Source: a bacterium (GTDB taxonomy: Bacteria > JAJVIF01). Taken from it: a stretch of DNA of 64,000 bases. Below the pieces are notes generated by a model. The model had not been told where the DNA came from, made no database searches, and was given only the letters and a program-made list of their open reading frames with translations. A program made the position numbers and the translations under genes. Shown here in pieces: positions 1-64,000 of the stretch (position 1 is the stretch's first letter; each line of letters starts with the position of its first letter). The stretch covers positions 124,001-188,000 of the forward strand of contig JAJVIF010000001.1 in assembly GCA_022072165.1 (NCBI GenBank). The letters are read 5' to 3'.

Positions 1-101
1 TCGACTACGGCCAGGAGCCGGCCAAGACCACCTATGGCGTCGTTGGCGTCACCGTCTGGATCTACCGCGGTGATGTCGCCCACGCCTTCAAGGGGAATTA
101 G
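1..101 (+). CDS. rpsC: 30S ribosomal protein S3, C-terminal end (partial)
   Basis: The window opens inside this gene. Reading frame 3 gives 32 residues ending at TAG (99-101), with the conserved S3 tail [17 protein letters not shown]3 sits at the mRNA entry tunnel of the small subunit. The position directly before rplP is the standard order, and the stop codon overlaps the rplP ribosome-binding site. Confidence 0.95.
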
Positions 102-110
102 GAGCCACCG

Positions 111-518
111 ATGCTGCAGCCCAAGCGCCTGAAATGGCGCCGCCCGCACCGGATCTACCCGACCGGCTACGCCTGGAAGGGAAATCAGATCAGCTTCGGG
201 GAATATGGCCTCCAGGCGACCTCGGGCGCCCGGATCACGGCCCGGCAGATCGAAGCCGCCCGTATCGCCATGACCCGCAAGATCAAGCGCGGTGGCAAGA
301 TCTGGATCCGGATCTTCCCCCACCAGGTCATCACCTCCAAGCCACTGGAGACTCGCATGGGGAAAGGGAAGGGCTCGCCCGACCACTACGTCGCGCTGGT
401 CCGCCCCGGCACCATGATGTTCGAGATGAGTGGCGTCCCGGTCGACCTGGCCAAAGCCGCCATGCGCCTGGCGAAGTACAAACTGCCCTGCCGCACCCAG
501 TTCGTGGTGAAGCAGTAA
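111..518 (+). CDS. rplP: 50S ribosomal protein L16
   Basis: This 135-residue protein matches L16 in length (about 137) and motifs: [11 protein letters not shown] at the N-terminus, then [12 protein letters not shown] and a [12 protein letters not shown] stretch near residue 84. L16 binds 23S rRNA near the A-site tRNA elbow. It starts 9 nt after rpsC, with GGAGCC as ribosome-binding site, and is followed by rpmC as in most bacteria. Nothing unusual is seen. Confidence 0.97.
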
Positions 519-531
519 AGGAGGCCCGCCC

Positions 532-732
532 ATGAAGTCCGATGCCAGCCTGGCGGATCTGCGGAACCTGCCGGATCAGGAACTGGGCAAGAAGTACAGC
601 GAGCTCAAGCGAAAGCTGTATGACGCCCGGATGCGGATCCAGGGCCTGCCCTCCTCGGAAATCCGCCGTACGCGGCGCACTGTCGCCCAACTCCTGACCA
701 TTGCCCGCGAACGCGGCCTGCGTATCTCCTAA
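532..732 (+). CDS. rpmC: 50S ribosomal protein L29
   Basis: This is a 66-residue helical protein of normal L29 size. It has the helix-loop-helix pattern (ADLRNLPDQEL, then RRTRRTVAQLLTIARERGL). L29 lies at the peptide exit tunnel and helps dock trigger factor and SRP. An AAAGGAGG ribosome-binding site lies just before the ATG, between rplP and rpsQ in the usual order. Confidence 0.95.
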   Translation: MKSDASLADLRNLPDQELGKKYSELKRKLYDARMRIQGLPSSEIRRTRRTVAQLLTIARERGLRIS

Positions 733-754
733 AGGAGCCGAGGAAGTCACCAGC

Positions 755-1021
755 ATGGGAACTGAGACCGGTACTCCCGTCAAGCGCGTCCTGCGCGGCC
801 GGGTCAAGAGCACCAAGATGCAGAAGACCATCGTGGTCGTGGTCGAGCGCACCAAGCGCCATCGGCTCTACGAAAAGGTGCTGCGCGAGCATAAGCACTA
901 CATGGCCCACGATCCCGAAGAGACCGCCCATGAAGGGGACTTCGTCGAGATCATCGAGCACCGGCCCCTGTCCCGGCACAAGCGCTGGGCCCTCCACAAG
1001 ATTCTCGAGCGTGCCCGCTAA
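755..1021 (+). CDS. rpsQ: 30S ribosomal protein S17
   Basis: This 88-residue OB-fold protein has the S17 motifs RGRVKSTKMQKTIVV and a C-terminal RPLSRHKRWAL. An in-frame start exists upstream at 701 inside rpmC, but the ATG at 755 follows a GGAG/GAGG stretch (734-744) and gives the normal length. S17 binds 16S rRNA early in small-subunit assembly. It lies between rpmC and rplN. Confidence 0.95.
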   Translation: MGTETGTPVKRVLRGRVKSTKMQKTIVVVVERTKRHRLYEKVLREHKHYMAHDPEETAHEGDFVEIIEHRPLSRHKRWALHKILERAR

Positions 1022-1035
1022 GGAGACCCTGACCG

Positions 1036-1407
1036 ATGATTCAGACCGAAAGCCGGCTTAAGGTCGCGGATAACTCCGGTGCCAAAGAACTCCTGGTGAT
1101 CCAGGTGATGGGCGGCACGCGGCGACGCTATGGCTCCATTGGAGACATCGTCAAAGCCGCCGTCAAAAAGGCGATCCCCGAGGGGACCGTGAAAAAAGGT
1201 GACGTGGTCCGGGCGGTCATCGTCCGCACCCGCAAAGAAGTCAGCCGTCCGGATGGCAGCAAGATCCGGTTCGATGACAACGCCGCCGTGATCATCGGCA
1301 AGACCGATGAGAACCCGGTGGGAACCCGCGTCTTCGGCCCCGTGGGCCGGGAGCTCCGCGAGAAGCGGTTCATGAAGATCGTCTCGCTCTCCCCCGAGGT
1401 TCTGTAG
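1036..1407 (+). CDS. rplN: 50S ribosomal protein L14
   Basis: This 123-residue protein begins [19 protein letters not shown], the diagnostic L14 N-terminus, and ends in [13 protein letters not shown]14 binds 23S rRNA at the subunit interface and is the docking site of the silencing factor RsfS. An AAGGAG site precedes the ATG. Length and order are standard. Confidence 0.98.
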
Positions 1408-1443
1408 TAGCGACGGCGAGACCGTCAGGAAGGAGTGCCCGCT

Positions 1444-1794
1444 ATGGCGCGCACGATGGGGCCGACACTGAAGGCCCTGCATCAGATGAAGCTTCACGTC
1501 AAGACCGGCGACACCGTCCGGATCCTGGCGGGGAAGGACCGGGATAAGACCGGCAAAATCCTGACCGTCGACCGGGAGCGTCGGCGCGTGGTCGTGGAGG
1601 GCGTCAACGTCCATAAGCGGTTCCGCAAAGGCCCCACCCGGGGCCAGGGCGAGATCGTGGAACAGCCCCTTCCCGTGCATGCGTCCAACGTCATGCTGGT
1701 CTGCCCCCATTGCGGCGCGACCACCCGCACCAAGGCGGGCTTCGAGGGCGAGAAAAAGGTCCGTATGTGCCGGAAGTGCGAGGCGGTCGTTTAG
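1444..1794 (+). CDS. rplX: 50S ribosomal protein L24 with C-terminal zinc ribbon
   Basis: This 116-residue protein has the KOW motif (TGDTVRILAGKDRDKTGKI, about residues 19-38), followed by a two-CxxC zinc ribbon (CPHC near residue 86, CRKC near residue 111). Such a ribbon occurs in the longer L24 form. L24 nucleates 50S assembly near the exit tunnel. The ATG at 1444 was chosen because AGGAAGGAG ends at 1435; an in-frame GTG at 1435 lies inside that site. Confidence 0.95.
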   Translation: MARTMGPTLKALHQMKLHVKTGDTVRILAGKDRDKTGKILTVDRERRRVVVEGVNVHKRFRKGPTRGQGEIVEQPLPVHASNVMLVCPHCGATTRTKAGFEGEKKVRMCRKCEAVV

Positions 1795-1822
1795 ACCGGC
1801 TCCAGGAGGAGACTGACGAACC

Positions 1823-2533
1823 ATGGCAAAAGCACCAGCAGCAAAGAAGGGCGGCGGCAAGCCAGCACCCAAGGGGGGCGGCGGTGGCCCCATGGGCGCT
1901 CCCTCCAAGGCGAAGGTCAAGAGCGGCGCCAAGATTGAAGGCGAAGGCCCGCAGTATGCCCCCAGCCAGGCCGGCCTCCGGATGCGCCAGCGGATGCAGG
2001 AAATCGTCATCCCCACCATGAAGCAGGAGTTCGGCTGGACCAATGTCCATCAGGTGCCGAAGATCCTCAAAGTCGTGGTGAACATCGGGATCGGCGAGGG
2101 CTCCAAGGACATCAAACAAATCGAAAGCGCCATGGAGGAGCTGGCGGCCATCACCGGTCAGCGCCCCGTCATCACCCGCGCCCGGAAGTCGGTGGCGGCC
2201 TACAAGATTCGCGAGGGGATGCCGATCGGCACGATGGTCACCCTGCGCGGTGGTGGGATGTACGACTTCCTCGACAAGCTCTTCAACATCGCGCTCCCCC
2301 GGGTGCGCGACTTCCAGGGGCTGAACCCGAACGCGTTCGATACGCGCGGGAACTACACCATGGGGCTGCGCGAACAGATCGTGTTCCCCGAGATCGACTA
2401 CGACAAGATCACCCGCGTCCGCGGGATGGACATCACGATCGTGACTTCCGCCAGGGATGACGTTGCAGCCCGACGCCTCCTGGAACTCCTGGGACTGCCG
2501 CTGCGCAAACCCCGGGCCGCGAAAGCCGCCTAA
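1823..2533 (+). CDS. rplE: 50S ribosomal protein L5 with basic N-terminal extension
   Basis: The L5 core is clear: a [21 protein letters not shown] block near residue 72, an [10 protein letters not shown] motif and a [10 protein letters not shown] motif. L5 is usually about 180 residues, but this one has 236. The excess is an N-terminal extension of roughly 55 residues rich in Ala, Gly, Lys and Pro. An AGGAGG site precedes ATG 1823, so the extension appears to be translated. L5 contacts 5S rRNA and the P-site tRNA. Confidence 0.95.
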
Positions 2534-2577
2534 CCACGTTCTCGTATAGCCTGGAACAAGAGGAACAGGACACCAGT

Positions 2578-2766
2578 ATGGCCAAGACCAGCGTCATCAT
2601 GCGGAACCGCCCGGGACACAAAAAGTACGCCGTGCAGTACCGGAATCGCTGCCAGCTGTGCGGACGGCCCCACGGGGTTTTCCGCAAGTTCAAGCTCTGC
2701 CGTATCTGCCTGCGGGAACTGGCCCACGCCGGTCAGGTCCCCGGACTCAAGAAGGCTTCCTGGTAA
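2578..2766 (+). CDS. rpsZ: 30S ribosomal protein S14, zinc-binding short type
   Basis: This 62-residue protein is the zinc-dependent short form of S14. It carries CQLC and CRIC motifs spaced by 12 residues and the C-terminal KKASW. S14 lies in the head of the small subunit. The position between rplE and rpsH is standard. No zinc-free paralogue is visible in this window. Confidence 0.96.
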
Positions 2767-2809
2767 GTAACAGCGTCACGGTAACCGACGCGAGGAGAGA
2801 CACACGCCG

Positions 2810-3208
2810 ATGGTCATGACAGACCCGATCGCGGACATGATCACCCGCCTGCGCAATGGGGCCCGCAGCCTCAAGCCGACGGTGGATGTGCCGTACAGCA
2901 AGCTCAAGTGGAACATCGCCCACGTGATGTACACCGATGGCTACATCAACGGCTACGATCAGCGCTACGTGGGCGATGAGCTCATGATCCGCATCTATCT
3001 GAAGTACATCGACCCCAAGACCCCGCTGCTGAGTAACCTCACGCGGGTGTCGAAACCGGGCCGTCGTAAGTACGTCAAGAAGCAGGAACTGCCTTACGTC
3101 CTGTCGGGCCTGGGCTCCGGTGTGATCTCCACCTCCCGGGGTGTCATGTCCCTCACCGAAGCCCGCAAAGCCGGTCTCGGCGGGGAAGTCCTCTTTACTC
3201 TCTACTAG
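2810..3208 (+). CDS. rpsH: 30S ribosomal protein S8
   Basis: This 132-residue protein has the S8 N-terminus MTDPIADMITRLRNG, the SKPGRRKYV motif and the C-terminal SRGVMSLTEARKAGLGGEVL. S8 binds helix 21 of 16S rRNA and represses the spc operon in E. coli. ATG 2810 fits the GAGGAGAG site (2792-2799) best. ATG 2816, two codons later, would give the textbook N-terminus. Confidence 0.97.
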   Translation: MVMTDPIADMITRLRNGARSLKPTVDVPYSKLKWNIAHVMYTDGYINGYDQRYVGDELMIRIYLKYIDPKTPLLSNLTRVSKPGRRKYVKKQELPYVLSGLGSGVISTSRGVMSLTEARKAGLGGEVLFTLY

Positions 3209-3245
3209 TTCGTCGGCCTAGTCCGCCCGCCAGGGAGCACGAGCC

Positions 3246-3797
3246 ATGTCGCGCATCGGTAAGCAGCCCATCACGATCCCCGCTGGCGTCACCGTCACCA
3301 TTGACGGGTCGAGCGTCACGACCAAGGGCCCCAAGGGAGACCTCACCCTCTCCGATATCCTGCCTGCGGTGACCATCCGCCAGGAGGAGAATCAGCTCCT
3401 GGTCGAGGATGCTGTCGAAAGCAACAAGGGTGGATCCGCCTACCGGGGACTCTATCGGTCTCTCCTGGCGAACAACGTGCATGGAGTCTCCACCGGGTTT
3501 ACCCGGATCCTGGACTTCATCGGGGTCGGGTATCGCTGCTCCGTCGAGGGCAACCAACTCAAGCTGGAGGTGGGGTACTCGATGCCGAAGTACCTCACCC
3601 TCCCTCCCGGCGTCAAAGCCAGCGTTGAGAAAAACACCATCCTGACACTGGAAGGACCTGACAAGCAGGTCCTCGGCCAGTTCGCCGCCCACATCCGGGC
3701 CTTCCGGCCACCGGAGCCCTACAAGGGGAAGGGCATTAAGTATCGCGAAGAGACCATCCGCCGGAAGGCCGGGAAGGCTGGTGGCAAGGGCAAATAA
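3246..3797 (+). CDS. rplF: 50S ribosomal protein L6
   Basis: This 183-residue protein starts MSRIGKQPITIPAGVTVTI and contains the C-terminal signature RPPEPYKGKGIKY, both diagnostic for L6. L6 lies near the sarcin-ricin loop and the elongation-factor binding site. A GGGAGCACGAGCC stretch precedes the ATG. Length and order are standard. Confidence 0.98.
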   Translation: MSRIGKQPITIPAGVTVTIDGSSVTTKGPKGDLTLSDILPAVTIRQEENQLLVEDAVESNKGGSAYRGLYRSLLANNVHGVSTGFTRILDFIGVGYRCSVEGNQLKLEVGYSMPKYLTLPPGVKASVEKNTILTLEGPDKQVLGQFAAHIRAFRPPEPYKGKGIKYREETIRRKAGKAGGKGK

Positions 3798-3829
3798 GCC
3801 CGCGCTACCTGAGGAGCAGGACACACACG

Positions 3830-4195
3830 ATGCCTGGACGCAACAAAACCGAACTCCGACAGCGCCGCCACTTCCGTCTCCGGAAGAAGGTGCATGGCAC
3901 CCCGGAACGACCCCGGCTGGCGGTCTTCAAGAGCAACCTGCACTTCTATGCGCAGGTGATCGACGACGAGTCGGGCCGGACCCTGGCAAGCGCGAGTACG
4001 CTGGCCACCGCCCTGCGCCCCACCCTCGCCCACAGCGGCAACACGTCCGCCGCAGTCGCGGTCGCCCAGCAGCTCGCTGAAGCCGCTAAGGGTGCCGGGG
4101 TCAGCAAAGTCGTCTTCGATCACGGCGGCTTTGGCTACCGTGGCAAGATCAAAGCCTTCGCCGATGCTGCCCGCGCCGCGGGACTCGACTTCTAA
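3830..4195 (+). CDS. rplR: 50S ribosomal protein L18
   Basis: This 121-residue protein has the L18 features [32 protein letters not shown] and the C-terminal [22 protein letters not shown]. It binds 5S rRNA together with L5. A GAGGAGCAGGA site precedes the ATG. Size and context are normal. Confidence 0.97.
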
Positions 4196-4221
4196 GTCCG
4201 ACTCAGGAGACCTACGCACAG

Positions 4222-4839
4222 ATGCTTACCATCCATCGCCATCCGGATGACACCGTCGCCCCCGAAGCGCCCGAAGTGGCGGAAGTTGGCGCGGTGGCAG
4301 CCCCGACGGTCTGGTCCTCGGACGCCCCTTCGGAATTCCCCGATGAAGCCACAGGACCCCGGGAGTTCGAGGAAAAGATCATCCACATCAACCGCGTGGC
4401 AAAAGTGGTCAAGGGTGGTCGTCGCTTCGGCTTCACCGCGCTGGTCTGCGTGGGCGACAAGCATGGCAATGTCGGGCTCGGCTACGGCAAGGCGAATGAA
4501 GTCGCTGGCGCCATCAAGAAAGGCGTCGACCAGGCCCGCAAGAATCTGAAGAAGGTGCCGATCCGGGATGGCGCCCGGACGATTCCCCACCAGATCGAAG
4601 CGAGCTTTGGCGCGGCTGATGTTCTGATCAAGCCCGCCAAGGACGGTACCGGCGTCATTGCTGGTGGACCCATGCGCGCGATTCTCGAAATCGCCGGCTA
4701 CCATAACGTGGTCGCCAAGTCGATGGGGACCAAGAATCAGATCAACGTCGCCAAGGCGACCATGAAAGCCCTGCAGTCCCTCAAGGATCCGGCCGCGTAC
4801 ATGGCCGCCCGGAAGCGGACGCCTGAGAACTACGCCTAA
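4222..4839 (+). CDS. rpsE: 30S ribosomal protein S5 with acidic N-terminal extension
   Basis: The S5 core is evident: [20 protein letters not shown] (dsRBD-like fold), [10 protein letters not shown] and [18 protein letters not shown]. The protein is 205 residues against the usual 165 or so. The first 50 or so residues are an acidic Pro/Ala/Glu-rich extension. S5 helps set translational accuracy at the mRNA channel. AGGAGACC precedes ATG 4222, so the extension is likely real. Confidence 0.95.
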
Positions 4840-4884
4840 CCTGGCAGATCCCGCCAGCGATCCCTGGCGAAGGAGCAGCGACAG

Positions 4885-5397
4885 ATGAGCAGCACCCCCG
4901 AGACCGGATTCTCCCTTGGCAGTCTGCCCAAGGACCCGGGCACACATCAGGAGAGGAAGCGCCTCGGACGGGGCGCGGGGAGCCATGGCCGCTACTCCAC
5001 CAAGGGCGCGAATGGTCAGAAGCAGCGCTCCGGTCGTGGGAAAGGACCGAAGTTCAACTCCGGTGCGATTCCCCTGTACCGCCGGCTGCCGAAGCATCGG
5101 GGCTTCCGCCGCAACTGGGTTGATCAGTATCAGGTCATCAATCTCCAGGACCTGGACAAGCTCCCCGAAGGGACGCCGGTGACCCCGGATGCCCTCGTCC
5201 AGCTCGGCCTCATTCGCACCACCAAACTGCCGGTGAAGCTCCTCGGTTCCGGGGAACTGCAGCGCGGTCTGAAAATCACAGTCCACGCAGTCTCGGCTTC
5301 GGCGAAAGAAGCCATCGAGAAAGTCGGGGGCTCAATCGAGCTGGCCCCCTGGCATTTCAAGGGGAAAGTCATTGAGCGACCCGGACGGGCAGCCTAA
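4885..5397 (+). CDS. rplO: 50S ribosomal protein L15
   Basis: This 170-residue protein has the Gly/Arg-rich L15 N-terminus (KRLGRGAGSHGRYSTKGANG), then LYRRLPKHRGF and the C-terminal VHAVSASAKEAIEKVGGSI. L15 is a late-assembling 23S rRNA-binding protein. It has about 15 extra N-terminal residues compared with the commonest form. AAGGAGCAGCGAC precedes the ATG. Confidence 0.95.
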   Translation: MSSTPETGFSLGSLPKDPGTHQERKRLGRGAGSHGRYSTKGANGQKQRSGRGKGPKFNSGAIPLYRRLPKHRGFRRNWVDQYQVINLQDLDKLPEGTPVTPDALVQLGLIRTTKLPVKLLGSGELQRGLKITVHAVSASAKEAIEKVGGSIELAPWHFKGKVIERPGRAA

Positions 5398-5490
5398 GTC
5401 CATGCTGGATGCCGGCCCGTCCTCCTTCACCGGACCCCGTCCGCCAGCTGGCGTACGGCCCCCGGTTGGGCAGCGCTGCAAGGAGCCCTC

Positions 5491-6804
5491 ATGAGTGCCA
5501 ACGCCCCCACCCAGAAAGTCAACTACCTCGAAACGTACGCCATCGCGTGGAGCATCCCGGAACTCCGGGAACGCTTCCTCTTTGTGCTGGCGATGTTCGG
5601 GCTCTACGTCATTGGGAGTCACATCCCGATCCCCGGGGTGAACCCCGAGGCGATCCAGAACTTCCTGGGACAGCACGGTGGTGGAGCCCTCGGGCTCCTC
5701 GACATCTTCTCTGGCGGGAACTTCGCCCGCATTTCCATCTTCGCCCTGGGCATCATGCCCTACATCAACGCCAGCATTATCTTCAACCTGCTGGTGGTGG
5801 TCTTCCCGGCGCTCGAAGCGCTACAGAAGGAAGGCGAGTCCGGGCGACGCGTAATCGCCCAGTACACGCGGTACGCGACCGTAGTGCTGGCGGCCATCCA
5901 GGGCTTCGCGCTCCTCATGACCTTCCGCAACGCCAGCCCGCCGCTGCTGCTGAATGACGCCTGGTACAACTACGTCTTCGTTATCCTCTGTCTCATTGCC
6001 GGGACCAGCTTCCTGATGTTCCTCGGCGAGCTGATCACGGAGCGGGGCATTGGCAATGGCGTGTCGCTGATCATCTTCATCGGCATCGTCGCGGCCCTGC
6101 CGACGTACCTTGGGTCGGACCTCATCAGCCAGTCGACTAACTTCGACCGGGTCAAGCTCTTCGGGACCTTCCTGGCGCTGACCGCCGTGATTGTCTTCGG
6201 CATCACCTACGTCCACCTGGCGGAACGGCGGATCCAGATTCGCTATGCCCGCAGCCAGGCGGGCGGCGGCGCGGGGAGCTACATGCACTATCTCCCCATG
6301 AAGGTCAACATGGCCGGGGTGATTCCGATCATCTTCTCAGTCTCCCTGTTGCTCTTCCCGACCACAATCGGCTCCTTCTTTCCACCAGATTCGCCGTACT
6401 ACATCTGGTCCACGACCTTCTATGGGAGCTGGTATTACTACCTGCTCGACTTTCTCCTGATCGTGGTCTTCACGTTCTTCTACACGGCGGTCATCTTTAA
6501 CCCGAAGGATGTCGCGGAAAACCTGAAGAAGAACGGCGGATTCCTGCCAGGCGTCCGCCCGGGCAAACCGACCGCTGACTATCTGGCCCGCATCCTGGAG
6601 CGCCTGACACTCATTGGTGGCATCTACCTGGCGATGGTCTCCGTGGTTCCAAGTGCGTTCTTCACGAATGCGCTGCCCAACGTGACCTCCCTGCAGTCCC
6701 TCTCCGGGACCAGTATCCTGATCGTGGTCGGTGTCGCCATCGATACCGTCCGTGAGCTGGATGCCCGCATCACCATGCTCAAGTACCGCACGGAGTTGCG
6801 GTAA
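5491..6804 (+). CDS. secY: Protein translocase subunit SecY
   Basis: This 437-residue protein has about ten hydrophobic segments. Motifs include SHIPIPGVN (plug region), GIMPYINASII, GIGNGVSLIIF and the cytoplasmic NPKDVAENLKKNGGFLPGVRPG. SecY forms the protein-conducting channel with SecE and SecG. It lies 93 nt after rplO and before adk, its common location. AAGGAGCC precedes ATG 5491. Confidence 0.98.
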   Translation: MSANAPTQKVNYLETYAIAWSIPELRERFLFVLAMFGLYVIGSHIPIPGVNPEAIQNFLGQHGGGALGLLDIFSGGNFARISIFALGIMPYINASIIFNLLVVVFPALEALQKEGESGRRVIAQYTRYATVVLAAIQGFALLMTFRNASPPLLLNDAWYNYVFVILCLIAGTSFLMFLGELITERGIGNGVSLIIFIGIVAALPTYLGSDLISQSTNFDRVKLFGTFLALTAVIVFGITYVHLAERRIQIRYARSQAGGGAGSYMHYLPMKVNMAGVIPIIFSVSLLLFPTTIGSFFPPDSPYYIWSTTFYGSWYYYLLDFLLIVVFTFFYTAVIFNPKDVAENLKKNGGFLPGVRPGKPTADYLARILERLTLIGGIYLAMVSVVPSAFFTNALPNVTSLQSLSGTSILIVVGVAIDTVRELDARITMLKYRTELR

Positions 6805-6831
6805 GTCCCCCGGGAGACCCCAGCGCTGCCA

Positions 6832-7551
6832 ATGTCGACTCCATCGCCAGCCCCCGTCCCTTCCACTGCCGAAACCGGTGGTCCGACCCGGACTGTCTTC
6901 TTCGGTCCTCCCGGAGCGGGGAAGGGGACCCAGGCGAACCTGATCACCGCGCGTCACCAGCTCCCGGTCATGGACATGGGCGCGACCATCCGCAAAGCCA
7001 TTAAAGAGGGCACGCCGGCGGGTGAGAAAGCCAAAGAGTTCGTGGAGCGGGGCGCACTGGTACCGCCGGAGATCGTCATTGAGATGGCTCTGGAGCGGCT
7101 GAGCCAGCCCGAGTTCCAGGGATCCTGGATCCTCGATGGCTTCCCCCGGTCGATTCAGCAGGCAGAGGCACTGGAAGCCTGGCTGCAGGAGCCGACGCAT
7201 CAGGGACGCTTTGTCGTGGTGAACTTCCACGCGGATCCCGAAGCGCTGGTGGAACGACTCTCCGGACGGCTCATCTGCCCGCAGTGCGCCACCGTGTTCA
7301 ATCTCCAGTTCAATCCGCCTGCCCAACCCGATGTCTGCACCGAGTGCGGCCATCTCGGCCTCACCCGTCGCAAAGACGACGAGCCGGATGTGATTCGCAA
7401 CCGACTCCAGGTCTACCAGAACGAAACCCAACCCCTGATCGACTTTTACACCCAGCGCGGCGTCCTGGTGACTGTGGACGCCATGCAGGAAATCGGACTC
7501 GTGACCGCCGCGGTGGAAACCGCTCTCGGCTGGTCGAACGGAGCGGTCTGA
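6832..7551 (+). CDS. adk: Adenylate kinase with zinc-type lid
   Basis: Adenylate kinase interconverts AMP, ATP and ADP. The P-loop [10 protein letters not shown] lies at residues 24-33, followed by the AMP-binding DGFPRS. The LID carries CPQC and CTEC, so it is the zinc-containing long-lid form. A Ser/Pro-rich extension of about 20 residues precedes the core, giving 239 residues against roughly 215. Only 2 nt separate it from infA. A map gene, often found between adk and infA, is absent here and lies at 63570. Confidence 0.96.
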
Positions 7552-7553
7552 GC

Positions 7554-7772
7554 ATGGCTAAAGAAGATGCCATAGAAATCGAAGGCAAGGTCGACGAAGC
7601 GCTGCCGAACGCCATGTTCCGGGTGACGCTCGATAACGGCCACAAGATCCTGGCGTATGTTTCGGGCAAGATCCGGATGCACTTTATCCGCATCCTGCCG
7701 GGCGACCGGGTGAAAGTGGAGCTGAGCCCCTATGACCTGGAGCGGGGCCGGATTGTGTACCGGTATAAGTAG
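7554..7772 (+). CDS. infA: Translation initiation factor IF-1
   Basis: This 72-residue S1-fold protein matches IF-1: [19 protein letters not shown], then [20 protein letters not shown] and the C-terminal [11 protein letters not shown]-1 occupies the A site during initiation. It starts 2 nt after the adk stop, so the two are probably translationally coupled. Confidence 0.98.
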
Positions 7773-7832
7773 GGGGCTGGCTGGAGCCGGGGAGAGTGAG
7801 TTCGCGCGCTGGAAATTTGTGGAAAATACCGC

Positions 7833-7860
7833 TTGCATCACTGCCTCAGAGTCGTATAAT
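7833..7860 (+). promoter_or_regulatory. Sigma70-type promoter for rpmJ and the alpha operon
   Basis: A TTGCAT -35 box (7833-7838) and a perfect TATAAT -10 box (7855-7860) are separated by 16 nt, in the only sizeable gap between infA and rpmJ. It would start a transcript covering rpmJ through rpsI. Confidence 0.8.
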
Positions 7861-7904
7861 CCCCTCTTTGCTGCCCCTGCTCAGGCGGGGGCTGGAGGTG
7901 TCCC

Positions 7905-8018
7905 ATGAAAGTCCGGGCCAGCGTCAAGAAGATCTGCAGCCTCTGCAAGGTCATCAAGCGCCACGGGGTTATCCGGGTCATTTGCAAAGACCCGAATCAT
8001 AAGCAGCGCCAGGGGTAA
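7905..8018 (+). CDS. rpmJ: 50S ribosomal protein L36, zinc type
   Basis: This is a 37-residue protein, [20 protein letters not shown] then [17 protein letters not shown]. The zinc ligands are present as CxxC (residues 11 and 14), a Cys at 27 and a His at 32. L36 stabilises 23S rRNA near the factor-binding centre. A CTGGAGG site precedes the ATG, and it is the first gene after the promoter at 7833-7860. Confidence 0.97.
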
Positions 8019-8030
8019 AGGAGCCAGCGG

Positions 8031-8441
8031 ATGGCACGCATCTCGGGGGTGGACCTCCCCCGTACCAAGCAGGTATGGATCGGTCTCCAGTACATCTATG
8101 GCGTCGGTCGCACCCGGGCGAAGCGGATCTGTGATGCCGCGAAAGTCCCGGAGACCATGAAGGTGCAGGACCTCTCGGAAGAGCAGGTCTCCTCGCTGCG
8201 TACCATCATCGACAAGGGCATTCCCCTCGCCGATGGCACCCGCGAAGTCTTCCGCGTCGAGGGGGACCTCAAGCGCGAAGTCACCGAAAACATCAAGCGG
8301 CTGATAGAAATCGGCTGCTACCGCGGACTCCGCCATCGCCGGGGTCTGCCGGTGCGCGGCCAGCGCACCCACACCAACGCCCGCACCCGCAAAGGGCCCT
8401 CCCGACCGGTGGCTGGCAAGAAGAAGGTCGGCAAGAAGTAA
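8031..8441 (+). CDS. rpsM: 30S ribosomal protein S13
   Basis: This 136-residue protein has the S13 N-terminus [19 protein letters not shown], the helix-two-turn-helix [11 protein letters not shown], and the basic tail [21 protein letters not shown]13 contacts P-site tRNA and L5 across the subunit bridge. AAAGGAG precedes it, 12 nt after rpmJ. It is about 10 residues longer than average at the C-terminus. Confidence 0.97.
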
Positions 8442-8606
8442 TCGACCCGGATCTGACGCCACCGGTGACCGCCCGGTGTCGGACCTGCCCTGTGGGGCCG
8501 GTGCAGATCCATTCCCTGGAACCCTGGTGGTTCGAATGCGAGTACCGGCGACAGGGCGCCGATGTCAGGTGCACGACACCTACATACGCGGTCGAAGGAG
8601 AGCAGC

Positions 8607-9032
8607 ATGCCCCCTCGAGGGAAAGCCGGCGCTTCTGGCGCCAGCAGCAAGAAGGGCGGCGCCGCCAAGCGGCGCGTCAAGCGCAATATTCCCCGTGGTG
8701 TTGCCACGGTGAAGTCCACCTTCAATAACACCATCGTGAGCATCAGCGACCCGGAAGGCAATGTCCTGGCGTGGTCGTCGGGCGGGGTCCAGGGGTTCAA
8801 GGGGTCCAAAAAGTCGACCCCCTTCGCCGCGACCCTGTCGGCTCAGTCCTGTGCGCGCAAGGTCCTCGATATGGGGATGAAGACGGTGGAGGTTTATACC
8901 CGCGGACCGGGCTCGGGCCGCGAGTCAGCGATCCGGGGCCTCATGGCCTCCGGACTCGACCTCACCATCATCCGCGATGTCACCGCCATCCCCCACAACG
9001 GTTGCCGCCCCAAGAAGCGGCGCCGGGTCTAG
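8607..9032 (+). CDS. rpsK: 30S ribosomal protein S11
   Basis: This 141-residue protein contains the S11 motifs [30 protein letters not shown] and the C-terminal [18 protein letters not shown]11 forms the platform with S6 and S18. ATG 8607 follows GAAGGAGAG; an upstream in-frame ATG at 8562 has no ribosome-binding site. A gap of 165 nt separates it from rpsM, wider than elsewhere in this operon. Confidence 0.96.
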
Positions 9033-9044
9033 GAGCGACCAGCC

Positions 9045-9677
9045 ATGGGACGTTATCTCGGACCGGTCTGCCGGTTCTGTCGCCGCGAGGGCACCAAGCT
9101 CTACCTCAAGGGGAATCGCTGTTTTAGCCCCAAGTGCGCCATGGAAGAGGGGCGACGCCCCGATCCTCCTGGCGAGAAGCACTTCGGGCGCAAGTCGGCC
9201 TCGGACTACAAAGTGCAGTTGCGCGAGAAGCAGAAAGCCAAGCGCATCTACGGCATCTCCGAGCGCCAGTTCTCCAACTACTTTGCCAAGGCGAACCAGA
9301 AGGTTGGGGTCACAGGTGAACTGCTGCTCCAGTCCCTTGAGCGCCGGATGGACAACGTGGTCTATCGCATGGGTTTCGCCACCAGTCGCTCCCATGCTCG
9401 TCAGCTGGTACGGCACGGCCACTTCCTGGTGAACGGGAAGAAGGTCGATATCCCCAGTTACCAGTTGCGTCCTGGCATGCAGGTGGAAGTCCGGGAGGGA
9501 CGCTCCAAGAAGGGGCCGTTCCAGGAAATCCGGAACCTGTCACCGGAAGAGGTCCATTACCCCTGGCTGGAAGTGGACTTCAAGAATCTCCGGGGCACGT
9601 TCCGTGAAATCCCCCGGCAGGAGGATCTGGATCAGCAGATTCAGGCGCACCTCATCGTGGAGTTTTACTCCCGCTAA
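9045..9677 (+). CDS. rpsD: 30S ribosomal protein S4, zinc-binding type
   Basis: This 210-residue protein has the S4 RNA-binding domain (MDNVVYRMGFATSRSHARQLV, then HGHFLVNGKKVDIPSY). The N-terminus retains four Cys (9, 12, 26, 31), marking the zinc-containing form. S4 nucleates assembly of the 16S 5' domain and represses the alpha operon in E. coli. It lies between rpsK and rpoA as usual. Confidence 0.97.
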   Translation: MGRYLGPVCRFCRREGTKLYLKGNRCFSPKCAMEEGRRPDPPGEKHFGRKSASDYKVQLREKQKAKRIYGISERQFSNYFAKANQKVGVTGELLLQSLERRMDNVVYRMGFATSRSHARQLVRHGHFLVNGKKVDIPSYQLRPGMQVEVREGRSKKGPFQEIRNLSPEEVHYPWLEVDFKNLRGTFREIPRQEDLDQQIQAHLIVEFYSR

Positions 9678-9724
9678 GCGCCTATGTCGCTCTCTTTTGC
9701 CCCAATCCCCTGCAGGAGGCCAGG

Positions 9725-10759
9725 ATGGTCGAGACCACAACGAAGGTGTACCGGGCCGGCGAACTGCTGACCCGCCTCAACATCGAACTCCCGCATATCC
9801 GTACCGAGTGGAGCTCGGAAGATGGGCGGCAGGCCCGCTTCATCATCGGCCCCCTCGCCCCCGGTTTCGGGACCACCCTCGGCAACGCGCTCCGCCGGGT
9901 GCTGATTTCCAGCATCGCCGGCAGCGCTGTGGGCTACCTTCGCTTCGAGAAGGAACCCCTTCACGAGTACAGCGCCATTCCGGGTGTGAAAGAAGATGGC
10001 ATCGAGCTCCTGATGAACTTCAAGGGGCTCCAGGTCGCCCTGCAGGGCGATGCCAAGCATGCAGTCCTGCGCCTCGATGTCTCAGGGGTCGGTCAGGCGG
10101 TGGCAGGTGACATCCAGCCGCATCCCGACTGTGTCGTCCTGAATCCCGGAGCGCATCTGGCAACCCTCACCTCCGATGCTGCTGCGCTCAAGGTGGAAAT
10201 CGGTGTGAGCCGGGGTATCGGCTTCATCGCGGCCGAGGATCAGACGCCGAAGGAACTCAATCCCAACTGGGATGGCGAAGAGTTCCCGCACGGCGTGATC
10301 ACCCTCGACTCGAAGTTTTCGCCGATCCAGAAGGTGAACTACACCGTCCGGCATACCCGTGTCGCCCAGCACACCGAGTTCGATGAACTGGCGCTGGAGC
10401 TCCGGACCAACGGCGCGCTTTCCTGTGAGGAAGCCCTCACCGAGGCTGCAAACATCCTGCAGGCGTACTTCAGCCTCTTCTCCAAGAGCCAGCTGGAACT
10501 CGCGGACCTGGAAGTCGCGCATCGGGGACCCTCACCGGAGGAAGAACTCCTGGGACGTCCCATCGAAGACCTGGAACTCCCGGTCCGCCCGTACAACTGC
10601 CTCAAGCAGATCGGGGTCAAGACCATCGGGGAACTCATCGAGTGCTCCGAAGCGGAACTCCTCAAGCTCCGCAACTTCGGCGAGAAGTCGCTGATGGAAA
10701 TCAAAGAGAAGCTGGATCCCCTGGGCCTGAGTATCCGGGGCGGCCGGCGGAACGACTAG
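9725..10759 (+). CDS. rpoA: DNA-directed RNA polymerase subunit alpha
   Basis: This 344-residue protein has an N-terminal dimerisation domain (GPLAPGFGTTLGNALRRVLL-like block near residues 41-60). The C-terminal domain, from about residue 270, contains ELPVRPYNCLKQIGVKTIGEL and a helix-hairpin-helix (LRNFGEKSLMEIKEKL). It assembles RNA polymerase and contacts UP elements and activators. GCAGGAGG precedes ATG 9725. Confidence 0.98.
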   Translation: MVETTTKVYRAGELLTRLNIELPHIRTEWSSEDGRQARFIIGPLAPGFGTTLGNALRRVLISSIAGSAVGYLRFEKEPLHEYSAIPGVKEDGIELLMNFKGLQVALQGDAKHAVLRLDVSGVGQAVAGDIQPHPDCVVLNPGAHLATLTSDAAALKVEIGVSRGIGFIAAEDQTPKELNPNWDGEEFPHGVITLDSKFSPIQKVNYTVRHTRVAQHTEFDELALELRTNGALSCEEALTEAANILQAYFSLFSKSQLELADLEVAHRGPSPEEELLGRPIEDLELPVRPYNCLKQIGVKTIGELIECSEAELLKLRNFGEKSLMEIKEKLDPLGLSIRGGRRND

Positions 10760-10768
10760 GAGGACATC

Positions 10769-11161
10769 ATGCGACACCGCAAATCGCATCGCATGCTGAA
10801 TCGCCCTTGGAAGAGCCGGATGGCCCTGATCCGGACCCAGGCGCGACAGGTCCTGCAGCATAGACACATCGTGACCACCGACGCCAAAGCCAAGGAAGTC
10901 CAGGCGTTCCTGGAGCCACTCCTGACCAAACTCATCGCCGGCGGACAGCACAACCTCCGCCTGGTGGAAGCCGAAATCAACGACCGCCAGCTCCTCTTCG
11001 ATGTCACCACCAACGTGGTGCCCCATCTGGCCGGGCGGCCTGGTGGGTACACCTCCATCATCAAGATGGCCCCCCGTCGCGGTGATGGCACTCCCCGCAG
11101 TCTGCTGCAGATAAATCTGCCGCAGGCGGTGACGGTGGAGGAGACGGAAGACGCCGGGTAG
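10769..11161 (+). CDS. rplQ: 50S ribosomal protein L17
   Basis: This 130-residue protein has the L17 N-terminus MRHRKSHRMLNRPWKSRMAL and the motif HRHIVTTDAKAKEV. L17 lies near the peptide exit tunnel. It begins 9 nt after rpoA with AGGAGG, the conserved rpoA-rplQ pair. The C-terminus is slightly longer than the bacterial mean. Confidence 0.97.
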   Translation: MRHRKSHRMLNRPWKSRMALIRTQARQVLQHRHIVTTDAKAKEVQAFLEPLLTKLIAGGQHNLRLVEAEINDRQLLFDVTTNVVPHLAGRPGGYTSIIKMAPRRGDGTPRSLLQINLPQAVTVEETEDAG

Positions 11162-11167
11162 TGACCG

Positions 11168-12022
11168 ATGAGGAGCGACGCCGGGGAGGGTCTCCTCTTC
11201 CGCTGGCGCGGACTCCTCGCCTATAACGGCACACCCTTTCAGGGCTGGCAACGTCAGCCCGCCGGACAACCGACAGTCCAGGGAGCCCTGGAAGAGGCCT
11301 TAAGTCTCCTCTGCCAGCATCCCGTCCCGACTGTAGGTGCCAGTCGTACCGATACGGGGGTCCATGCTTTCGGGCAGACGATCCACGCCACCACCGGATG
11401 CTGGCATCCCGTCCACTGGTGGCTCCCCCGGCTCCACGGGATCCTCCCGCCGGAGTTACGGGTGCTCGACTGGCAGGAAGCGCCCTGGGACTTCCACGCG
11501 AGGCACCAGGCCGCCGGAAAAACGTACGCGTATGACTGGAGCTGGGGGGCTGCCGCCCAACTCCTCCGGACCGCAGGGAGCAGCGGGCTCACGCCCTGGC
11601 ACCTGAAAGCGGTCCCGGACCCGGACCGACTGGAGCAGGCGCTGCGCCAGTTACGGTCCCAGGACGACTGGACCAGCTTCACGAGCGAGTCCGCGCCGCC
11701 CCGACGGGTCCTCTCGGGTCTCTGGTTTGCTCATCAGCCGGGACGTGCCCGGATGGTGATCCAGGGACCGGGTTTCCACTTCCAGCAGGTCCGCCGGATC
11801 GCCCACGCGGTCGCAGGCGTCGCCACTGGAGCCCTCGCACCATCGGCCTTCGCAGCCCTGCTGCAACGGCCCCGATGGAACGCGCAGGAGCAGCCAGCAC
11901 CGCCGCAGGGTCTGGTGCTGGTGGCAGTACACTACGACGCAGGGTCCCTGGGCCAGCTGCCGGACACCGCACTTGCGGGCTGGTGGCCGGACTCCCGGAC
12001 CATCGAGGTGAAGGCGCTGTGA
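11168..12022 (+). CDS. truA: tRNA pseudouridine(38-40) synthase
   Basis: TruA converts U38-U40 of the tRNA anticodon arm to pseudouridine. The protein has 284 residues. It contains YNGTPFQGWQRQ near residue 19, the catalytic Asp62 in SRTDTGVHA (Thr replaces the usual Ala after the Asp), a FHARHQAAGKTYAYDW block and the C-terminal FHFQQVRRIAHAVAGV. Its TGA overlaps the GTG of rplM by 4 nt. Confidence 0.93.
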   Translation: MRSDAGEGLLFRWRGLLAYNGTPFQGWQRQPAGQPTVQGALEEALSLLCQHPVPTVGASRTDTGVHAFGQTIHATTGCWHPVHWWLPRLHGILPPELRVLDWQEAPWDFHARHQAAGKTYAYDWSWGAAAQLLRTAGSSGLTPWHLKAVPDPDRLEQALRQLRSQDDWTSFTSESAPPRRVLSGLWFAHQPGRARMVIQGPGFHFQQVRRIAHAVAGVATGALAPSAFAALLQRPRWNAQEQPAPPQGLVLVAVHYDAGSLGQLPDTALAGWWPDSRTIEVKAL

Positions 12023-12501
12023 AGCAGACCATTAGCACCAACTCGGCGACCGCTGACCGTCGCTGGTACATCATTGATGTCGCCGGTATGCCGTTGGGGC
12101 GCGCCGCCAGCGCGATTGCGTCGGTGGTCCTGGGCAAGCACAAGCCGGACTTCAACTACAACGTTGACACCGGCGACTTCGTGGTGGTCCTGAACGCAGC
12201 GCAGGTCCAGGTGACCGGTGCCAAGGGGACCGACAAGTTCTACCACTGGCATAGCCGCTATCCGGGCCACATGCGAACCCGGTCCCTGAACCAGCTGATG
12301 GATCAGGACCCGCGCTATGTCGTGGAACTGGCCGTGCGCCGGATGCTGCCGAAGTCGAAGCTCGGCAATCAGCTCCTGCAGAAGGTCAAAATCTACAAGG
12401 ATGCGGAAGGGGCCACTCGTCACAGTGCCCAGCAGCCGCAGCCGTTCCCCGAGCATGTCCTGGTCGGGCCACGTCGCGCCCGCCCGGTCCGCTCTCGCTA
12501 A
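12019..12501 (+). CDS. rplM: 50S ribosomal protein L13
   Basis: L13 motifs are clear: WYIIDVAGMPLGRAAS, AIASVVLGKHKPDF and AVRRMLPKSKLGNQLL. The GTG at 12019 overlaps the truA stop as GTGA and gives 160 residues, a little above the usual 142-150 because of the N-terminal leader and C-terminal tail. L13 is an early assembly protein of the large subunit. It is followed by rpsI, the conserved pair. Confidence 0.95.
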   Translation: MKQTISTNSATADRRWYIIDVAGMPLGRAASAIASVVLGKHKPDFNYNVDTGDFVVVLNAAQVQVTGAKGTDKFYHWHSRYPGHMRTRSLNQLMDQDPRYVVELAVRRMLPKSKLGNQLLQKVKIYKDAEGATRHSAQQPQPFPEHVLVGPRRARPVRSR

Positions 12502-12544
12502 CCGCCCTTTGTTCGCCTGACACGCCAAGGAGACGTTCCAACAG

Positions 12545-12955
12545 ATGGCAACCGCAACTGCACCTAAGCTCACTCAGTGGCATGGCCTCGGCCGGCGCAA
12601 GACCGCAACCGTGCGTGTCTTCCTCCGCCCCGGGAGCGGCAATATTGTGGTCAATGGCAAGGATAGCCATGACTACTTTACCCGCGCCCGACACTTCGAG
12701 GCGATCCTCCAGCCCTTCGAGGTGACCGGGACCCTGAATCAGTACGATGTCCTGGTGACCGCCCGTGGCGGTGGCGTGGTGGGGCAGGCGGACGCGATCA
12801 AGCTCGGCATCGCCCGGGCCCTGGAGCGGATGGATCCCGCCATGCGCCAGGTCCTGAAGTCCAATCATTGCCTGACTCGCGATCCGCGCGAGAAGGAACG
12901 GAAGAAGTACGGGCAGAAGCGCGCCCGCAAGCAGTTCCAGTTCAGCAAGCGCTAA
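12545..12955 (+). CDS. rpsI: 30S ribosomal protein S9
   Basis: This 136-residue protein has GLGRRKTATVRVFLRPGSG near the N-terminus, GQADAIKLGIARAL in the core and the invariant C-terminal KKYGQKRARKQFQFSKR, which reaches the P-site tRNA. A short N-terminal addition precedes the core. It ends the ribosomal block and is followed by a strong terminator. Confidence 0.97.
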   Translation: MATATAPKLTQWHGLGRRKTATVRVFLRPGSGNIVVNGKDSHDYFTRARHFEAILQPFEVTGTLNQYDVLVTARGGGVVGQADAIKLGIARALERMDPAMRQVLKSNHCLTRDPREKERKKYGQKRARKQFQFSKR

Positions 12956-12987
12956 GACGCTATCGGCTGGATCACAGACCTCCTGTC

Positions 12988-13022
12988 GCGTCCCCCGGTT
13001 GTTGCCGGGGGACGCCCGTTTT
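12988..13022 (+). terminator. Intrinsic terminator after rpsI
   Basis: A perfect 11-bp stem (12988-12998 with 13005-13015) closes a TTGTTG loop and is followed by CCGTTTT. It ends the alpha-operon transcript. The rest of 12956-13203 shows no gene. Confidence 0.9.
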
Positions 13023-13203
13023 CCGGAAGCTGACAGGCAAAATGGCAGGTGCGAGATCGTCAATGCCTCTAAAAATGAGGAAGATGGACGATGCTCCATC
13101 GAATCGCGATAGTATGTACGTTGGCACTCACGAGGATGCCAGCGTCAGGGGCGGCTGAACATCCCGACGCTTCGACCAGTCTCAGCACAGGAGGGTTTCG
13201 GGC

Positions 13204-14067
13204 ATGCTACCGCTGACATCCCCGCTGGCCCTTGTGCGACTCCTGGTCGAGCTATTCGTCCTCACCGTCATCGTCCACCGGGTCATTCTGATCTTCCGAT
13301 CCGGGCGCGCGACCGGGATTCTCTTCACCCTCGTGTTCCTCGGCCTGATCTTCTTCGCCGCCAGCCTGCTCCAGATGCGGGTGGTGGTCTGGATCTTCCG
13401 GGAACTCGCCCCGATTCTCGGTATCGTGCTCGTAATCGTCTTCCAGCCGGAGATTCGCAAGGCACTGGAGCGAAGCGGCAACATGGGAGCGGTCCTGGCG
13501 ACCGGGCTGCGCGGACGCACGGAAGAGGCGAAGCGGATCATCGATATCCTGGTCCGGGCAGCCGAGGAGTTTTCGGAGCGGCGCATTGGTGCGCTCATGG
13601 TGATCGAAATCGGCACACCTCTCGACAGCTACATCGAGACGGGGGAGTCCATCGATGCCCGCCTCTCGCCCGATTTGCTCGAGAGCATCTTCCTTCACAC
13701 GTCCCCACTGCACGATGGGGCTGTCATCATTCGTGGCGGACGCCTGGTTGCCGCACGGTGCTATCTCCCACTGACTGAAAACACGGAGTTACCGGCTTAC
13801 TTCGGAACACGGCACCGGGCAGCTGTGGGACTGAGCGAACTCACCGACGCCATGATCCTCGTGGTCAGCGAAGAGACCGGGCGGATGAGCATTGTGCATC
13901 TGGGGCGGGTCGCCGAAGGGCTGACCGCGGTCGCGCTGAAGTACCAGATGCAGAGCATTCTCTCGCCCAGTGCCAATGTGGCGTCACCGGTCGATGCCCG
14001 TCCCGAACGTGAGGATGAAGAGCGAGCGGGTAAAGCGCTGCTTGCGGTGTCGGAGGTCCGGGACTAA
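13204..14067 (+). CDS. cdaA: Diadenylate cyclase CdaA
   Basis: CdaA makes the second messenger c-di-AMP from two ATP at the membrane. Three hydrophobic helices span about residues 8-82. The DAC domain follows, with the catalytic DGA at 171-173 (SPLHDGAVIIRGG) and RHR at 203-205. The length of 287 fits the family. The gene is followed 3 nt later by ybbR and then glmM, the classic three-gene unit. GGAGGG precedes ATG 13204. Confidence 0.95.
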   Translation: MLPLTSPLALVRLLVELFVLTVIVHRVILIFRSGRATGILFTLVFLGLIFFAASLLQMRVVVWIFRELAPILGIVLVIVFQPEIRKALERSGNMGAVLATGLRGRTEEAKRIIDILVRAAEEFSERRIGALMVIEIGTPLDSYIETGESIDARLSPDLLESIFLHTSPLHDGAVIIRGGRLVAARCYLPLTENTELPAYFGTRHRAAVGLSELTDAMILVVSEETGRMSIVHLGRVAEGLTAVALKYQMQSILSPSANVASPVDARPEREDEERAGKALLAVSEVRD

Positions 14068-14070
14068 TCC

Positions 14071-15327
14071 ATGAATCTCATGGGACTCAGCGGATTTCGC
14101 GACGACTGGCCGACCTGGATCCTGGCGCTCGTTATCGCCATCGGGTTGTACTACTTCGTCAGCCAGACCGAGCCCATCGAAGTCCACTCGCGGGCGGTTG
14201 ATTTGATCGTCGTCCAGAGCCCGGCAGTCGCGGTGGCTTCCGCCCTTCCGACTGAAGTCAACATGCGGGTCGAAGGACCCAAAGAAGCCATCAAGGCGTA
14301 TCTCGACTCCGAGCCGAAAGCCGAGCTCATTCTGACGAATGCCACCGAAGGGCCGGGGCAGGAACTCCGGTTCGCCATCCGCCCGGAGCCGACCCTGGGG
14401 CAGGTGAAGGTGACCCTGACACCCCAGGTCTTCCTTGTGGACCTGGAGCGACGCACCACCCGGCAGTACCGGCCCCAACTCCGTACCATTGGTGACCTGC
14501 GCGAAGGGCTGGTCATGGCGGATGAACTGGAAGGATTGCCGCAGCAGGTCATGGTGTCCGGTCCTGACAAGCGGATGCAGGAACTCGCAGAAGTCGTCTT
14601 CCGGGTCGACCTTAGCAAGTTCGAGGGTGTCACGCAGCAAAAAGTGAACTTTCAACCCATCGACGCCGTGGGCGTCAAAGTCCCCTTTCTCCAGATCACG
14701 CCAGCGGATGCTGACGTCCGCTTCTTTGTCTCCCGCAAAGAGGAGTCGGTCCGGATTCCGGTGCTGCCCCAGCTTACCGGTGGACCCGCACCAGGCTGGC
14801 TGCTCAAGGAGATGCGGGTCGAGCCCAACACCGTGGAAGTCTCCGGCCCCGGCAAGGAACTCGCGCGACTTCAGCGACTCCTCACAGACCCCATCGCGAT
14901 AGATGGGATCTCCACCGATCAGACCTACACCGCGAAAGTCGCGATCCCCAAGAGCGGCGGTTACAACGTGACTCCAACCACGGTCACGGTCCGGCTCTTA
15001 CTGGAGCGACTCTCTGGCCGGCGGACGTTCGGTGGGATTCCCATCGCACTCATTGATCAGGCGCAGGGGATGCGCTACTCGATCGCGCCCGCTGAGTTTC
15101 AGATTACGGTCCAGGGGGACCTGGATGTTCTGGAAGCGATGCTGGATGGCAGCCTCCGGGCCCAATTAAGGGTGGCGTCATTCCCCGCAGGAGAGCATCA
15201 GGTACGGGCGGATGCACTGGTGCTGGCCCTGCCACCGGGGATTGCGATTCTGAATCGTTCCCCGGAGATGCTGCAATTGTCAGTCGTCGCCCAGGGTAAT
15301 CCCGATTCAGTCCCAGGCACCCCCTGA
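14071..15327 (+). CDS. ybbR: YbbR-domain protein (CdaA regulator type)
   Basis: This 418-residue protein has one transmembrane helix near residues 14-31 (TWILALVIAIGLYYFV), then several extracytoplasmic YbbR-like beta repeats (for example ELEGLPQQVMVSGP and VEPNTVEVSGPGKEL). YbbR/CdaR proteins bind CdaA and modulate c-di-AMP synthesis; that role here is inferred from adjacency to cdaA. The C-terminal third is less typical. Confidence 0.88.
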   Translation: MNLMGLSGFRDDWPTWILALVIAIGLYYFVSQTEPIEVHSRAVDLIVVQSPAVAVASALPTEVNMRVEGPKEAIKAYLDSEPKAELILTNATEGPGQELRFAIRPEPTLGQVKVTLTPQVFLVDLERRTTRQYRPQLRTIGDLREGLVMADELEGLPQQVMVSGPDKRMQELAEVVFRVDLSKFEGVTQQKVNFQPIDAVGVKVPFLQITPADADVRFFVSRKEESVRIPVLPQLTGGPAPGWLLKEMRVEPNTVEVSGPGKELARLQRLLTDPIAIDGISTDQTYTAKVAIPKSGGYNVTPTTVTVRLLLERLSGRRTFGGIPIALIDQAQGMRYSIAPAEFQITVQGDLDVLEAMLDGSLRAQLRVASFPAGEHQVRADALVLALPPGIAILNRSPEMLQLSVVAQGNPDSVPGTP

Positions 15328-15406
15328 TCTCCCTTCCATAAATGGGCCGTTGTACACTCCCGAACTGGTAGCGTTGCGACGCCGTTCGCCGACGCCAGGA
15401 GGGATC

Positions 15407-16759
15407 GTGCACTACTTCGGAACGGATGGCATACGGGGCGAAGCTGGGACCTGGCTGACGGCGGATCTCGCGCTTCGCATTGGGCAGGCCACCGCGACCG
15501 TCCTTGGACAGCCCGGTGATCTCTTCGTCCTGGGGGAAGACCCCCGCCTTTCCAGCGACATGCTCGCCGCTGCTTTTGCCGCCGGCCTCATGGCGGCTGG
15601 CTGCGATGTCGAGCCGCTGGGGCGGATCCCGACGCCCGGGGTCGCCTACGTCACCCGGACTCATCAGGCGGTGGCAGGAGCCATGATTTCTGCCTCGCAC
15701 AATCCTGTGCAGGACAATGGCATCAAGCTCTTTGCCGGTGATGGCTACAAGCTTCGGCTGAGCCAGGAGGCGGCCATCGAGGCGTGTCTCGCAGACCCCG
15801 CGACTCTGCGGCAGGCCAATGGCTACACCACCGGACATTTCCGCCGCCGTCAGCATGGCGATGTTGAGTATCGCCAGTACCTCCGCAGCATTCCGGCGAT
15901 GCCACTAACGGGACTGAAAGTGGTCATCGATTGCGGCTTCGGGTCCGCTGCCACCGCAGCCCCGGAAGTTCTGGAGAGTCTGGGCGCGAATGTCGTCGCG
16001 ATTAATTGCTCTCCGGACGGTGCCCGCATTAATGTCGACTGCGGCTCGGAGCATCCCGAAGATGTCATGCGAATTGTCACTGGCATCGGTGCGGACCTGG
16101 GGATCGCGTATGACGGCGATGCTGATCGCGCGATTCTGGTGGACGAAACCGGCGCTGTGGTCGATGGCGATCACATCCTCTGTATGTGGGCCCTCGAACG
16201 TCTGCGCCAGGGACATCTGCCGGGGAACTGCGTGGTCGGCACCATCCTCACCAATCAGGGGCTGGAAGCGGCACTCGCTCCTCGAGGCGCTCGCCTGGAG
16301 CGCGTGGATGTCGGCGACAAGTACATTGCCTGGCGGATGCAGGAACTGGGGGCATGTCTCGGCGGAGAACAGTCCGGACACCTCATTTTTGGTGACCATG
16401 CCACGACCGGCGATGGCATCCTCACGAGCCTGAAAGTCGCTGAACTCGTGGTGAAGACTGGGCAGCGCCTGTCGGAACTGGCGCATCAAATGGAGCCGTT
16501 TCCCCAGGTCGCCCTCAATGTCCCGACCAGGGATCGCAACAGTTGGAAGCACGATGCGACTCTCACTGGCAGTCTGGAAGCCCTCAGCGCGGACCTCCTG
16601 CAGGAGGATGGGGGACGTCTGCTGGTGCGTCCTTCGGGGACCCAGCCCCTGATTCGGGTGATGGCCGAGAGCCGGACGCCGGATTGCGCGACCCGCTATG
16701 CCGAACAGGCGGCGGCAGCGCTCCGGTCATGGCTGGAGGTGCAGGGCCAACTGGCCTGA
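15407..16759 (+). CDS. glmM: Phosphoglucosamine mutase
   Basis: GlmM converts glucosamine-6-phosphate to glucosamine-1-phosphate for peptidoglycan synthesis. The phosphorylated serine is Ser97 in ISASHNP, the metal loop is YDGDADRAIL and the phosphate-binding loop is RPSGTQPLIRVM. GTG 15407 gives 450 residues, with the conserved FGTDGIRG right at the N-terminus and an AGGAGGG 4 nt upstream. An in-frame TTG at 15350 would add 19 non-conserved residues. It completes the cdaA-ybbR-glmM unit. Confidence 0.94.
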   Translation: MHYFGTDGIRGEAGTWLTADLALRIGQATATVLGQPGDLFVLGEDPRLSSDMLAAAFAAGLMAAGCDVEPLGRIPTPGVAYVTRTHQAVAGAMISASHNPVQDNGIKLFAGDGYKLRLSQEAAIEACLADPATLRQANGYTTGHFRRRQHGDVEYRQYLRSIPAMPLTGLKVVIDCGFGSAATAAPEVLESLGANVVAINCSPDGARINVDCGSEHPEDVMRIVTGIGADLGIAYDGDADRAILVDETGAVVDGDHILCMWALERLRQGHLPGNCVVGTILTNQGLEAALAPRGARLERVDVGDKYIAWRMQELGACLGGEQSGHLIFGDHATTGDGILTSLKVAELVVKTGQRLSELAHQMEPFPQVALNVPTRDRNSWKHDATLTGSLEALSADLLQEDGGRLLVRPSGTQPLIRVMAESRTPDCATRYAEQAAAALRSWLEVQGQLA

Positions 16760-16764
16760 TTCCG

Positions 16765-18309
16765 ATGCAGGTCATTCGCACCGCCACCATGCGCGAGCTG
16801 GACGCCCGAACCATCGGGGAGTACGGGATTCCCTCGCTGGAACTCATGGAGCGGGCGGGTCGGGGTTGTGTCGAGGCAATCCTCCAGCGGTACCCGGACA
16901 TCGGACGACGGGATGTCCATGTCCTGTGCGGACGAGGCAACAACGGTGGCGATGGCTTTGTCATTGCCCGGTACCTGGCGGCAGAGGGGGTCCGGGTACG
17001 GGTCTATGCCACCCATGATCCTGCGGCATGTTCCGAAGACTGCCGCACGAATTGGGAGCGACTCCTGGCCGATGTCCTGGTAGTTCCCCTGGCGCAGAAT
17101 CGTGAGCTCCCGGACTTCGCCAGCCTCCTGGGTCCCCGGGATCTGGTGATCGATGCCCTGCTGGGTGTCGGTATCCGCAGTCCGCTGGAGTCGCCCTACC
17201 GGGAACTGGTGCTCGCGCTGCAGGGGACACCTGCGCAGGTGATCGCCATCGATGTCCCGACCGGAGTGGGGGAGGACAACGGGCAAATCACCGACCCCTG
17301 CATCACCGCGCACTGGACGCTGTCCATCGGTTTTCCCAAAGTGGGACTCTATCTGGAACCGGCAGCGGTGCACACCGGCCCCATTGATGTCATTCCCCTG
17401 GACTACCCCGCACCGCTGCTGGCGGACTATCCCGCATCGCTCCAGATTCCGGACCCGGCGAGCATCGCAGCTCATCTGGTGGCGCGTCGACCCGATAGTC
17501 ACAAAGGATCCTATGGACGCCTGCTCATTTTGGGGGGCAGTCGGGGGATGAGTGGCAGTGTCGCCCTGGCCGCAGAAGCGGCGTTCCGGTCGGGGGCCGG
17601 TATGGTGGCGGTCGCGACCGCCGTCAGTGCACAGCCGATTGTGGCGGGACATCTCCGGGAAATGATGACCATTGCCCTGCCCGAGACACCAGAAGGCGTG
17701 ATCAGCCCCCTCGCTCTTCCGACCCTCCTCCCCTGGCTCGACTGGGCTACCACCCTGGCTTTTGGTCCCGGACTCACAACCCAGCCTGCCGCTCGGTCCC
17801 TGGTGGGGGCCGTGCTGGATCATTGGGCGGGCCCTCTCGTGCTGGATGCCGATGCCCTGAAGATTGCAGGTCAACACCTGGAGCGCCTGGCGGGTCGCGA
17901 TGTCCCTGCTATCTGTACACCCCATCTGGCAGAAGCTGCAGCATTGCTGGGCATCGCGCAGGACGCCATCAGCACCCGGCGTCTGGATACCGCGCTGGAA
18001 GCGGCAGAGCGGCATCAGATCGTGTTACTCCTCAAGGGCTACCGGACAGTTATCGCGGCACCGACAGGCGAGGCGGTGATCTCGACTGTCGGCAATCCAG
18101 GACTCGCCTCTGCCGGCACCGGCGATGTCCTGACCGGCATCATCGGGGGGCTCCTGGCGCAGGGTCTCTCGCCCTTCGAGGCGGCCTGGGTCGGCGCCTG
18201 GCTACATGGGAAAGCGGCGGATCAGGCCGCACTCCGCGTGGGGGAGATCAGCCTGATGGCCCGCGATGTCATTCGTGCCCTGCCAGCGACCCTCCTCGCG
18301 TTGCCCTAG
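16765..18309 (+). CDS. nnr: Bifunctional NAD(P)H-hydrate epimerase / ADP-dependent dehydratase
   Basis: This 514-residue fusion repairs hydrated NAD(P)H. The N-terminal epimerase domain (about 1-215) shows RELDARTIGEYGIPSLELME and GRGNNGGDGFV. The C-terminal ribokinase-like dehydratase (about 230-514) shows SHKGSYGRLLILGGSRGMSG, FGPGL and the catalytic SAGTGDVLTGIIGG. It starts 5 nt after glmM. The upstream in-frame region (from 16543) lies inside glmM and was rejected. Confidence 0.94.
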   Translation: MQVIRTATMRELDARTIGEYGIPSLELMERAGRGCVEAILQRYPDIGRRDVHVLCGRGNNGGDGFVIARYLAAEGVRVRVYATHDPAACSEDCRTNWERLLADVLVVPLAQNRELPDFASLLGPRDLVIDALLGVGIRSPLESPYRELVLALQGTPAQVIAIDVPTGVGEDNGQITDPCITAHWTLSIGFPKVGLYLEPAAVHTGPIDVIPLDYPAPLLADYPASLQIPDPASIAAHLVARRPDSHKGSYGRLLILGGSRGMSGSVALAAEAAFRSGAGMVAVATAVSAQPIVAGHLREMMTIALPETPEGVISPLALPTLLPWLDWATTLAFGPGLTTQPAARSLVGAVLDHWAGPLVLDADALKIAGQHLERLAGRDVPAICTPHLAEAAALLGIAQDAISTRRLDTALEAAERHQIVLLLKGYRTVIAAPTGEAVISTVGNPGLASAGTGDVLTGIIGGLLAQGLSPFEAAWVGAWLHGKAADQAALRVGEISLMARDVIRALPATLLALP

Positions 18310-18334
18310 TAGCTGCCAGGAGCGCAGGTCGTCC

Positions 18335-18346
18335 TACAATCGCGTA
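18335..18346 (+). promoter_or_regulatory. -10 box with leaderless start for the 18346 gene
   Basis: TACAAT (18335-18340) lies just 5 nt before ATG 18346, so the predicted transcript starts at or within the start codon. No ribosome-binding site is needed in that case. Confidence 0.5.
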
Positions 18347-20553
18347 TGCGAGTCCTCCACCTCACCCTTGTACTTTTTGCCCTTACCCTCCTTGCCTCAG
18401 CGGCGCATCCTACGCTTCCCCCTCCTGATGTCGTCGATGAAGCGCTGGCGCAAGTCGGGATGACCCGGGCCGATCTGGGTTACCGCCCCAAGGGGTACTG
18501 GAATCGCTTTCCGGATCCCGACGCCGCGACCTTTAAGCTGCGGGCCTTCGATGATCTCTTCAGCGAGCCGCTGAAGTCCTACGATTACAGTCGCACGATG
18601 GCGAATGCTGCCGGCCGGTATCTCGATCCCGCTTTCGGGACTGGACAGGGAGAGCGCCGCGAGGACGCGCTCTACCACCTGGTCTACACCCTTGGGGTGG
18701 ATCGGTTTGTCGGGGGCTTTCGGAACTACAGCGCAAATCTGAGTCCGGCTCCAGCATCTACGGAGCCACTCCGGGATGCGCTGGGACGAGTCTTTGCCGC
18801 CGGCGGACGGCACCTCGATTCCCCCACCTTCGGGCAGCGCTCTCCCTGGCCTGCACCAGCGTCCCCTGATGAAGCTGCGCTCCTGACGGTCCCCACGGAC
18901 CTACAGCAGATCGTCGCGAACACCATCAGTCACTTGCTGGAGGCCGCTCACTGGCGCGACCTCGCGCTACGAAACTGTGATGGCCGGGATCTCGCACAGG
19001 TCTGTGCCATTCGCGACCTGGGGACCACCCAGGGGGATGGGCAGGTGTACTACCCCGCCGTGCAGGATGTTGCTGAACAGATGGACTGGCAGTCGATGGC
19101 GTATGCCTGGCTCAAAGTCGCTGCTGCTGCCGGGGAACTGCGACAGGCGGCCGCAACCTGGGTCGCCGCGCATCCGCGGGAAGCGGCGAGGGTGCATCTT
19201 GAAGTCCAGACGCCATTTGGTCGCATCCTCATCCTGGGACCTGGTAGCCAGACCATCACGGATGATCCCGTCTTCCTGTTACTCGATCTGGGAGGGGATG
19301 ACCGCTATCTCACATCAGTCGGTGCGACCGCTTCCCTGCAAATGCCGGTGTCGTTGGCAGTCGACTTAGGCGGAAATGACCATTACGGCGCTGGGGCTCC
19401 CCTGGATGTCGCCTATGGCGCGGGCATCCTCGGTTGCGGACTCCTCTGGGATGCCGCCGGGGATGACCAGTATGTCGGACACTTCCTCTCCTTGGGCGCA
19501 GGGCAACTGGGATGTGGGCTGCTCTATGACGAGGGGGACGGTCACGATATCCGCACGGCGGAGGCGTCATCGCAGGGAGCAGGGTTCCTCGGACTTGGTT
19601 TCTGCATCGATGGCGGCGGAGATGACCAGTACACCTTAAGCGGCGGTGAAGGACAGGGTTTTGGTGGAGTCGGTGGCATCGGTGTCTGCATCGACCGCGC
19701 AGGGAACGACCGGTACTATGCCGAGCCTGAAGCGTCGAAAGCGCCCGGACGTGCCGATTACCACTCAGAGTTCGCGATCACTGTGTCGAATGCTCAGGGA
19801 GTCGGGGCGGGCCGTCGCGGCGATGGCTCCGACGGACACGCCTGGGCTGGCGGACTCGGGGCTATCCTCGACCTCGCCGGCGATGATCACTACATCTCGG
19901 GCAATTGGTCCCTCGGAACCGGGTATTGGTACGGCATCGGCGTCGCCTGGGATGGCAGCGGCAATGATGTCTATGAATCGGTCTATTTCACGCAGGGGTC
20001 CGGGGCGCATTTTTGCATCGGTGTGCTGATCGATGAAGGCAAAGGGCAGGATGTTCATCGCCTCAACAGCACCGCCGGCGCAGCACTCGGTTTCGGCTGG
20101 GACTTCACCAATGCGCTGTTTGTGGATGGCGGCGGCGATGATGTCTACTCGGCGAAACTCATCAGCTATGGCTGCGCGCAGATCCGGAGCAACGCCTTCT
20201 TCCTTGAGCTAGGAGGCAACGATCTCTACGAGTACCAGCCAGGGTTGCTCGGATTCGGCGCTGTCGACTGGCGTGATGACTACGCGGTGCCCCACCCGAT
20301 GTCGCCCTACATGAGTGAGGCAGCGAGCTTCGGCTTCTTCTGCGACTTTGGTGGCGATGATCGGTATCAGCCGATGGGGGAACTCGGGACCGCCCAGCCC
20401 CTGCCGATGCAGAGCCAGCATGAGTGGCTCATCCCATCGGCGGACTCGCCCCGCTTTGGGTGGTCGAACTTCGGGGTCGGCATGGATCGCGAAGGGGGGA
20501 GCTGGTGGGATCGGGACCGCTGGTTTGTGCCAGCACCATCAGCAACGCCCTGA
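18346..20553 (+). CDS. Exported protein with twelve GGDDxY-type repeats
   Basis: This 735-residue protein belongs to no family I recognise. Residues 1-19 form a signal peptide (LTLVLFALTLLASA). The first half (to about residue 305) is mostly helical with no motif I know. From about 313 to 674 there are twelve irregularly spaced units of the form [DE]xxGxD[DN]xY, for example DLGGDDRY, DAAGDDQY, DGGGDDVY and DFGGDDRY, each embedded in Gly-rich hydrophobic sequence. The Asp/Gly pattern recalls RTX-type calcium repeats and suggests a parallel beta solenoid; this is inference. It is probably periplasmic or surface-located. Confidence 0.85.
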   Translation: MRVLHLTLVLFALTLLASAAHPTLPPPDVVDEALAQVGMTRADLGYRPKGYWNRFPDPDAATFKLRAFDDLFSEPLKSYDYSRTMANAAGRYLDPAFGTGQGERREDALYHLVYTLGVDRFVGGFRNYSANLSPAPASTEPLRDALGRVFAAGGRHLDSPTFGQRSPWPAPASPDEAALLTVPTDLQQIVANTISHLLEAAHWRDLALRNCDGRDLAQVCAIRDLGTTQGDGQVYYPAVQDVAEQMDWQSMAYAWLKVAAAAGELRQAAATWVAAHPREAARVHLEVQTPFGRILILGPGSQTITDDPVFLLLDLGGDDRYLTSVGATASLQMPVSLAVDLGGNDHYGAGAPLDVAYGAGILGCGLLWDAAGDDQYVGHFLSLGAGQLGCGLLYDEGDGHDIRTAEASSQGAGFLGLGFCIDGGGDDQYTLSGGEGQGFGGVGGIGVCIDRAGNDRYYAEPEASKAPGRADYHSEFAITVSNAQGVGAGRRGDGSDGHAWAGGLGAILDLAGDDHYISGNWSLGTGYWYGIGVAWDGSGNDVYESVYFTQGSGAHFCIGVLIDEGKGQDVHRLNSTAGAALGFGWDFTNALFVDGGGDDVYSAKLISYGCAQIRSNAFFLELGGNDLYEYQPGLLGFGAVDWRDDYAVPHPMSPYMSEAASFGFFCDFGGDDRYQPMGELGTAQPLPMQSQHEWLIPSADSPRFGWSNFGVGMDREGGSWWDRDRWFVPAPSATP

Positions 20554-20606
20554 TTTCGGCACTGGCTGTGAATAGCAGTGGCGTGTCAGCCGAAAAGTCC
20601 TGCGCT

Positions 20607-20656
20607 CACTGTCAGACTGACAGTGCTGGGGAGGCTGGTGCCTGTCAAAATGACAG
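20607..20656 (+). promoter_or_regulatory. Pair of CTGTCANNNTGACAG inverted repeats
   Basis: Two inverted repeats share the core TGTCA-N3-TGACA. The first (20607-20625) has spacer GAC and extended arms, centre 20616. The second (20642-20656) has spacer AAA, centre 20649. Centre-to-centre distance is 33 bp, about three helical turns, which suggests a dimeric regulator binding cooperatively upstream of the 20869 gene. The rest of the 315-nt gap 20554-20868 holds a further hairpin at 20706-20725 and no gene. Confidence 0.55.
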
Positions 20657-20868
20657 AGACCGGCACCTGGGGATCTTTCCGCTGGCGATTTTCAGGCATA
20701 CTTACGGGTGAATCGCGGTTCACCCCCCAGTCGCACCAGATTTTCCGTTCCGGCAGCGACTTCTGACTCGAACTGGCACGGTGACTGTAACTGGTGTATC
20801 ACACCTGCCCAATGTCGGCAGGGGGCACAGCCCCAACGATGGGCCAAGCCCGGAAGGAGCGAAGAACC

Positions 20869-21498
20869 ATGACCCGACGGATGCTTACGACCCTGGTGAC
20901 CCTGTGCCTTACGGCCCTTTTCGCGGTCCCCAGCTTCGCTATCACGACACAGGAGATCGCAGACCTGGGCCGGGCCGGTGTCGGCGATGACCTCATCATC
21001 ACGCTGATTCAGGGAAGCGACACACTGCCGGTCCTCACTCCGCAGCAGGTGATCGAACTGAAGACCGCCGGTGTGAGCGACAACGTCCTGCGCGTGCTCC
21101 TCACCCAGCGGGAACAGCGGAATGATGCCTGGGAATATGACCAGGCGGTCCGCCGCTCCATGCTGATGAACTTCCAGTTCCCGGCAGGGTACTTTGACAA
21201 CACCTACAGCGGCATCCACCGCGGTTTCGGTGGCAGCCTGACCCCTGTCCGCCCCCGCCCGATCGCCGCGCCGTATGGCTACGGCGGGAGCTTCCCCGGC
21301 ATGGGTGGCGGCCTGATGGGAGATGGCTTCTATCCGGACTATGTCCGCACAGGGCCTGATGGCGGGTCGGAGTTCAACTACAACTTCGGCTCGAATCCCG
21401 GAGTCCTCTACGACGAGTTCAAGTTCGACGACCTCTGGACGCTGAACTTCGCACTCTTCGGCGTACCCCCCGCGAATCGCCTCTACTTCCGACAGTAG
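20869..21498 (+). CDS. Small exported protein with two AGVxD helical repeats
   Basis: This 209-residue protein has a signal peptide (TTLVTLCLTALFAVPSFA). Two similar helical units follow, DLGRAGVGDDLIITLI and ELKTAGVSDNVLRVLL, then a Gly/Pro/Tyr-rich low-complexity region. ATG 20869 was chosen because AAGGAG lies 9 nt upstream; the frame extends back to 20794 without a signal. The AGVSD-type repeats occur in uncharacterised envelope proteins. Function unknown. Confidence 0.8.
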   Translation: MTRRMLTTLVTLCLTALFAVPSFAITTQEIADLGRAGVGDDLIITLIQGSDTLPVLTPQQVIELKTAGVSDNVLRVLLTQREQRNDAWEYDQAVRRSMLMNFQFPAGYFDNTYSGIHRGFGGSLTPVRPRPIAAPYGYGGSFPGMGGGLMGDGFYPDYVRTGPDGGSEFNYNFGSNPGVLYDEFKFDDLWTLNFALFGVPPANRLYFRQ

Positions 21499-21562
21499 TC
21501 GTATTCCCCAACAACAGACGCGTGTGACCTGCCTTGCAGGTCGCCCGCAGCAGGCGCAGACG

Positions 21563-21588
21563 GACCCCGGGAGCTCGCTCCCGGGGTC
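21563..21588 (+). terminator. Hairpin after the 20869 gene
   Basis: A perfect 10-bp GC-rich stem (21563-21572 with 21579-21588) has a GCTCGC loop. The downstream sequence lacks a T tract, so termination strength is uncertain. Confidence 0.5.
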
Positions 21589-21768
21589 TCCTGGTCGGCG
21601 CTACCTCCGCTTCGGAAGCGCCAGTCGTGAGGCACATCACGTCTCACAGGCCAGCAGTGTCCAATCCGTGACAGCACTCACAGCAGCTCCGCCGGTCCTG
21701 ACGACAATACGGAGTGTCAGGCGCAAGCAGCACAAGCGCACAGCGCCATGACAGGAAGGAGCAACACG

Positions 21769-21990
21769 ATGGCTGCCGACGTCTATAGCATCTGGGTCAG
21801 CATGGGGCTCATGGTCTTCTTCTGCGTCTTCGGACAGCTGATGATCGAGGCCCGACCCGTCAAGTGCCCCTGGGAAAAGCAAGAAGCCTCCAGTCCGGCC
21901 GAGGGGAACTTCGAGGCGCAGTCCCGACATCAATGGAAGGACTTCCGCCCCGCGTGGGGTGCGGAGGACCTGCATCACGCTGCCCACTAA
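21769..21990 (+). CDS. Small single-pass membrane protein
   Basis: This 73-residue protein has one hydrophobic helix (VSMGLMVFFCVFGQLMI, about residues 10-26) and a short polar C-terminal domain rich in Trp, His and Glu. ATG 21769 is preceded by GAAGGAG; the frame opens at 21748 without such a site. It is flanked by hairpins on both sides, so it is likely monocistronic. I do not recognise a family. Confidence 0.7.
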   Translation: MAADVYSIWVSMGLMVFFCVFGQLMIEARPVKCPWEKQEASSPAEGNFEAQSRHQWKDFRPAWGAEDLHHAAH

Positions 21991-22043
21991 CACTCCAATA
22001 GGACGTGAGCAGCCTGGACGGATCCCCCATCCGTCCGCAAGAG

Positions 22044-22080
22044 GAGCGGAGGCCAATCGGCCTCCGCTTCAGCTTGTTAT
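22044..22080 (+). terminator. Terminator-like hairpin after the 21769 gene
   Basis: A perfect 9-bp stem (22046-22054 with 22059-22067) closes an AATC loop and is followed by TTCAGCTTGTTAT, a moderately T-rich tail. The remaining sequence to 22225 holds a possible -10 box TATGAT at 22104-22109. Confidence 0.6.
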
Positions 22081-22225
22081 GGAACCAGAATTGCTGCCGC
22101 TGTTATGATGCTCCCATCAGGCGACAGCTGTCCCTGATGCGGGGAACTGACCGGGAGTTACCAGTCCTCATGTCGGATCTTCCAGTACGCCCGGGCTGCC
22201 TGGCACCCGGGGAGGTGCTTTAAGC

Positions 22226-24613
22226 GTGCCCTTTCCGTCACGAATGCGCCCCTTTGCAATCCTGCTGACAGCAGGCTGGCGACTTTTTTGCGTCTGGTGC
22301 CTGCTGGTGCTGGTGGCAGCGCCGGCGTTGACCGCCCCCGCAGAAGAGACGACCAAACCCCGGGATGCCCGGGTCCTCGAGTTTTTCCCGCTCTATAAGT
22401 ACAAAAATGCGCCTCAGGACGCTGTCAACTCGCTCTACGCCACACTCGCGGATCTGGGGATTACCGAGCGGGATGTCACGATCACGGTCCTCGGCATGGC
22501 ACCTGACAAGCTGGCGGTCCAGGGGCGGGAAGATCAGGTCCAGATCGTCAAACAGCTGCTGCAAAACATTGACCCCGCTCCCAAGCCTCAGCCGCCGAAA
22601 GAAAAGGCTGCAGAGTACTTCGAGGAAGTCAAAGTTCAGTACCTGAATCCGGAAGAACTCTGGACCGCGCTGGACCAGGTGATGTTTACCTTCCTCGACT
22701 TCAAGCGATTCGATCCGGGCATGGCGAATCTCGTGGTCTACGCTCAGGGAGATGGCTCGGAGTCCCGGCTCACTTTCTACATCCCCAATCCCGGGCAGGT
22801 CATGGAACAGTTCGAGCGCCGGGGGCAGGGCTACTCTGGTTACCTCGTGCATCTGCGGGCAACTGATAAAGAGAAAGACCTGATTGCCACCCTCAAGAGC
22901 ATCCTGAAAAACCTGGACCAGCCGGCAGGTCAGAAGCGGCATGAGGTACTGGAAGTCAACTACCTGGAGATCGGAGCCTGCATCGACGCGCTCAAGGCAT
23001 CCGGCTTCAATGCTGTCAACATCAGCGGACAGATTGACGCAGCCCTGCTGGGGCAGATCCAGTCGGGGGCCAGCCCCATCATTTACAGCGCGCCAAGCAT
23101 CGCCCAGTCCACCGCCGATGTTTCCACATCGTTCAGTGGCAGCGGCAGCGGGGTCCAGCGGAGTCAGTTCAAGGTGCTGACCTTCGATAAGCCCGTCGCT
23201 GCCTCTGACCTCCATCGCCTGATTGTCTATGGCACCGACGAAGAGATTGCCGGCGTTCGGGCGTTTGTGGACCTGATCGATGTCCCGGCGCGACAGATGA
23301 TGATCGAAGCGCAGATTGTGGAGATCAATGTCGACAGCCTGACCGATCTCGGTCTCCGTGCGATCTCCGGCGTCGATGATCTGGTGTCTGGCGGGAGTGT
23401 CACGAAGTTTCCAGGGGAGGGGAGTGCCACCACCGGCGGCATCGATGCCTCAAGCTTTTTCACATATGACGACGCAGCCCAGCCCGCGGGCTCTTTTCAG
23501 GCACAACTCGCCGCCCTGATTCTGCAGGGCAAAGCCTCTATCCGTGCCCGCCCCCGGGTCATGACCGTCGATGGCCGCCAGGCGATCATCTCCATCGTGC
23601 GGCAGGTGCCAGTGGCTCAGGAGACCCTGAATCCGAACAATGACCGGTCGACCTTCGACATCTCCTACATCCCGGCTGGTATCACGCTCAACATCAAGCC
23701 CCGGGTGGGCGAGAACAACAGCGAAGTCCAGCTGCAGGTCAATGCGGTGGTCTCTAATGTGGAGACCATCAACAACGTTGTGTCGGGTCTCAATCTCACG
23801 GCGCCGACCCTGAACACCCGTGAGGTCTCGACCTTCGCCCGGGTCCCGAATCACAAGTCGCTGGTCCTCGGCGGCCTGATTGATACCGAGACCGAAGAGC
23901 GGACCTTTAAGACGCCCATCCTCGGGGATCTGCCGCTCATTGGCGGACTCTTCAGGCGGACCCGTCGTAAAGAGGACAAAACCGAGGTGATGATCATCAT
24001 CACGCCGCACATCATGGAAGAGGCAGGCGGACGGACCCAGCCGGGGGTGTCGGATTACACCATCGATGATCCGCGCAGCCTCCCCAAGGGCTCGGAAGTC
24101 TTTCACTCTCTCGACTCCCTCCTCTTCCAGGGGAGCTACATCCTCCGCATCCCCGACATCAAGGGGATCGATCCGGTCAGCAGGACTCCCCTGAGTTTCG
24201 ACAGCGAAGATCCGCCGCTGGGAGCAATTGACGACCCGGTCTTTCTCACCATCGCCGGTATTGTGCGTGAGCTCAATCTTGCCAAGACTTTGGGCCTCAC
24301 TGAGATCATTCAGTTCCCCCGGGACTGGCCCGGCCCCCGGACCTCCTTCGAAGCCCGTCGCCTCGCAGAGAGCTTCCTCATCGGCTACATCATTGAGAGC
24401 AACCATCTGCGCATCCCGGACCTGCAGCCGGGGCGGGAAATCCTGATCCCCACGTCCTCCCGGCAGGACGATCCCAACACCGGGTTCAGCTCCGAAACTT
24501 GGCGTGACCTGAATCTGCTGTCCGTCTCCCGCGGTGGCCTCTATGACACCATTCTCCAGTCCCTGCGGGGTCTGGACTACAGCGAGCAGTTGAAAGAGAA
24601 CGCGCGGCCATGA
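22226..24613 (+). CDS. Secretin (GspD/PilQ family) with LysM-like C-terminus
   Basis: This 795-residue protein has an N-terminal signal. Repeated N-domains follow, with EVKVQYLNPEELWTAL and HEVLEVNYLEIGACIDAL patterns. The secretin core includes ARQMMIEAQIVEINVDS and, from about residue 530, the signature NTREVSTFARVPNHKSLVLG, then GDLPLIGGLFRR and EVMIIITPHI. Secretins form outer-membrane channels for type II secretion or type IV pili. A C-terminal segment near residues 716-745 ends DLQPGREILIPT, like a LysM motif. GTG 22226 has GGGGAGG 10 nt upstream. No pilus or secretion partners are nearby. Confidence 0.9.
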   Translation: MPFPSRMRPFAILLTAGWRLFCVWCLLVLVAAPALTAPAEETTKPRDARVLEFFPLYKYKNAPQDAVNSLYATLADLGITERDVTITVLGMAPDKLAVQGREDQVQIVKQLLQNIDPAPKPQPPKEKAAEYFEEVKVQYLNPEELWTALDQVMFTFLDFKRFDPGMANLVVYAQGDGSESRLTFYIPNPGQVMEQFERRGQGYSGYLVHLRATDKEKDLIATLKSILKNLDQPAGQKRHEVLEVNYLEIGACIDALKASGFNAVNISGQIDAALLGQIQSGASPIIYSAPSIAQSTADVSTSFSGSGSGVQRSQFKVLTFDKPVAASDLHRLIVYGTDEEIAGVRAFVDLIDVPARQMMIEAQIVEINVDSLTDLGLRAISGVDDLVSGGSVTKFPGEGSATTGGIDASSFFTYDDAAQPAGSFQAQLAALILQGKASIRARPRVMTVDGRQAIISIVRQVPVAQETLNPNNDRSTFDISYIPAGITLNIKPRVGENNSEVQLQVNAVVSNVETINNVVSGLNLTAPTLNTREVSTFARVPNHKSLVLGGLIDTETEERTFKTPILGDLPLIGGLFRRTRRKEDKTEVMIIITPHIMEEAGGRTQPGVSDYTIDDPRSLPKGSEVFHSLDSLLFQGSYILRIPDIKGIDPVSRTPLSFDSEDPPLGAIDDPVFLTIAGIVRELNLAKTLGLTEIIQFPRDWPGPRTSFEARRLAESFLIGYIIESNHLRIPDLQPGREILIPTSSRQDDPNTGFSSETWRDLNLLSVSRGGLYDTILQSLRGLDYSEQLKENARP

Positions 24614-25308
24614 TGCTCCACGCCATACGACATCCTCGCACTGCGGGTCTCTGGTTGCTGCCACTGGCAGGGCTGCTCTCCAGTTGTGACAAGACCCGCG
24701 AAAACACCAATCTCGCCCCGGTGATCCGGAGCCTTACGGCGGTGCCGGCCGGACCAGTCGTTGCTCCTGATACCCAGGTCTCCCTGACCATCGCCTTTGA
24801 TGACAAAGACGAAAATGACCCCCGCCCGGAGAGCTACAGCTTTACCTGGAGCATCGCGGCCCTGGGAGTGCCCACCCAGCCGCCAGGACTGGCAGCGTCG
24901 CTGCTGGTGGACGACGACAACCCGGCGTTCTGGCGCGCACCTGCCGAGGCCGGGGTCTACCGCATCACCGGGCAAATCTGCGACCGCTTCAACGCCTGCT
25001 CTGATTCGAGCGTGACCCTCACGGTGGAGCAGCCGAATCGCGCTCCCCGGATTACCGCCACCAGCGTCACCCGCTTTAATCCGGTAGTGAACGAAAGCAT
25101 TACGCTCCAGGCGACTGCGGTCGATGATGATGGCGACGACCTGACCTGGGACTGGACTGCCACCAAGGGTTCCTTCATCAGCCGGGGTCCAGGGGAGGCT
25201 GTCTGGGTTGGTACGGAAACCGGGGCCGCCACGATTACGGTCCGTGTCACTGATCCCGATAACGCTTCTGACTCCGAGAGCTTTGCCATTACGGTCCAGA
25301 ACCCTTAA
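24610..25308 (+). CDS. Lipoprotein with two Ig/PKD-like domains
   Basis: This 232-residue protein has a signal peptide and the lipobox LLSSC, with Cys near residue 26. Two beta-sandwich domains follow, each with the DDxDxD and FTWS/WDWT pattern of PKD or cadherin-like folds. ATG 24610 overlaps the secretin stop as ATGA, so the two are translationally coupled. A role as a pilotin or partner of the secretin is inferred from coupling only. Confidence 0.82.
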   Translation: MMLHAIRHPRTAGLWLLPLAGLLSSCDKTRENTNLAPVIRSLTAVPAGPVVAPDTQVSLTIAFDDKDENDPRPESYSFTWSIAALGVPTQPPGLAASLLVDDDNPAFWRAPAEAGVYRITGQICDRFNACSDSSVTLTVEQPNRAPRITATSVTRFNPVVNESITLQATAVDDDGDDLTWDWTATKGSFISRGPGEAVWVGTETGAATITVRVTDPDNASDSESFAITVQNP

Positions 25309-25343
25309 GGGAGCGTAACTGTAGAGCAATCTGTAGAGCAGTG

Positions 25344-25386
25344 AAAACGACAAGGGACCGGTCGTAAGACCGGTCCCTTGTCGTTT
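25344..25386. terminator. Bidirectional terminator between convergent genes
   Basis: A perfect 15-bp stem (25349-25363 with 25368-25382) with a GTAA loop is flanked by AAAAC on the left and GTTT on the right. It can terminate both the plus-strand secretin-lipoprotein unit and the minus-strand gene ending at 25406. Confidence 0.9.
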
Positions 25387-25405
25387 GTAGCTCCTGGCTG
25401 GTCGA

Positions 25406-26131
25406 TTAGAACCAGCGGAAGAAGATCGTCATGACCTTGTCCGGGATCTGGGGTAGCTTTCGGAAAATGAAGATTTCCCGGTTCTCCGCGATGGGGTTGT
25501 ACCCCAGGATGACCTCGTTGTTCGCCTTCTGCCAGCGCTGGAAATCGGGGTTGGACGCGACCGCGCTCGTGTTCAGCAGGAGGAGCGCCGGGGTCCCGAC
25601 CCGGTTGCCAGCGCGGTCGATGAAGTCCGCCTTGTAAGGGGAAGCCTTCTTTGCCGTGGCAGGGGCATTCTCATCGCCGGGCACTTTGTAGATGACACAG
25701 GCAAACCAGTTGGAGAGCTCGCGGTCATCGAAGTAGTGGACCCAGCCAAAGCAAAGGAATTCGTTATCGCGCGGGATCCGGACATCCCTGGCGGGGTAGA
25801 AGACCACGCGCCGGGTAGAGTCGCCAGTGGAGGAGTAGCTGAACCCCTGCGCTTCTGCGAAGTTGATATCGCAGAAGAACTCACCGACTTCCGGAATGCT
25901 GACGGTGTCATAAATGCCATCCGCATTGGTGTCGCGGAAGGCATCAAAGGGCTGCCGTCGCGCCCGACTCCGTGCGATCACTTCCTTGACCGCGGCCTCA
26001 TCGGTGCTCGCGACCTGGAACTGGCGTCGACCGCCGCCTTCCTGCCCCTGTGACCACACAGGGTTGGGGAGCAGAGCGAGACACAGGAGCAGGGCCAGGG
26101 CCCACGAACTCACGCTGCGAACGCGCGTCAA
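25406..26131 (-). CDS. Exported protein of unknown function
   Basis: This 241-residue protein has a signal peptide (WALALLLCLALLPNPVWSQ). Near residue 65 there is an Asp-rich loop, DTNADGIYD, like an EF-hand or dockerin calcium loop, followed by a mixed alpha/beta region. TTG 26131 was chosen because GGAGG lies 5 nt upstream and a -10 box (TAGAAT, 26167-26172) lies between it and the longer frame's GTG at 26176. No family is recognised. Confidence 0.75.
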   Translation of the reverse strand: MTRVRSVSSWALALLLCLALLPNPVWSQGQEGGGRRQFQVASTDEAAVKEVIARSRARRQPFDAFRDTNADGIYDTVSIPEVGEFFCDINFAEAQGFSYSSTGDSTRRVVFYPARDVRIPRDNEFLCFGWVHYFDDRELSNWFACVIYKVPGDENAPATAKKASPYKADFIDRAGNRVGTPALLLLNTSAVASNPDFQRWQKANNEVILGYNPIAENREIFIFRKLPQIPDKVMTIFFRWF

Positions 26132-26166
26132 GGTTGCCTCCAGAGGCGAAAGTTTCGCTTTAAGGG

Positions 26167-26196
26167 ATTCTAGCACAGGGCTGGCCAGAGCCAGCC
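26167..26196 (-). promoter_or_regulatory. Promoter with overlapping inverted repeat
   Basis: A TAGAAT -10 box on the minus strand (26167-26172) is preceded, over the expected spacer and -35 zone, by a perfect 7-bp inverted repeat (26179-26185 with 26190-26196, loop CAGA). The repeat could be an operator or a hairpin. Confidence 0.45.
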
Positions 26197-26244
26197 TCGG
26201 CAGCCTCCAAGGGGAAAATCCCCCAGGCAGGGAAGTGCCGCCAA

Positions 26245-26278
26245 AAACAAGAGCCGTCTGGCGAACACCAGACGGCTC
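26245..26278 (-). terminator. Terminator of the 26304-26804 gene
   Basis: A perfect 11-bp stem (26251-26261 with 26268-26278) is followed on the minus strand by TTGTTTTTGG. It lies just downstream of the stop at 26304. Confidence 0.85.
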
Positions 26279-26303
26279 TCTCTGCAGTAGTGAGGACCGG
26301 GCT

Positions 26304-26804
26304 TTACTCGGTCTCAGCGCCGAAGTTGTAGGTGACCGTGATGGTCAGGACGTTTGGGTCGGAGAAGATGTACCGGCCCTCGATCGCCCAGTCCTGGTCG
26401 ATGTCGTAGCCCAGCATGACGTTGAAGCCGCTGTCGTTGTCGCTGCCGCCATCGCCGGTGTCGCCGCCATCGCCATCAAAGCCGATGTAGCTGTAGCCGA
26501 TCCCGGCGTAGGCACCGGTGGCCGGATCGTTCAGGTCGCGGTCGAAGTTGAAGATGTAGTTGCCGCTGAGGATCCAGGCATCGGAATCCCCAAAGATGTA
26601 GTTGAACTCGACTTCCCAGGATTCGCCACGGTACTGGACCAGGGCCAGGAAATCACCTTCGCCCTCTTCAGGCTCAGCATAGCCGAGGCCCACGCCGAAA
26701 CCGCCATTGACGATTTCGCCAGTGCCTTGCGCCATCGCGGCCGAGGGGAACAGGAATGCGCCGGCACAAAGGGCGGCGAGAGTCAAAGGCAGATGCTTCC
26801 GCAT
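26304..26804 (-). CDS. Small outer-membrane beta-barrel-like protein
   Basis: This 166-residue protein has a signal peptide ending AAMAQ. The mature part alternates polar and aromatic residues in strands (FGVGLGY, WEVEFNYIFG, WILSGNYIFNF, AYAGIGYSYIGF, FNVMLGYDI, WAIEGRYIF, LTITVTYNF), consistent with an 8-stranded barrel. ATG 26804 has GAGG just upstream; the frame's earlier extension has no signal. A TATAAT box lies at 26838-26843. Function unknown. Confidence 0.75.
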   Translation of the reverse strand: MRKHLPLTLAALCAGAFLFPSAAMAQGTGEIVNGGFGVGLGYAEPEEGEGDFLALVQYRGESWEVEFNYIFGDSDAWILSGNYIFNFDRDLNDPATGAYAGIGYSYIGFDGDGGDTGDGGSDNDSGFNVMLGYDIDQDWAIEGRYIFSDPNVLTITVTYNFGAETE

Positions 26805-26837
26805 GCGGACCTCCTCTGAGTGGTTGACTGGCCGGGC

Positions 26838-26843
26838 ATTATA
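26838..26843 (-). promoter_or_regulatory. -10 box for the beta-barrel gene
   Basis: A perfect TATAAT on the minus strand lies 34 nt before the start codon at 26804. No good -35 box is visible. The divergent trmL promoter must lie in the same 60-nt interval. Confidence 0.5.
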
Positions 26844-26865
26844 TCCTGTTCTGTGTCTCACGCCT

Positions 26866-27354
26866 ATGCCCCTCCCCTCACTTCCCGACCCACCGCTGCA
26901 TCTGGTGCTCATCACTCCCGAAATCCCGCCCAACACCGGGAACGTCGCCCGCACCTGCGCGGTCACCGGCTGTCGACTCCACCTGGTGGAACCGCTCGGG
27001 TTTACGCTGACAGATCGGGAGCTGCGACGCGCCGGACTTGACTACTGGGACTCGCTGGGGGTGCAGGTCTGGCCCGCCCTGGAGGCTTACCTCACCGGCA
27101 CCGCAGAGGCGCGACGCTGGTACTGTTCCACGAAGGGAAGTCTGAGGCACGATGAAGCCCCGTACGCCTGGGGCGACCATCTCGTCTTTGGACCCGAAAC
27201 CAAGGGGCTGCCTGCCGACCTGCTGGCGACTGCGCCAGACTCCGTTATCCGGATCCCCATGCGGCCCGATCAGCGGAGCCTGAATCTTTCCAACGCCGTC
27301 GCGGTCGTGACCTATGCCGCCCTCCAGCAGCTTGATTTTCCCGGGATGACCTGA
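26866..27354 (+). CDS. trmL: tRNA (cytidine(34)-2'-O)-methyltransferase, TrmL type
   Basis: TrmL is a SPOUT methyltransferase that 2'-O-methylates the wobble base of tRNA-Leu. This 162-residue protein shows the family order: LITPEIPPNTGNVARTCA, then FGPETKGLP and the knot IPMRPDQRSLNLSNAVAVV. ATG 26866 matches the conserved start; the frame runs back to 26707 without homology. No clear ribosome-binding site is visible, so it may be leaderless or weakly initiated. Confidence 0.92.
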   Translation: MPLPSLPDPPLHLVLITPEIPPNTGNVARTCAVTGCRLHLVEPLGFTLTDRELRRAGLDYWDSLGVQVWPALEAYLTGTAEARRWYCSTKGSLRHDEAPYAWGDHLVFGPETKGLPADLLATAPDSVIRIPMRPDQRSLNLSNAVAVVTYAALQQLDFPGMT

Positions 27355-27421
27355 CTCCGCTCTGTTATAGTTTGGAAGCTCCCGCACTTCGACCAGCCCG
27401 CAGGGTAAGGAGGAATCGGCT

Positions 27422-28144
27422 ATGCACACAGTCGCTATCGTGGTGGCCGCCGGCATTGGACGCCGGATGGGTCGCCGAGAGCCCAAAGCGCTGATTCCCA
27501 TTGGTGATCGACCGCTCCTCTACTACAGTGTCAAAGCCTTCAGTCTCGCTCCCAGCATTGACCGCATCGTGCTCACTGCACCTCCCGGATTCAACAAGCG
27601 ATTCGAACAGTTCGTTGCTGACCACGATCTCCACAAAGTGACCGCTGTCGTGCAGGGGGGCGATACCCGCCAGGCTTCTGTCTTTCAGGCGCTCGAAGAG
27701 TGTCCGGAAGAGACCACCCACGTGCTGATCCACGATGGGGCCCGACCGTACCTCACGGTCAGCAAGATCGAAGAGCTCATCACGCATCTGCGTGGGGGCG
27801 AGGAGGGGGTCGCGCTGGCGAATCCGGCGCGGTACACCCTGCGACGTCGGCTGCCGGAAGATTTCGCTGGCGAGCTCGTGGACCGGGATGAACTGATGGT
27901 GGTCCAGACACCCCAGGCGTTTGATTACGCCAAAATCCTCACGGCCCATGAACAGGCGCATCTGAAGGGACTGGAACTTCCGGATGACACCACCGTAGCG
28001 ACCGCCAACGGGATGCAGGTGAAGCTCATCAACGGGCACGACCTCAACTTCAAGGTGACCTACGCCTTTGACACCGAGATCGCCGAAGCGCTGTTGCCGG
28101 TCTGGCAGCGGACCATCGAGGCCGAAAAGCCGGTCAGCGTGTAG
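27422..28144 (+). CDS. ispD: 2-C-methyl-D-erythritol 4-phosphate cytidylyltransferase
   Basis: IspD transfers CMP to MEP in the non-mevalonate isoprenoid pathway. This 240-residue protein has the nucleotide-binding VVAAGIGRRMGRREPKAL, GGDTRQASVFQAL, the VLIHDGARPYL motif and QTPQAFDY. AAGGAGG precedes ATG 27422, and a TATAGT -10 candidate lies at 27366-27371. The next gene supplies the later pathway enzyme IspF. Confidence 0.95.
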   Translation: MHTVAIVVAAGIGRRMGRREPKALIPIGDRPLLYYSVKAFSLAPSIDRIVLTAPPGFNKRFEQFVADHDLHKVTAVVQGGDTRQASVFQALEECPEETTHVLIHDGARPYLTVSKIEELITHLRGGEEGVALANPARYTLRRRLPEDFAGELVDRDELMVVQTPQAFDYAKILTAHEQAHLKGLELPDDTTVATANGMQVKLINGHDLNFKVTYAFDTEIAEALLPVWQRTIEAEKPVSV

Positions 28145-28290
28145 CCCCGCCACTTCGCGACTTCCAGCTGTAGCCGCTCCCCCTCCTGGCTATTTTGGTC
28201 AGACCTGAGGCCGGAGCGGCTTCGGCATTTCATGAGCAGCTCACAGCGCCCCTTGTGATTCCTGCCCCCCTCACGCACCATGAGTCCCCT

Positions 28291-29298
28291 ATGCGCATCG
28301 GGCTCGGCATCGACCTCCATCGCCTGATTCACGACCCGTCACGGCCGCTGCTGCTCGGTGGCGTGGAAATTCCCGGCGACCTCGCGCTGGAGGGGCATTC
28401 GGATGCGGACGCGCTGCTCCACGCCCTGACCGACGCCATCCTTGGTGCCCTGGGACTCGGCGACATCGGCGAGTACTTCCCGAACACAGACCCGCGCTGG
28501 AAGAATGCCGACAGTCAGCGCTTCCTGGAACATGCCCTGGTCGCCATGCGGCAGCGGGGCTACGTCGTGTGCAACATCGATGCCTGCATCGTGGCGGAAG
28601 CGCCGAAGCTGATGCCGTACCGCAGCGCGATTCGTGCCCGCCTGGCAGACCTGCTCCAGGTGGAGCCCGAAGCGGTCGGTCTGAAGGCCACTACCGCCGA
28701 GCAACTGGGGTCGCTGGGGCGGGGAGAGGGGCTCTGCGCACAGGTCGTCGTCCTGCTCGAACAGGAAGAGAAGCCAGTCCCGCCCGCGTTGAAAACCGCC
28801 GCCGATGCCACAGAGGCGCGTAAGAAAACGGCCGCGAAAAAGAGCAGCGCGTCCAAAACCGCGATCCCGGAAGCGACCATCAATCCTGCCAGCGTCATGG
28901 GGAAGGTCATTCAGGTCTGGGCCGATGGCGCGAGTCGCGGCAATCCTGGACCTGCCTCCATAGGCGTGATCCTGAAGACCCCAGAAGGTGGCGTCATCCA
29001 CACCGCATCACAGCGAGTCGGGGAAGTGACGAACAATGTCGCGGAGTACCGGGCGCTGATTTACGCTCTCCAGATCGGCAGCGCCATGATGCCCTCGCGC
29101 CTGGAGGTCATGATGGATTCGGAGCTGGTGGTGAAACAGATGAAAGGGGAGTACCGCGTCAAAGACGAGACTCTGCAGGGGCTCTACCGTCAGGCAAAAG
29201 TGGCAGAAAGCTCCCTCGATACGGTGACGTATCGGCATGTCCCGCGGGAGCAGAACAAGGAAGCTGATGCCCTGGCCAACCTGGCCCTCGATTCCTGA
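28291..29298 (+). CDS. ispF: IspF (MEcPP synthase) fused to an RNase HI domain
   Basis: One uninterrupted 335-residue frame joins two enzymes. Residues 1-160 are IspF, which cyclises CDP-ME-2P to MEcPP. Metal ligands are Asp8, His10 and His36 (GIDLH, EGHSDADAL), with a KATTAEQLG motif at 132-140. Residues 161-203 are a Lys/Ala-rich linker. Residues 204-335 are an RNase HI domain with the catalytic set Asp212 (ADGASRGNPGP), Glu252 (NNVAEYRAL), Asp276 (MMDSELV) and Asp326 (KEADALAN). ATG 28291 begins at the conserved MRIGLGID; the frame opens at 28195. No ribosome-binding site is seen before the internal Met203. Confidence 0.92.
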   Translation: MRIGLGIDLHRLIHDPSRPLLLGGVEIPGDLALEGHSDADALLHALTDAILGALGLGDIGEYFPNTDPRWKNADSQRFLEHALVAMRQRGYVVCNIDACIVAEAPKLMPYRSAIRARLADLLQVEPEAVGLKATTAEQLGSLGRGEGLCAQVVVLLEQEEKPVPPALKTAADATEARKKTAAKKSSASKTAIPEATINPASVMGKVIQVWADGASRGNPGPASIGVILKTPEGGVIHTASQRVGEVTNNVAEYRALIYALQIGSAMMPSRLEVMMDSELVVKQMKGEYRVKDETLQGLYRQAKVAESSLDTVTYRHVPREQNKEADALANLALDS

Positions 29299-29313
29299 CA
29301 GCGAGCTGACTGC

Positions 29314-32300
29314 TTAGAAGATCGTCACCTTGTACGAGGCTCTGATCGGATTCGACAGCGTCTGAGTCCCCGCGAAGACGTAGATCTCCCCGTTGTGGAC
29401 TGCCGCCGCATAGCCATAAATGGGGTTCGGCAGAGGCGAGCCGCTGCATGAGGCTGTACTCAGGGTGGTCCACTGACTCCCCGCCGCCGCCGTCGGGTCG
29501 AACTGATAGATGGTCGACTGCGCCACCGCACTGTCATTCAGGCCCCCGATGATGTACGCCCGGTTGTTCACGACTTCCACTTCATACAGCCAGCGATGGG
29601 CCGGTGCCAGGTCTTTGGCCACCCAGCTCGGATTAGTCGCGGTCAGGTCGTACTCGGCCACCGTCCTGGCATAGCTCTGTGCACCGCCGGCGGTCTCATA
29701 CTGCCCCGGCAGGACATACATCTTGCTGTTCAGCACTGCGACTCCATGCGCCCACTTGCGATCCGTGAAGGCCGGGATCGCGTTGCCGAAATCATTCTGG
29801 TTTGTCCATGTATTGGTCGCAGGGTTGTACACGGTAGTGGTGTTGACGCTGTTGGCGATCGATCCACAGCTGAATTCGTTGTACTCCCGGAATCCCCCTG
29901 GCAGCCAGAGGCGGTTGTTCCAGACCGCCCCAGCGGCGCGCCAAAGGCTCGGGTTGAGATTTGACCCGTTCGCAAAAGCGTTAGTTCCCAGATCAAACCA
30001 GCTGGTAGGGTTGTAGTGGAAACTGCAGGTCGAGACATAGGTCCCTTCGCCGCCGAGACAATAGATGCGATTGTTCAGCGCCAGCACCTCCAGGCCGGAC
30101 CGTCCCTCGCCTGCCTGGAAGCCCGTAAAGGTTCCGGGTAGCTGGGTGTAGCTGTTGGTGGCCGGGTCGTACTCCCACATCGCGTTGACTCGCCGGTTCG
30201 CTGAAGCCCAGTCTGGACTCCAGCCGCCAGCAATGTAGATCTTTCCGTTCAGGGTGTCGGCGGAATGCTCATACACCCGGATGGGGAAGTCGGCGATAGG
30301 GGTCACCGAGTAGCACGTTGGGGTGCCCCCGGTGGCGGTGACCGTCAGCGTCACTTCCGCGCTGTCCTGAGGCAGATTGTCCCGGACCTTGGCGCGTGTG
30401 ACTGTGGAACCAGCAGCCGAGTAAGTGCGGGTAACGACCGTCCCGATCGTAGCGCCGGTGACTTCAAAACCATTGCCCCCATTACCGTCAAGGTCGTAGT
30501 GCCCGGCAGGGTTCGACCAGAGGCCCAGGTCATCGGTGGAATCGACCAGGGTGAACTCCACCGTATCACCCACGCTGATAGCGAGCGGGCCAGGCGCGGG
30601 AGTCCAGGCGACATCTCCCTGCTTGCGTGCCTTGTACACCGCTACCGGCGGATTGTTTGGGGCCGGATTCACGGTGAGTGTCAGCGATACGGGGAGCGAA
30701 AACTGCAGCGTGGAGTCCTGCACCTTCCCGCGGATGTTCAGACTTCCGGCACTGCTGTAAGAGAGCGTCGCGACATTGCTGATGGCCGGGAGTGTGGTCT
30801 CAAAGCCGCCATTGCTCCCGGTGCCAGGATTTCCGTCGAGATCAAAATGTACGGCTGGCGTGGCCCAGGCATTGAGATCATCGGTGGAGTCGGCCAGCGA
30901 GAACTCGACGTTTTCGCCCGTGTTCACCACCAGAGGTCCAGGGGCGGGAGTCCAGGTCGGATCCCCGACCCTTCGCGCCTTCAGGCTGGCGACCGGCGGG
31001 TCATTCGGCGTCGCAGGATCGACCATCACCTCCACCAGCTGGTAGGTCGTAAAGTCCCGCACGAACGACTGCACACCACCATAGGCGAAGCCTGGCAGCG
31101 CCAGGGCTCCGTGATAGGTGTCCACCGCTGCGAGGACGCCGTAGTAAGTGCCGGGGAGCGGATTGTTGACATTCCCAACGCTGAGGGATGTGGTCCAGGG
31201 AAGCGACAGCGAACCATCTCCCGACGGGAATGAGGTGACCGTCTTGACCACCGGATCCAGTGCCGGGATGCTCAGGTGTACCGCTTCCAGGGTAGACGTG
31301 TGCGGCACATCAGTCCGGTTGAGATAGTCCGGAGCCAGGGCGAAGTTTTGCGGCCCGACCCCCACCAGGCCCGCCTGCCAGTCGCTGATCGCGACCTGGA
31401 TGCTCTGCACGACCCCGACCGCACCCTGTGTCCAGGCAGGGACCGGGGCAGCTTCCAGCAACACCGCTTCCTTGCGATTAAACGCGGGCAGGAAGTAGAC
31501 AGGATTCTTTCGGGACCCCGGTTGTCCAGTCGGGATGGCCCGGACTGCTGGCTGGCCATAAGAAACCTCGATCAGCAGCAGTGCTTCGAATTTGTTTCCC
31601 CGCACCACCATCGCATCGGTGGAGATTACGACCCGCTGGACATCGTCCGGTGACGCCATGCTCATGCGCCGATTGGCGATCCCAATGCCCTGGACTTCCG
31701 GGTCCGGATCGATGTCAGTGAAGAAGTCGAAGTAGGGGTTGATCGTCCCGGCATAATTGCGGGGCGTACCCACCAGCTCCGGGTGCTCCGCCAGCCAGTC
31801 GTAGCGACCGGTATAGCCATCAGCGTTGAGGATGAGCCCTCCTTCCACTTCGACAGGCGATGACTGCGTGCCATCGATGCCCCCCAGGACCGGACCGAGT
31901 CCCGGATAGCTGGTGACGAGCTGTGGTGTCACCACAATTACCCGGGGATCAAAAACATCCAGATCCTCCCGGGCGTCGGTCGTCCGGAAGGGATGTCGCA
32001 TCCGGAGGTCCACAAAGAGGTCCCCACCGCTCGTCCGCCCCATCCCCCTGATGCCAAAGCAGTCGGCGCACGGGCTCCCCTGAAAGTACTCCGCGACCTC
32101 CAGGGCAAAGAGGTCGCCGATGATCTGCCCTGCCCGCGTTGTCGGGAGCGAGAGCGCCTGAACTCCCGCAGTTAGCCCACCTTCGTGCTCCTCGACCCGC
32201 AGGTCGAAGACTCCGAACGGCACCGCCACGCTTGTGTGCTGGTCAAGCTGCAGTGTGGTAGCGGGATCAGCCACCGGGATTACCGGAGGTTGTGATGACT

Positions 32301-32376
32301 GTTGGCAGGAGCACAGCAGCAGCAGCGCTCCCAGGAGGAGCAGGGCAGAGGTGACAGGAGGTGCAGTCGGTGTCAT
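29314..32376 (-). CDS. Large lipoprotein: shared module, two PKD-like domains, Kelch propeller
   Basis: This 1020-residue protein has a lipobox LLCSC near residue 24. Residues about 30-450 are a module shared with the genes at 32541, 34413, 36210 and 55702. It includes GDLFALEV, a SPCADC pair, HPF, REDLDVFD, NADGY and NPVYFLPAFNRK. Two tandem PKD-like repeats follow (about 455-570 and 572-680), each with APGPLxxxxGxxVEF and DSTDDL. Residues 690-1020 carry Kelch-type repeats (GKIYIAGGW, NRIYCLGGEG, SKMYVLPGQY, NRAYIIGGL). GGAGGTCGAA precedes ATG 32376. Probably surface-exposed; function unknown. Confidence 0.85.
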   Translation of the reverse strand: MTPTAPPVTSALLLLGALLLLCSCQQSSQPPVIPVADPATTLQLDQHTSVAVPFGVFDLRVEEHEGGLTAGVQALSLPTTRAGQIIGDLFALEVAEYFQGSPCADCFGIRGMGRTSGGDLFVDLRMRHPFRTTDAREDLDVFDPRVIVVTPQLVTSYPGLGPVLGGIDGTQSSPVEVEGGLILNADGYTGRYDWLAEHPELVGTPRNYAGTINPYFDFFTDIDPDPEVQGIGIANRRMSMASPDDVQRVVISTDAMVVRGNKFEALLLIEVSYGQPAVRAIPTGQPGSRKNPVYFLPAFNRKEAVLLEAAPVPAWTQGAVGVVQSIQVAISDWQAGLVGVGPQNFALAPDYLNRTDVPHTSTLEAVHLSIPALDPVVKTVTSFPSGDGSLSLPWTTSLSVGNVNNPLPGTYYGVLAAVDTYHGALALPGFAYGGVQSFVRDFTTYQLVEVMVDPATPNDPPVASLKARRVGDPTWTPAPGPLVVNTGENVEFSLADSTDDLNAWATPAVHFDLDGNPGTGSNGGFETTLPAISNVATLSYSSAGSLNIRGKVQDSTLQFSLPVSLTLTVNPAPNNPPVAVYKARKQGDVAWTPAPGPLAISVGDTVEFTLVDSTDDLGLWSNPAGHYDLDGNGGNGFEVTGATIGTVVTRTYSAAGSTVTRAKVRDNLPQDSAEVTLTVTATGGTPTCYSVTPIADFPIRVYEHSADTLNGKIYIAGGWSPDWASANRRVNAMWEYDPATNSYTQLPGTFTGFQAGEGRSGLEVLALNNRIYCLGGEGTYVSTCSFHYNPTSWFDLGTNAFANGSNLNPSLWRAAGAVWNNRLWLPGGFREYNEFSCGSIANSVNTTTVYNPATNTWTNQNDFGNAIPAFTDRKWAHGVAVLNSKMYVLPGQYETAGGAQSYARTVAEYDLTATNPSWVAKDLAPAHRWLYEVEVVNNRAYIIGGLNDSAVAQSTIYQFDPTAAAGSQWTTLSTASCSGSPLPNPIYGYAAAVHNGEIYVFAGTQTLSNPIRASYKVTIF

Positions 32377-32473
32377 TTCGACCTCCGGAAGTCAATACTG
32401 AACGAGGGGGGAACGGTGAGTATTGTGCCGCAATCACTGGTAAAAATCGACAGACAAACGCTGCTGGATCAGT

Positions 32474-32511
32474 ACAAAAGACCGGACCCCGGTGCAGGCA
32501 CCAGGGTCCGG
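32474..32511 (-). terminator. Terminator of the 32541-33986 lipoprotein gene
   Basis: A 13-bp stem with one G-T pair (32482-32494 with 32499-32511, loop CAGG) is followed on the minus strand by TCTTTTGTAC. It separates this gene from the next one downstream. Confidence 0.85.
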
Positions 32512-32540
32512 AAACGGAAGACTTCGCTCAGGTTCGCGGA

Positions 32541-33986
32541 TTAGGCGATGTCAACAAAGACGACCTGAACGACGATCGGGTGCTGCTCGTTGCCGGAGGT
32601 GACCGGAACGGGGACAGCCGCGTTGTTGAGGGTCAGACCCTGCTCAAGGCCAGCAGCAGCGCTGTCCTGCTCGTCGACGAGGCGGACCGCGACGTACGCA
32701 CCAGCGTCCACACCACCATCAGCGCCATCGGCGTTGGTGATGGTCACGCCAGCATAGGTCACCGGATCTTCGACAGAGCCGGTACCAGTCGGAGTCGCGC
32801 TGACCGCAGCCTGAGCACCCAGCTCGCCAGCACCCAGCTCGATGGAGGCGATGCCGGACGCATTCGGGATCTCAGCCAGGCCGGTGCCGACGGTGGTCGC
32901 GAAGTCCTGGTCCACCACGGAGATGTCCGCCGTGATGGTGGAAGCCGCAGCCGCGCCGAGGGTGCCGGAGAGGTTGCTGAAGCCGACGCTCTCCAGGTCG
33001 ACGGCGCCGTGGGGCATCCGGTACGCGAAGAGGGCGGTGTTGTCCTTGGGCAGGCGATTCGCGCGCTTCTCAGCAGCGTTCGCACCACCGCGGGGATCGG
33101 TGTAGTTCGCGATGACAACGGCATCAAGGGAGATGGTGTTGCCAGGAGCGATGTTCAGGGTGACGAAGTTGCTCGCGGTCTGGCCCTGGTGCAGGACACC
33201 ATAACCAGTCACGTTCGGGGTGCCGGTCCAGGCGGAGACGTTGCCCCAGTTTCCGGAGGTCGCGTAGTTACCAGCGGAGTTGCCACCGTTGGAGATCGCA
33301 GCGCCACCGGCATTGGCGGTGCGGGAGTTCAGTCCCTCATCCACCAGAGCGCGGAACGGCCACGCGTTGGTGCCGTTGGAAGCGGTGTGGAAGCCGTCGA
33401 GCATGCCCGCGGGGTTGTAGTACCCATTCGCGTTCAGGATCGCCTTCGGGTTCAGGGTGATGTTGCCACCACCGATGGAGAAGGTGTAGTCATCGACGTG
33501 ATTGCTCTGGGTCGGGTCATCAACCGTTGCCGGGGCATCCACGAGGAAAACGACACGGCCGGAGATCCCGAGGTCCGCGCGGTTGCCGGCAGAAGCCGTG
33601 CCACCGGGGTTGGACGGGGACGGGAAGGCGTGGGCCACCTGATAGTTGAAGTCGATGGTGTCGTTCACCAGGTCGAGGTTGGTGAACGTGTTGGTGGCGG
33701 CCGGAGCCACAACCACACCGAAGTTATCGACGTTCAGGAAGAAGAGGTCGCCGATCGCCGCGCCACCACGGGCGGGGATGGCCTCGACCTTGGCGGTGCC
33801 AGCGGCAACGTCGAGGTCGAAGTGGAACGCGCCGGCGATGCTGGTGAGCGCGCCAGAGGGATCCACTTTCAGATCGCTGTCAAAGTTCGACAGCGCAGCG
33901 CCAGACGGAGCAACGGCGGAAGAGCCGGAGCAGCCCATCAGAGCGAGAACGGCGGCGCCAACGAGCGCCACGGTGAGAGTTCGCAT
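32541..33986 (-). CDS. Lipoprotein of the shared-module family (member 2)
   Basis: This 481-residue protein has a signal peptide and lipobox LALMGC, with Cys19. It consists almost wholly of the family module. Landmarks are GDLFFLNVDNFGV, QVAHAFPSPSNPGG, NRADLGISGRVVFL, NPAGMLDGFH, GYGVLHQGQTA, DPRGG, KRANRLP and FAYRMPHGAVDLE, ending SGNEQHPIV. It is closest to the 34413 gene. A leader of about 167 nt separates it from a TATAAT box. No enzymatic motif was found; I infer a structural or binding role at the cell surface. Confidence 0.85.
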   Translation of the reverse strand: MRTLTVALVGAAVLALMGCSGSSAVAPSGAALSNFDSDLKVDPSGALTSIAGAFHFDLDVAAGTAKVEAIPARGGAAIGDLFFLNVDNFGVVVAPAATNTFTNLDLVNDTIDFNYQVAHAFPSPSNPGGTASAGNRADLGISGRVVFLVDAPATVDDPTQSNHVDDYTFSIGGGNITLNPKAILNANGYYNPAGMLDGFHTASNGTNAWPFRALVDEGLNSRTANAGGAAISNGGNSAGNYATSGNWGNVSAWTGTPNVTGYGVLHQGQTASNFVTLNIAPGNTISLDAVVIANYTDPRGGANAAEKRANRLPKDNTALFAYRMPHGAVDLESVGFSNLSGTLGAAAASTITADISVVDQDFATTVGTGLAEIPNASGIASIELGAGELGAQAAVSATPTGTGSVEDPVTYAGVTITNADGADGGVDAGAYVAVRLVDEQDSAAAGLEQGLTLNNAAVPVPVTSGNEQHPIVVQVVFVDIA

Positions 33987-34159
33987 GAGTTATGCATCCT
34001 GTCACGATCGTGATGAGGAAAGAGGAGCGACCCGCCTGGGAATACTGCACCCTGCAGTCGTTCCATGCCTCGTCCCCCCTGCCTCCGACAAGCTGCCGGG
34101 GGCATATGCATGCGCCGTGGCTGCAAACACGACGTCGATTGGGGGTACGGACAGAGGCC

Positions 34160-34188
34160 ATTATAGCCACCATTTCCCTTAGATGCAC
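34160..34188 (-). promoter_or_regulatory. Promoter and long leader of the 33986 lipoprotein gene
   Basis: A minus-strand TATAAT (34160-34165) with a 17-nt spacer to GTGCAT (34183-34188). The predicted leader to ATG 33986 is about 167 nt and contains a hairpin with a perfect 6-bp stem (ACTGCA-GGG-TGCAGT, 34048-34062). The 426-nt gap 33987-34412 holds this leader and the terminator at 34310-34343, and no gene. Confidence 0.6.
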
Positions 34189-34309
34189 CCGCCAGCCCTT
34201 TCTTTGCGCGCCTGAAACATGATTTCCCCCGTCGGGATGCATTTTCTCAGGCTGGTAGATGATCCGGTTCCCGGGGAGCGAATTCCCTCAGTATCCCGTA
34301 GTCATGCAT

Positions 34310-34343
34310 CAAAAAACCGCCGCCCGGTTGCCCGGGAGGCGGT
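34310..34343 (-). terminator. Terminator of the 34413 lipoprotein gene
   Basis: A 12-bp stem with one mismatch (34316-34327 with 34332-34343, loop TTGC) is followed on the minus strand by six T residues (34310-34315). The intact terminator argues the gene was functional recently. Confidence 0.88.
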
Positions 34344-34412
34344 TGGTCTTGATCAGGCTTAACCCCTCCGCTGGAGGCAGCGCACTCCAGGGTGGGGGTG
34401 AGCGAGGTTCCC

Positions 34413-35855
34413 TTACGGGATGATGGTCACAAAGTGCGCCCGATAGACCACCGGGTGCTGCTCGTTGCCGGAAGTGACGGGCACGGGGATGGCGGCGTTG
34501 TTCAGAGTTAGCCCCTGCTCGAGGCCAGCGCTGGCACTGTCCTGGGCATCCACGACCCGGACCGCGACCCAGGCGCCGTTGTCCACTCCACCAGTGGTCC
34601 CGACTGTGTTGGTGATGTCGATGCCTGACTGCGTCAGCACGTCTTCCCATGTTCCCGCGCCGGTGAGGCCCACGGTCACAGCATTCTGTGCTCCCAGTTC
34701 CCCAGCAGCCATGGTGATGGAGTCGATGTTCGAGGGGTTCGGGATTTCTGTCAGCCCTGTGCCTACAGTGGCGTTGTGGTCCTGATCGACTGCGATGAAG
34801 GTGACAGGCAGGGTTGAACCAGCTGTGGCACCAACCTCCATATTGCCCGCGGGGAGCAGCACTACGGCCTCCAGGTCTGTTGCGCCGTGGGGCATCCGAT
34901 ATGCAAAGAGCGAGGTGTCGCCCTTGGGCAGGCGGTTGGCACGTTTCTGAGTCGCGCTGGTGCCACCACGGGGATCGCTGTAGGTCGCGATCACTACCGC
35001 CTTCATACTGAGTGAGGTGCCCGTCTCCAGCTTGAAGGCGATAAAGCCGTTCGCGGTCTGCCCCTGATGCAGGACCCCGTAGCCCGTGGGAGTTGTCCCG
35101 GTCCAGGCCGCGACCGTGCTCCAGCTGTTGGTGGCGGCATAGTTGCCGAGAGAGCTGCCTCCATTTGAGATGGGAGACTTGGTCACGGAATCGATACGCG
35201 GAGTGCCCATCCATTCCTGTACCAGAGGCATGGCCGGCCAGGCATTCGTGCCATTGGTCGGGGTGTGGAAGCCATCAAGCATGCCTGCCGGGTTGTAGAA
35301 GCAATACGCACCAGGAGCCGCCTTGGCGTTCATGGTGATGGTGCTATCGCCAAAATCGAAGGTGTAGTCATCCACATGGTTCGGCTGACTGGGATCATTG
35401 ACCGTCGCCGGGGCGTCGATCAGGAAGACCACCCGGCCACTGATCCCCAGGTCCGCGCGGTTACCCGCGGAGGCTGTACCACCAGGGTTCGAAGGTGCCG
35501 GGAACGCGTGAGCCACCTGATAGTCGAAAAGCACCTCCTCCGTGAGCGGCTGATAGCCAACACCGGTCACCTTCAGTGACACTCCGAAGTTATCCACATT
35601 CAGGAAGTAGAGATCACCGATCGCCTGGCCACTCCGATGCACCAGCGGCGTGATATCCGCGGTCTCGGACGCGGCATCGATGTCGAACTGGAAAGCCCCG
35701 GCCATGGACGTCATGAGGCCCGAACCGGTATCTACCCGGACGGAGGGAACGAAAGTTGCCGATTCGTGTCCGGGAGTGAGAACCTGGCTGCCGCCGGATC
35801 ATCCGAAGAGAGGGAGCAGCGCGAGGCAGCCAACGGCTGCGGTAAGCGTTTTCAT
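34413..35855 (-). CDS. Lipoprotein of the shared-module family (member 3), in-frame TGA at lipobox Cys codon
   Basis: Reading from ATG 35855 gives a normal signal peptide (MKTLTAAVGCLALLPLFG). Codon 19 is TGA (35799-35801), exactly where the neighbour at 33986 has its lipobox Cys19 (TGC). The frame then continues without further stops as SGGSQVLTPG into the intact family module to 34413, giving 480 codons against 481 for the neighbour. Landmarks match member 2: GDLYFLNVDNFGV, KRANRLP, FAYRMPHGATDLE, SGNEQHPVV. If TGA terminates, the only product is a 433-residue cytoplasmic fragment from ATG 35714, which has no ribosome-binding site. It could be a fresh pseudogene, a sequence error or a read-through/Sec case. 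Confidence 0.75.
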
Positions 35856-35940
35856 GTGTCTTGCGCCTTGTGGTTGTGATGAGAAAAACCCGGTTTCTCC
35901 GCTTTTGGCAATCGCCTGCCACGACTGAGGCGTGCGAGCC

Positions 35941-36012
35941 TGCTGATAGCCGCCACACGTCCTGTGCGGCGATCGCTGCTGATAGCCGCCACACGTCCTG
36001 TGCGGCGATCGC
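35941..36012. repeat. Perfect 36-bp tandem duplication in the leader of the 35855 gene
   Basis: Two identical 36-bp units (35941-35976 and 35977-36012) are followed by 7 nt of a third. Each has a GCCGC/GCGGC inverted repeat and a GCGATCGC palindrome. The duplication lies in the predicted 5' leader. The remaining 354-nt gap 35856-36209 holds a terminator (36148-36186) and no gene. Confidence 0.9.
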
Positions 36013-36147
36013 TGCTGAGGCAGACGCAGCGTCATGGAGAAACGCTTGGGAGCCACAACCATAACACGATGCAGACTTGGAACAGTAACTGTTTTGCAGC
36101 CCTAAGCCTGGTCCCAGAAGTACCAGCCTGCAGCGACACCGGGATCG

Positions 36148-36186
36148 CTACAAAAGCAACAGCCCCCCGGCGAGACCGGGGGGCTG
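36148..36186 (-). terminator. Terminator of the 36210-37703 lipoprotein gene
   Basis: A perfect 11-bp GC stem (36160-36170 with 36176-36186, loop CGAGA) is followed on the minus strand by TTGCTTTTG. It ends the member-4 transcript. Confidence 0.88.
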
Positions 36187-36209
36187 GCGATCACTTGTGG
36201 CAACGACGA

Positions 36210-37703
36210 CTAGTTCGTCGCGACAAACGCCGCCTGGTAGATCACCGGCTTCGCCGGATTCGCGACCGGAGCCGGAGTAGTCTGGTCGTTCAGGTAGAGG
36301 TAGGCATACGGTGGCCCAGGGGTGATGGTCGCAGAGGCTTCGGGATCCTCGACCCGCACCATGACCCAGACCCCACCATCAACACCGCCGGTCGTGCTGG
36401 TCTCGTTGCTGATGCTGATGTTGTAGGTCAGCTTGTCAGCATAGGTCCCCACGCCGGAGTTCGGGGTGTTGGGATCAGCGACCGTGACATTTGCGTTGAG
36501 GAGGTCATTGCTGGCCACTTCAATCGCGGTCAGTCCGGCGGTCCCGACCGGGATCTGGTCGAGGTTCGTGCCACCCGCTCCCGGGAAGCCCGCATCCTCG
36601 GTCGCGCCAAAGTCATAGTCGACCACGCCGACCACCAGGTCGCCCGGGGTCGCACCCGTCAGGGTCAGACTCTGGATGCCGATGTTCTCCACGTCCTGCG
36701 CGCCCCAGGGCATGCGATACGCGAACTTGGAGGGGTCAGAAGAGGGGAGGCGATTGGCGCGCTTCTCTGTGGAAGTCGTGCCACCACGGGGATCGATGTA
36801 CTTCGCGATCGCGACGAAGTCGAGATCAAAGGAGCCACCTTCAGCCAGATCGGGGTCGAAGGTGATGGAGTTGGACGCGATCTGTCCGTGATGCAGAGCA
36901 CCATAGCCGGTCCAGCTGGCGTTGTTGCTGCCGATGGTAGCGTTCTGCCAGCCGCCGGCACCGGCGTTGTAGTTGCCGGCCTCGTTGCCGCTGTTGCTGA
37001 TCGCTGCGCCGCCGGCAGTCGCCTTGCGGGGATCCTGGCTCTCATTCACCAGCACCTTGTACGGCCAGGCGTTGGCACCGTTCTGCGCCGGGAAGTTGGC
37101 AAGGTTCACCATGTCCACCGGGTCGTAGTAGCCATCGGCGTCCTTGACCACTTTGGTGTTCGCGACAATCGTCTCGGCACCGAAGGTGAAGGTGTAGTCA
37201 TCCTGGTTCAGAGCGCTGGCCTCATCATCCACGAGCCCGGAAGGCGCGGGTGTAAGGAAGACCACACGGCCAGTGACCGCCAGGTCGGCACGATTGGCCG
37301 CTGTCGCGGGACCCGCCAGGTTCGACGGAGCCGCGAAAGGATGCTGGATCGTGTAACCCACGACCACATTGCCGCCACCATCAAGCCCTACCGTCGTCAG
37401 CTCAAACCCACCGCCGAAGGCCGTGAAGAACTGATTGATCGGCAGGTTGTACTGGTCGCCAATGACGCTCGCGGAGCGATCCACCACCGGGACAATCTCG
37501 CCGGTCATGGTGGTGACATCCACACGCATCCGGAAGTGGCCGGCGTTGGAAACAACCATGCCCTGCTCAGTGTGAATGGCAAAGCTGTCGTTGGAAGAGG
37601 GGAGCGCGGCTGCCGCCGGCTCGGTGGGCGTGGAAGAGGACGAGCAGCCCATGAGAGCCGCAGTCGCCGCACCCACAAGGGACCACCAGCAGAGGGTTCG
37701 CAT
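36210..37703 (-). CDS. Lipoprotein of the shared-module family (member 4)
   Basis: This 497-residue protein has a signal peptide and lipobox AALMGC, with Cys20. Shared landmarks are VIGDQYNLPIN, IQHPFAAPSNLAGPATAANR, VTGRVVFL, DGYYDPVDM, GYGALHHGQIA, YIDPRGG, KRANRLP and FAYRMPWGAQDVE. It is more divergent than members 2 and 3. ATG 37703 was chosen over the longer frame (to 37835) because the signal peptide begins there and GAGG lies 8-11 nt upstream. No known domain was recognised. Confidence 0.85.
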   Translation of the reverse strand: MRTLCWWSLVGAATAALMGCSSSSTPTEPAAAALPSSNDSFAIHTEQGMVVSNAGHFRMRVDVTTMTGEIVPVVDRSASVIGDQYNLPINQFFTAFGGGFELTTVGLDGGGNVVVGYTIQHPFAAPSNLAGPATAANRADLAVTGRVVFLTPAPSGLVDDEASALNQDDYTFTFGAETIVANTKVVKDADGYYDPVDMVNLANFPAQNGANAWPYKVLVNESQDPRKATAGGAAISNSGNEAGNYNAGAGGWQNATIGSNNASWTGYGALHHGQIASNSITFDPDLAEGGSFDLDFVAIAKYIDPRGGTTSTEKRANRLPSSDPSKFAYRMPWGAQDVENIGIQSLTLTGATPGDLVVGVVDYDFGATEDAGFPGAGGTNLDQIPVGTAGLTAIEVASNDLLNANVTVADPNTPNSGVGTYADKLTYNISISNETSTTGGVDGGVWVMVRVEDPEASATITPGPPYAYLYLNDQTTPAPVANPAKPVIYQAAFVATN

Positions 37704-37876
37704 AAGTCGAGCCTCGTGACGAAGGAGTGAGGTGAGAGAGCCGCCTGCGCGGGTACTTCCCGGCAACCACCCGCTGCAAGGGAGTCGTTGCCGCCAGTCC
37801 TGACATATGCCATGCACCAGACGTGCGGGAAGCACGCTGCAAGGTCGGTATATGGCTGAAGAGAACTGGTCTGCTG

Positions 37877-37905
37877 ATTATGTCCGGTCCGGGGCTGCAG
37901 TGCAA
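37877..37905 (-). promoter_or_regulatory. Promoter of the 37703 lipoprotein gene
   Basis: Minus-strand TTGCAC (37900-37905), 17-nt spacer, CATAAT (37877-37882). The predicted leader of about 166 nt to ATG 37703 contains a stem closing CGGCAAC with GTTGCCG. The length is nearly the same as the leader of the 33986 gene. Confidence 0.7.
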
Positions 37906-37963
37906 GATTTTTCCGCAGATTACTCAGGAAGACCGCGACCCGCTGGGGAGGCGCGCTACCGGA

Positions 37964-37969
37964 TACAAT
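37964..37969 (+). promoter_or_regulatory. -10 box of rnpB
   Basis: TACAAT at 37964-37969 lies 7 nt before the first nucleotides of the RNase P RNA P1 helix. No convincing -35 hexamer is seen. Confidence 0.6.
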
Positions 37970-37975
37970 GCCCCT

Positions 37976-38348
<373 letters not shown>

Positions 38349-38381
38349 TTTTTCTCTCAAGTTTAGACTACCAAAGCTGAA

Positions 38382-38403
38382 CCATTAGTGCTTTCGCTAA
38401 TGG
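38382..38403. repeat. AT-rich hairpin between rnpB and the H1-like gene
   Basis: A perfect 7-bp stem (CCATTAG, 38382-38388, with CTAATGG, 38397-38403) encloses an 8-nt loop. It may be a secondary terminator after rnpB. The rest of 38349-38565 holds a TATCAT -10 candidate at 38497-38502. Confidence 0.5.
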
Positions 38404-38565
38404 AGTCGGATCAGGCGGGGAACTTAATCAGTTTTGAGGAGAGGCAGTGTCGCTTCATTTCGTCTCCCTCGACCCACACCACGCTATTCCATTTGGTATC
38501 ATGCTCCGAGTCTTCAGCCCCAGGATCGCGGTCTTTCCAGCGAGCCTGTACAGGGATGGCTAACC

Positions 38566-39804
38566 ATGGCCCGCGCCACTGCTACTCGGACGACCTCCAA
38601 AGCGGCGACCGCTAAGGCACCGGCTGCTTCACGTACTGCTGCAAAGCGCGCTGCTCCAGCTTCAAATGGACGGAGCACCAAAGCTGCATCGGCGAGCGCA
38701 ACCAGGGCTTCGTCGAAGGCCGCTCCGAAGACCGCGCCGAAAGTAGCACAAAAAGCAGTCAGCCCGAAAGCGGCCGCTGCAAAGAAGCCAGCGACCCTTC
38801 CAGCAAAGACCTCAAAGGCTCCGGCCACCTCAAAGTCTGCGCCTGCACCGAGAAAAGTGGCATCAGTTCCAGTAAAGAAGACCACTCCCGCAAAGGCTGT
38901 GCCCGCGACCAAAAAAGCCGCGCCAGTCACGAAAGCACCAGCCCGTAAAGCCACGATCCCTACAAAGCCAGCGACGAGCGCCCGCGCGGCCGCTGTTAAG
39001 CAAGCCCCCGCTCCGGCGGCTAAGGCATCGGCGCGCAAATCGACTCCTCCAGCCGTAGCAAAGAAGCCAGTCCCTTCTAAAGCCGTTCCCGCCGTGAAGA
39101 AACCGTCAGCCGCTACGAAGCCGGTCGCAGCAAAAAAGGCTGCTCCAGCGAAGCCTGTGGCGAAAACGACAACCAAGGCAGCCGTGAAAACAGCACCAGC
39201 GAAATCGGTGAAGCCAGCTGCTGCGCCCGTCAGGCAGGCCGCCACAAAGACAGCACCGGCGAAGACATCAGCAGTACCGGCAGCGCCGGTCATCAAAACT
39301 GCTGCAAAGGCCGCACCGGCGAAAAAGACAGCCGCCCCTGCGCCTCCGGTCAGGAAGCCGCCGATCCGACGTGTGATCGTCGAGCAACCGAAAGAGATTT
39401 ATCGCCCACCGAAGAATGCCCCCCGGATTCACGGAGTCGCGGATGTCATCTCCGATGGCATGAACCTCCTCTCACGGGCTCGCGTGTTCGGGATGGCCAC
39501 ACAGGTCGACACGACACAGACCAATCTCCCGATTCCGGACCGGACCTTCGAGTTGCGGACCGAGATCTCGAAAAAGCAGATCCTGGCGGAACGGGGACTT
39601 GGGCAGCGCCCACCCCTGAAGGAAGTCATGTTTCATGTCCTGCTCTCCGCCCGGGGAGGGCTGAAGGTCAGCGACATCGTGCTGCGCGCCAAAGAAGTCT
39701 ATGCCCGGCTCCAGCGCGAATGGCCCCAGGTCCAGCAGGACGAGCATCACTATGTCTATGAGCTCCTGAAAAGCGACGACTACTACGGCTTTCAGGAAGT
39801 CTGA
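38566..39804 (+). CDS. Histone H1-like Ala/Lys/Pro-rich protein with C-terminal winged-helix-like domain
   Basis: This 412-residue protein has a highly basic low-complexity tail (residues 1 to about 265) built of AKK, PAK, KKAAPA and KTA motifs, like eukaryotic H1 and bacterial H1-like DNA-binding proteins. The C-terminal part (about 330-412) has a predicted helix-turn-helix-wing arrangement (LKEVMFHVLL, GLKVSDIVLRAKEVY, HHYVYELLKSDD) reminiscent of HARE-HTH domains; that assignment is inference. Probably nucleoid-associated. ATG 38566 lacks a good ribosome-binding site. Confidence 0.8.
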   Translation: MARATATRTTSKAATAKAPAASRTAAKRAAPASNGRSTKAASASATRASSKAAPKTAPKVAQKAVSPKAAAAKKPATLPAKTSKAPATSKSAPAPRKVASVPVKKTTPAKAVPATKKAAPVTKAPARKATIPTKPATSARAAAVKQAPAPAAKASARKSTPPAVAKKPVPSKAVPAVKKPSAATKPVAAKKAAPAKPVAKTTTKAAVKTAPAKSVKPAAAPVRQAATKTAPAKTSAVPAAPVIKTAAKAAPAKKTAAPAPPVRKPPIRRVIVEQPKEIYRPPKNAPRIHGVADVISDGMNLLSRARVFGMATQVDTTQTNLPIPDRTFELRTEISKKQILAERGLGQRPPLKEVMFHVLLSARGGLKVSDIVLRAKEVYARLQREWPQVQQDEHHYVYELLKSDDYYGFQEV

Positions 39805-39927
39805 TTCCGGCTATCGGTGCTGAACATCCGGAAGTCCCGCACACTCTCAGGGTTACCAGTGCGTGAGGGGGAGAGGTCGCGCCTCACATTCCTCGCAGAT
39901 GGCCCGGTCTGTGCCACACGCGGTGTC

Positions 39928-39933
39928 TATAAT
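39928..39933 (+). promoter_or_regulatory. -10 box for the 40001 lipoprotein gene
   Basis: A perfect TATAAT 67 nt upstream of the GTG start at 40001. A matching -35 hexamer is not evident. Confidence 0.5.
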
Positions 39934-40000
39934 CGGACTGTATCCCCGCCCGGTCTTCTGATGAGACTGGACGAGGTGACGTGCCTGAAGGAGGCGGACT

Positions 40001-42331
40001 GTGACGCGCGCATCGCGGCTCTCGCTGTTCATCCTGGGATCGCTGCTCCTCGCCAGCTGTGGCGGAGTCGCCAGAAATCCATCTGAGCCTAATTTTCCCG
40101 GACGCGGCACGCCACAGCAGCCTGGTGCCAATACGGCAGCACAGGGTCAGGCAGGCGCACCGGGACAGCCTCCTTCGGCGGATCAGGACCCGAATCTGCA
40201 AGGTGCAAGCACCCCGGAGGATTTCCGGGACCGGGCGCATGTCGCCCTCATCGGCGGTAACCTGGTGACCGGGGCCAATGGCTACGTCAAGCTGGTGGAA
40301 CTGAAGCCCGATGATCCGGAAGCCGCCTTCGGTCTCGCGGTCACGACCCTCTGGCGCGATGCCGAGCACTTTGCTCCCTTCACCGCCTCTCAGCTTCCCC
40401 TCACGTTTTTCAATACACCCCTGATGCTGGTCCCGACCCTCTTTCCGCAGCCCCTGGCGCAGGAAGATGGATATCTCTGGCGACTTCTGGCGCTGAGCGC
40501 GGATAGCCAGCCTGGCCTGGACCCCCAAAAAGTGCTGCAGGATTTTCTGGCTGAGGCGGGGATTCAGGCCCCCAAGGGCGACGGACTCCGCCCGCAGCCC
40601 GCGCAGATCGATCCCGATGTGCTGCAGCGACTCAAGCAGGGGAATCTTTCCCCCAGCGGGGGCCGTTCTGGTGCGCCAGGGAAAGATGAAAAAACTGGCG
40701 GTGAAGCCGGCGACGCGAATCAGTCGCGTGGTGGACGAAGTCGGGGGGGGGATGACGGTGCCCGGACCGGCAACCGGAGTGCCAGCGAACCCGACACACG
40801 ATCAGGTCAGCAAGCGCTGGAAGAGAAGCGAGGGCTCGGCGATCCCACGAAAGCGGGAGATGATGCACTGGCTGGGACGAACCCCGGTGGCCGTTCCGGA
40901 TCGAATCCGGCAGCAACCGGCGGGACTGGCGCTGCTTCAGGATCGCCTGCAGCCGTTTTGAGCCAGACGAAGTACGTGAACTTCGAGCGCGACCGGGTGG
41001 GGCTCGAACTCCTGCCCAAGATGCGGACCTACCTCACTCAGCGGGCCGCCCTGAGCTTTACCTGGGAAGGTCGCAGCGCCCGGCTCAGCCAACTCCGGGC
41101 CAGTGTTGATGGTCTGCTGACGGCCCTGGAGCGCAGCAAGGGGAATGTCAAAGACAACTTCCATGTGGAACTCCCCATCCTGATGGGAACCGTAAACTCG
41201 CCGGAAGTCCATCAGATCGCTTTTGAAAAGCCCGACTTCGAGATGCTCCGGCAGCAGCTGCGCCTCATCAAATGGCTCCTCGATTACCGAAGCCAGTACA
41301 CCACCGCCGGGCAGTGGAATTTCCTCGTCCCCGCCACCGACTCTGACACCGATGGGCTGCTGGCCCCCTCCGAATACTACCCGGCGGCTCCGTTTGGCAC
41401 CTTGACGGAATCCTCTAAGGAATCACTCAAGGGGATGCGGGCGCAGTTGGGTGAAATCCTGCGCGACTCCGGCGATGCCATGCAGGCCTATCGCGATGCC
41501 CGGGTCTATGAGCAAAGCAACAAGAATTATCTCCTGCCCCGTGCGCTCAATCAGAGCCTGGAGCGAGTCCTGCTGGACGAGTACAACCGCTTCCTTGAAG
41601 TCTCACTGGCGTTGCCAAAAGACGAGGCGGAGGTGCAGCTCTCCTATGGCCAGGACTCCGGATCACCGATGAGTGTCCGGTATGCCGGGCTCTTCGATGG
41701 CACCCTGAGCGATGTCCGAAGCCTGCTCCCCGCATTTGACACCACGCATCGTCAGCTGGCGGCTGCTGAAGGACGTCCCACGACCCTGCTGCCCGGCATC
41801 CTCCCGGATGGAACAGCTTTCGGTGTCTGGATCGACCGGCAGATTTCTGTGGATGGCGTCATCGTGAAGTCTGGTGCTCCCCTGGTGAAAGCGGATCTGA
41901 AATCCGGAGAAGCCTCCACCCAGACTGCCGAATTGACCGGTCTCTTCAGCCTTCCCAACCTCGCGATCACGCCGCTTCTGGGACGTGAAATCACAGTCTC
42001 CGGGGCGGGACTCACCGAGCCGGTCACGCTCCTCGTCCGGGTGCCGAACGTCATCTGGGACGTCTCGATTCCCCTGCAGCATGGCGCTGGCGCGAACGCG
42101 CCTCTCTCAGGGGGCATTGTCACTTCGGGCACCGACGCTGGCGTGGTTTCAACGCCTGGTGGCGGGACCGGACTCCTCAGTGGAGCCGCGGGCAAGATCG
42201 CAGAAGAAACGAAGGACGCGGCGGAATCAGGGGAAGAGGACGCCGATGCCGCCGAAAAGGAAGAACGGGCGAGAAAAGAAGCCGAAGATGCGGAGGGAGG
42301 ATCCCGGGGCGACACCAGCACCGACTCATAG
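40001..42331 (+). CDS. Large lipoprotein of unknown function
   Basis: This 776-residue protein has a signal peptide and lipobox LLASC, with Cys20. An N-terminal helical, TPR-like region follows (NGYVKLVELKPDDPEAAFGLAV). Residues about 210-320 are a Gly/Arg/Ser/Asp-rich linker. A mostly helical middle precedes a beta-rich segment near 630-685 (DGVIVKSGAPLVKADLKS, carboxypeptidase-regulatory-like), and an acidic Glu/Ala tail ends the protein. GTG 40001 follows AAGGAGG. No family recognised. Confidence 0.8.
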   Translation: MTRASRLSLFILGSLLLASCGGVARNPSEPNFPGRGTPQQPGANTAAQGQAGAPGQPPSADQDPNLQGASTPEDFRDRAHVALIGGNLVTGANGYVKLVELKPDDPEAAFGLAVTTLWRDAEHFAPFTASQLPLTFFNTPLMLVPTLFPQPLAQEDGYLWRLLALSADSQPGLDPQKVLQDFLAEAGIQAPKGDGLRPQPAQIDPDVLQRLKQGNLSPSGGRSGAPGKDEKTGGEAGDANQSRGGRSRGGDDGARTGNRSASEPDTRSGQQALEEKRGLGDPTKAGDDALAGTNPGGRSGSNPAATGGTGAASGSPAAVLSQTKYVNFERDRVGLELLPKMRTYLTQRAALSFTWEGRSARLSQLRASVDGLLTALERSKGNVKDNFHVELPILMGTVNSPEVHQIAFEKPDFEMLRQQLRLIKWLLDYRSQYTTAGQWNFLVPATDSDTDGLLAPSEYYPAAPFGTLTESSKESLKGMRAQLGEILRDSGDAMQAYRDARVYEQSNKNYLLPRALNQSLERVLLDEYNRFLEVSLALPKDEAEVQLSYGQDSGSPMSVRYAGLFDGTLSDVRSLLPAFDTTHRQLAAAEGRPTTLLPGILPDGTAFGVWIDRQISVDGVIVKSGAPLVKADLKSGEASTQTAELTGLFSLPNLAITPLLGREITVSGAGLTEPVTLLVRVPNVIWDVSIPLQHGAGANAPLSGGIVTSGTDAGVVSTPGGGTGLLSGAAGKIAEETKDAAESGEEDADAAEKEERARKEAEDAEGGSRGDTSTDS

Positions 42332-42372
42332 CCTGACGATCCTTACCTGGCGATAGCGGCCAGTGACCTGCA

Positions 42373-42396
42373 GGCCCCGGTCAGTGCGCCGGGGCC
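42373..42396 (+). terminator. Terminator-like hairpin after the 40001 gene
   Basis: A perfect 8-bp GC stem (42373-42380 with 42389-42396) with an 8-nt loop; the tail GGTTGCC is weakly T-rich. Confidence 0.5.
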
Positions 42397-42448
42397 GGTT
42401 GCCGCAAGCAGGCTAACGTTCGGTCTTTAGCATAGGGGCACTGAATCC

Positions 42449-43249
42449 TTGACCACTACTCCCTCGCTCATTGACACCCACTGCCACCTCCGGCTCATTG
42501 ATGGGCCAGAGGCGGTCCCGGACATCGTGTCTCGCGCACGGGAAGCCGGGGTCACGACCATGATCAACGTCGGCTTCGATGACCCCACAAATCGCGCAGT
42601 GCTTGATGAAGCCGCCACCCATCCAGGTGTCTTCTGTACGCAGGGCGTCCACCCCCACGAGGCCGCTAAAGCCACGGAGGAAACTTTCGCGTGGATCGCG
42701 ACCCATGCCGATGACCCGCGGGTCGTTGCGCTGGGGGAGATGGGCCTGGATTACTTCAAGGAGTACTCCGCCATCCCGCGGCAGCATGAAGTGTTCGAGC
42801 GCCAGCTGGAGATCGCAAAAACGACCGGACTGCCAGTCGTGATTCATAGTCGCGATGCTGCCGACGATACTTTCGCAATGCTGCAAAAGGCATCCTTGCC
42901 GCAGGGCGGCATCATGCACTGCTATGCCTACGATGCTGACTGGGCAAAACGCTTCCTCGATCTGAATTTCGATATCTCCTTCAGCGGGGTCCTCACCTTC
43001 AAAAAGGCCGAGGCTCTGCACGTTGCCGCGACCACCCTGCCGCTCGATCGGCTCCATGTCGAAACCGATGCCCCCTGGCTCGCACCGATGCCGCATCGGG
43101 GTCACACGAATGAACCCGCCTATGTGGCGCACACCGCAGCCGCCCTGGCCCACTATCGACAACTACCGCTCGCGGAGGTCGCGGCGCAGCTGGCGCTGAA
43201 CGCCCAGCGACGCTTCCCGCGATTGACGCTACCCGGAGGGGCGAGCTGA
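42449..43249 (+). CDS. tatD: TatD-family metal-dependent deoxyribonuclease
   Basis: This 266-residue TIM-barrel hydrolase has the TatD motifs: LIDTHCHL (first metal pair), GVHPHEA, LGEMGLDYF, LPVVIHSRDA, MHCYAYD, and the C-terminal HVETDAPWLAP. TatD proteins act as 3'-5' exonucleases on damaged DNA. The start is TTG 42449 in this frame; a TAGCAT -10 candidate at 42428-42433 would leave a very short leader. It overlaps nothing and is followed 5 nt later by lspA. Confidence 0.93.
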   Translation: MTTTPSLIDTHCHLRLIDGPEAVPDIVSRAREAGVTTMINVGFDDPTNRAVLDEAATHPGVFCTQGVHPHEAAKATEETFAWIATHADDPRVVALGEMGLDYFKEYSAIPRQHEVFERQLEIAKTTGLPVVIHSRDAADDTFAMLQKASLPQGGIMHCYAYDADWAKRFLDLNFDISFSGVLTFKKAEALHVAATTLPLDRLHVETDAPWLAPMPHRGHTNEPAYVAHTAAALAHYRQLPLAEVAAQLALNAQRRFPRLTLPGGAS

Positions 43250-43254
43250 GCCGT

Positions 43255-43944
43255 ATGTGGGACAAAGCGCGCTACGTTGCCATCATCGTGATCGCAACCC
43301 TCATCGACCAGCTCACCAAAGCGTGGGTCCTCGAGCACCTGCGGGGGAAACCACCGATCGTCATCTGGCAGGACCAGGCTTCAGGGCAGGTCTGGTTCCA
43401 GTTGCAGTTCACCTACAACACGGGAGCCGCCTGGGGGATGTTCTCAGGCCACACGGAGTATCTGGCAGCCCTGTCAGCCGTGATGATCCTGGTGATGGGC
43501 TGGGTGCTGATTCAGGCGCGTAACGACGAACGACTCCTCTCGGTTGCTCTGTCCCTCATGCTGGGAGGCGCGTTTGGCAATCTCCTCGACCGGGTGCTGC
43601 ATCAAAAGGTCACCGACTTCCTGCACTGCTACCTGCCCATCGGTCCGTTCGTCGAATGGCTCGCGAACACGACCCACATCCCGGCGCTGCAGGAGTTCTA
43701 CGCCACACAGATCTACAACGGGGTCTATGACTTCCCGATTTTCAACATCGCCGACTCCGCCGTGGTTGTCGGAACCTGTTTGCTCCTCATTGCTCTGATG
43801 CGCCCCGTACCGGATGAACCGCCGGAGCCCAGCCCTGCCGCTGAAATCTCCGACGCGACCCCGGCTGATGCGCCAGTCGCGGAGTCCGACGAAGCTGATG
43901 ATGCGGATCGCCCCCTGGCAGCCAGCGTCGCTGGACATGACTGA
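43255..43944 (+). CDS. lspA: Lipoprotein signal peptidase II
   Basis: LspA cleaves prolipoprotein signal peptides after lipid transfer, needed for the many lipoproteins in this window. It has four hydrophobic segments and the motifs DQLTKAWV, YNTGAAWGMFSG, GGAFGNLLDRV and FNIADSAVVVG; the two catalytic Asp are in the last two. At 229 residues it is long: about 30 extra residues lie between TDFLHCY and YDFPIFNIADS, plus an acidic C-terminal tail of about 45. Confidence 0.94.
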   Translation: MWDKARYVAIIVIATLIDQLTKAWVLEHLRGKPPIVIWQDQASGQVWFQLQFTYNTGAAWGMFSGHTEYLAALSAVMILVMGWVLIQARNDERLLSVALSLMLGGAFGNLLDRVLHQKVTDFLHCYLPIGPFVEWLANTTHIPALQEFYATQIYNGVYDFPIFNIADSAVVVGTCLLLIALMRPVPDEPPEPSPAAEISDATPADAPVAESDEADDADRPLAASVAGHD

Positions 43945-44986
43945 AACACCAGCTCCCGTGAATCTGCTGACGTTTCAGGCGTCGTCTGATGGACGTCTCG
44001 ATGTTGTGGTGACCGCCTGGCTGCAGGCCCATCCGCTGCCGGACCGGCAATGCAGTCGGAGCCAGATCGCCAGCTTTATCGAGGATGGCCTCGTGATGGT
44101 CGGCAAGCGGGTCGTCACGAAGCCCTCTCACAAGGTGCAGGCCCGGACCCACATTCAGGTACAGCTCCCGCCGCCGCCCGCGACCAGACTGGTGCCCGAA
44201 GAGCATGACTTCGATCTGCTCTATTGTGATGACCACCTGCTGGTCGTGAACAAGCCCGCTGGCCTGAGGGTCCACCCGACCCCTGAAGACCCCACCGACT
44301 CCCTGGTCGCCGGGGTCCTCGGTCGTGATCTCTCACTCGCGCCCGCCGGCGGTGATCTCCGGCCTGGGGTAGTCCACCGGCTGGACAAAACGACCAGTGG
44401 TGTCATGGTCCTGGCCCGAACAGATGCCGCCTATCACCAGCTCGTGGTGGCATTTCGTCAGCGGACCCTCACCAAGCAGTACCTCGCCCTGACTGCCGGT
44501 CATCTTCCGCAGATGTCAGGCGACATCGATGCCCCCATCGGTCGCGACCCCGCCCATCGGAAGCGATTCGCCGTAGTCGGCGATGGCAAAGCCTCGCGCT
44601 CGTCATATCAGGTACTCGAGCGGACCCCGGTCGGTGATCGGGTCGAACTGGCGCTCCATACCGGACGCACTCATCAGTTGCGGGTGCACCTGCGGCATAG
44701 CGGCGCTCCGGTGATGGGCGACAAGACCTACGGCGGGGCGGTCCAGTCCGCCCTGATCAGCCGGCTGGCGGGCCGGGCGGAGGGATGGGGTGGCGACACC
44801 CTGCAGGCACGTCGTGCCCTCCAGGAAATCGCCGGACTGCTGCAGCCCTATCCTGGCAACTCCCTCCATGCCTGGCGACTGGGATTCGTCCATCCCCTCA
44901 CTGGCGAGCCCCTCCAGTTCGAAGCGCCCCTTCCCGATGTCCTCGAGCGGATCCTGAACGCCATGCGCTCCAGCACCAGTCGCTAG
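43937..44986 (+). CDS. RluD-family 23S rRNA pseudouridine synthase
   Basis: This 349-residue protein has an N-terminal S4-like RNA-binding domain (CSRSQIASFIEDGLVMVGKRVV) and a pseudouridine synthase domain (VVNKPAGLRVHPT, catalytic Asp in VVHRLDKTTSGVMVLA, and HTGRTHQLRVHLRH). This is the RluA/RluD family; the exact uridine modified cannot be told. ATG 43937 overlaps the lspA stop by 8 nt, so the two are co-translated. An earlier in-frame start at 43814 lies deep in lspA. Confidence 0.9.
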   Translation: MTETPAPVNLLTFQASSDGRLDVVVTAWLQAHPLPDRQCSRSQIASFIEDGLVMVGKRVVTKPSHKVQARTHIQVQLPPPPATRLVPEEHDFDLLYCDDHLLVVNKPAGLRVHPTPEDPTDSLVAGVLGRDLSLAPAGGDLRPGVVHRLDKTTSGVMVLARTDAAYHQLVVAFRQRTLTKQYLALTAGHLPQMSGDIDAPIGRDPAHRKRFAVVGDGKASRSSYQVLERTPVGDRVELALHTGRTHQLRVHLRHSGAPVMGDKTYGGAVQSALISRLAGRAEGWGGDTLQARRALQEIAGLLQPYPGNSLHAWRLGFVHPLTGEPLQFEAPLPDVLERILNAMRSSTSR

Positions 44987-45031
44987 CCCTTGCCGCCAGC
45001 GCGCCGGTAGTCGTGGGACAATGAACACGGC

Positions 45032-45427
45032 ATGTCCCTCCTTCTCGAAATCGAATGTGAAGGCCCCCGCCCGTTAGCCTGCCTGACGCATTTCCTGCTG
45101 GTAGCCCAGGTCCTGCGCGAGCAGGGTGCTCTGGCAGAGGACCTCGCATGGAATCTGGTGCGTCCCGTCCCCCGACATCCCGACTGGGGGAACCACTGTC
45201 GTCTGGTGCTCGCCCATGGCGGCAACCTGATTCCGGGGATCTCAGCGCCGGGACTGCTGCGCTTGCTCGAAGCTGCCTACGCTGAGCGCTTTCCTGACTA
45301 CCGTGTCCAACTGCATCCCGTGTTTGATCCCACATTGGTCTTCCCGACCCTGGCACGACCCGAGCGGCAGCGTCAGCCCCTGCCTCCCGGAGCGCTGCAT
45401 CAGCTCCTCAATCCACAGGAGGGCTAG
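45032..45427 (+). CDS. Protein of unknown function (131 aa)
   Basis: This small predicted soluble protein shows no motif I recognise. It starts MSLLLEIECEGPRPLACLTH, with two predicted amphipathic helices (LTHFLLVAQVLREQG, LLRLLEAAYAERFPD) and Pro-rich turns. A GACAAT box lies 9 nt before ATG 45032 with no ribosome-binding site, so the start may be near-leaderless. It lies between a pseudouridine synthase and tgt; no functional link is established. Confidence 0.65.
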   Translation: MSLLLEIECEGPRPLACLTHFLLVAQVLREQGALAEDLAWNLVRPVPRHPDWGNHCRLVLAHGGNLIPGISAPGLLRLLEAAYAERFPDYRVQLHPVFDPTLVFPTLARPERQRQPLPPGALHQLLNPQEG

Positions 45428-45453
45428 GACGCGCCCAGCAGTGGCGAGTGTGC

Positions 45454-45466
45454 TGTAATCCCCCCA
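45454..45466 (+). promoter_or_regulatory. -10 box with leaderless start for tgt
   Basis: TGTAAT (45454-45459) is 6 nt before ATG 45466. Transcription would begin at about the A of the start codon. Confidence 0.5.
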
Positions 45467-46671
45467 TGCCCTGCGCGGTCACCATCGATGCTGTCTGCCC
45501 GACCACCGGTGCCCGGGCCACCACCATCACGACACCCCGAGGGGCCCTGCAGACCCCCTGCTTTATGCCGGTCGGCACCTACGGTGCGGTGAAGGCCATC
45601 GCCGGACCGACCCTGGCAAAGTTTGGGTACCCGGTGCTGCTGGCTAATGCCCTCCACCTCTACCTGCGACCTGGGCTGGAAGTCATCCATGCGGTCGGAG
45701 GACTCCATCGGTTTATGGGCTGGGATCGCCACCTGCTCACCGACTCCGGCGGGTACCAGCTTTTTTCTCTGCGTGAGTTCATTACGCTGCATGAGGACGG
45801 GGTTCACTTTCGGGCACCGGTCGATGGGAGCCGTCACAACCTGACACCCGGACTGATCATGGATATCCAGCGGACACTGGGCGCTGACTTCATCATGCCC
45901 CTCGATCACTGTCCTCCCTCGACCGCCTCCCGGGCTGAAATCGGACAGGCGATGGAGCGCACCCACCGGTGGCTTGCGGAGCAGGTGACGCTCTTTCAGG
46001 AAGGGCAGGCAGGCAGTGATGCCGCGGCCGGGGAGTTCCTCCCTGGCGCGGAGTCTCCCTGGTCCCTCTTCGGCATCGTGCAGGGGGGAGTTGAACCAGA
46101 TCTGCGTCGGGAATCCCTGGCGGCGATCGCTGCGAGCGGTGTCGATGCCATCGCCATCGGCGGCCTGGCAGTCGGCGAGAGCCAGCGCGAAATGTTCCGG
46201 GTCCTGGAAGCCCTGCAAGAAGACCTGCCAGCCGACAAGCCGCACTACCTGATGGGGGTCGGATTCCCCGATGACCTCCTGGGCGCAGTCGCCCGGGGCA
46301 TAGACATGTTCGACTGCGTCATCCCGACCCGGGTCGCGCGCAACACCACCGCGCTCACCAGCGAAGGACGCATCAATCTCCGTCATACCAGGCATCGGAC
46401 CGACACCGGTCCCCTGGATCCCGCCTGCGACTGCGAGACCTGCACCACCACCAGCAGGGCGCTACTCTGCCATCTGGTGAAGCTGAAGCATCTGTCGGCG
46501 AGCACGTTACTCACGCACCACAACCTCTACTTCTATCGCCAGATGGTGGTTCGTGCCAGGGAGGCGATTCTGGCGGGCACCTTTCCGGACTTCCTTCGAT
46601 CGTTCCTCGAACCGGGATGGACCGATGATGCTCTGCGTCGCACCACGGAGCCGCCAGAGGTCGATGCGTAA
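45466..46671 (+). CDS. tgt: tRNA-guanine transglycosylase
   Basis: Tgt exchanges G34 of tRNA for the queuosine precursor preQ1. The protein has 401 residues. It shows TPCFMPVGTYGAVKAI, the active-site DSGGYQLFSL, the second Asp region GADFIMPLDHC, GIVQGGVEPDLR, FDCVIPTRVARN, and the zinc site CDCETC followed by a downstream His. ATG 45466 was preferred to GTG 45448 because the latter precedes the -10 box. The stop overlaps the next start by 1 nt. Confidence 0.95.
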   Translation: MPCAVTIDAVCPTTGARATTITTPRGALQTPCFMPVGTYGAVKAIAGPTLAKFGYPVLLANALHLYLRPGLEVIHAVGGLHRFMGWDRHLLTDSGGYQLFSLREFITLHEDGVHFRAPVDGSRHNLTPGLIMDIQRTLGADFIMPLDHCPPSTASRAEIGQAMERTHRWLAEQVTLFQEGQAGSDAAAGEFLPGAESPWSLFGIVQGGVEPDLRRESLAAIAASGVDAIAIGGLAVGESQREMFRVLEALQEDLPADKPHYLMGVGFPDDLLGAVARGIDMFDCVIPTRVARNTTALTSEGRINLRHTRHRTDTGPLDPACDCETCTTTSRALLCHLVKLKHLSASTLLTHHNLYFYRQMVVRAREAILAGTFPDFLRSFLEPGWTDDALRRTTEPPEVDA

Positions 46672-46961
46672 TGGCAGCAGCCCCTTCCGGCGAGACGGTG
46701 ACCCTGACCGTCCGGGTCAAGCCCGGCAGTCGGCAGGTCCGCGTGTTGCGTGAAGGGGACACTTTGCGGGTGGAAGTCACGGCACGGGCCATCGAGGGGC
46801 AGGCGAACGCGGCGGTCATGAAGGCGATCGCGGCGGCGTTCGGGATCCGGCCCTGGCAAGTAGCTCTCGTCGCGGGTGACAAGAGTCGGGCGAAACGCTT
46901 CGCACTCGACATCTCCGCAGCCAGGTTTCAGGAACGCTGGGCAGCCCTGGAGGATCATTGA
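46671..46961 (+). CDS. UPF0235/DUF167 family protein
   Basis: This 96-residue protein matches the YggU/DUF167 fold: VTLTVRVKPGSRQVRV, then LRVEVTARAIEGQANAAVMKAI and the VALVAGDKSRAKRFAL motif. The function of the family is unknown. ATG 46671 overlaps the tgt stop by 1 nt, and its own stop overlaps the next start by 1 nt, so three genes are tightly coupled. Confidence 0.9.
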   Translation: MAAAPSGETVTLTVRVKPGSRQVRVLREGDTLRVEVTARAIEGQANAAVMKAIAAAFGIRPWQVALVAGDKSRAKRFALDISAARFQERWAALEDH

Positions 46962-47470
46962 TGGTGCGGCGTCGACAACTCCTCTGGCTGATGGCTGCGC
47001 TCCCCCTCCTCCTCTCGGGCTGTGGTCCGAAGCCGCCGGAGACCTTCCTGCAGGACTACTTCCAGCTTCTCATCCTGCAGAGTGATCGCGACCAGGCATT
47101 GCAGCTGGTGCAGTATCCGGCGGGCATCGACCCGCCTCCGGACCTGCTGGGGGGATTCGCCGCTGAAGAGTCCTGGCTGGGAGCGATGCAGGCCCTGTTT
47201 GCAAAGGAGCAGGCACAGGATCCTGTCAGTCGTCATCGCCTCTGGCAGCGCTGGCGCAAGGACAAGTGGGTGCAGTGGCACCGGCAACACACGACCCGTA
47301 CAACTGCAACTGTGCGAGTCCGGGTCGAGGCCGCCCTCTTCAGCGCGGCTGGAGCGGAGGCGCCGTCGGTGCTGGAACTGAACTATGTCCTGATTCGCCT
47401 CAACGACCAGACCTGGCGGCTGAGCAAAGTGGAAATCGCCGACCGGCAACGGGGACAGCCGAGTCGTTAA
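46961..47470 (+). CDS. Small lipoprotein of unknown function
   Basis: This 169-residue protein has a signal peptide and lipobox LLLSGC, with Cys21. The mature part looks like a small alpha+beta domain (DYFQLLILQSDRDQALQLV, VLIRLNDQTWRLSKVEIA), similar in layout to DUF4878/NTF2-like lipoproteins. ATG 46961 follows GGAGG at 46949-46953; a TTG at 46958 is a weaker choice. It resembles the lipoprotein at 47900 in organisation. Confidence 0.8.
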   Translation: MVRRRQLLWLMAALPLLLSGCGPKPPETFLQDYFQLLILQSDRDQALQLVQYPAGIDPPPDLLGGFAAEESWLGAMQALFAKEQAQDPVSRHRLWQRWRKDKWVQWHRQHTTRTTATVRVRVEAALFSAAGAEAPSVLELNYVLIRLNDQTWRLSKVEIADRQRGQPSR

Positions 47471-47490
47471 CCAGAGTCTGTGAGCATGAG

Positions 47491-47515
47491 AAAACCGCCG
47501 GGAGTCCCGGCGGTT
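47491..47515 (-). terminator. Terminator of rpmB (possibly bidirectional)
   Basis: A perfect 10-bp stem (47493-47502 with 47506-47515, loop AGT). On the minus strand it is followed by TTCTC. It lies between convergent genes and may also stop the plus-strand transcript. Confidence 0.8.
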
Positions 47516-47546
47516 ATGTAAGTTTCCTGAACACCTGAGAAGCCGA

Positions 47547-47729
47547 CTACTTGATCTGGAGCTTCTTCAGCGCTCGCATGGAAATCTTGATCCGCTTCTT
47601 GCGGCCGTTCTCCCAGATCGTCACTTCCCGCAGGTTCGGCATGAAACGCCGACGGGTATGGCGATTCGAGTGGCTGACATTGCTGCCGGCCTTGGGTCGC
47701 TTTCCGGTGATGGCGCAGACGTTCGACAT
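47547..47729 (-). CDS. rpmB: 50S ribosomal protein L28
   Basis: This 60-residue protein has the L28 hallmark order [33 protein letters not shown] and the C-terminal [16 protein letters not shown] 47729 gives normal length; the frame runs back to 47951 without homology. It has its own promoter (47788-47816) and terminator (47491-47515), so it is monocistronic. The single Cys means it is the zinc-free form. Confidence 0.96.
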
Positions 47730-47787
47730 GGCCTTGGCTCCTGCTCTTGCGCCCATCGGTGCGGGGCGAATCGAGACACAGACGGGT

Positions 47788-47816
47788 ATCCTACCCCAAA
47801 ATGGCCGGCTCAACAA
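47788..47816 (-). promoter_or_regulatory. Promoter of rpmB
   Basis: Minus-strand TTGTTG (47811-47816), exact 17-nt spacer, TAGGAT (47788-47793). The leader to ATG 47729 is about 52 nt. Confidence 0.7.
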
Positions 47817-47899
47817 CCCATGAGCAGGCTGTCGGACCCCGTGGCACACTCTTCGGGCACCGTCAGCACACGCCTGCCCCCTGCCGGGAGGAGATTCCG

Positions 47900-48493
47900 A
47901 TGCTTCCGACCCTCTACCGCCTGCTGCCAGCTCTGTTAGTCCTGCTGCCACTCCTTAGTGGCTGCGGCGGTCCAGGGCCGAAAGAGACGGTCCGGCAGTT
48001 CCATATCGCCGCCCTGACACAGGATGAACAGGCGCTTACGAAGGTGATGGACACCTCCGGCGTCACCTCCCCGGCGGATGATTTCCGTGTGCTCCGGGAC
48101 CTGCTAATCTTTCTGACCCGTCAGCACCAGCCCACCGAGCAGGCGAATGCCACTAAGCTGGTGGATGCGGCCTGCAACTTCGCCCCCAATGACAAGTACA
48201 GCGGTGACGGGCAGGAGTTTTATGCCGTGGCGGATCTCTCCCGGGTCCTGGTGCCCTTTCTGGGAGATGCCTCGCGGGGGGTTATGGGGAAGCCGAAAGA
48301 CCTCATCAAGTACACCGTCCGGGTGGAAGAGCGCGGCAAGCGCTGGGTGGTCACGAGCATCGCGCTCCCGAATCAGCAGCTTTCCACGATTGGGGAGCGC
48401 TACAGCCTGAACATCAACGAACTCGACAAGATTCCTGGTCAGGTCGATGATCCGGCACCCGCCGATGGCTCTTCGACCACTTCCACCAAGTAG
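47900..48493 (+). CDS. Lipoprotein of unknown function
   Basis: This 197-residue protein has a signal peptide and lipobox PLLSGC, with Cys22. A helical then beta-rich mature domain follows ([38 protein letters not shown]), and a Pro/Ser/Thr tail ends it. The layout is similar to the lipoprotein at 46961 and to NTF2-like/DUF4878 proteins; homology is not proven. ATG 47900 follows GGGAGGAG. Confidence 0.8.
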
Positions 48494-48504
48494 CCCCCGC
48501 GAAA

Positions 48505-48993
48505 TCAGCGTAACGGGCGCGCTTTGTAGAGCCCCCGACCCACCCGCTCAATACGCTCGTCGTGTCCCAGGATGTGATAGACCTGCGTCCGCATGGTCGC
48601 CCCGCCGACACCGGGATAGCGATGGCGCATCACTTCCACGACCGTTTCCGCTCGCTGAATCCCCCCGAGTGAGCGGAGGATCTCCAGCACCAGGTCGGCA
48701 TTTGAAGGACGCAGTCCCGGTCCGGCTTCCGTGTGGGAACGGACCGGCGCAGTTTTTTGGCCGGTCAGAAACTGCCGAATTTCATGCGCCTCTGCCAGCG
48801 CCTGTTGCAGGTCGGCAAGCTCGGCTTCCAGTGCATCGATTTCTTCAGTGAGACCCAGAGCCAGTCGCTCAATGAGGACCTGATGAGTAGCAGTATGTGA
48901 CTTCCAGGTCGCCTGCGTCAGGGCCTGGCGCAATCGACGCAGAAAAACCCGCGACCGGCCGGGCTGAATCGCGGCGATTGCTTCCGGGGTCAT
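48505..48993 (-). CDS. Predicted winged-helix DNA-binding protein
   Basis: This protein of about 162 residues has a leucine-heptad coiled coil (EEIDALEAELADLQQALAEA, about 49-68) and a C-terminal winged-helix-like domain (LVLEILRSLGGIQRAETVVEVM, then RTQVYHILGHDERIERVGRGLYKA). It could dimerise through the coil. The start is uncertain: ATG 48993 is used here, GTG 49014 and TTG 49050 are in frame upstream. It diverges from thiL across a perfect AGCGTACGCT palindrome. Confidence 0.7.
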   Translation of the reverse strand: MTPEAIAAIQPGRSRVFLRRLRQALTQATWKSHTATHQVLIERLALGLTEEIDALEAELADLQQALAEAHEIRQFLTGQKTAPVRSHTEAGPGLRPSNADLVLEILRSLGGIQRAETVVEVMRHRYPGVGGATMRTQVYHILGHDERIERVGRGLYKARPLR

Positions 48994-49052
48994 GGTCGTA
49001 CGGGATGGCGTCACAAGCTGCTTCTTACCGCGGTCCCTGCCACGATGCAAGC

Positions 49053-49067
49053 AGCGTACGCTACGAT
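49053..49067 (+). promoter_or_regulatory. Palindrome and -10 box between divergent regulator and thiL
   Basis: AGCGTACGCT (49053-49062) is a perfect 10-bp palindrome abutting the thiL -10 box TACGAT (49062-49067), which is 6 nt from GTG 49074. On the other strand the palindrome contains TACGCT, a possible -10 for the regulator gene. It is a candidate operator. Confidence 0.45.
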
Positions 49068-49073
49068 CCCATC

Positions 49074-50078
49074 GTGACCCTGGATGAAGCCGCGCTCCTG
49101 ACGCACCTGGCCTCCGTGCTTGGTCCGGAGCTGATCCGCCAGCCCCTGCTCAGGACGCCGGTGTTTGGTGATGATGCTGCCATTTGCGACCTCGGTGGTG
49201 GGTCACTGGTGATGACTCAGGACCTCCTGGTAGAGGACGTCGATTTTCGTCGCGACTGGGGCAGCCTCCTCGATGTCGGCTATAAGGCCGCGCAGGTCAA
49301 TCTCAGCGATCTCGCCGCGAAAGGTGCCTCTCCGCGGCTGGCCTTCATCGGGATCGCAGCACCTAAAACGACCGTTGAAGCGGACCTGGACGCGCTCTAT
49401 CGCGGACTGCGCGAAGCGCTCACTGGCACTGGAGTCCTGGTAGCAGGGGGCGACCTGTCGGCATCCCCGGGTCCCCTGATGATCGACCTGTTCATGATCG
49501 GCGAGCTGACCGGACCAGCCTGGCTTCGGAACGCGGCCCGACCTGGCGACGTGCTCTGGATCAGCCGACCAGTCGGCTGGGCGCGTCTGGGACTCCTGGC
49601 TCATGAAAGGCTCCTGACTGAAACGGAGCTCCCGGGACTTCCGGAGGCGGTCGAGGCGTTTCGACGTCCTCAAGCGGAACTGACCCTGAGCAAGGCGCTC
49701 CGCACTGCCGGATTCCTCGGGGCCTGCATGGATCTCTCCGATGGACTGGTGCGGGACCTCCCCCGGCTCTGTCTGGCCTCAGGGGTCGGGGCGATGATTG
49801 ATGTGAAGGCGTTGAATCCTGACCCGGTGTACGCCAGTCTCGCCTCATCGATGGGGGAGGACCCGACCTCCAATGCGCTCAATGGAGGCGAAGATTTCGC
49901 GCTCCTCGGCGCGTGTCCACCGTCGCAGTTTGAAGCGCTGCTTAGAACCCTTCCGCTCATCCCTATCGGACTCTGCACATCGGACCCCGCATTGCGAATC
50001 AGCCGCGATGGCATAGGGCATCCCTGGCCCGCTGGAGGATTCGACCACTTCGCGTCGCCTCAGGGGAGCGCTCCATGA
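49074..50078 (+). CDS. thiL: Thiamine-monophosphate kinase
   Basis: ThiL phosphorylates thiamine monophosphate to thiamine diphosphate. This 334-residue protein of the PurM fold has FGDDAAICDL, TQDLLVEDVDFR, NLSDLAAKGASP, VLVAGGDLSASP, CMDLSDGLVRDL and NGGEDFALLG. GTG 49074 is used because the TACGAT box is 6 nt upstream; the open frame extends to 48897. It overlaps tsaE by 4 nt, a common thiL-tsaE arrangement. Confidence 0.93.
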   Translation: MTLDEAALLTHLASVLGPELIRQPLLRTPVFGDDAAICDLGGGSLVMTQDLLVEDVDFRRDWGSLLDVGYKAAQVNLSDLAAKGASPRLAFIGIAAPKTTVEADLDALYRGLREALTGTGVLVAGGDLSASPGPLMIDLFMIGELTGPAWLRNAARPGDVLWISRPVGWARLGLLAHERLLTETELPGLPEAVEAFRRPQAELTLSKALRTAGFLGACMDLSDGLVRDLPRLCLASGVGAMIDVKALNPDPVYASLASSMGEDPTSNALNGGEDFALLGACPPSQFEALLRTLPLIPIGLCTSDPALRISRDGIGHPWPAGGFDHFASPQGSAP

Positions 50079-50554
50079 CCTCCCCCTGCTTATCGGAAAC
50101 TCTGGCCGTAACGCATGGCATCACGGAGGAGTCACCCCCGCTGGATCTCGCCGCCTTGCGAATCAAAGCAGCGTCCCTCGCTCCTGAAGTCGTGGGGGGA
50201 GGCGTGCTAGCACTTACGGGTCCACTGGGAGCAGGGAAAACGACCGTCGTGCAAGCGCTGGTCCAGTCGCTGGGCTATCAGGGGAGTGTGAAGTCCCCCA
50301 GCTTCGTACTGCAGCATCTGTATCAGACACCGGACCTCACCATCGAGCACTGGGATCTCTATCGACTCCTCGACGCCACGCCGGAGCAGGTGCTGACTCT
50401 CCTGCGCGACATCGGGCAACAGGGGTCCCTGGTGCTGCTGGAATGGCCCGAGCCCCTCATCTCCTGTGGGTGGGGGAGGGATGTACCTATCTGGCAGCTT
50501 TCCGCTCCGGATGAGAGTTCCCGTATCCTGACCCGCTGGGAACCCCGTATATGA
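50075..50554 (+). CDS. tsaE: tRNA t6A biosynthesis ATPase TsaE
   Basis: TsaE is the ATPase of the complex that makes N6-threonylcarbamoyladenosine at tRNA position 37. This 159-residue protein has the Walker A LTGPLGAGKTTVVQAL, the SVKSPSFVLQ switch segment, EHWDLYRL and LLEWPE. ATG 50075 overlaps the thiL stop, and its own stop overlaps tsaB by 4 nt. A slightly long N-terminus of about 30 residues precedes the core. Confidence 0.94.
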   Translation: MTSPCLSETLAVTHGITEESPPLDLAALRIKAASLAPEVVGGGVLALTGPLGAGKTTVVQALVQSLGYQGSVKSPSFVLQHLYQTPDLTIEHWDLYRLLDATPEQVLTLLRDIGQQGSLVLLEWPEPLISCGWGRDVPIWQLSAPDESSRILTRWEPRI

Positions 50555-51270
50555 CCCTCATCCTCTCGCTGGACACCACCACCGCTCAGCCGACACTCAC
50601 CCTCGGGCGGGTGCGTCGCGGATCGCTGGTCCTCTGGTGGGACTGGGTGGCAGCGGACCGGCACCTTCAGCGGACCTTCTTCCCGGCAGTCCAGCAGGGA
50701 CTGGCGGCGATGCAGGGGAGCCTCACCGAGGTCCGCACCATCATTGTCGGACTCGGGCCCGGGTCTTTCACTGGCGCGAAACTGGGCCTCGGGTTCGCCC
50801 GGACCCTGGCGACTCAGCTTCCTGAAGCGCAACTCTTCGGAGTCCCCTCGTGGTTTGGAGCGTTGCCGGAAGAGCCGCAGCCCGGACAAACTGTTGTCTG
50901 GACGGTCCCCTCTACCCGCCAGACGAGCTATCTGGTGGCGGTCGAGTGGGACCCCGAGGAAGGGCTCATCGAGCGACTTCCAGTCACAGATGTCGCGCAA
51001 TCAGACATTGCAGCCACCCTGGAAGTCTTCGGCGCTGATGGCCTCGTGCTGCAAGAGCCATCGCTGAATCTCCCGATCCCGGAGCCGTCGATCTACCCCA
51101 ACGGTTGGGAAGTCCGGCCGGTCCCTCCGGCTCATGCCAGCAACCTGCTGGATCTCTACGCGGAAACAGGCGGAGACTGGGAGCCGGATGATCCTGCGAC
51201 GCTCGTGCCCCTCTATGTGCGGCCCCCGCAGGCGACCCTGGTGCCGCGTCCCCGACATTTCACCCCGTAA
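50551..51270 (+). CDS. tsaB: tRNA t6A biosynthesis protein TsaB
   Basis: TsaB is the inactive ASKHA partner of TsaD. This 239-residue protein begins MTLILSLDTTTAQPTLTLG and has the motif VGLGPGSFTGAKLGLGFARTLA, typical of TsaB. It is in the gene run tsaE-tsaB-rimI-tsaD with a 4-nt overlap to tsaE. The C-terminal half is divergent, as is usual for the family. Confidence 0.93.
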   Translation: MTLILSLDTTTAQPTLTLGRVRRGSLVLWWDWVAADRHLQRTFFPAVQQGLAAMQGSLTEVRTIIVGLGPGSFTGAKLGLGFARTLATQLPEAQLFGVPSWFGALPEEPQPGQTVVWTVPSTRQTSYLVAVEWDPEEGLIERLPVTDVAQSDIAATLEVFGADGLVLQEPSLNLPIPEPSIYPNGWEVRPVPPAHASNLLDLYAETGGDWEPDDPATLVPLYVRPPQATLVPRPRHFTP

Positions 51271-51277
51271 GCGCTGT

Positions 51278-51291
51278 TACACTCCCAGTCG
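51278..51291 (+). promoter_or_regulatory. -10 box with leaderless start for rimI
   Basis: TACACT (51278-51283) lies 7 nt before GTG 51291 inside the t6A cluster, suggesting an internal promoter with a leaderless rimI message. Confidence 0.45.
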
Positions 51292-51809
51292 TGGCTATCC
51301 AGCTCCCGGAGCCGCCCGCTGCGCCCGCACCTGCTCCTCCGGAGGTGCGGCGCATGCTGGAAGCCGACCTCGGACAGGTCATGGAAATCGAGCGGCTGGT
51401 CTATACCGCTCCCTGGACCCGGCAGGTCTTTCAGCAGGACCTCAACACCAATGCCCTCTCGCGCTATGTGGTGGCCGAACAGCAGGACCGGATTGTTGGC
51501 TACGCCGGCATCTGGATTTTCGAGCAGGTGGGCCATGTGACGACAGTCGCGGTGCATCCCCAGTGTCAGCGACAGGGGGTGGGGGGACGCCTCCTGGAAG
51601 CTATCATGGCGATCGGACGCCGTGAAGGGGTGGTCCGCTTTACGCTGGAAGTCCGGCTCTCCAATAAACCGGCACAGGAGCTCTATCACCGCTACGGCTT
51701 TTACGCGGTGGGGGTGCGTCCCCGCTACTACCAGGACAACAAAGAAGATGCCCTGATCATGTGGACGGATCCTGAGATCGACGGATACGACCGCGGATTT
51801 ACGGGATAA
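51291..51809 (+). CDS. rimI: Ribosomal-protein-alanine N-acetyltransferase
   Basis: This 172-residue GNAT acetyltransferase has VMEIERLVYTAPWTRQVFQQDL, the CoA-binding HPQCQRQGVGGRLLEAIM, TLEVRLSNKPAQELYHRYGF and RPRYYQDNKEDALIM, the RimI signature. In E. coli RimI acetylates S18; substrate specificity here is inferred. A Pro/Ala-rich 18-residue N-terminal addition follows the GTG. It sits between tsaB and tsaD, a common location. Confidence 0.92.
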   Translation: MAIQLPEPPAAPAPAPPEVRRMLEADLGQVMEIERLVYTAPWTRQVFQQDLNTNALSRYVVAEQQDRIVGYAGIWIFEQVGHVTTVAVHPQCQRQGVGGRLLEAIMAIGRREGVVRFTLEVRLSNKPAQELYHRYGFYAVGVRPRYYQDNKEDALIMWTDPEIDGYDRGFTG

Positions 51810-51817
51810 CAGGCACC

Positions 51818-52906
51818 ATGCGGGTCCTTGGGATTGAAACCAGCTGCGATGACACGTCTGTCGCCTGTGTCGAGAACGGACATGTCGCGGCCTGCTGCAA
51901 TGCAGGGCAGGAAGCCTTTCATCAGCAGTATGGCGGAGTCGTCCCTGAAATCGCAGCCCGGGCTCATCTGGAGGCAATCGATCCGCTCCTGGAGATGACA
52001 TTGACCCAAGCGGGCTGGAGCCTGGGGGACATCGATCTCATTGCTGTCACCCAGGGCCCCGGACTCCTCGGCTCCCTCCTCGTGGGAGTTACTACCGCTA
52101 AGTCACTGGCCCTCCTGACCGGGAAGCCACTCATTGGCGTCAATCATCTGCTGGCTCACACGATCGCGCCACAACTGGCGGCCCCCGACGATCCGCTGCC
52201 CCTTCCACTGTTGACATTGATCGCATCGGGTGGCCATACCGAACTGGTCCTCTCCCACGAGCCGGGAGCATGGCGCCTGCTGGGAAGCACCCTTGATGAT
52301 GCCGCCGGTGAACTGCTCGACAAGGTAGGGCGCGAACTCGGGCTGGGATTCCCCGCCGGTCCGGCCATCGATCGACTCGCCGCCACTGGGCAGGCTGATC
52401 GCTATGACCTTCCCCGACCGTTGCTGCATTCCGGCGACTACCAGTTTTCGTTCTCTGGCCTCAAAACGGCGGCTCTCCGACAATTCGGACTCATCGGCGG
52501 GCCACGCCAGCCCGGCGACCAGCGGCTGATGCCAACTGCTGAATCGCAACTGGGCCATGCAGATCTCGCCGATGCCTGCGCCAGTCTGCAGCGGGCGGTC
52601 ATGGATGTCCTGGTTGCCAAGACGCTGAAGGCCGCGGAAAGCTACGGTGTCGTCGCCGTAGCGACAGGAGGTGGAGTCGCGGCGAACACGGAGTTGCGGA
52701 GCCGCCTGGCCAGCGGATGTGAGGAGCTGGGCTGCTCCTTCCACGCGCCGCCCCTCGCCTGGTGCATGGATAACGGGGCCATGATCGCCCTGGCGGGCCA
52801 GCAGGAGTTTGAACGTCGCGGTCCCGATGGGCTCGACCTGGATCCCTTCGCAAGCTGGGACTGGACACCCGCTCCGGCTACAGCACCCCAAGCCACCGCA
52901 GAGTAA
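51818..52906 (+). CDS. tsaD: tRNA N6-threonylcarbamoyltransferase TsaD
   Basis: TsaD is the catalytic subunit for t6A37. This 362-residue protein starts MRVLGIETSCDDTSVACVEN. It contains the metal-binding HLLAH (GVNHLLAHTIAP), ASGGHTELVLS, DDAAGELLDKVGRELGLGFPAGP, SFSGLKTAAL and CMDNGAMIALAG. The 3' end overlaps the convergent uppP by 29 nt. Start ATG 51818 is 8 nt after rimI. Confidence 0.96.
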   Translation: MRVLGIETSCDDTSVACVENGHVAACCNAGQEAFHQQYGGVVPEIAARAHLEAIDPLLEMTLTQAGWSLGDIDLIAVTQGPGLLGSLLVGVTTAKSLALLTGKPLIGVNHLLAHTIAPQLAAPDDPLPLPLLTLIASGGHTELVLSHEPGAWRLLGSTLDDAAGELLDKVGRELGLGFPAGPAIDRLAATGQADRYDLPRPLLHSGDYQFSFSGLKTAALRQFGLIGGPRQPGDQRLMPTAESQLGHADLADACASLQRAVMDVLVAKTLKAAESYGVVAVATGGGVAANTELRSRLASGCEELGCSFHAPPLAWCMDNGAMIALAGQQEFERRGPDGLDLDPFASWDWTPAPATAPQATAE

Positions 52907-53741
52907 GGGTCAGGCATCCCAGCGCTGCGGTGTAGTAGACAAAGGGATAGAGATCCCGACCGCGCAACATTTTGATGAGGAAATTGATCGCCCAGATGCC
53001 CACAACCAGCGACGTCAGAAAGCCCACCACATACGGCCCCGCCTGGGTGCCCCAGACCATGTCATGGCGGGCATCCCAGGCTTCCTTCGCGAAGGCCAGC
53101 AAGATAATGGGAAGCGCGAGAAAAAACGAAAACTTCGCGGCATCGACCCGCCCCAGTCCCACCATCAGTCCCGTGGCGATAGTACTGCCAGACCGGCTGA
53201 TGCCCGGGAGAATCGCCAGTGTCTGCGCCAGTCCTACCAGCACCGCCCGGCGCCATCCCGTGTGACGGATATTGACCTCCCCACCGGCCCATCGCTGACT
53301 CGCCGCCAGGATCAGACTCGTGCAGAGAAAGCCAACACCCGCCATCGTGACATTGGTCGCCAGGGGATCGATCACATCGCTCAGCAGCAGATACAGCACG
53401 CCGGTCACGATGGTCGAGCCGAGGACCCAGCCGATGATAGCCCGCGCCTGCTCCGGGGTGTACCAGATGTCACGCATCTCCAGCCCGAATTTCGGAGATT
53501 TCACCGGCGCGGGGAGATTCAGAGCAGCAAGGAAGAGATTCGACAGATCTTCACGGTAGGCGACGATCACCGCCACGACGGTTGCAACATGGATAAGCAG
53601 GTTGAAGACCATGAGGTCCGCACGATGGGCATCGATCCCCAGCAAATGCTCCGCCAGGACCAGGTGACCTGAGGACGACACCGGCAGAAACTCGGTCGCC
53701 CCCTGTAGCGCTCCCAGGAGGATGGCTTCCCAGATGGTCAC
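52878..53741 (-). CDS. uppP: Undecaprenyl-diphosphatase UppP (BacA)
   Basis: UppP recycles undecaprenyl pyrophosphate for cell-wall synthesis. This 287-residue protein has about eight membrane helices and the motifs ILLGALQGATEFLPVSSSGH (with catalytic Glu and the PVSSSGH loop), and LPGISRSGSTI. It starts 19 nt after the rnj stop on the same strand, so the two are likely cotranscribed. Its last 29 nt overlap the convergent tsaD. Confidence 0.95.
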   Translation of the reverse strand: MTIWEAILLGALQGATEFLPVSSSGHLVLAEHLLGIDAHRADLMVFNLLIHVATVVAVIVAYREDLSNLFLAALNLPAPVKSPKFGLEMRDIWYTPEQARAIIGWVLGSTIVTGVLYLLLSDVIDPLATNVTMAGVGFLCTSLILAASQRWAGGEVNIRHTGWRRAVLVGLAQTLAILPGISRSGSTIATGLMVGLGRVDAAKFSFFLALPIILLAFAKEAWDARHDMVWGTQAGPYVVGFLTSLVVGIWAINFLIKMLRGRDLYPFVYYTAALGCLTLTLRWLGVL

Positions 53742-53760
53742 GGCGCGAGTGTAGCAGTCC

Positions 53761-55437
53761 CTACTGTTCGTGAATCAGGGTCACGATGCGGGGATTCCGC
53801 TGCAACTTCCGCTGGAACAGCTTGCCGAGCTTCCGCTCAATACGACGTCGGATTCTCCCCAGGGGGTCCCCATCCGACTCTTCACCATTCTCCACCGCAT
53901 CCTTCAGCACCTGGCTGGCTTCTTCGTAGAGCCCTTCAGCATCCCGGGCGAGGAGGAAGCCCACGGAGTCCATCGAGTGTGACAGTAACGCGCCGGTCTC
54001 CTGGTCAATGATGATGGAAATCATTACGACTCCCGACTCTGCCAGCGCCCGGCGTTCTTCCAGGAGCCGGGATCCGAATTCTTCCCCCAGGGCCCCATCG
54101 ATGAGGACCACCCCGCTCATCGGATTGCTGTGCCGGGTCGGGGTCCCCTGCCTGTTGAAGTTCATTAGGTCGCCGATGCCCTGCACCAGGACCCGGTCCT
54201 GGGTGTAGCCCATCTTGCGCGACAACTCGGCGAACTCCCGAAAGTGCCGGTGCTCGCCGTGATACGGCATCACGTACTCGGCCTTCACCATGTTCACCAG
54301 CATCTTGATTTCGCCCCGATTCGCGTGTCCGGAGACATGGACCCCGGCGTTCGGACCATAGAAGACATTCGCGCCCCGCTCGAAGATGCGGTTGACAGTC
54401 CGGGAGATGCCCCCTTCGTTGCCGGGGATCGGATGGGCCGAGATGATGACGACATCGGTGTCCTTAATAGTGAGGAACCGATGCTCCCCATGCGCCATCC
54501 GGTGCATCCCGCTGCCCGGTTCCCCCTGGGATCCGGTACTGAGGACAATCAGCTCGTCGTCTTTGTAGTTGTCCAGATCTTCGGCGCGGATCAGCAGCGC
54601 CGGATCGACCGGCAAAAAGCCGAGCTCGATGGCGGTCTGGACGTTTTTCACCATGCTCCGCCCGACCACCGCCGTCCGACGCCCAAAGCGGGCACCGATT
54701 TCGATCACCTGCTGCAGTCGATGGATATGGGAGGCGAAGCTGGCAACAATGACCCGTCCGCGGGCCTTCTCGATGATGTTCGCGAGGCGTACGCCGACTG
54801 TCCGCTCGGAGTCGCACATGCCGGGGCGATAGATGTTCGTGGTGTCGACAATGAAGAGCAGCACGCCCGCGTTGCCATAATCCGCGAACGCATTCAGGTC
54901 AGTAATCCGACCATCCATCGGCGTCTGATCCAGCTTGAAGTCTGCTGTGTGCACGACAGTCCCGATCGGAGTTTTAATGGCCGCCCCCACCGCATCGGGA
55001 ATGGAGTGGGTCACGGCGATGGGATCGATCGTGAAGTAGTTGCCCAGCTGGACCTGCTCCCGCGGATCCACCACATGCCAGGTGACAGGATGGGGAAACT
55101 GATGCTCCCGGCACTTGTTCTGGGCAAGGCCGATGGTCAGCGCGGTCCCCCAGATGTCAATGGGTCGGGACAGATGGCGCAGGAAGTAGGGGAGCGCGCC
55201 GATGTGGTCCTCATGCCCATGGGTGAGAAAAATCCCCTGTAACTGGTCCGCCCGTTCATAAACATAGCGATAGTCCGGAATCACCACATCGATGCCCGGC
55301 ATTTCGTCCGTCGGGAAACCCATCCCGACATCCCAGAGAAACAGCTCATCCTCGAACTGGAAACAGAGTGAATTCTTGCCGATCTCCTCAAATCCCCCCA
55401 TAGGGATGATGGACAGACCTGTGTGGCCTTTTGCCAT
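53761..55437 (-). CDS. rnj: Ribonuclease J
   Basis: RNase J is a beta-CASP metallo-beta-lactamase with 5'-3' exo- and endoribonuclease activity. This 558-residue protein has MGGFEEIGKNSL at the start and the metal motif LTHGHEDHIGALPY. It also has HSIPDAVG, VVHTADFKLD, the beta-CASP TGSQGEPGSGMHRMA, SGHANRGEI and PYHGEHRHF. ATG 55437 begins the conserved region and has GGAG upstream; the frame extends to 55464. A TACAAT box at 55558-55563 would give a leader of about 115 nt with a GACAGC/GCTGTC hairpin at 55457-55471. Confidence 0.95.
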   Translation of the reverse strand: MAKGHTGLSIIPMGGFEEIGKNSLCFQFEDELFLWDVGMGFPTDEMPGIDVVIPDYRYVYERADQLQGIFLTHGHEDHIGALPYFLRHLSRPIDIWGTALTIGLAQNKCREHQFPHPVTWHVVDPREQVQLGNYFTIDPIAVTHSIPDAVGAAIKTPIGTVVHTADFKLDQTPMDGRITDLNAFADYGNAGVLLFIVDTTNIYRPGMCDSERTVGVRLANIIEKARGRVIVASFASHIHRLQQVIEIGARFGRRTAVVGRSMVKNVQTAIELGFLPVDPALLIRAEDLDNYKDDELIVLSTGSQGEPGSGMHRMAHGEHRFLTIKDTDVVIISAHPIPGNEGGISRTVNRIFERGANVFYGPNAGVHVSGHANRGEIKMLVNMVKAEYVMPYHGEHRHFREFAELSRKMGYTQDRVLVQGIGDLMNFNRQGTPTRHSNPMSGVVLIDGALGEEFGSRLLEERRALAESGVVMISIIIDQETGALLSHSMDSVGFLLARDAEGLYEEASQVLKDAVENGEESDGDPLGRIRRRIERKLGKLFQRKLQRNPRIVTLIHEQ

Positions 55438-55557
55438 CGACGACTCCGACCTTTCTGACAGCATGGCTGTCGGTACCAGGGGGGATGCCCCCGGAAGTGG
55501 TGATGGCGTTGCTGCCGGTGTCGCAGCCTAGCCAGCAAGCGATTCCCTGGAGGCTTC

Positions 55558-55563
55558 ATTGTA
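55558..55563 (-). promoter_or_regulatory. -10 box of rnj
   Basis: Minus-strand TACAAT at 55558-55563, about 120 nt upstream of ATG 55437. No clear -35 hexamer is seen. A 7-bp hairpin (GGACCCC/GGGGTCC, about 55573-55592) lies just upstream of it. Confidence 0.45.
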
Positions 55564-55609
55564 TCGAAGTAGGGACCCCGACCTGGGGTCCTTTCGCCGC
55601 AGGCGGCGA

Positions 55610-55615
55610 TATACT
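55610..55615 (+). promoter_or_regulatory. -10 box of the 55702 lipoprotein gene
   Basis: TATACT at 55610-55615, about 87 nt before ATG 55702, directly after a CGCCGC-AG-GCGGCG palindrome. No clear -35 box. Confidence 0.45.
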
Positions 55616-55701
55616 GAGGCCCTGTCCCTGCAGTACCTCCCTTTCGACCCGCTGCTTTTCTGCGAGCGTGGTCCCACACGCTGCCGTTTCAGGAGACCGC
55701 C

Positions 55702-58638
55702 ATGCGCCTGTCCCACTTCGCTATCTCTGCCACAACCCTGGCGCTTTTGAGTTGTCAGGCATCACAGACACCGACATCGGGAAATGCGGGTCAGCAGACT
55801 CCGGTGACCGAACTGCAGGGGCCCTTGCCGGCAGTCACCGCGACTGATGACAGCGGCGCTCCAGTCGCCTGGGTCGGCGGCTGGGCTTTCGGGACGCTGG
55901 AGTTGTCCGACACCGGCGATCAACTCGAAGCGATCTTCACTCCGGCCCGCATCGCTGCAGCGGGTGGCGACAGTTACCTCGTTGATGTGACCGGCTTCTT
56001 CACCCAGTCCCCGTGCCGCGACTGCCTCTCAGTGGATGGCATTCGCCGGGGGAGTGGTTGGGATGGCGTGGAAGTCCGGATCACAGCGCGGCATCCCTTC
56101 GCCGCACCGACTGCCCCAACCGCGCGTCGTGACCTCCACGTCTTTGATGTCCTGGGTGTGGTATTGAGCGATGGCGATAGCGGGGAGATTCAGTCGTTCG
56201 CCCCTCTGGGGACGTCGGTCCGAACCGCCTCGCCGGTCCGTAATGCTGATGGGCTCACGACGCTTTTGGATGCCGCCCTCGAAACTTGGTTCCCGACCCC
56301 CAACGTGGAAGCCCATCCCTATCGGGTCTTCGCGTCGAGCGATCAGGAGGGCTCCTGGGACCCCGGCAGCGCCAATGGCCTCACGGATCTCGTGACCCCT
56401 ACCGGACGCAATATCTTTCCCATGGGCGGATCGGTCACGATTCCCTATGAAATCGAGCTCCTGCCGGGGGCGACCCGCCGGGTTGGCCTCGCGCTGCTGG
56501 CCAACTACGGCCAGTCGGCGGCGAACCGCAGTGCTCGCACGAATCCTATCTACTACCTGCCCGAGTACAACCACAAGCCCGCCTGGAAAGTCTCGACCAC
56601 GATCAGCAACAACGTCCTGACAGCTGGACAGACGACCTCCACCGCTGAACTGACAGTCGGCGTGCGTGACTGGCAGCAGGGAGCCACCGTTGCTTCGGCC
56701 TGGGAATTCGGGACGACCCCGAAAGACCAAGTCCGGCAGGCGAGTACCGTGCAAAGCGTGGCAGTTGCGGTCCCGGGGCTCATGGCATCGCCCCTCACGC
56801 AGACGGGTCCGGGGACCGGCACCGGCGTTTTTGAGGAGATGACTTACACCTTCCTGCTGACCAATCTGCTCGGCGCAGCTGGCGGCACCTATCCTGGCCT
56901 CGTGACTGTCACAGACAGCCTGACCGACAGCAGGAACAGTGGTCTCGACCGTAATCTCTCCCCGCAAGACCTGGGGCAGTTCACGGCTTATCAGCTCTTT
57001 TTCGTAGAGGTTGCGGCAGTCCTGAATGATCCGCCGGTCCTGACCTGCCCCATCACCATTCTTCCCAATCCGCCAATCGTCGGGAACGCCGCGACCCTGT
57101 CTGTCGCAGCCGCGAGTGATCCGGATGGTCCGGCACCGCTGGAGTACCTCTGGGACTTTGATCTGCTTGGCAACGCGACCGACTTCAATCCACCGGACCT
57201 GATTACGGCGACCCCCACCGCGCCCTTTACGTTCCCCGATGCCACCGCCCGGACCATTGGGGTCCGGGCCCGGGATGGCCTGGGATCCCTGAGCGCAGTC
57301 TGCTCCGACACCTTCACTCCAAGTACCGGACTGGCCTGCGCCGATGCGCCGCAGTTCCAGCTGCCCAACACCGGCACCTTCAACCGGGTATACATGCACC
57401 ACGAACTGAGTGTCTATGGGGGGAACCCCTCGATGGGCTGGCAGCAGCACATTGCGCTGAGCCCGGTCTCACAGGATGTCTATCTCCTGGTGAGCGGGAC
57501 GGAAGTCGCCCAGAGTTTTGGGGGGAACTACGTCATGCGCTCACCCGATGGTGGCTGCACCTGGGGGGCACCAGTGCTGACCGCGACTCGCAACTGTCCT
57601 TGCCCTCCCTACGATGGCTGGAACGCCGGGATCTCGCCCTATCCCTCAACAATCAGCGTCACGGCTGATGGGCATCCGGTCCTGACCTGGATGGAAGGCA
57701 TCTGCTGGACCCGCTATTCCTACGGCACCAACGCCGGTACGAACAGCACGACCTGGGGCGCCCCGCAGACCGTCTGGGTCGAGGACTGGGGCAGCTACTG
57801 GGAATGGACGCACCAAATCCTGGCAGACCCCGTGAATCCCAACCGCATCTCCATCGTCTGGCGTGGTGCGAAGCAGACCTGGGAACCCGCCTCCCTGGGA
57901 AGCGACTTAGGCGGCATGGTCCGGCTCGCGTTCACCACGAATGCCGGAGTCGCACCCAGTTGGCAGACCCGGATCATGAGCAATGTGTCGCAGGGAGGAG
58001 GCTCCAGTAAATGGCGGACCTACGCCGCACTCGGAAGTGTCACCACTGGCGATCAGGAAGATGTCTTCGCCACCTGGATTGTGAACGGCTCCAGCAATCT
58101 CTGGATTGCCAAGTACGAAAGCACGACGGACACCACGAGTGTGCCCATCATCGCTGAGAGCACTCTCGGCGTGATCCTGGATCCCAATATCGTGGTCGAT
58201 AGCAGCAACAACCCGATCCTGATTTTTGATGGCAATGGAGCAGGGAAGGACATCTACGCGAAGCAGGGGGTCGATGGTTCGCCCCTGACCTTCCCCAGCG
58301 CTGCCGTGGTCGTGAACAGCGCGTTCACCGCCGGCGATCAGACCTATGCCCGTGCGGCGCATGACCCCACCACCGGGAGAACTTTCGTGGCGATCCAGGA
58401 CAACGGCTCAACACTTCCCAGGATGCAACTTGTGACCCTGAACAGCAGCCTGACCGTAACCGAGACTGTCAAGATCAACACCAACGATCCCACAGACTCG
58501 CTCTATCGCCATGTGCATCCCCAGATCAGCTGGGAGGGACCTTACGTCTATGTCGCCTGGCAGGATCAGCAGTACACCTACAGTTCTGCGACCCTGACAG
58601 AGCAGTTCCGGCCTGCCATGCGGATTCTGACCCGCTAA
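55702..58638 (+). CDS. Large lipoprotein: shared module, PKD-like domain, BNR-type propeller
   Basis: This 978-residue protein has a lipobox LALLSC, with Cys17. Residues about 40-435 are the module shared with the 29314 gene and, more distantly, the 32541, 34413 and 36210 genes. Landmarks are [41 protein letters not shown] and [11 protein letters not shown]-like domain follows (about 440-545, [19 protein letters not shown]). The rest (546-978) looks like a sialidase-type beta-propeller with an Asp-box SPDGGCTW and repeated strands such as PVLTWMEG. No catalytic sialidase residues were recognised. Probably surface-exposed; role unknown. Confidence 0.85.
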
Positions 58639-58655
58639 GTCTGAGTGCCGGAGGC

Positions 58656-58685
58656 TTGCCGCACTCCACATCTGCTGGCTACAAT
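58656..58685 (+). promoter_or_regulatory. Promoter of yebC
   Basis: TTGCCG (58656-58661), 18-nt spacer, TACAAT (58680-58685). The leader to ATG 58760 is about 68 nt and includes a GC-rich hairpin. Confidence 0.6.
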
Positions 58686-58759
58686 CGGACACCTGCGACC
58701 GCCCCGCCATCGCGCGGGGCCGTCGGGTGTGCTACCCGCTCTGCCAGGAGGCTGCCCCC

Positions 58760-59491
58760 ATGTCCGGACACAGTAAATGGGCCACCATCAAGCGCAAAAA
58801 AGGCGCTGCCGATGCCGCCAGGGGCAAGCTCTTCAGTCGGCTGATCCGCGAAATCACGATCGCGGCACGGGAAGGCGGGGGCGATCCCGGAGCCAATGCC
58901 CGCCTGCGGGTGGTCGTGGACAAGGCCCGTGCCTCCAATATGCCCAAGGACAATATCGAGAACGCCATCAAGCGGGGGACAGGCGAGCTCGAAGGCATGA
59001 TCTTTGAGGACCGCACCTACGAAGGGTATGGACCTGGAGGAGTCGCGGTGTTTGTCGAAACCCAGACCGACAACCTCAACCGGACCGTCGCTGAAGTGCG
59101 TCATGTCTTTTCCAAGTACGACGGCTCCCTCGGTACCACCGGGTCCGTGGCGTTCATGTTTACCCGGAAGGGGCAGTTCATCATCGCCAAAAGTGCAGTC
59201 GCCGAAGACAAGCTGATGGAACTCGCCATTGAAGCAGGAGCAGAAGATGTCATCACCGAGGACCCCGAAAGCTACGAGATCCTCACCGCTCCGGAAGACT
59301 ACATCGCGGTGCTGAAGGCGCTTGCCGATGCCAACATCCCAATGGAAAGCAACGAGATGACCATGCTGCCGGTCTCGACTGTCAAAGTGACCGGCAAGGA
59401 TGCCGAACGGGTCCTGAAGATGATGGACGCTTTCGACGAACTCGACGACGTGGTGAACGTCTACGCCAACTTCGACATCGACGAAGAGTAG
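58760..59491 (+). CDS. yebC: YebC/PmpR-family protein
   Basis: This 243-residue protein begins [20 protein letters not shown], the invariant start of the YebC/TACO1 family. It continues with [55 protein letters not shown] and the acidic C-terminus. The family includes DNA-binding regulators and translation factors that relieve polyproline stalling; which applies here is unknown. ATG 58760 follows AGGAGG. Confidence 0.95.
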
Positions 59492-59515
59492 CCCGTTACG
59501 CGGCGTGCCGGACTG

Positions 59516-60742
59516 CTAGTCTTCGTGGGCCAGCGACATATCGAACCAGATGCTCAGCTCCGTCCCGGTGTAGTAGTGTGTCAGGATCTGCCGGTAGTCC
59601 CAGCCCGCCTGGGCATACCCCAGCGCGCCGTGCTGGGACATCCCGACGCCATGCCCCCATCCAGTACCCACGAAGCGAATCTTCGTGCTCGCCGACATCG
59701 GCTGCCGGGCATCGGCGCTGGGGGTCGGAGTGAGTTCAATGACAAAGTTCGGTGACTGAAAACGATCCCGGCCATAAAAGCCACGCAGGTAGTTGCGGGG
59801 GACTTCCAGCAGTCCCTCGGTATGGACCACCACCACATAGCCGCTGTCTTCGGGATGCGGACCGAATCCGGTAATCGCCCCCAGCTTGTATCCCCCCTTG
59901 CTCTCCAGCACCCGTTTGAGTTCTGCGGGTGTGGAGTCCACCACCCACCGTTTGAATCCGGTCTCCCGGCTCGGCACTCCCCGCAGATAGGGATAGGCTG
60001 TCTTCGGCCCCTTCATGGCGGTGCCGTTGATAGTCGCCTCGCCCGACTGGGAGTGGTAGTACGCCACGATCGGCTCGGCATCGAAGGTCATGATCAGCCC
60101 GGAAGTGGCATCGATCGCACGATTGGTCGATGGGCGTTCCTGCTTCATCCCCTTGTAAACCTGATCGAAGATGTCCGCGCGCAGGTCGTAGAGCCCGTGT
60201 GAGCCAGCGTACTGACCCAGCTGACGCACCGCATAGGTCCGGGCCGCGACGGCCTGCGCCTTCAGGGCTTCCGGATGCCAGTTCGATGGCATCTCGCCTG
60301 GCACGACGCCGTAGAGGTAGTCATCCAGCCGGCAGCGATTGATCACAAAGAGTTTGCCCTGCCAGCTCCGGAGTTCCAGATCACCGCGCCAGGTCTGGCC
60401 GTTGAAGAACACATAGGCTCCGATGCCCTCCGGAAGTAGTCGCAGGGCGGTCGCTGTCCATTTGCCGCAACGGACCTGACTCCCACTGACGCTGCACTCC
60501 AGCGTCTGCCCGGCGGCGACTTTCCCCAGCTCCCGTCCGGACTCGGCATCCTGAATCAATCCCGTCCCACCACTGATGGCGACCGCGACACGGGCCTGCC
60601 CTTCGCTGAGCCCGACCCGCACCAGAGGCTCCTCCAGGAGCCCCTCTTCTTCGCCATGCGCCAGCGCAGGGGAGAGTGTCAGCATCATCAAACAGATGCT
60701 CAACAGTGCCTGGCGGAGCCATAGAGTCAGCGATTGCCGCAT
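59516..60742 (-). CDS. SpoIID/LytB-domain protein
   Basis: This 408-residue exported protein has a signal peptide (LLSICLMMLTLSPALAHG). The SpoIID domain (about 130-400) shows INRCRLDDYLYGVVPGEMP, WHPEALKAQAVAARTYAVRQ, YYHSQSGEATING and the C-terminal GWGHGVGMSQHGALGYAQAG. In Bacillus SpoIID is a lytic transglycosylase; in non-sporulating bacteria such proteins are thought to act on peptidoglycan. ATG 60742 follows AAGGA; the frame extends to 60841 without signal. Confidence 0.9.
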   Translation of the reverse strand: MRQSLTLWLRQALLSICLMMLTLSPALAHGEEEGLLEEPLVRVGLSEGQARVAVAISGGTGLIQDAESGRELGKVAAGQTLECSVSGSQVRCGKWTATALRLLPEGIGAYVFFNGQTWRGDLELRSWQGKLFVINRCRLDDYLYGVVPGEMPSNWHPEALKAQAVAARTYAVRQLGQYAGSHGLYDLRADIFDQVYKGMKQERPSTNRAIDATSGLIMTFDAEPIVAYYHSQSGEATINGTAMKGPKTAYPYLRGVPSRETGFKRWVVDSTPAELKRVLESKGGYKLGAITGFGPHPEDSGYVVVVHTEGLLEVPRNYLRGFYGRDRFQSPNFVIELTPTPSADARQPMSASTKIRFVGTGWGHGVGMSQHGALGYAQAGWDYRQILTHYYTGTELSIWFDMSLAHED

Positions 60743-60839
60743 GGGGGGGGTCCTTAGGCGAAGATGAGGTGTCTTAATACGATCCAAAGTCGGTAGTCGA
60801 AGTTGACCTCCAGCCAGGGCTCGTACAATGGACCCGGAC

Positions 60840-61073
60840 ATGTCACCGCAACAGGCAACGGGCCAAATCCTGCTTCTCGGTGGTGCGCTCCTGCTCGCCG
60901 TGGGGGCGTGGCTCTATTTCGGGGGAGGCTGGGGACCGCTGGGACGCCTCCCCGGCGATATCCGCATCACCAATGACCGCTGGAGCTTCCATTTCCCCAT
61001 CGTCACCAGCCTGTTGATCAGCGCCCTGCTGACCCTGTTGATGAATCTTTGGCTGAATTTTCGGGGACGTTAG
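60840..61073 (+). CDS. DUF2905 family membrane protein
   Basis: This 77-residue protein has two membrane helices ([19 protein letters not shown] and [21 protein letters not shown]) around the DUF2905 motif [19 protein letters not shown]. Function unknown. ATG 60840 is preferred over ATG 60828, because a TACAAT box (60824-60829) overlaps the latter. TTGACC at 60803-60808 is a possible -35 with a short 15-nt spacer. Confidence 0.85.
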
Positions 61074-61129
61074 CGCTGATAGGGCTTCAAACGGGATTAA
61101 ATCGCCTATACTCCGCGCCACCGGGTCTC

Positions 61130-61162
61130 AGAAGCCAACCGGCCCGCCTGCAGGCGAGCCGG
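61130..61162 (-). terminator. Terminator of tRNA-Pro
   Basis: A 10-bp stem with one G-T pair (61139-61148 with 61153-61162, loop TGCA) is followed on the minus strand by TTGGCTTCT. It lies just downstream of the tRNA. Confidence 0.7.
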
Positions 61163-61174
61163 ACTGGAGAAAGA

Positions 61175-61251
<77 letters not shown>

Positions 61252-61271
61252 ACGCGCTTTTGAGCCCCTGC

Positions 61272-61300
61272 GATATACCACACTCCTGCACAGCGGGCAA
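61272..61300 (-). promoter_or_regulatory. Promoter of tRNA-Pro
   Basis: Minus-strand TTGCCC (61295-61300), 17-nt spacer, TATATC (61272-61277), about 20 nt before the mature 5' end. Confidence 0.65.
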
Positions 61301-61327
61301 TCAGGCCCGCCCAGACTGGATCAGAAC

Positions 61328-62206
61328 GTGCCCACCCTCCTGCTGGCCTGCTGCGTCCTTCTCGGCCTGCTCATCACCATTCCCGCCAGTGCTACGCCGC
61401 TTCAAATCACGCATTTTGACCAGGTCGCAGGCCGGCAAATGATGCTGGCGGGGGTGAACCAGTACCGGCTGGACAACGGGTTACCCCTGTTGCAGGAGGA
61501 AACCGAGGTCAGCAAAGTCGCTGAGCGCTACGCCCGGGAGATGGTGAGCCAGAACTTTTTCGCCCATATCGCTCCGGATGGACGTGGCCCACAGGAGCGC
61601 CTCGCGGATGCCGGGCTCCCCTGGCCGGTCAGCGAAAACCTCGGCGCGATGCGGAGCTACGGCCTGGGGACCCGGGAGATTGTCGATGGCCTCCTGCGCG
61701 CCCTGATTGAGTCCCCGGTCCATCGGGCGAATCTCCTCGACCCCCGGGCGACCCACATCGGCCTCGGGTTCGCCCAGGACAAAGACCTGCAGACCGCGTT
61801 TATGGACCTGGACATGGCAGGACATGCAGGAGCCGGGACTGTCCTGGTGGTGCAGGAGTTTGTCCGGAAACCCCTGAAAAGCTGGAGTGGGGGAGTCGCC
61901 TCGACGGTCACCCCCCGCCGCTCGACGGTCCAGCTTACCGGCGAGCCCGTGGATCGTTTCGAGTTCGTGGCTGTCGAAGTCCTCGATCGGGCTACCCGAC
62001 GGCTGGTCCGGTACCAGCATCTGCCGGTTGTGGCGGGGACTTTCGCTGCCCAGTTGCAGTGGTCCGACCCTGGAGAATATGAAGTCCGGGTCCTGGGCCT
62101 CCGCGCCGATGCCCTCCTGCAGACCCCGGAACCCCTGGGCGTCTTCCTCTATCGTGTTCCACCCGGAAAGGAACTGAGTCCGGAATTCGCAGGTGCGGTG
62201 TTCTAA
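61328..62206 (+). CDS. Exported CAP/SCP-domain protein
   Basis: This 292-residue protein has a signal peptide (LLACCVLLGLLITIPASA). A CAP (SCP/PR1-like) domain spans about 35-185: LAGVNQYRLDNGLPLL, FFAHIAPDGRGPQERLADAG, SENLG and SPVHRANLLDPRATHIGLG. The CAP tetrad His and Glu residues are recognisable. A beta-rich domain follows. The closest described bacterial relatives are YkwD-like proteins of unknown role. GTG 61328 is the start; no ribosome-binding site is obvious. Confidence 0.85.
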   Translation: MPTLLLACCVLLGLLITIPASATPLQITHFDQVAGRQMMLAGVNQYRLDNGLPLLQEETEVSKVAERYAREMVSQNFFAHIAPDGRGPQERLADAGLPWPVSENLGAMRSYGLGTREIVDGLLRALIESPVHRANLLDPRATHIGLGFAQDKDLQTAFMDLDMAGHAGAGTVLVVQEFVRKPLKSWSGGVASTVTPRRSTVQLTGEPVDRFEFVAVEVLDRATRRLVRYQHLPVVAGTFAAQLQWSDPGEYEVRVLGLRADALLQTPEPLGVFLYRVPPGKELSPEFAGAVF

Positions 62207-62209
62207 CCA

Positions 62210-63511
62210 GTGCCCCGTGTGAAAATGATGGTCTGCCCCTCCGTGACGCTGGCTTCTGAGTCCGACCCCTCGTCCCGCGCTGGTCTCACGCCGCTGCTGG
62301 AGCAGCAGCTCGCCTTGCCCCTCTCTGGCTGCGGCCCCTGGGAGGTCATGACGCTGGGCCCGGTGGCTGACCCGGATGCCTTGAGGGATCACCTCCACCC
62401 CTGGCTGACACAACTCCCTTACGAACGCGACATGCCGCGCCTGCTCCTGGTGCCGGCCGGGATGCTCCCGGAACGACACTTTCCGTGGCCTGTCGCCTTT
62501 GCCTGGCCAGCGACACACTCCTGGCAGCCGTTGCTCCAGCCCTGGATTGACCCCGGTTTTGGGGGACTCTGGATCGAGCTGGTCGGCGATCCCGACGCCC
62601 TCGCCGCGCAACGCGACCTGATCGCTGATCGCCTGTACCGGGCGCTGGTCATCGACCCGCCCCCGTTGGGAGCCCTGCCCCGGAGCGTCCTCGAGGAACT
62701 GGCCGACATGCATCAGCTGTCGCTATCGCGGCTTCGTGCATTGATCCAGGACGCCCGGCCGTTACAGCGGGACCGTGAAGTCGTGCAACTCTGGACCGAA
62801 GCCGCCGACGGTGGAACTCGTGCCTGGCTCTCTGTCCATGCTGGCTCCGGCCCCCTCCACTACGCCCTGCTGCCCTCCTATTCGCCGGTCTGGGCGGAGG
62901 CGGTGCTGGAACCACGGGAGCTCTGCCAGGCTGACATCGCCCAGTTGCCCAGGACAGTCGGCACTCATCAGGCCGCGCCGTACTTGCGAGCCTGCGCTGC
63001 GCTGGGCGCGACTCGTCGGCAATGGCTGCTGGAGCATCTGGCGGAAGTGATCCATCAGGAGGCCTGGGAACTCCAGGTCATCGCGGAGCCAGCCTCACAT
63101 CAGGCGTGGTGCGGCATCCACGTCTTAGGGGCTCTTAGCTGGCATCGTTGGGGATTGCAGCGTGCAGCCGAGGGGGAACCAACTTTCCTTGCTGGCGGCT
63201 TGGGAACTCCTGCGGTGCGCCTCGACTGGGTACCTGGCGCGGTGGCTGCGGTGGGTCCGCTGTTCGGGCTGCCGGTGCATCTCCCCCGATCACTGGACAC
63301 CCGGGATGCCCTACGGGCCTGCACCGACTGGAGCCTCGTAGCGCAATTCCGCGAGCAGGGGATCTCATTGCGCGCCGGCTCAAAGGGGCTGCTGCGGACC
63401 TGGCATCCCTCCAGCTTTGCTGAAGAGCCCCGGTGGGGAGATTGGCTCACCGAGCGGGGACTGGTATCCGCACAGACCACATTGCAACCTGTAGCTGCCA
63501 TTCTGGGGTGA
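62210..63511 (+). CDS. Protein of unknown function (433 aa)
   Basis: This predicted soluble protein is rich in Trp, Leu and Pro and has no motif I recognise. Segments such as VLEELADMHQLSLSRLRALI look helical, and LDWVPGAVAAVGPLFGLPVHL looks like strand-turn. It starts GTG 62210, 3 nt after the CAP gene stop, so it is probably cotranscribed with it; GTG 62219 and ATG 62225 are alternatives. No paralogue is seen in the window. Confidence 0.7.
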   Translation: MPRVKMMVCPSVTLASESDPSSRAGLTPLLEQQLALPLSGCGPWEVMTLGPVADPDALRDHLHPWLTQLPYERDMPRLLLVPAGMLPERHFPWPVAFAWPATHSWQPLLQPWIDPGFGGLWIELVGDPDALAAQRDLIADRLYRALVIDPPPLGALPRSVLEELADMHQLSLSRLRALIQDARPLQRDREVVQLWTEAADGGTRAWLSVHAGSGPLHYALLPSYSPVWAEAVLEPRELCQADIAQLPRTVGTHQAAPYLRACAALGATRRQWLLEHLAEVIHQEAWELQVIAEPASHQAWCGIHVLGALSWHRWGLQRAAEGEPTFLAGGLGTPAVRLDWVPGAVAAVGPLFGLPVHLPRSLDTRDALRACTDWSLVAQFREQGISLRAGSKGLLRTWHPSSFAEEPRWGDWLTERGLVSAQTTLQPVAAILG

Positions 63512-63569
63512 TAGACTCCCGGAACAGCGCCCCCGGGGAGGGGCTCAGGCAGGTAGAAAGGTACAGGGT

Positions 63570-64000
63570 ATGGCTGTCGCTGCTCCTGGCGTCATCATCA
63601 AGAACGCCTATCAAATCCGGCACATCCGGACCGCCTGCGAGATGCTCAAGCAGGTCCACGACCACCTGCGCACCATCATTCGACCCGGCGTCTCCACCGG
63701 TGAACTGGATGCCATCGCCGAGCGGATGATCCGCAAGATGGGGGGCATCCCAGCGTTTAAGGGGTATCGCGGCGGACGCGGGGTACCTGATTTCCCGGCC
63801 ACCCTCTGCACTTCCATCAACGAAGAAATCGTACATGGCATCCCGAGCAACGACCGGATCCTCAAAGAAGGCGACATCCTTTCGGTCGATGGCGGCGTGA
63901 TCTGGAAAGGGTTCTACTCCGACGCCGCTTTTACAGTTCCCATCGGGGAGGTGAGCGAGACCGCGAAACGTCTCATCGAGTGCACCCGCCGGACCTGTCT
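63570..64000 (+). CDS. map: Methionine aminopeptidase type I (partial, N-terminal)
   Basis: Map removes the initiator methionine. The 143 residues visible before the window ends show IKNAYQIRHIRTACEML, RPGVSTGELDAIAERMI, FKGYRG, TLCTSINEEIVHGIPS and the metal-binding DGGVIWKGFYSDAAFTV, with the first two ligand Asp. In many bacteria map lies between adk and infA; here it is over 55 kb away. TAGACT at 63512-63517 is a possible -10. Confidence 0.94.
   Translation, partial: MAVAAPGVIIKNAYQIRHIRTACEMLKQVHDHLRTIIRPGVSTGELDAIAERMIRKMGGIPAFKGYRGGRGVPDFPATLCTSINEEIVHGIPSNDRILKEGDILSVDGGVIWKGFYSDAAFTVPIGEVSETAKRLIECTRRTC

What the first reader, a model, noticed from the sequence alone, without database searches (positions are those of the whole stretch)
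28291..29298. IspF fused to a catalytically complete RNase HI domain
A single frame encodes MEcPP synthase (residues 1-160), a Lys/Ala-rich linker (161-203) and an RNase HI domain (204-335). The full D-E-D-D set is at Asp212, Glu252, Asp276 and Asp326. IspF is normally stand-alone or fused to IspD, whose gene here is the immediate upstream neighbour. RNase HI is known fused to other domains (for example a CobC-like phosphatase in mycobacteria), but I know of no IspF-RNase H fusion. A trimeric IspF would present three RNase H units on basic tethers. Whether isoprenoid synthesis and R-loop processing are linked, or this is simple gene fusion, is open.
Basis: partly seen in the sequence, partly recalled or inferred. 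Interest (0 to 1): 0.75.

Follow-up and report, generated by a model that had tools for sequence, protein, structure and literature searches.

The report
Isoprenoid enzyme fused to RNase H
In two little-known bacterial phyla an enzyme of isoprenoid synthesis (IspF) and the only RNase HI are one protein, and in a branch that has switched to another isoprenoid pathway the IspF half has lost its active site yet is still kept on the nuclease, which suggests that it now serves the nuclease.

Summary
The fusion is real. Window 28291-29298 (+) encodes one 335-aa protein: IspF (1-158), a disordered linker, and RNase HI (204-335) with D212/E252/D276/D326. It is a conserved architecture: all 4 held genomes of the window's phylum and all 10 of a second, probably sister, phylum encode it; about 770 other genomes searched did not. 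In all 14 it is the only RNase HI and only IspF detected; RNase HII is separate.

Three genomes (G062-G064) lack IspG and DXR and alone carry HMG-CoA reductase, so they switched to mevalonate. In exactly these three the IspF metal ligands are lost, while the RNase H tetrad stays intact. The dead IspF domain keeps its length and fold (in a model) and is under purifying selection (dN/dS 0.45, 95% 0.30-0.65). The upstream IspD looks dead too, yet is constrained (0.25).

Best reading: besides its enzymatic job, the IspF part gives RNase HI a scaffold, probably a trimer, and this role outlived the enzyme. The trimer and any R-loop link are untested. The main rival is a fusion fixed by drift, as argued for mycobacterial RNase H-CobC. 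The 'basic tether' is not general. I found no description of this fusion in the papers held.

The parts
28291..29298 (+). ispF-rnhA fusion gene, 335 aa
   Evidence: open frame; Pfam; conserved in 14 genomes
28291..28764 (+). IspF (MEcPP synthase) domain, residues 1-158; metal ligands D8, H10, H44
   Evidence: PF02542 E 1.1e-59; IspF structures at TMt up to 0.94; site table
28765..28899 (+). linker, residues 159-203, Lys/Ala-rich; predicted disordered at 162-196
   Evidence: AlphaFold2 pLDDT below 50 at 162-196; charge table
28900..29295 (+). RNase HI domain, residues 204-335; catalytic D212, E252, D276, D326
   Evidence: PF13456/PF00075; residues invariant in 14 of 14
27422..28144 (+). ispD, upstream neighbour; same order in 13 of 14 fusion genomes (in G002 ispD lies elsewhere)
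   Evidence: PF01128 E 1.1e-53

Best explanation
One gene makes one protein. Its IspF half catalyses MEcPP synthesis in the MEP pathway (inferred from the conserved active site and genome context), and its C-terminal half is the cell's only RNase HI (inferred from the intact D-E-D-D set). The IspF half has a second role as a structural module for RNase H: most likely it forms the usual IspF trimer, so that three RNase H domains hang on flexible linkers from one core, giving avidity or placement on RNA/DNA hybrids. Shown: the fusion, its conservation in two phyla, the absence of another RNase HI, and the survival under purifying selection of a catalytically dead IspF domain on an intact RNase H after loss of the MEP pathway. 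Inferred: trimerisation of the fusion, its effect on RNase H activity, and that this effect is what is selected.
For: Fusion in 14 of 14 held genomes of two phyla and nowhere else in the samples. Sole RNase HI. Three genomes without IspG and with HMG-CoA reductase are exactly those with lost IspF metal ligands and intact RNase H. Dead IspF still passes the Pfam profile at 101.6/55.6/48.1 bits, is modelled as IspF fold and has dN/dS 0.45, bootstrap 0.30-0.65. Known IspFs are trimers held by sheet packing (PMC5821942, PMC2151065). Linker is disordered.
Against: The linkers differ in length and charge between lineages. Strands expected at the trimer interface are not preferentially conserved in the dead domains; two helices are. 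The stand-alone dead IspD is kept too, so retention is not explained by the join to RNase H alone. Only three MEP-less genomes are known. The G062 model used an alignment with true IspFs, so its fold is not independent evidence. No oligomer was computed or measured.
Confidence: 0.5

Rival explanations
1. Neutral fusion: two genes were joined by chance, each domain works alone, and the join was fixed by drift. After MEP loss the IspF domain persists because its clean removal without harming RNase H translation or folding is a rare event.
For: Precedent: RNase H-CobC (MSMEG_4305) was judged most probably fixed by drift (PMC7466739). The linker is variable. Constraint on dead IspF is relaxed compared with active IspF (0.45 against about 0.06). 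An open frame is needed anyway for RNase H downstream.
Against: Dead IspF is still constrained at amino-acid level, dN/dS clearly under 1; it kept full length in two genera; one of its helices is newly conserved; the unfused dead IspD is constrained too; no held genome of the two phyla has split or trimmed the fusion.
Confidence: 0.25
2. Repurposed pair: in the MEP-less branch dead IspD and dead IspF form a new complex with a function of their own, for instance regulatory or nucleotide-sensing, in which RNase HI takes part; in MEP-positive lineages the fusion is mainly a convenience.
For: Dead IspD has dN/dS 0.25 (0.17-0.36), stays in the same operon with overlapping ends and remains recognisable at 87/49/58 bits. 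A helix of dead IspF is newly conserved.
Against: In B. subtilis and E. coli no stable IspD-IspF complex was seen (PMC5821942). Only three genomes.
Confidence: 0.17
3. Metabolic coupling: isoprenoid diphosphates or CDP-linked intermediates bound by IspF control RNase H activity, tying R-loop processing to isoprenoid supply.
For: IspF trimers bind isoprenoid diphosphates in a central cavity (PMC2151065); the window protein keeps R144/E146, aligned with the cavity Arg142-Glu144 of E. coli.
Against: The fusion outlives the pathway; the arginine is Thr or Glu in several MEP-positive fusions.
Confidence: 0.05
4. The frame is one, but RNase HI is made separately by internal initiation near Met203.
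For: In the window protein an ATG lies at the domain border.
Against: No start codon is conserved there; the ATG has no Shine-Dalgarno-like sequence; G002 and G062 have no start codon at all in the 40 codons before the catalytic Asp.
Confidence: 0.03

Closest known systems
Stand-alone IspF (e.g. B. subtilis 5iwx, E. coli 1gx1)
   Same: Sequence, fold, metal ligands D8/H10/H44 in MEP-positive members
   Different: Here carries a C-terminal RNase HI; in three mevalonate genomes the active site is lost
IspDF bifunctional enzyme (Campylobacter 1w55, Helicobacter 8xhu)
   Same: IspF inside a larger polypeptide; IspD gene adjacent here
   Different: IspD is a separate gene here; the fusion partner is a nuclease at the C-terminus
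RNase H-CobC of Actinobacteria (Rv2228c, MSMEG_4305; NCBIfam PRK07238)
   Same: Same RNase HI type (3hst) joined to a metabolic enzyme by a variable linker
   Different: Partner is IspF and lies at the N-terminus; found in two other phyla; the partner is retained after losing its catalytic residues
Eukaryotic-type RNase H1 with N-terminal hybrid-binding domain
   Same: Works like it in outline: an N-terminal module and a flexible linker before the catalytic domain
   Different: The module is IspF, not a hybrid-binding domain; no nucleic-acid binding by it was shown

Membership tests
IspF (MEcPP synthase) | Family profile over the whole domain | tested here: met
   PF02542 201.7 bits; TIGR00151 198.1 bits, cut-off 116.45
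IspF (MEcPP synthase) | Metal ligands Asp8, His10, His44 (window numbering) | tested here: met
   Present in the window protein and all 11 MEP-positive fusions; lost in G062-G064
IspF (MEcPP synthase) | Homotrimer and MEcPP synthase activity | not testable with these tools
   Only monomer models were offered
RNase HI | Catalytic D-E-D-D | tested here: met
   D212, E252, D276, D326 invariant in 14 of 14
RNase HI | RNase H fold and profile | tested here: met
   PF13456 78.4 and PF00075 40.6 bits; the related G062 model matches 4e19 at TMt 0.95
RNase HI | Cleavage of RNA in RNA/DNA hybrids | not testable with these tools
   needs an assay
IspDF bifunctional enzyme (PRK09382) | IspD domain in the same chain | tested here: not met
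   IspD is a separate frame at 27422-28144; the model scores 211 of 417 bits needed
Bifunctional RNase H/acid phosphatase (PRK07238) | RNase H followed by a CobC-like phosphatase | tested here: not met
   Only profile positions 4-132 of 378 match; 144 of 326 bits

The most novel reading that the evidence does not exclude
A metabolic enzyme became a dedicated scaffold for a nuclease: the IspF trimer organises RNase HI, and after mevalonate replaced the MEP pathway the catalytically dead IspF (with a dead IspD beside it) was kept solely as part of the machinery that removes RNA/DNA hybrids.
Probability: 0.4. Interest if true: 0.82.

Novelty: new variant of a known kind. Interest (0 to 1): 0.68.

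Why it matters
RNase HI fused to a metabolic enzyme has been explained as drift. Here nature has done the control: the metabolic pathway was lost, the metabolic domain lost its active site, and yet it stayed on the nuclease under selection. That makes the question whether such fusions are functional directly testable and points to a natural scaffold, probably trimeric, for RNase H. It also shows two phyla in which the only RNase HI is tied to a gene of an essential pathway.

Tried and rejected
The genome-contig scan returned IspF-part matches only among the 80 loci kept, so no named organism was obtained. Single-domain trees do not settle whether there was one fusion event: RNase H tree, one clade not rejected (p-AU 0.557); IspF tree, p-AU 0.0635, with the window's IspF placed beside that of an unrelated genome, G011 (99/93). 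Absence of stop codons as evidence for a role of dead IspF was rejected: RNase H lies downstream in the same frame, and the chance of no stop under neutrality is not tiny anyway (about 9% at 0.46 changes per site). The basic linker as a general nucleic-acid tether was rejected. A paper search for IspF, RNase H and fusion found three papers, none of which treats such a fusion by title or abstract. Contamination or misassembly was rejected: 14 independent genomes agree. Internal initiation at Met203 was rejected as unlikely.

Full report
WHAT IS THERE. Window 28291-29298 (+) is one open frame of 335 codons. Pfam gives IspF (YgbB) over residues 1-156 (E 1.1e-59) and RNase H (RVT_3 E 5.7e-22; RNase_H 3.7e-10) over 207-332. 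The nearest solved relatives are B. subtilis IspF 5iwx (E 5.2e-48) for the first half, and LC11 RNase H1 3u3g, the RNase H domain of Rv2228c 3hst and Halobacterium RNase HI 4e19 for the second. AlphaFold2 with 12 homologous fusions gives two confident domains and a disordered stretch at 162-196 (mean pLDDT 85); Foldseek matches IspF structures at TMt up to 0.94. IspD lies directly upstream (27422-28144).

HOW WIDE IT IS. The window's genome (3.26 Mb, 4 contigs, 99% complete) and the three other held genomes of its phylum each have exactly one match, the full-length fusion, the others at 40-44% identity. All ten held genomes of a second phylum have it too. A profile search of 385 genomes (326 genera) found the full-length architecture only in these two phyla (seven genomes of that sample, 419-460 bits); all other listed matches cover the IspF part at 222 bits or less. 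A further 391 genomes around G050, one of the nearest other lineages in the RpoB tree, gave none (that call itself held no positive control, though nearly the same profile rang). In an RpoB tree the two phyla are sisters (SH-aLRT 94, just under the star threshold), so inheritance from a common ancestor is the simplest reading. The two domain trees are too short to prove one origin.

IT IS THE ONLY RNASE HI. In each of the 14 genomes the only PF00075 match is the fusion. RNase HII is present as a separate gene in all 14. Only one IspF match was found in each. So a gene of an essential pathway and the cell's RNase HI are bound together.

THE NATURAL EXPERIMENT. IspG (GcpE) is present in 11 of the 14 and absent in G062, G063 and G064. 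HMG-CoA reductase is present in exactly those three and in no other. DXR is missing there as well, though also in G003 and G066, which have IspG and whose genomes are incomplete. In exactly those three the IspF metal ligands are gone: D8/H10/H44 become E/G/R, S/H/Q and Q/Q/Q, and the Thr-Thr-x-Glu loop is lost or changed, while all 11 MEP genomes keep D/H/H. The RNase H tetrad is intact in all 14. The dead domain is nevertheless near full length and still passes the IspF profile (101.6, 55.6 and 48.1 bits), and the G062 protein is modelled with an IspF fold (TMt up to 0.92; the alignment held true IspFs, so this is not independent).

SELECTION ON THE DEAD PARTS. Between G063 and G064 (same genus, both MEP-less) dN/dS is 0.45 (bootstrap 0.30-0.65) for dead IspF, 0.16 for RNase H, 0.16 for the last 31 codons of the linker, and 0.25 (0.17-0.36) for the dead IspD upstream. 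In two intact pairs IspF stands at about 0.06 (synonymous sites are near saturation, so this is rough). Constraint on dead IspF is thus relaxed but real. The stretch aligned to window residues 76-90 is identical at 13 of 15 positions between G062 and G063 (LVLLSQTVTALxRxQ; permutation p 0.0016, the best of nine pairs tried), although it is variable among active fusions: a hint of a new binding surface. The IspD of these genomes has lost the lysine of the nucleotide-binding loop and an arginine kept in other rows (alignment; their catalytic role is from my own knowledge of E. coli IspD), and its end overlaps the start of the fusion.

MECHANISM. Shown: single-frame architecture, conservation, sole RNase HI, and a pathway switch with retention of a dead but constrained IspF part. 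Inferred: IspF trimerises as in known structures (PMC5821942; [quoted passage not shown]) and so presents three RNase H domains on flexible linkers. The RNase HI here is closest to the LC11, Rv2228c and haloarchaeal enzymes, and an added module that raises avidity is plausible (inference). What does not fit neatly: strands expected at the trimer interface are not preferentially kept in the dead domains, and dead IspD is kept as well. The rival that the pair was repurposed together therefore stays open. Metabolic control of RNase H by isoprenoids is unlikely as the main reason, since the fusion outlives the pathway and the cavity arginine is not conserved.

AGAINST KNOWN KINDS. IspDF enzymes join IspD and IspF. 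RNase H-CobC of Actinobacteria joins the same RNase HI type to a phosphatase, and its authors concluded that it was most probably fixed by drift (PMC7466739). The present case has another partner, another domain order and another distribution, and it holds an internal test of the drift idea that speaks against pure drift, though on three genomes only. A full-text search for IspF with RNase H and fusion gave nothing on point; the library lacks most subscription journals, so an earlier mention cannot be excluded. I therefore call it a new variant of a known kind (RNase HI fused to a metabolic enzyme), with the retained dead domain as the truly unusual part.

Noticed in passing
L159:8484-9263 (-), L160:7558-8331 (+), L161:263-1036 (+): IspD-like proteins of the three mevalonate genomes have lost conserved residues but are under clear purifying selection (dN/dS 0.25 for G063 against G064): a retained dead IspD of unknown role.
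   Followed up: partly
L157:2961-4142 (+) and equivalents in L155-L164: A membrane PIN-TRAM protein (YacL-like) precedes ispD and the fusion in the second phylum: a conserved three-gene order nuclease-like, ispD, ispF-rnhA. The Pfam matches are weak.
   Followed up: partly
L156:4978-5943 (-), L157:4861-5844 (+), L158:7379-8362 (-): G059-G061 have IspG yet their IspF lacks the loop histidine (H36 is Ala or Glu) and the cavity arginine is Glu. Whether these IspF domains are fully active is open.
   Followed up: no
linkers of the fusions in L155, L159, L160, L161 and in L152, L154: A proline motif before RNase H (LPPLPxAxxPxPG in one family of the second phylum, ELPPPLPxxKPGE in G001/G003) recurs in both phyla and is strongly conserved between G063 and G064.
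   Followed up: partly
window 28291-28764: In the IspF tree the window's IspF domain groups with that of an unrelated genome (L015, G011; 99/93) rather than with other fusions: exchange of the domain, or tree error.
   Followed up: no
window 29314-33986 (-): Downstream and convergent: a 1020-aa protein with a lipoprotein-like start and Kelch repeats, and a 481-aa secreted-looking protein without Pfam match.
   Followed up: no
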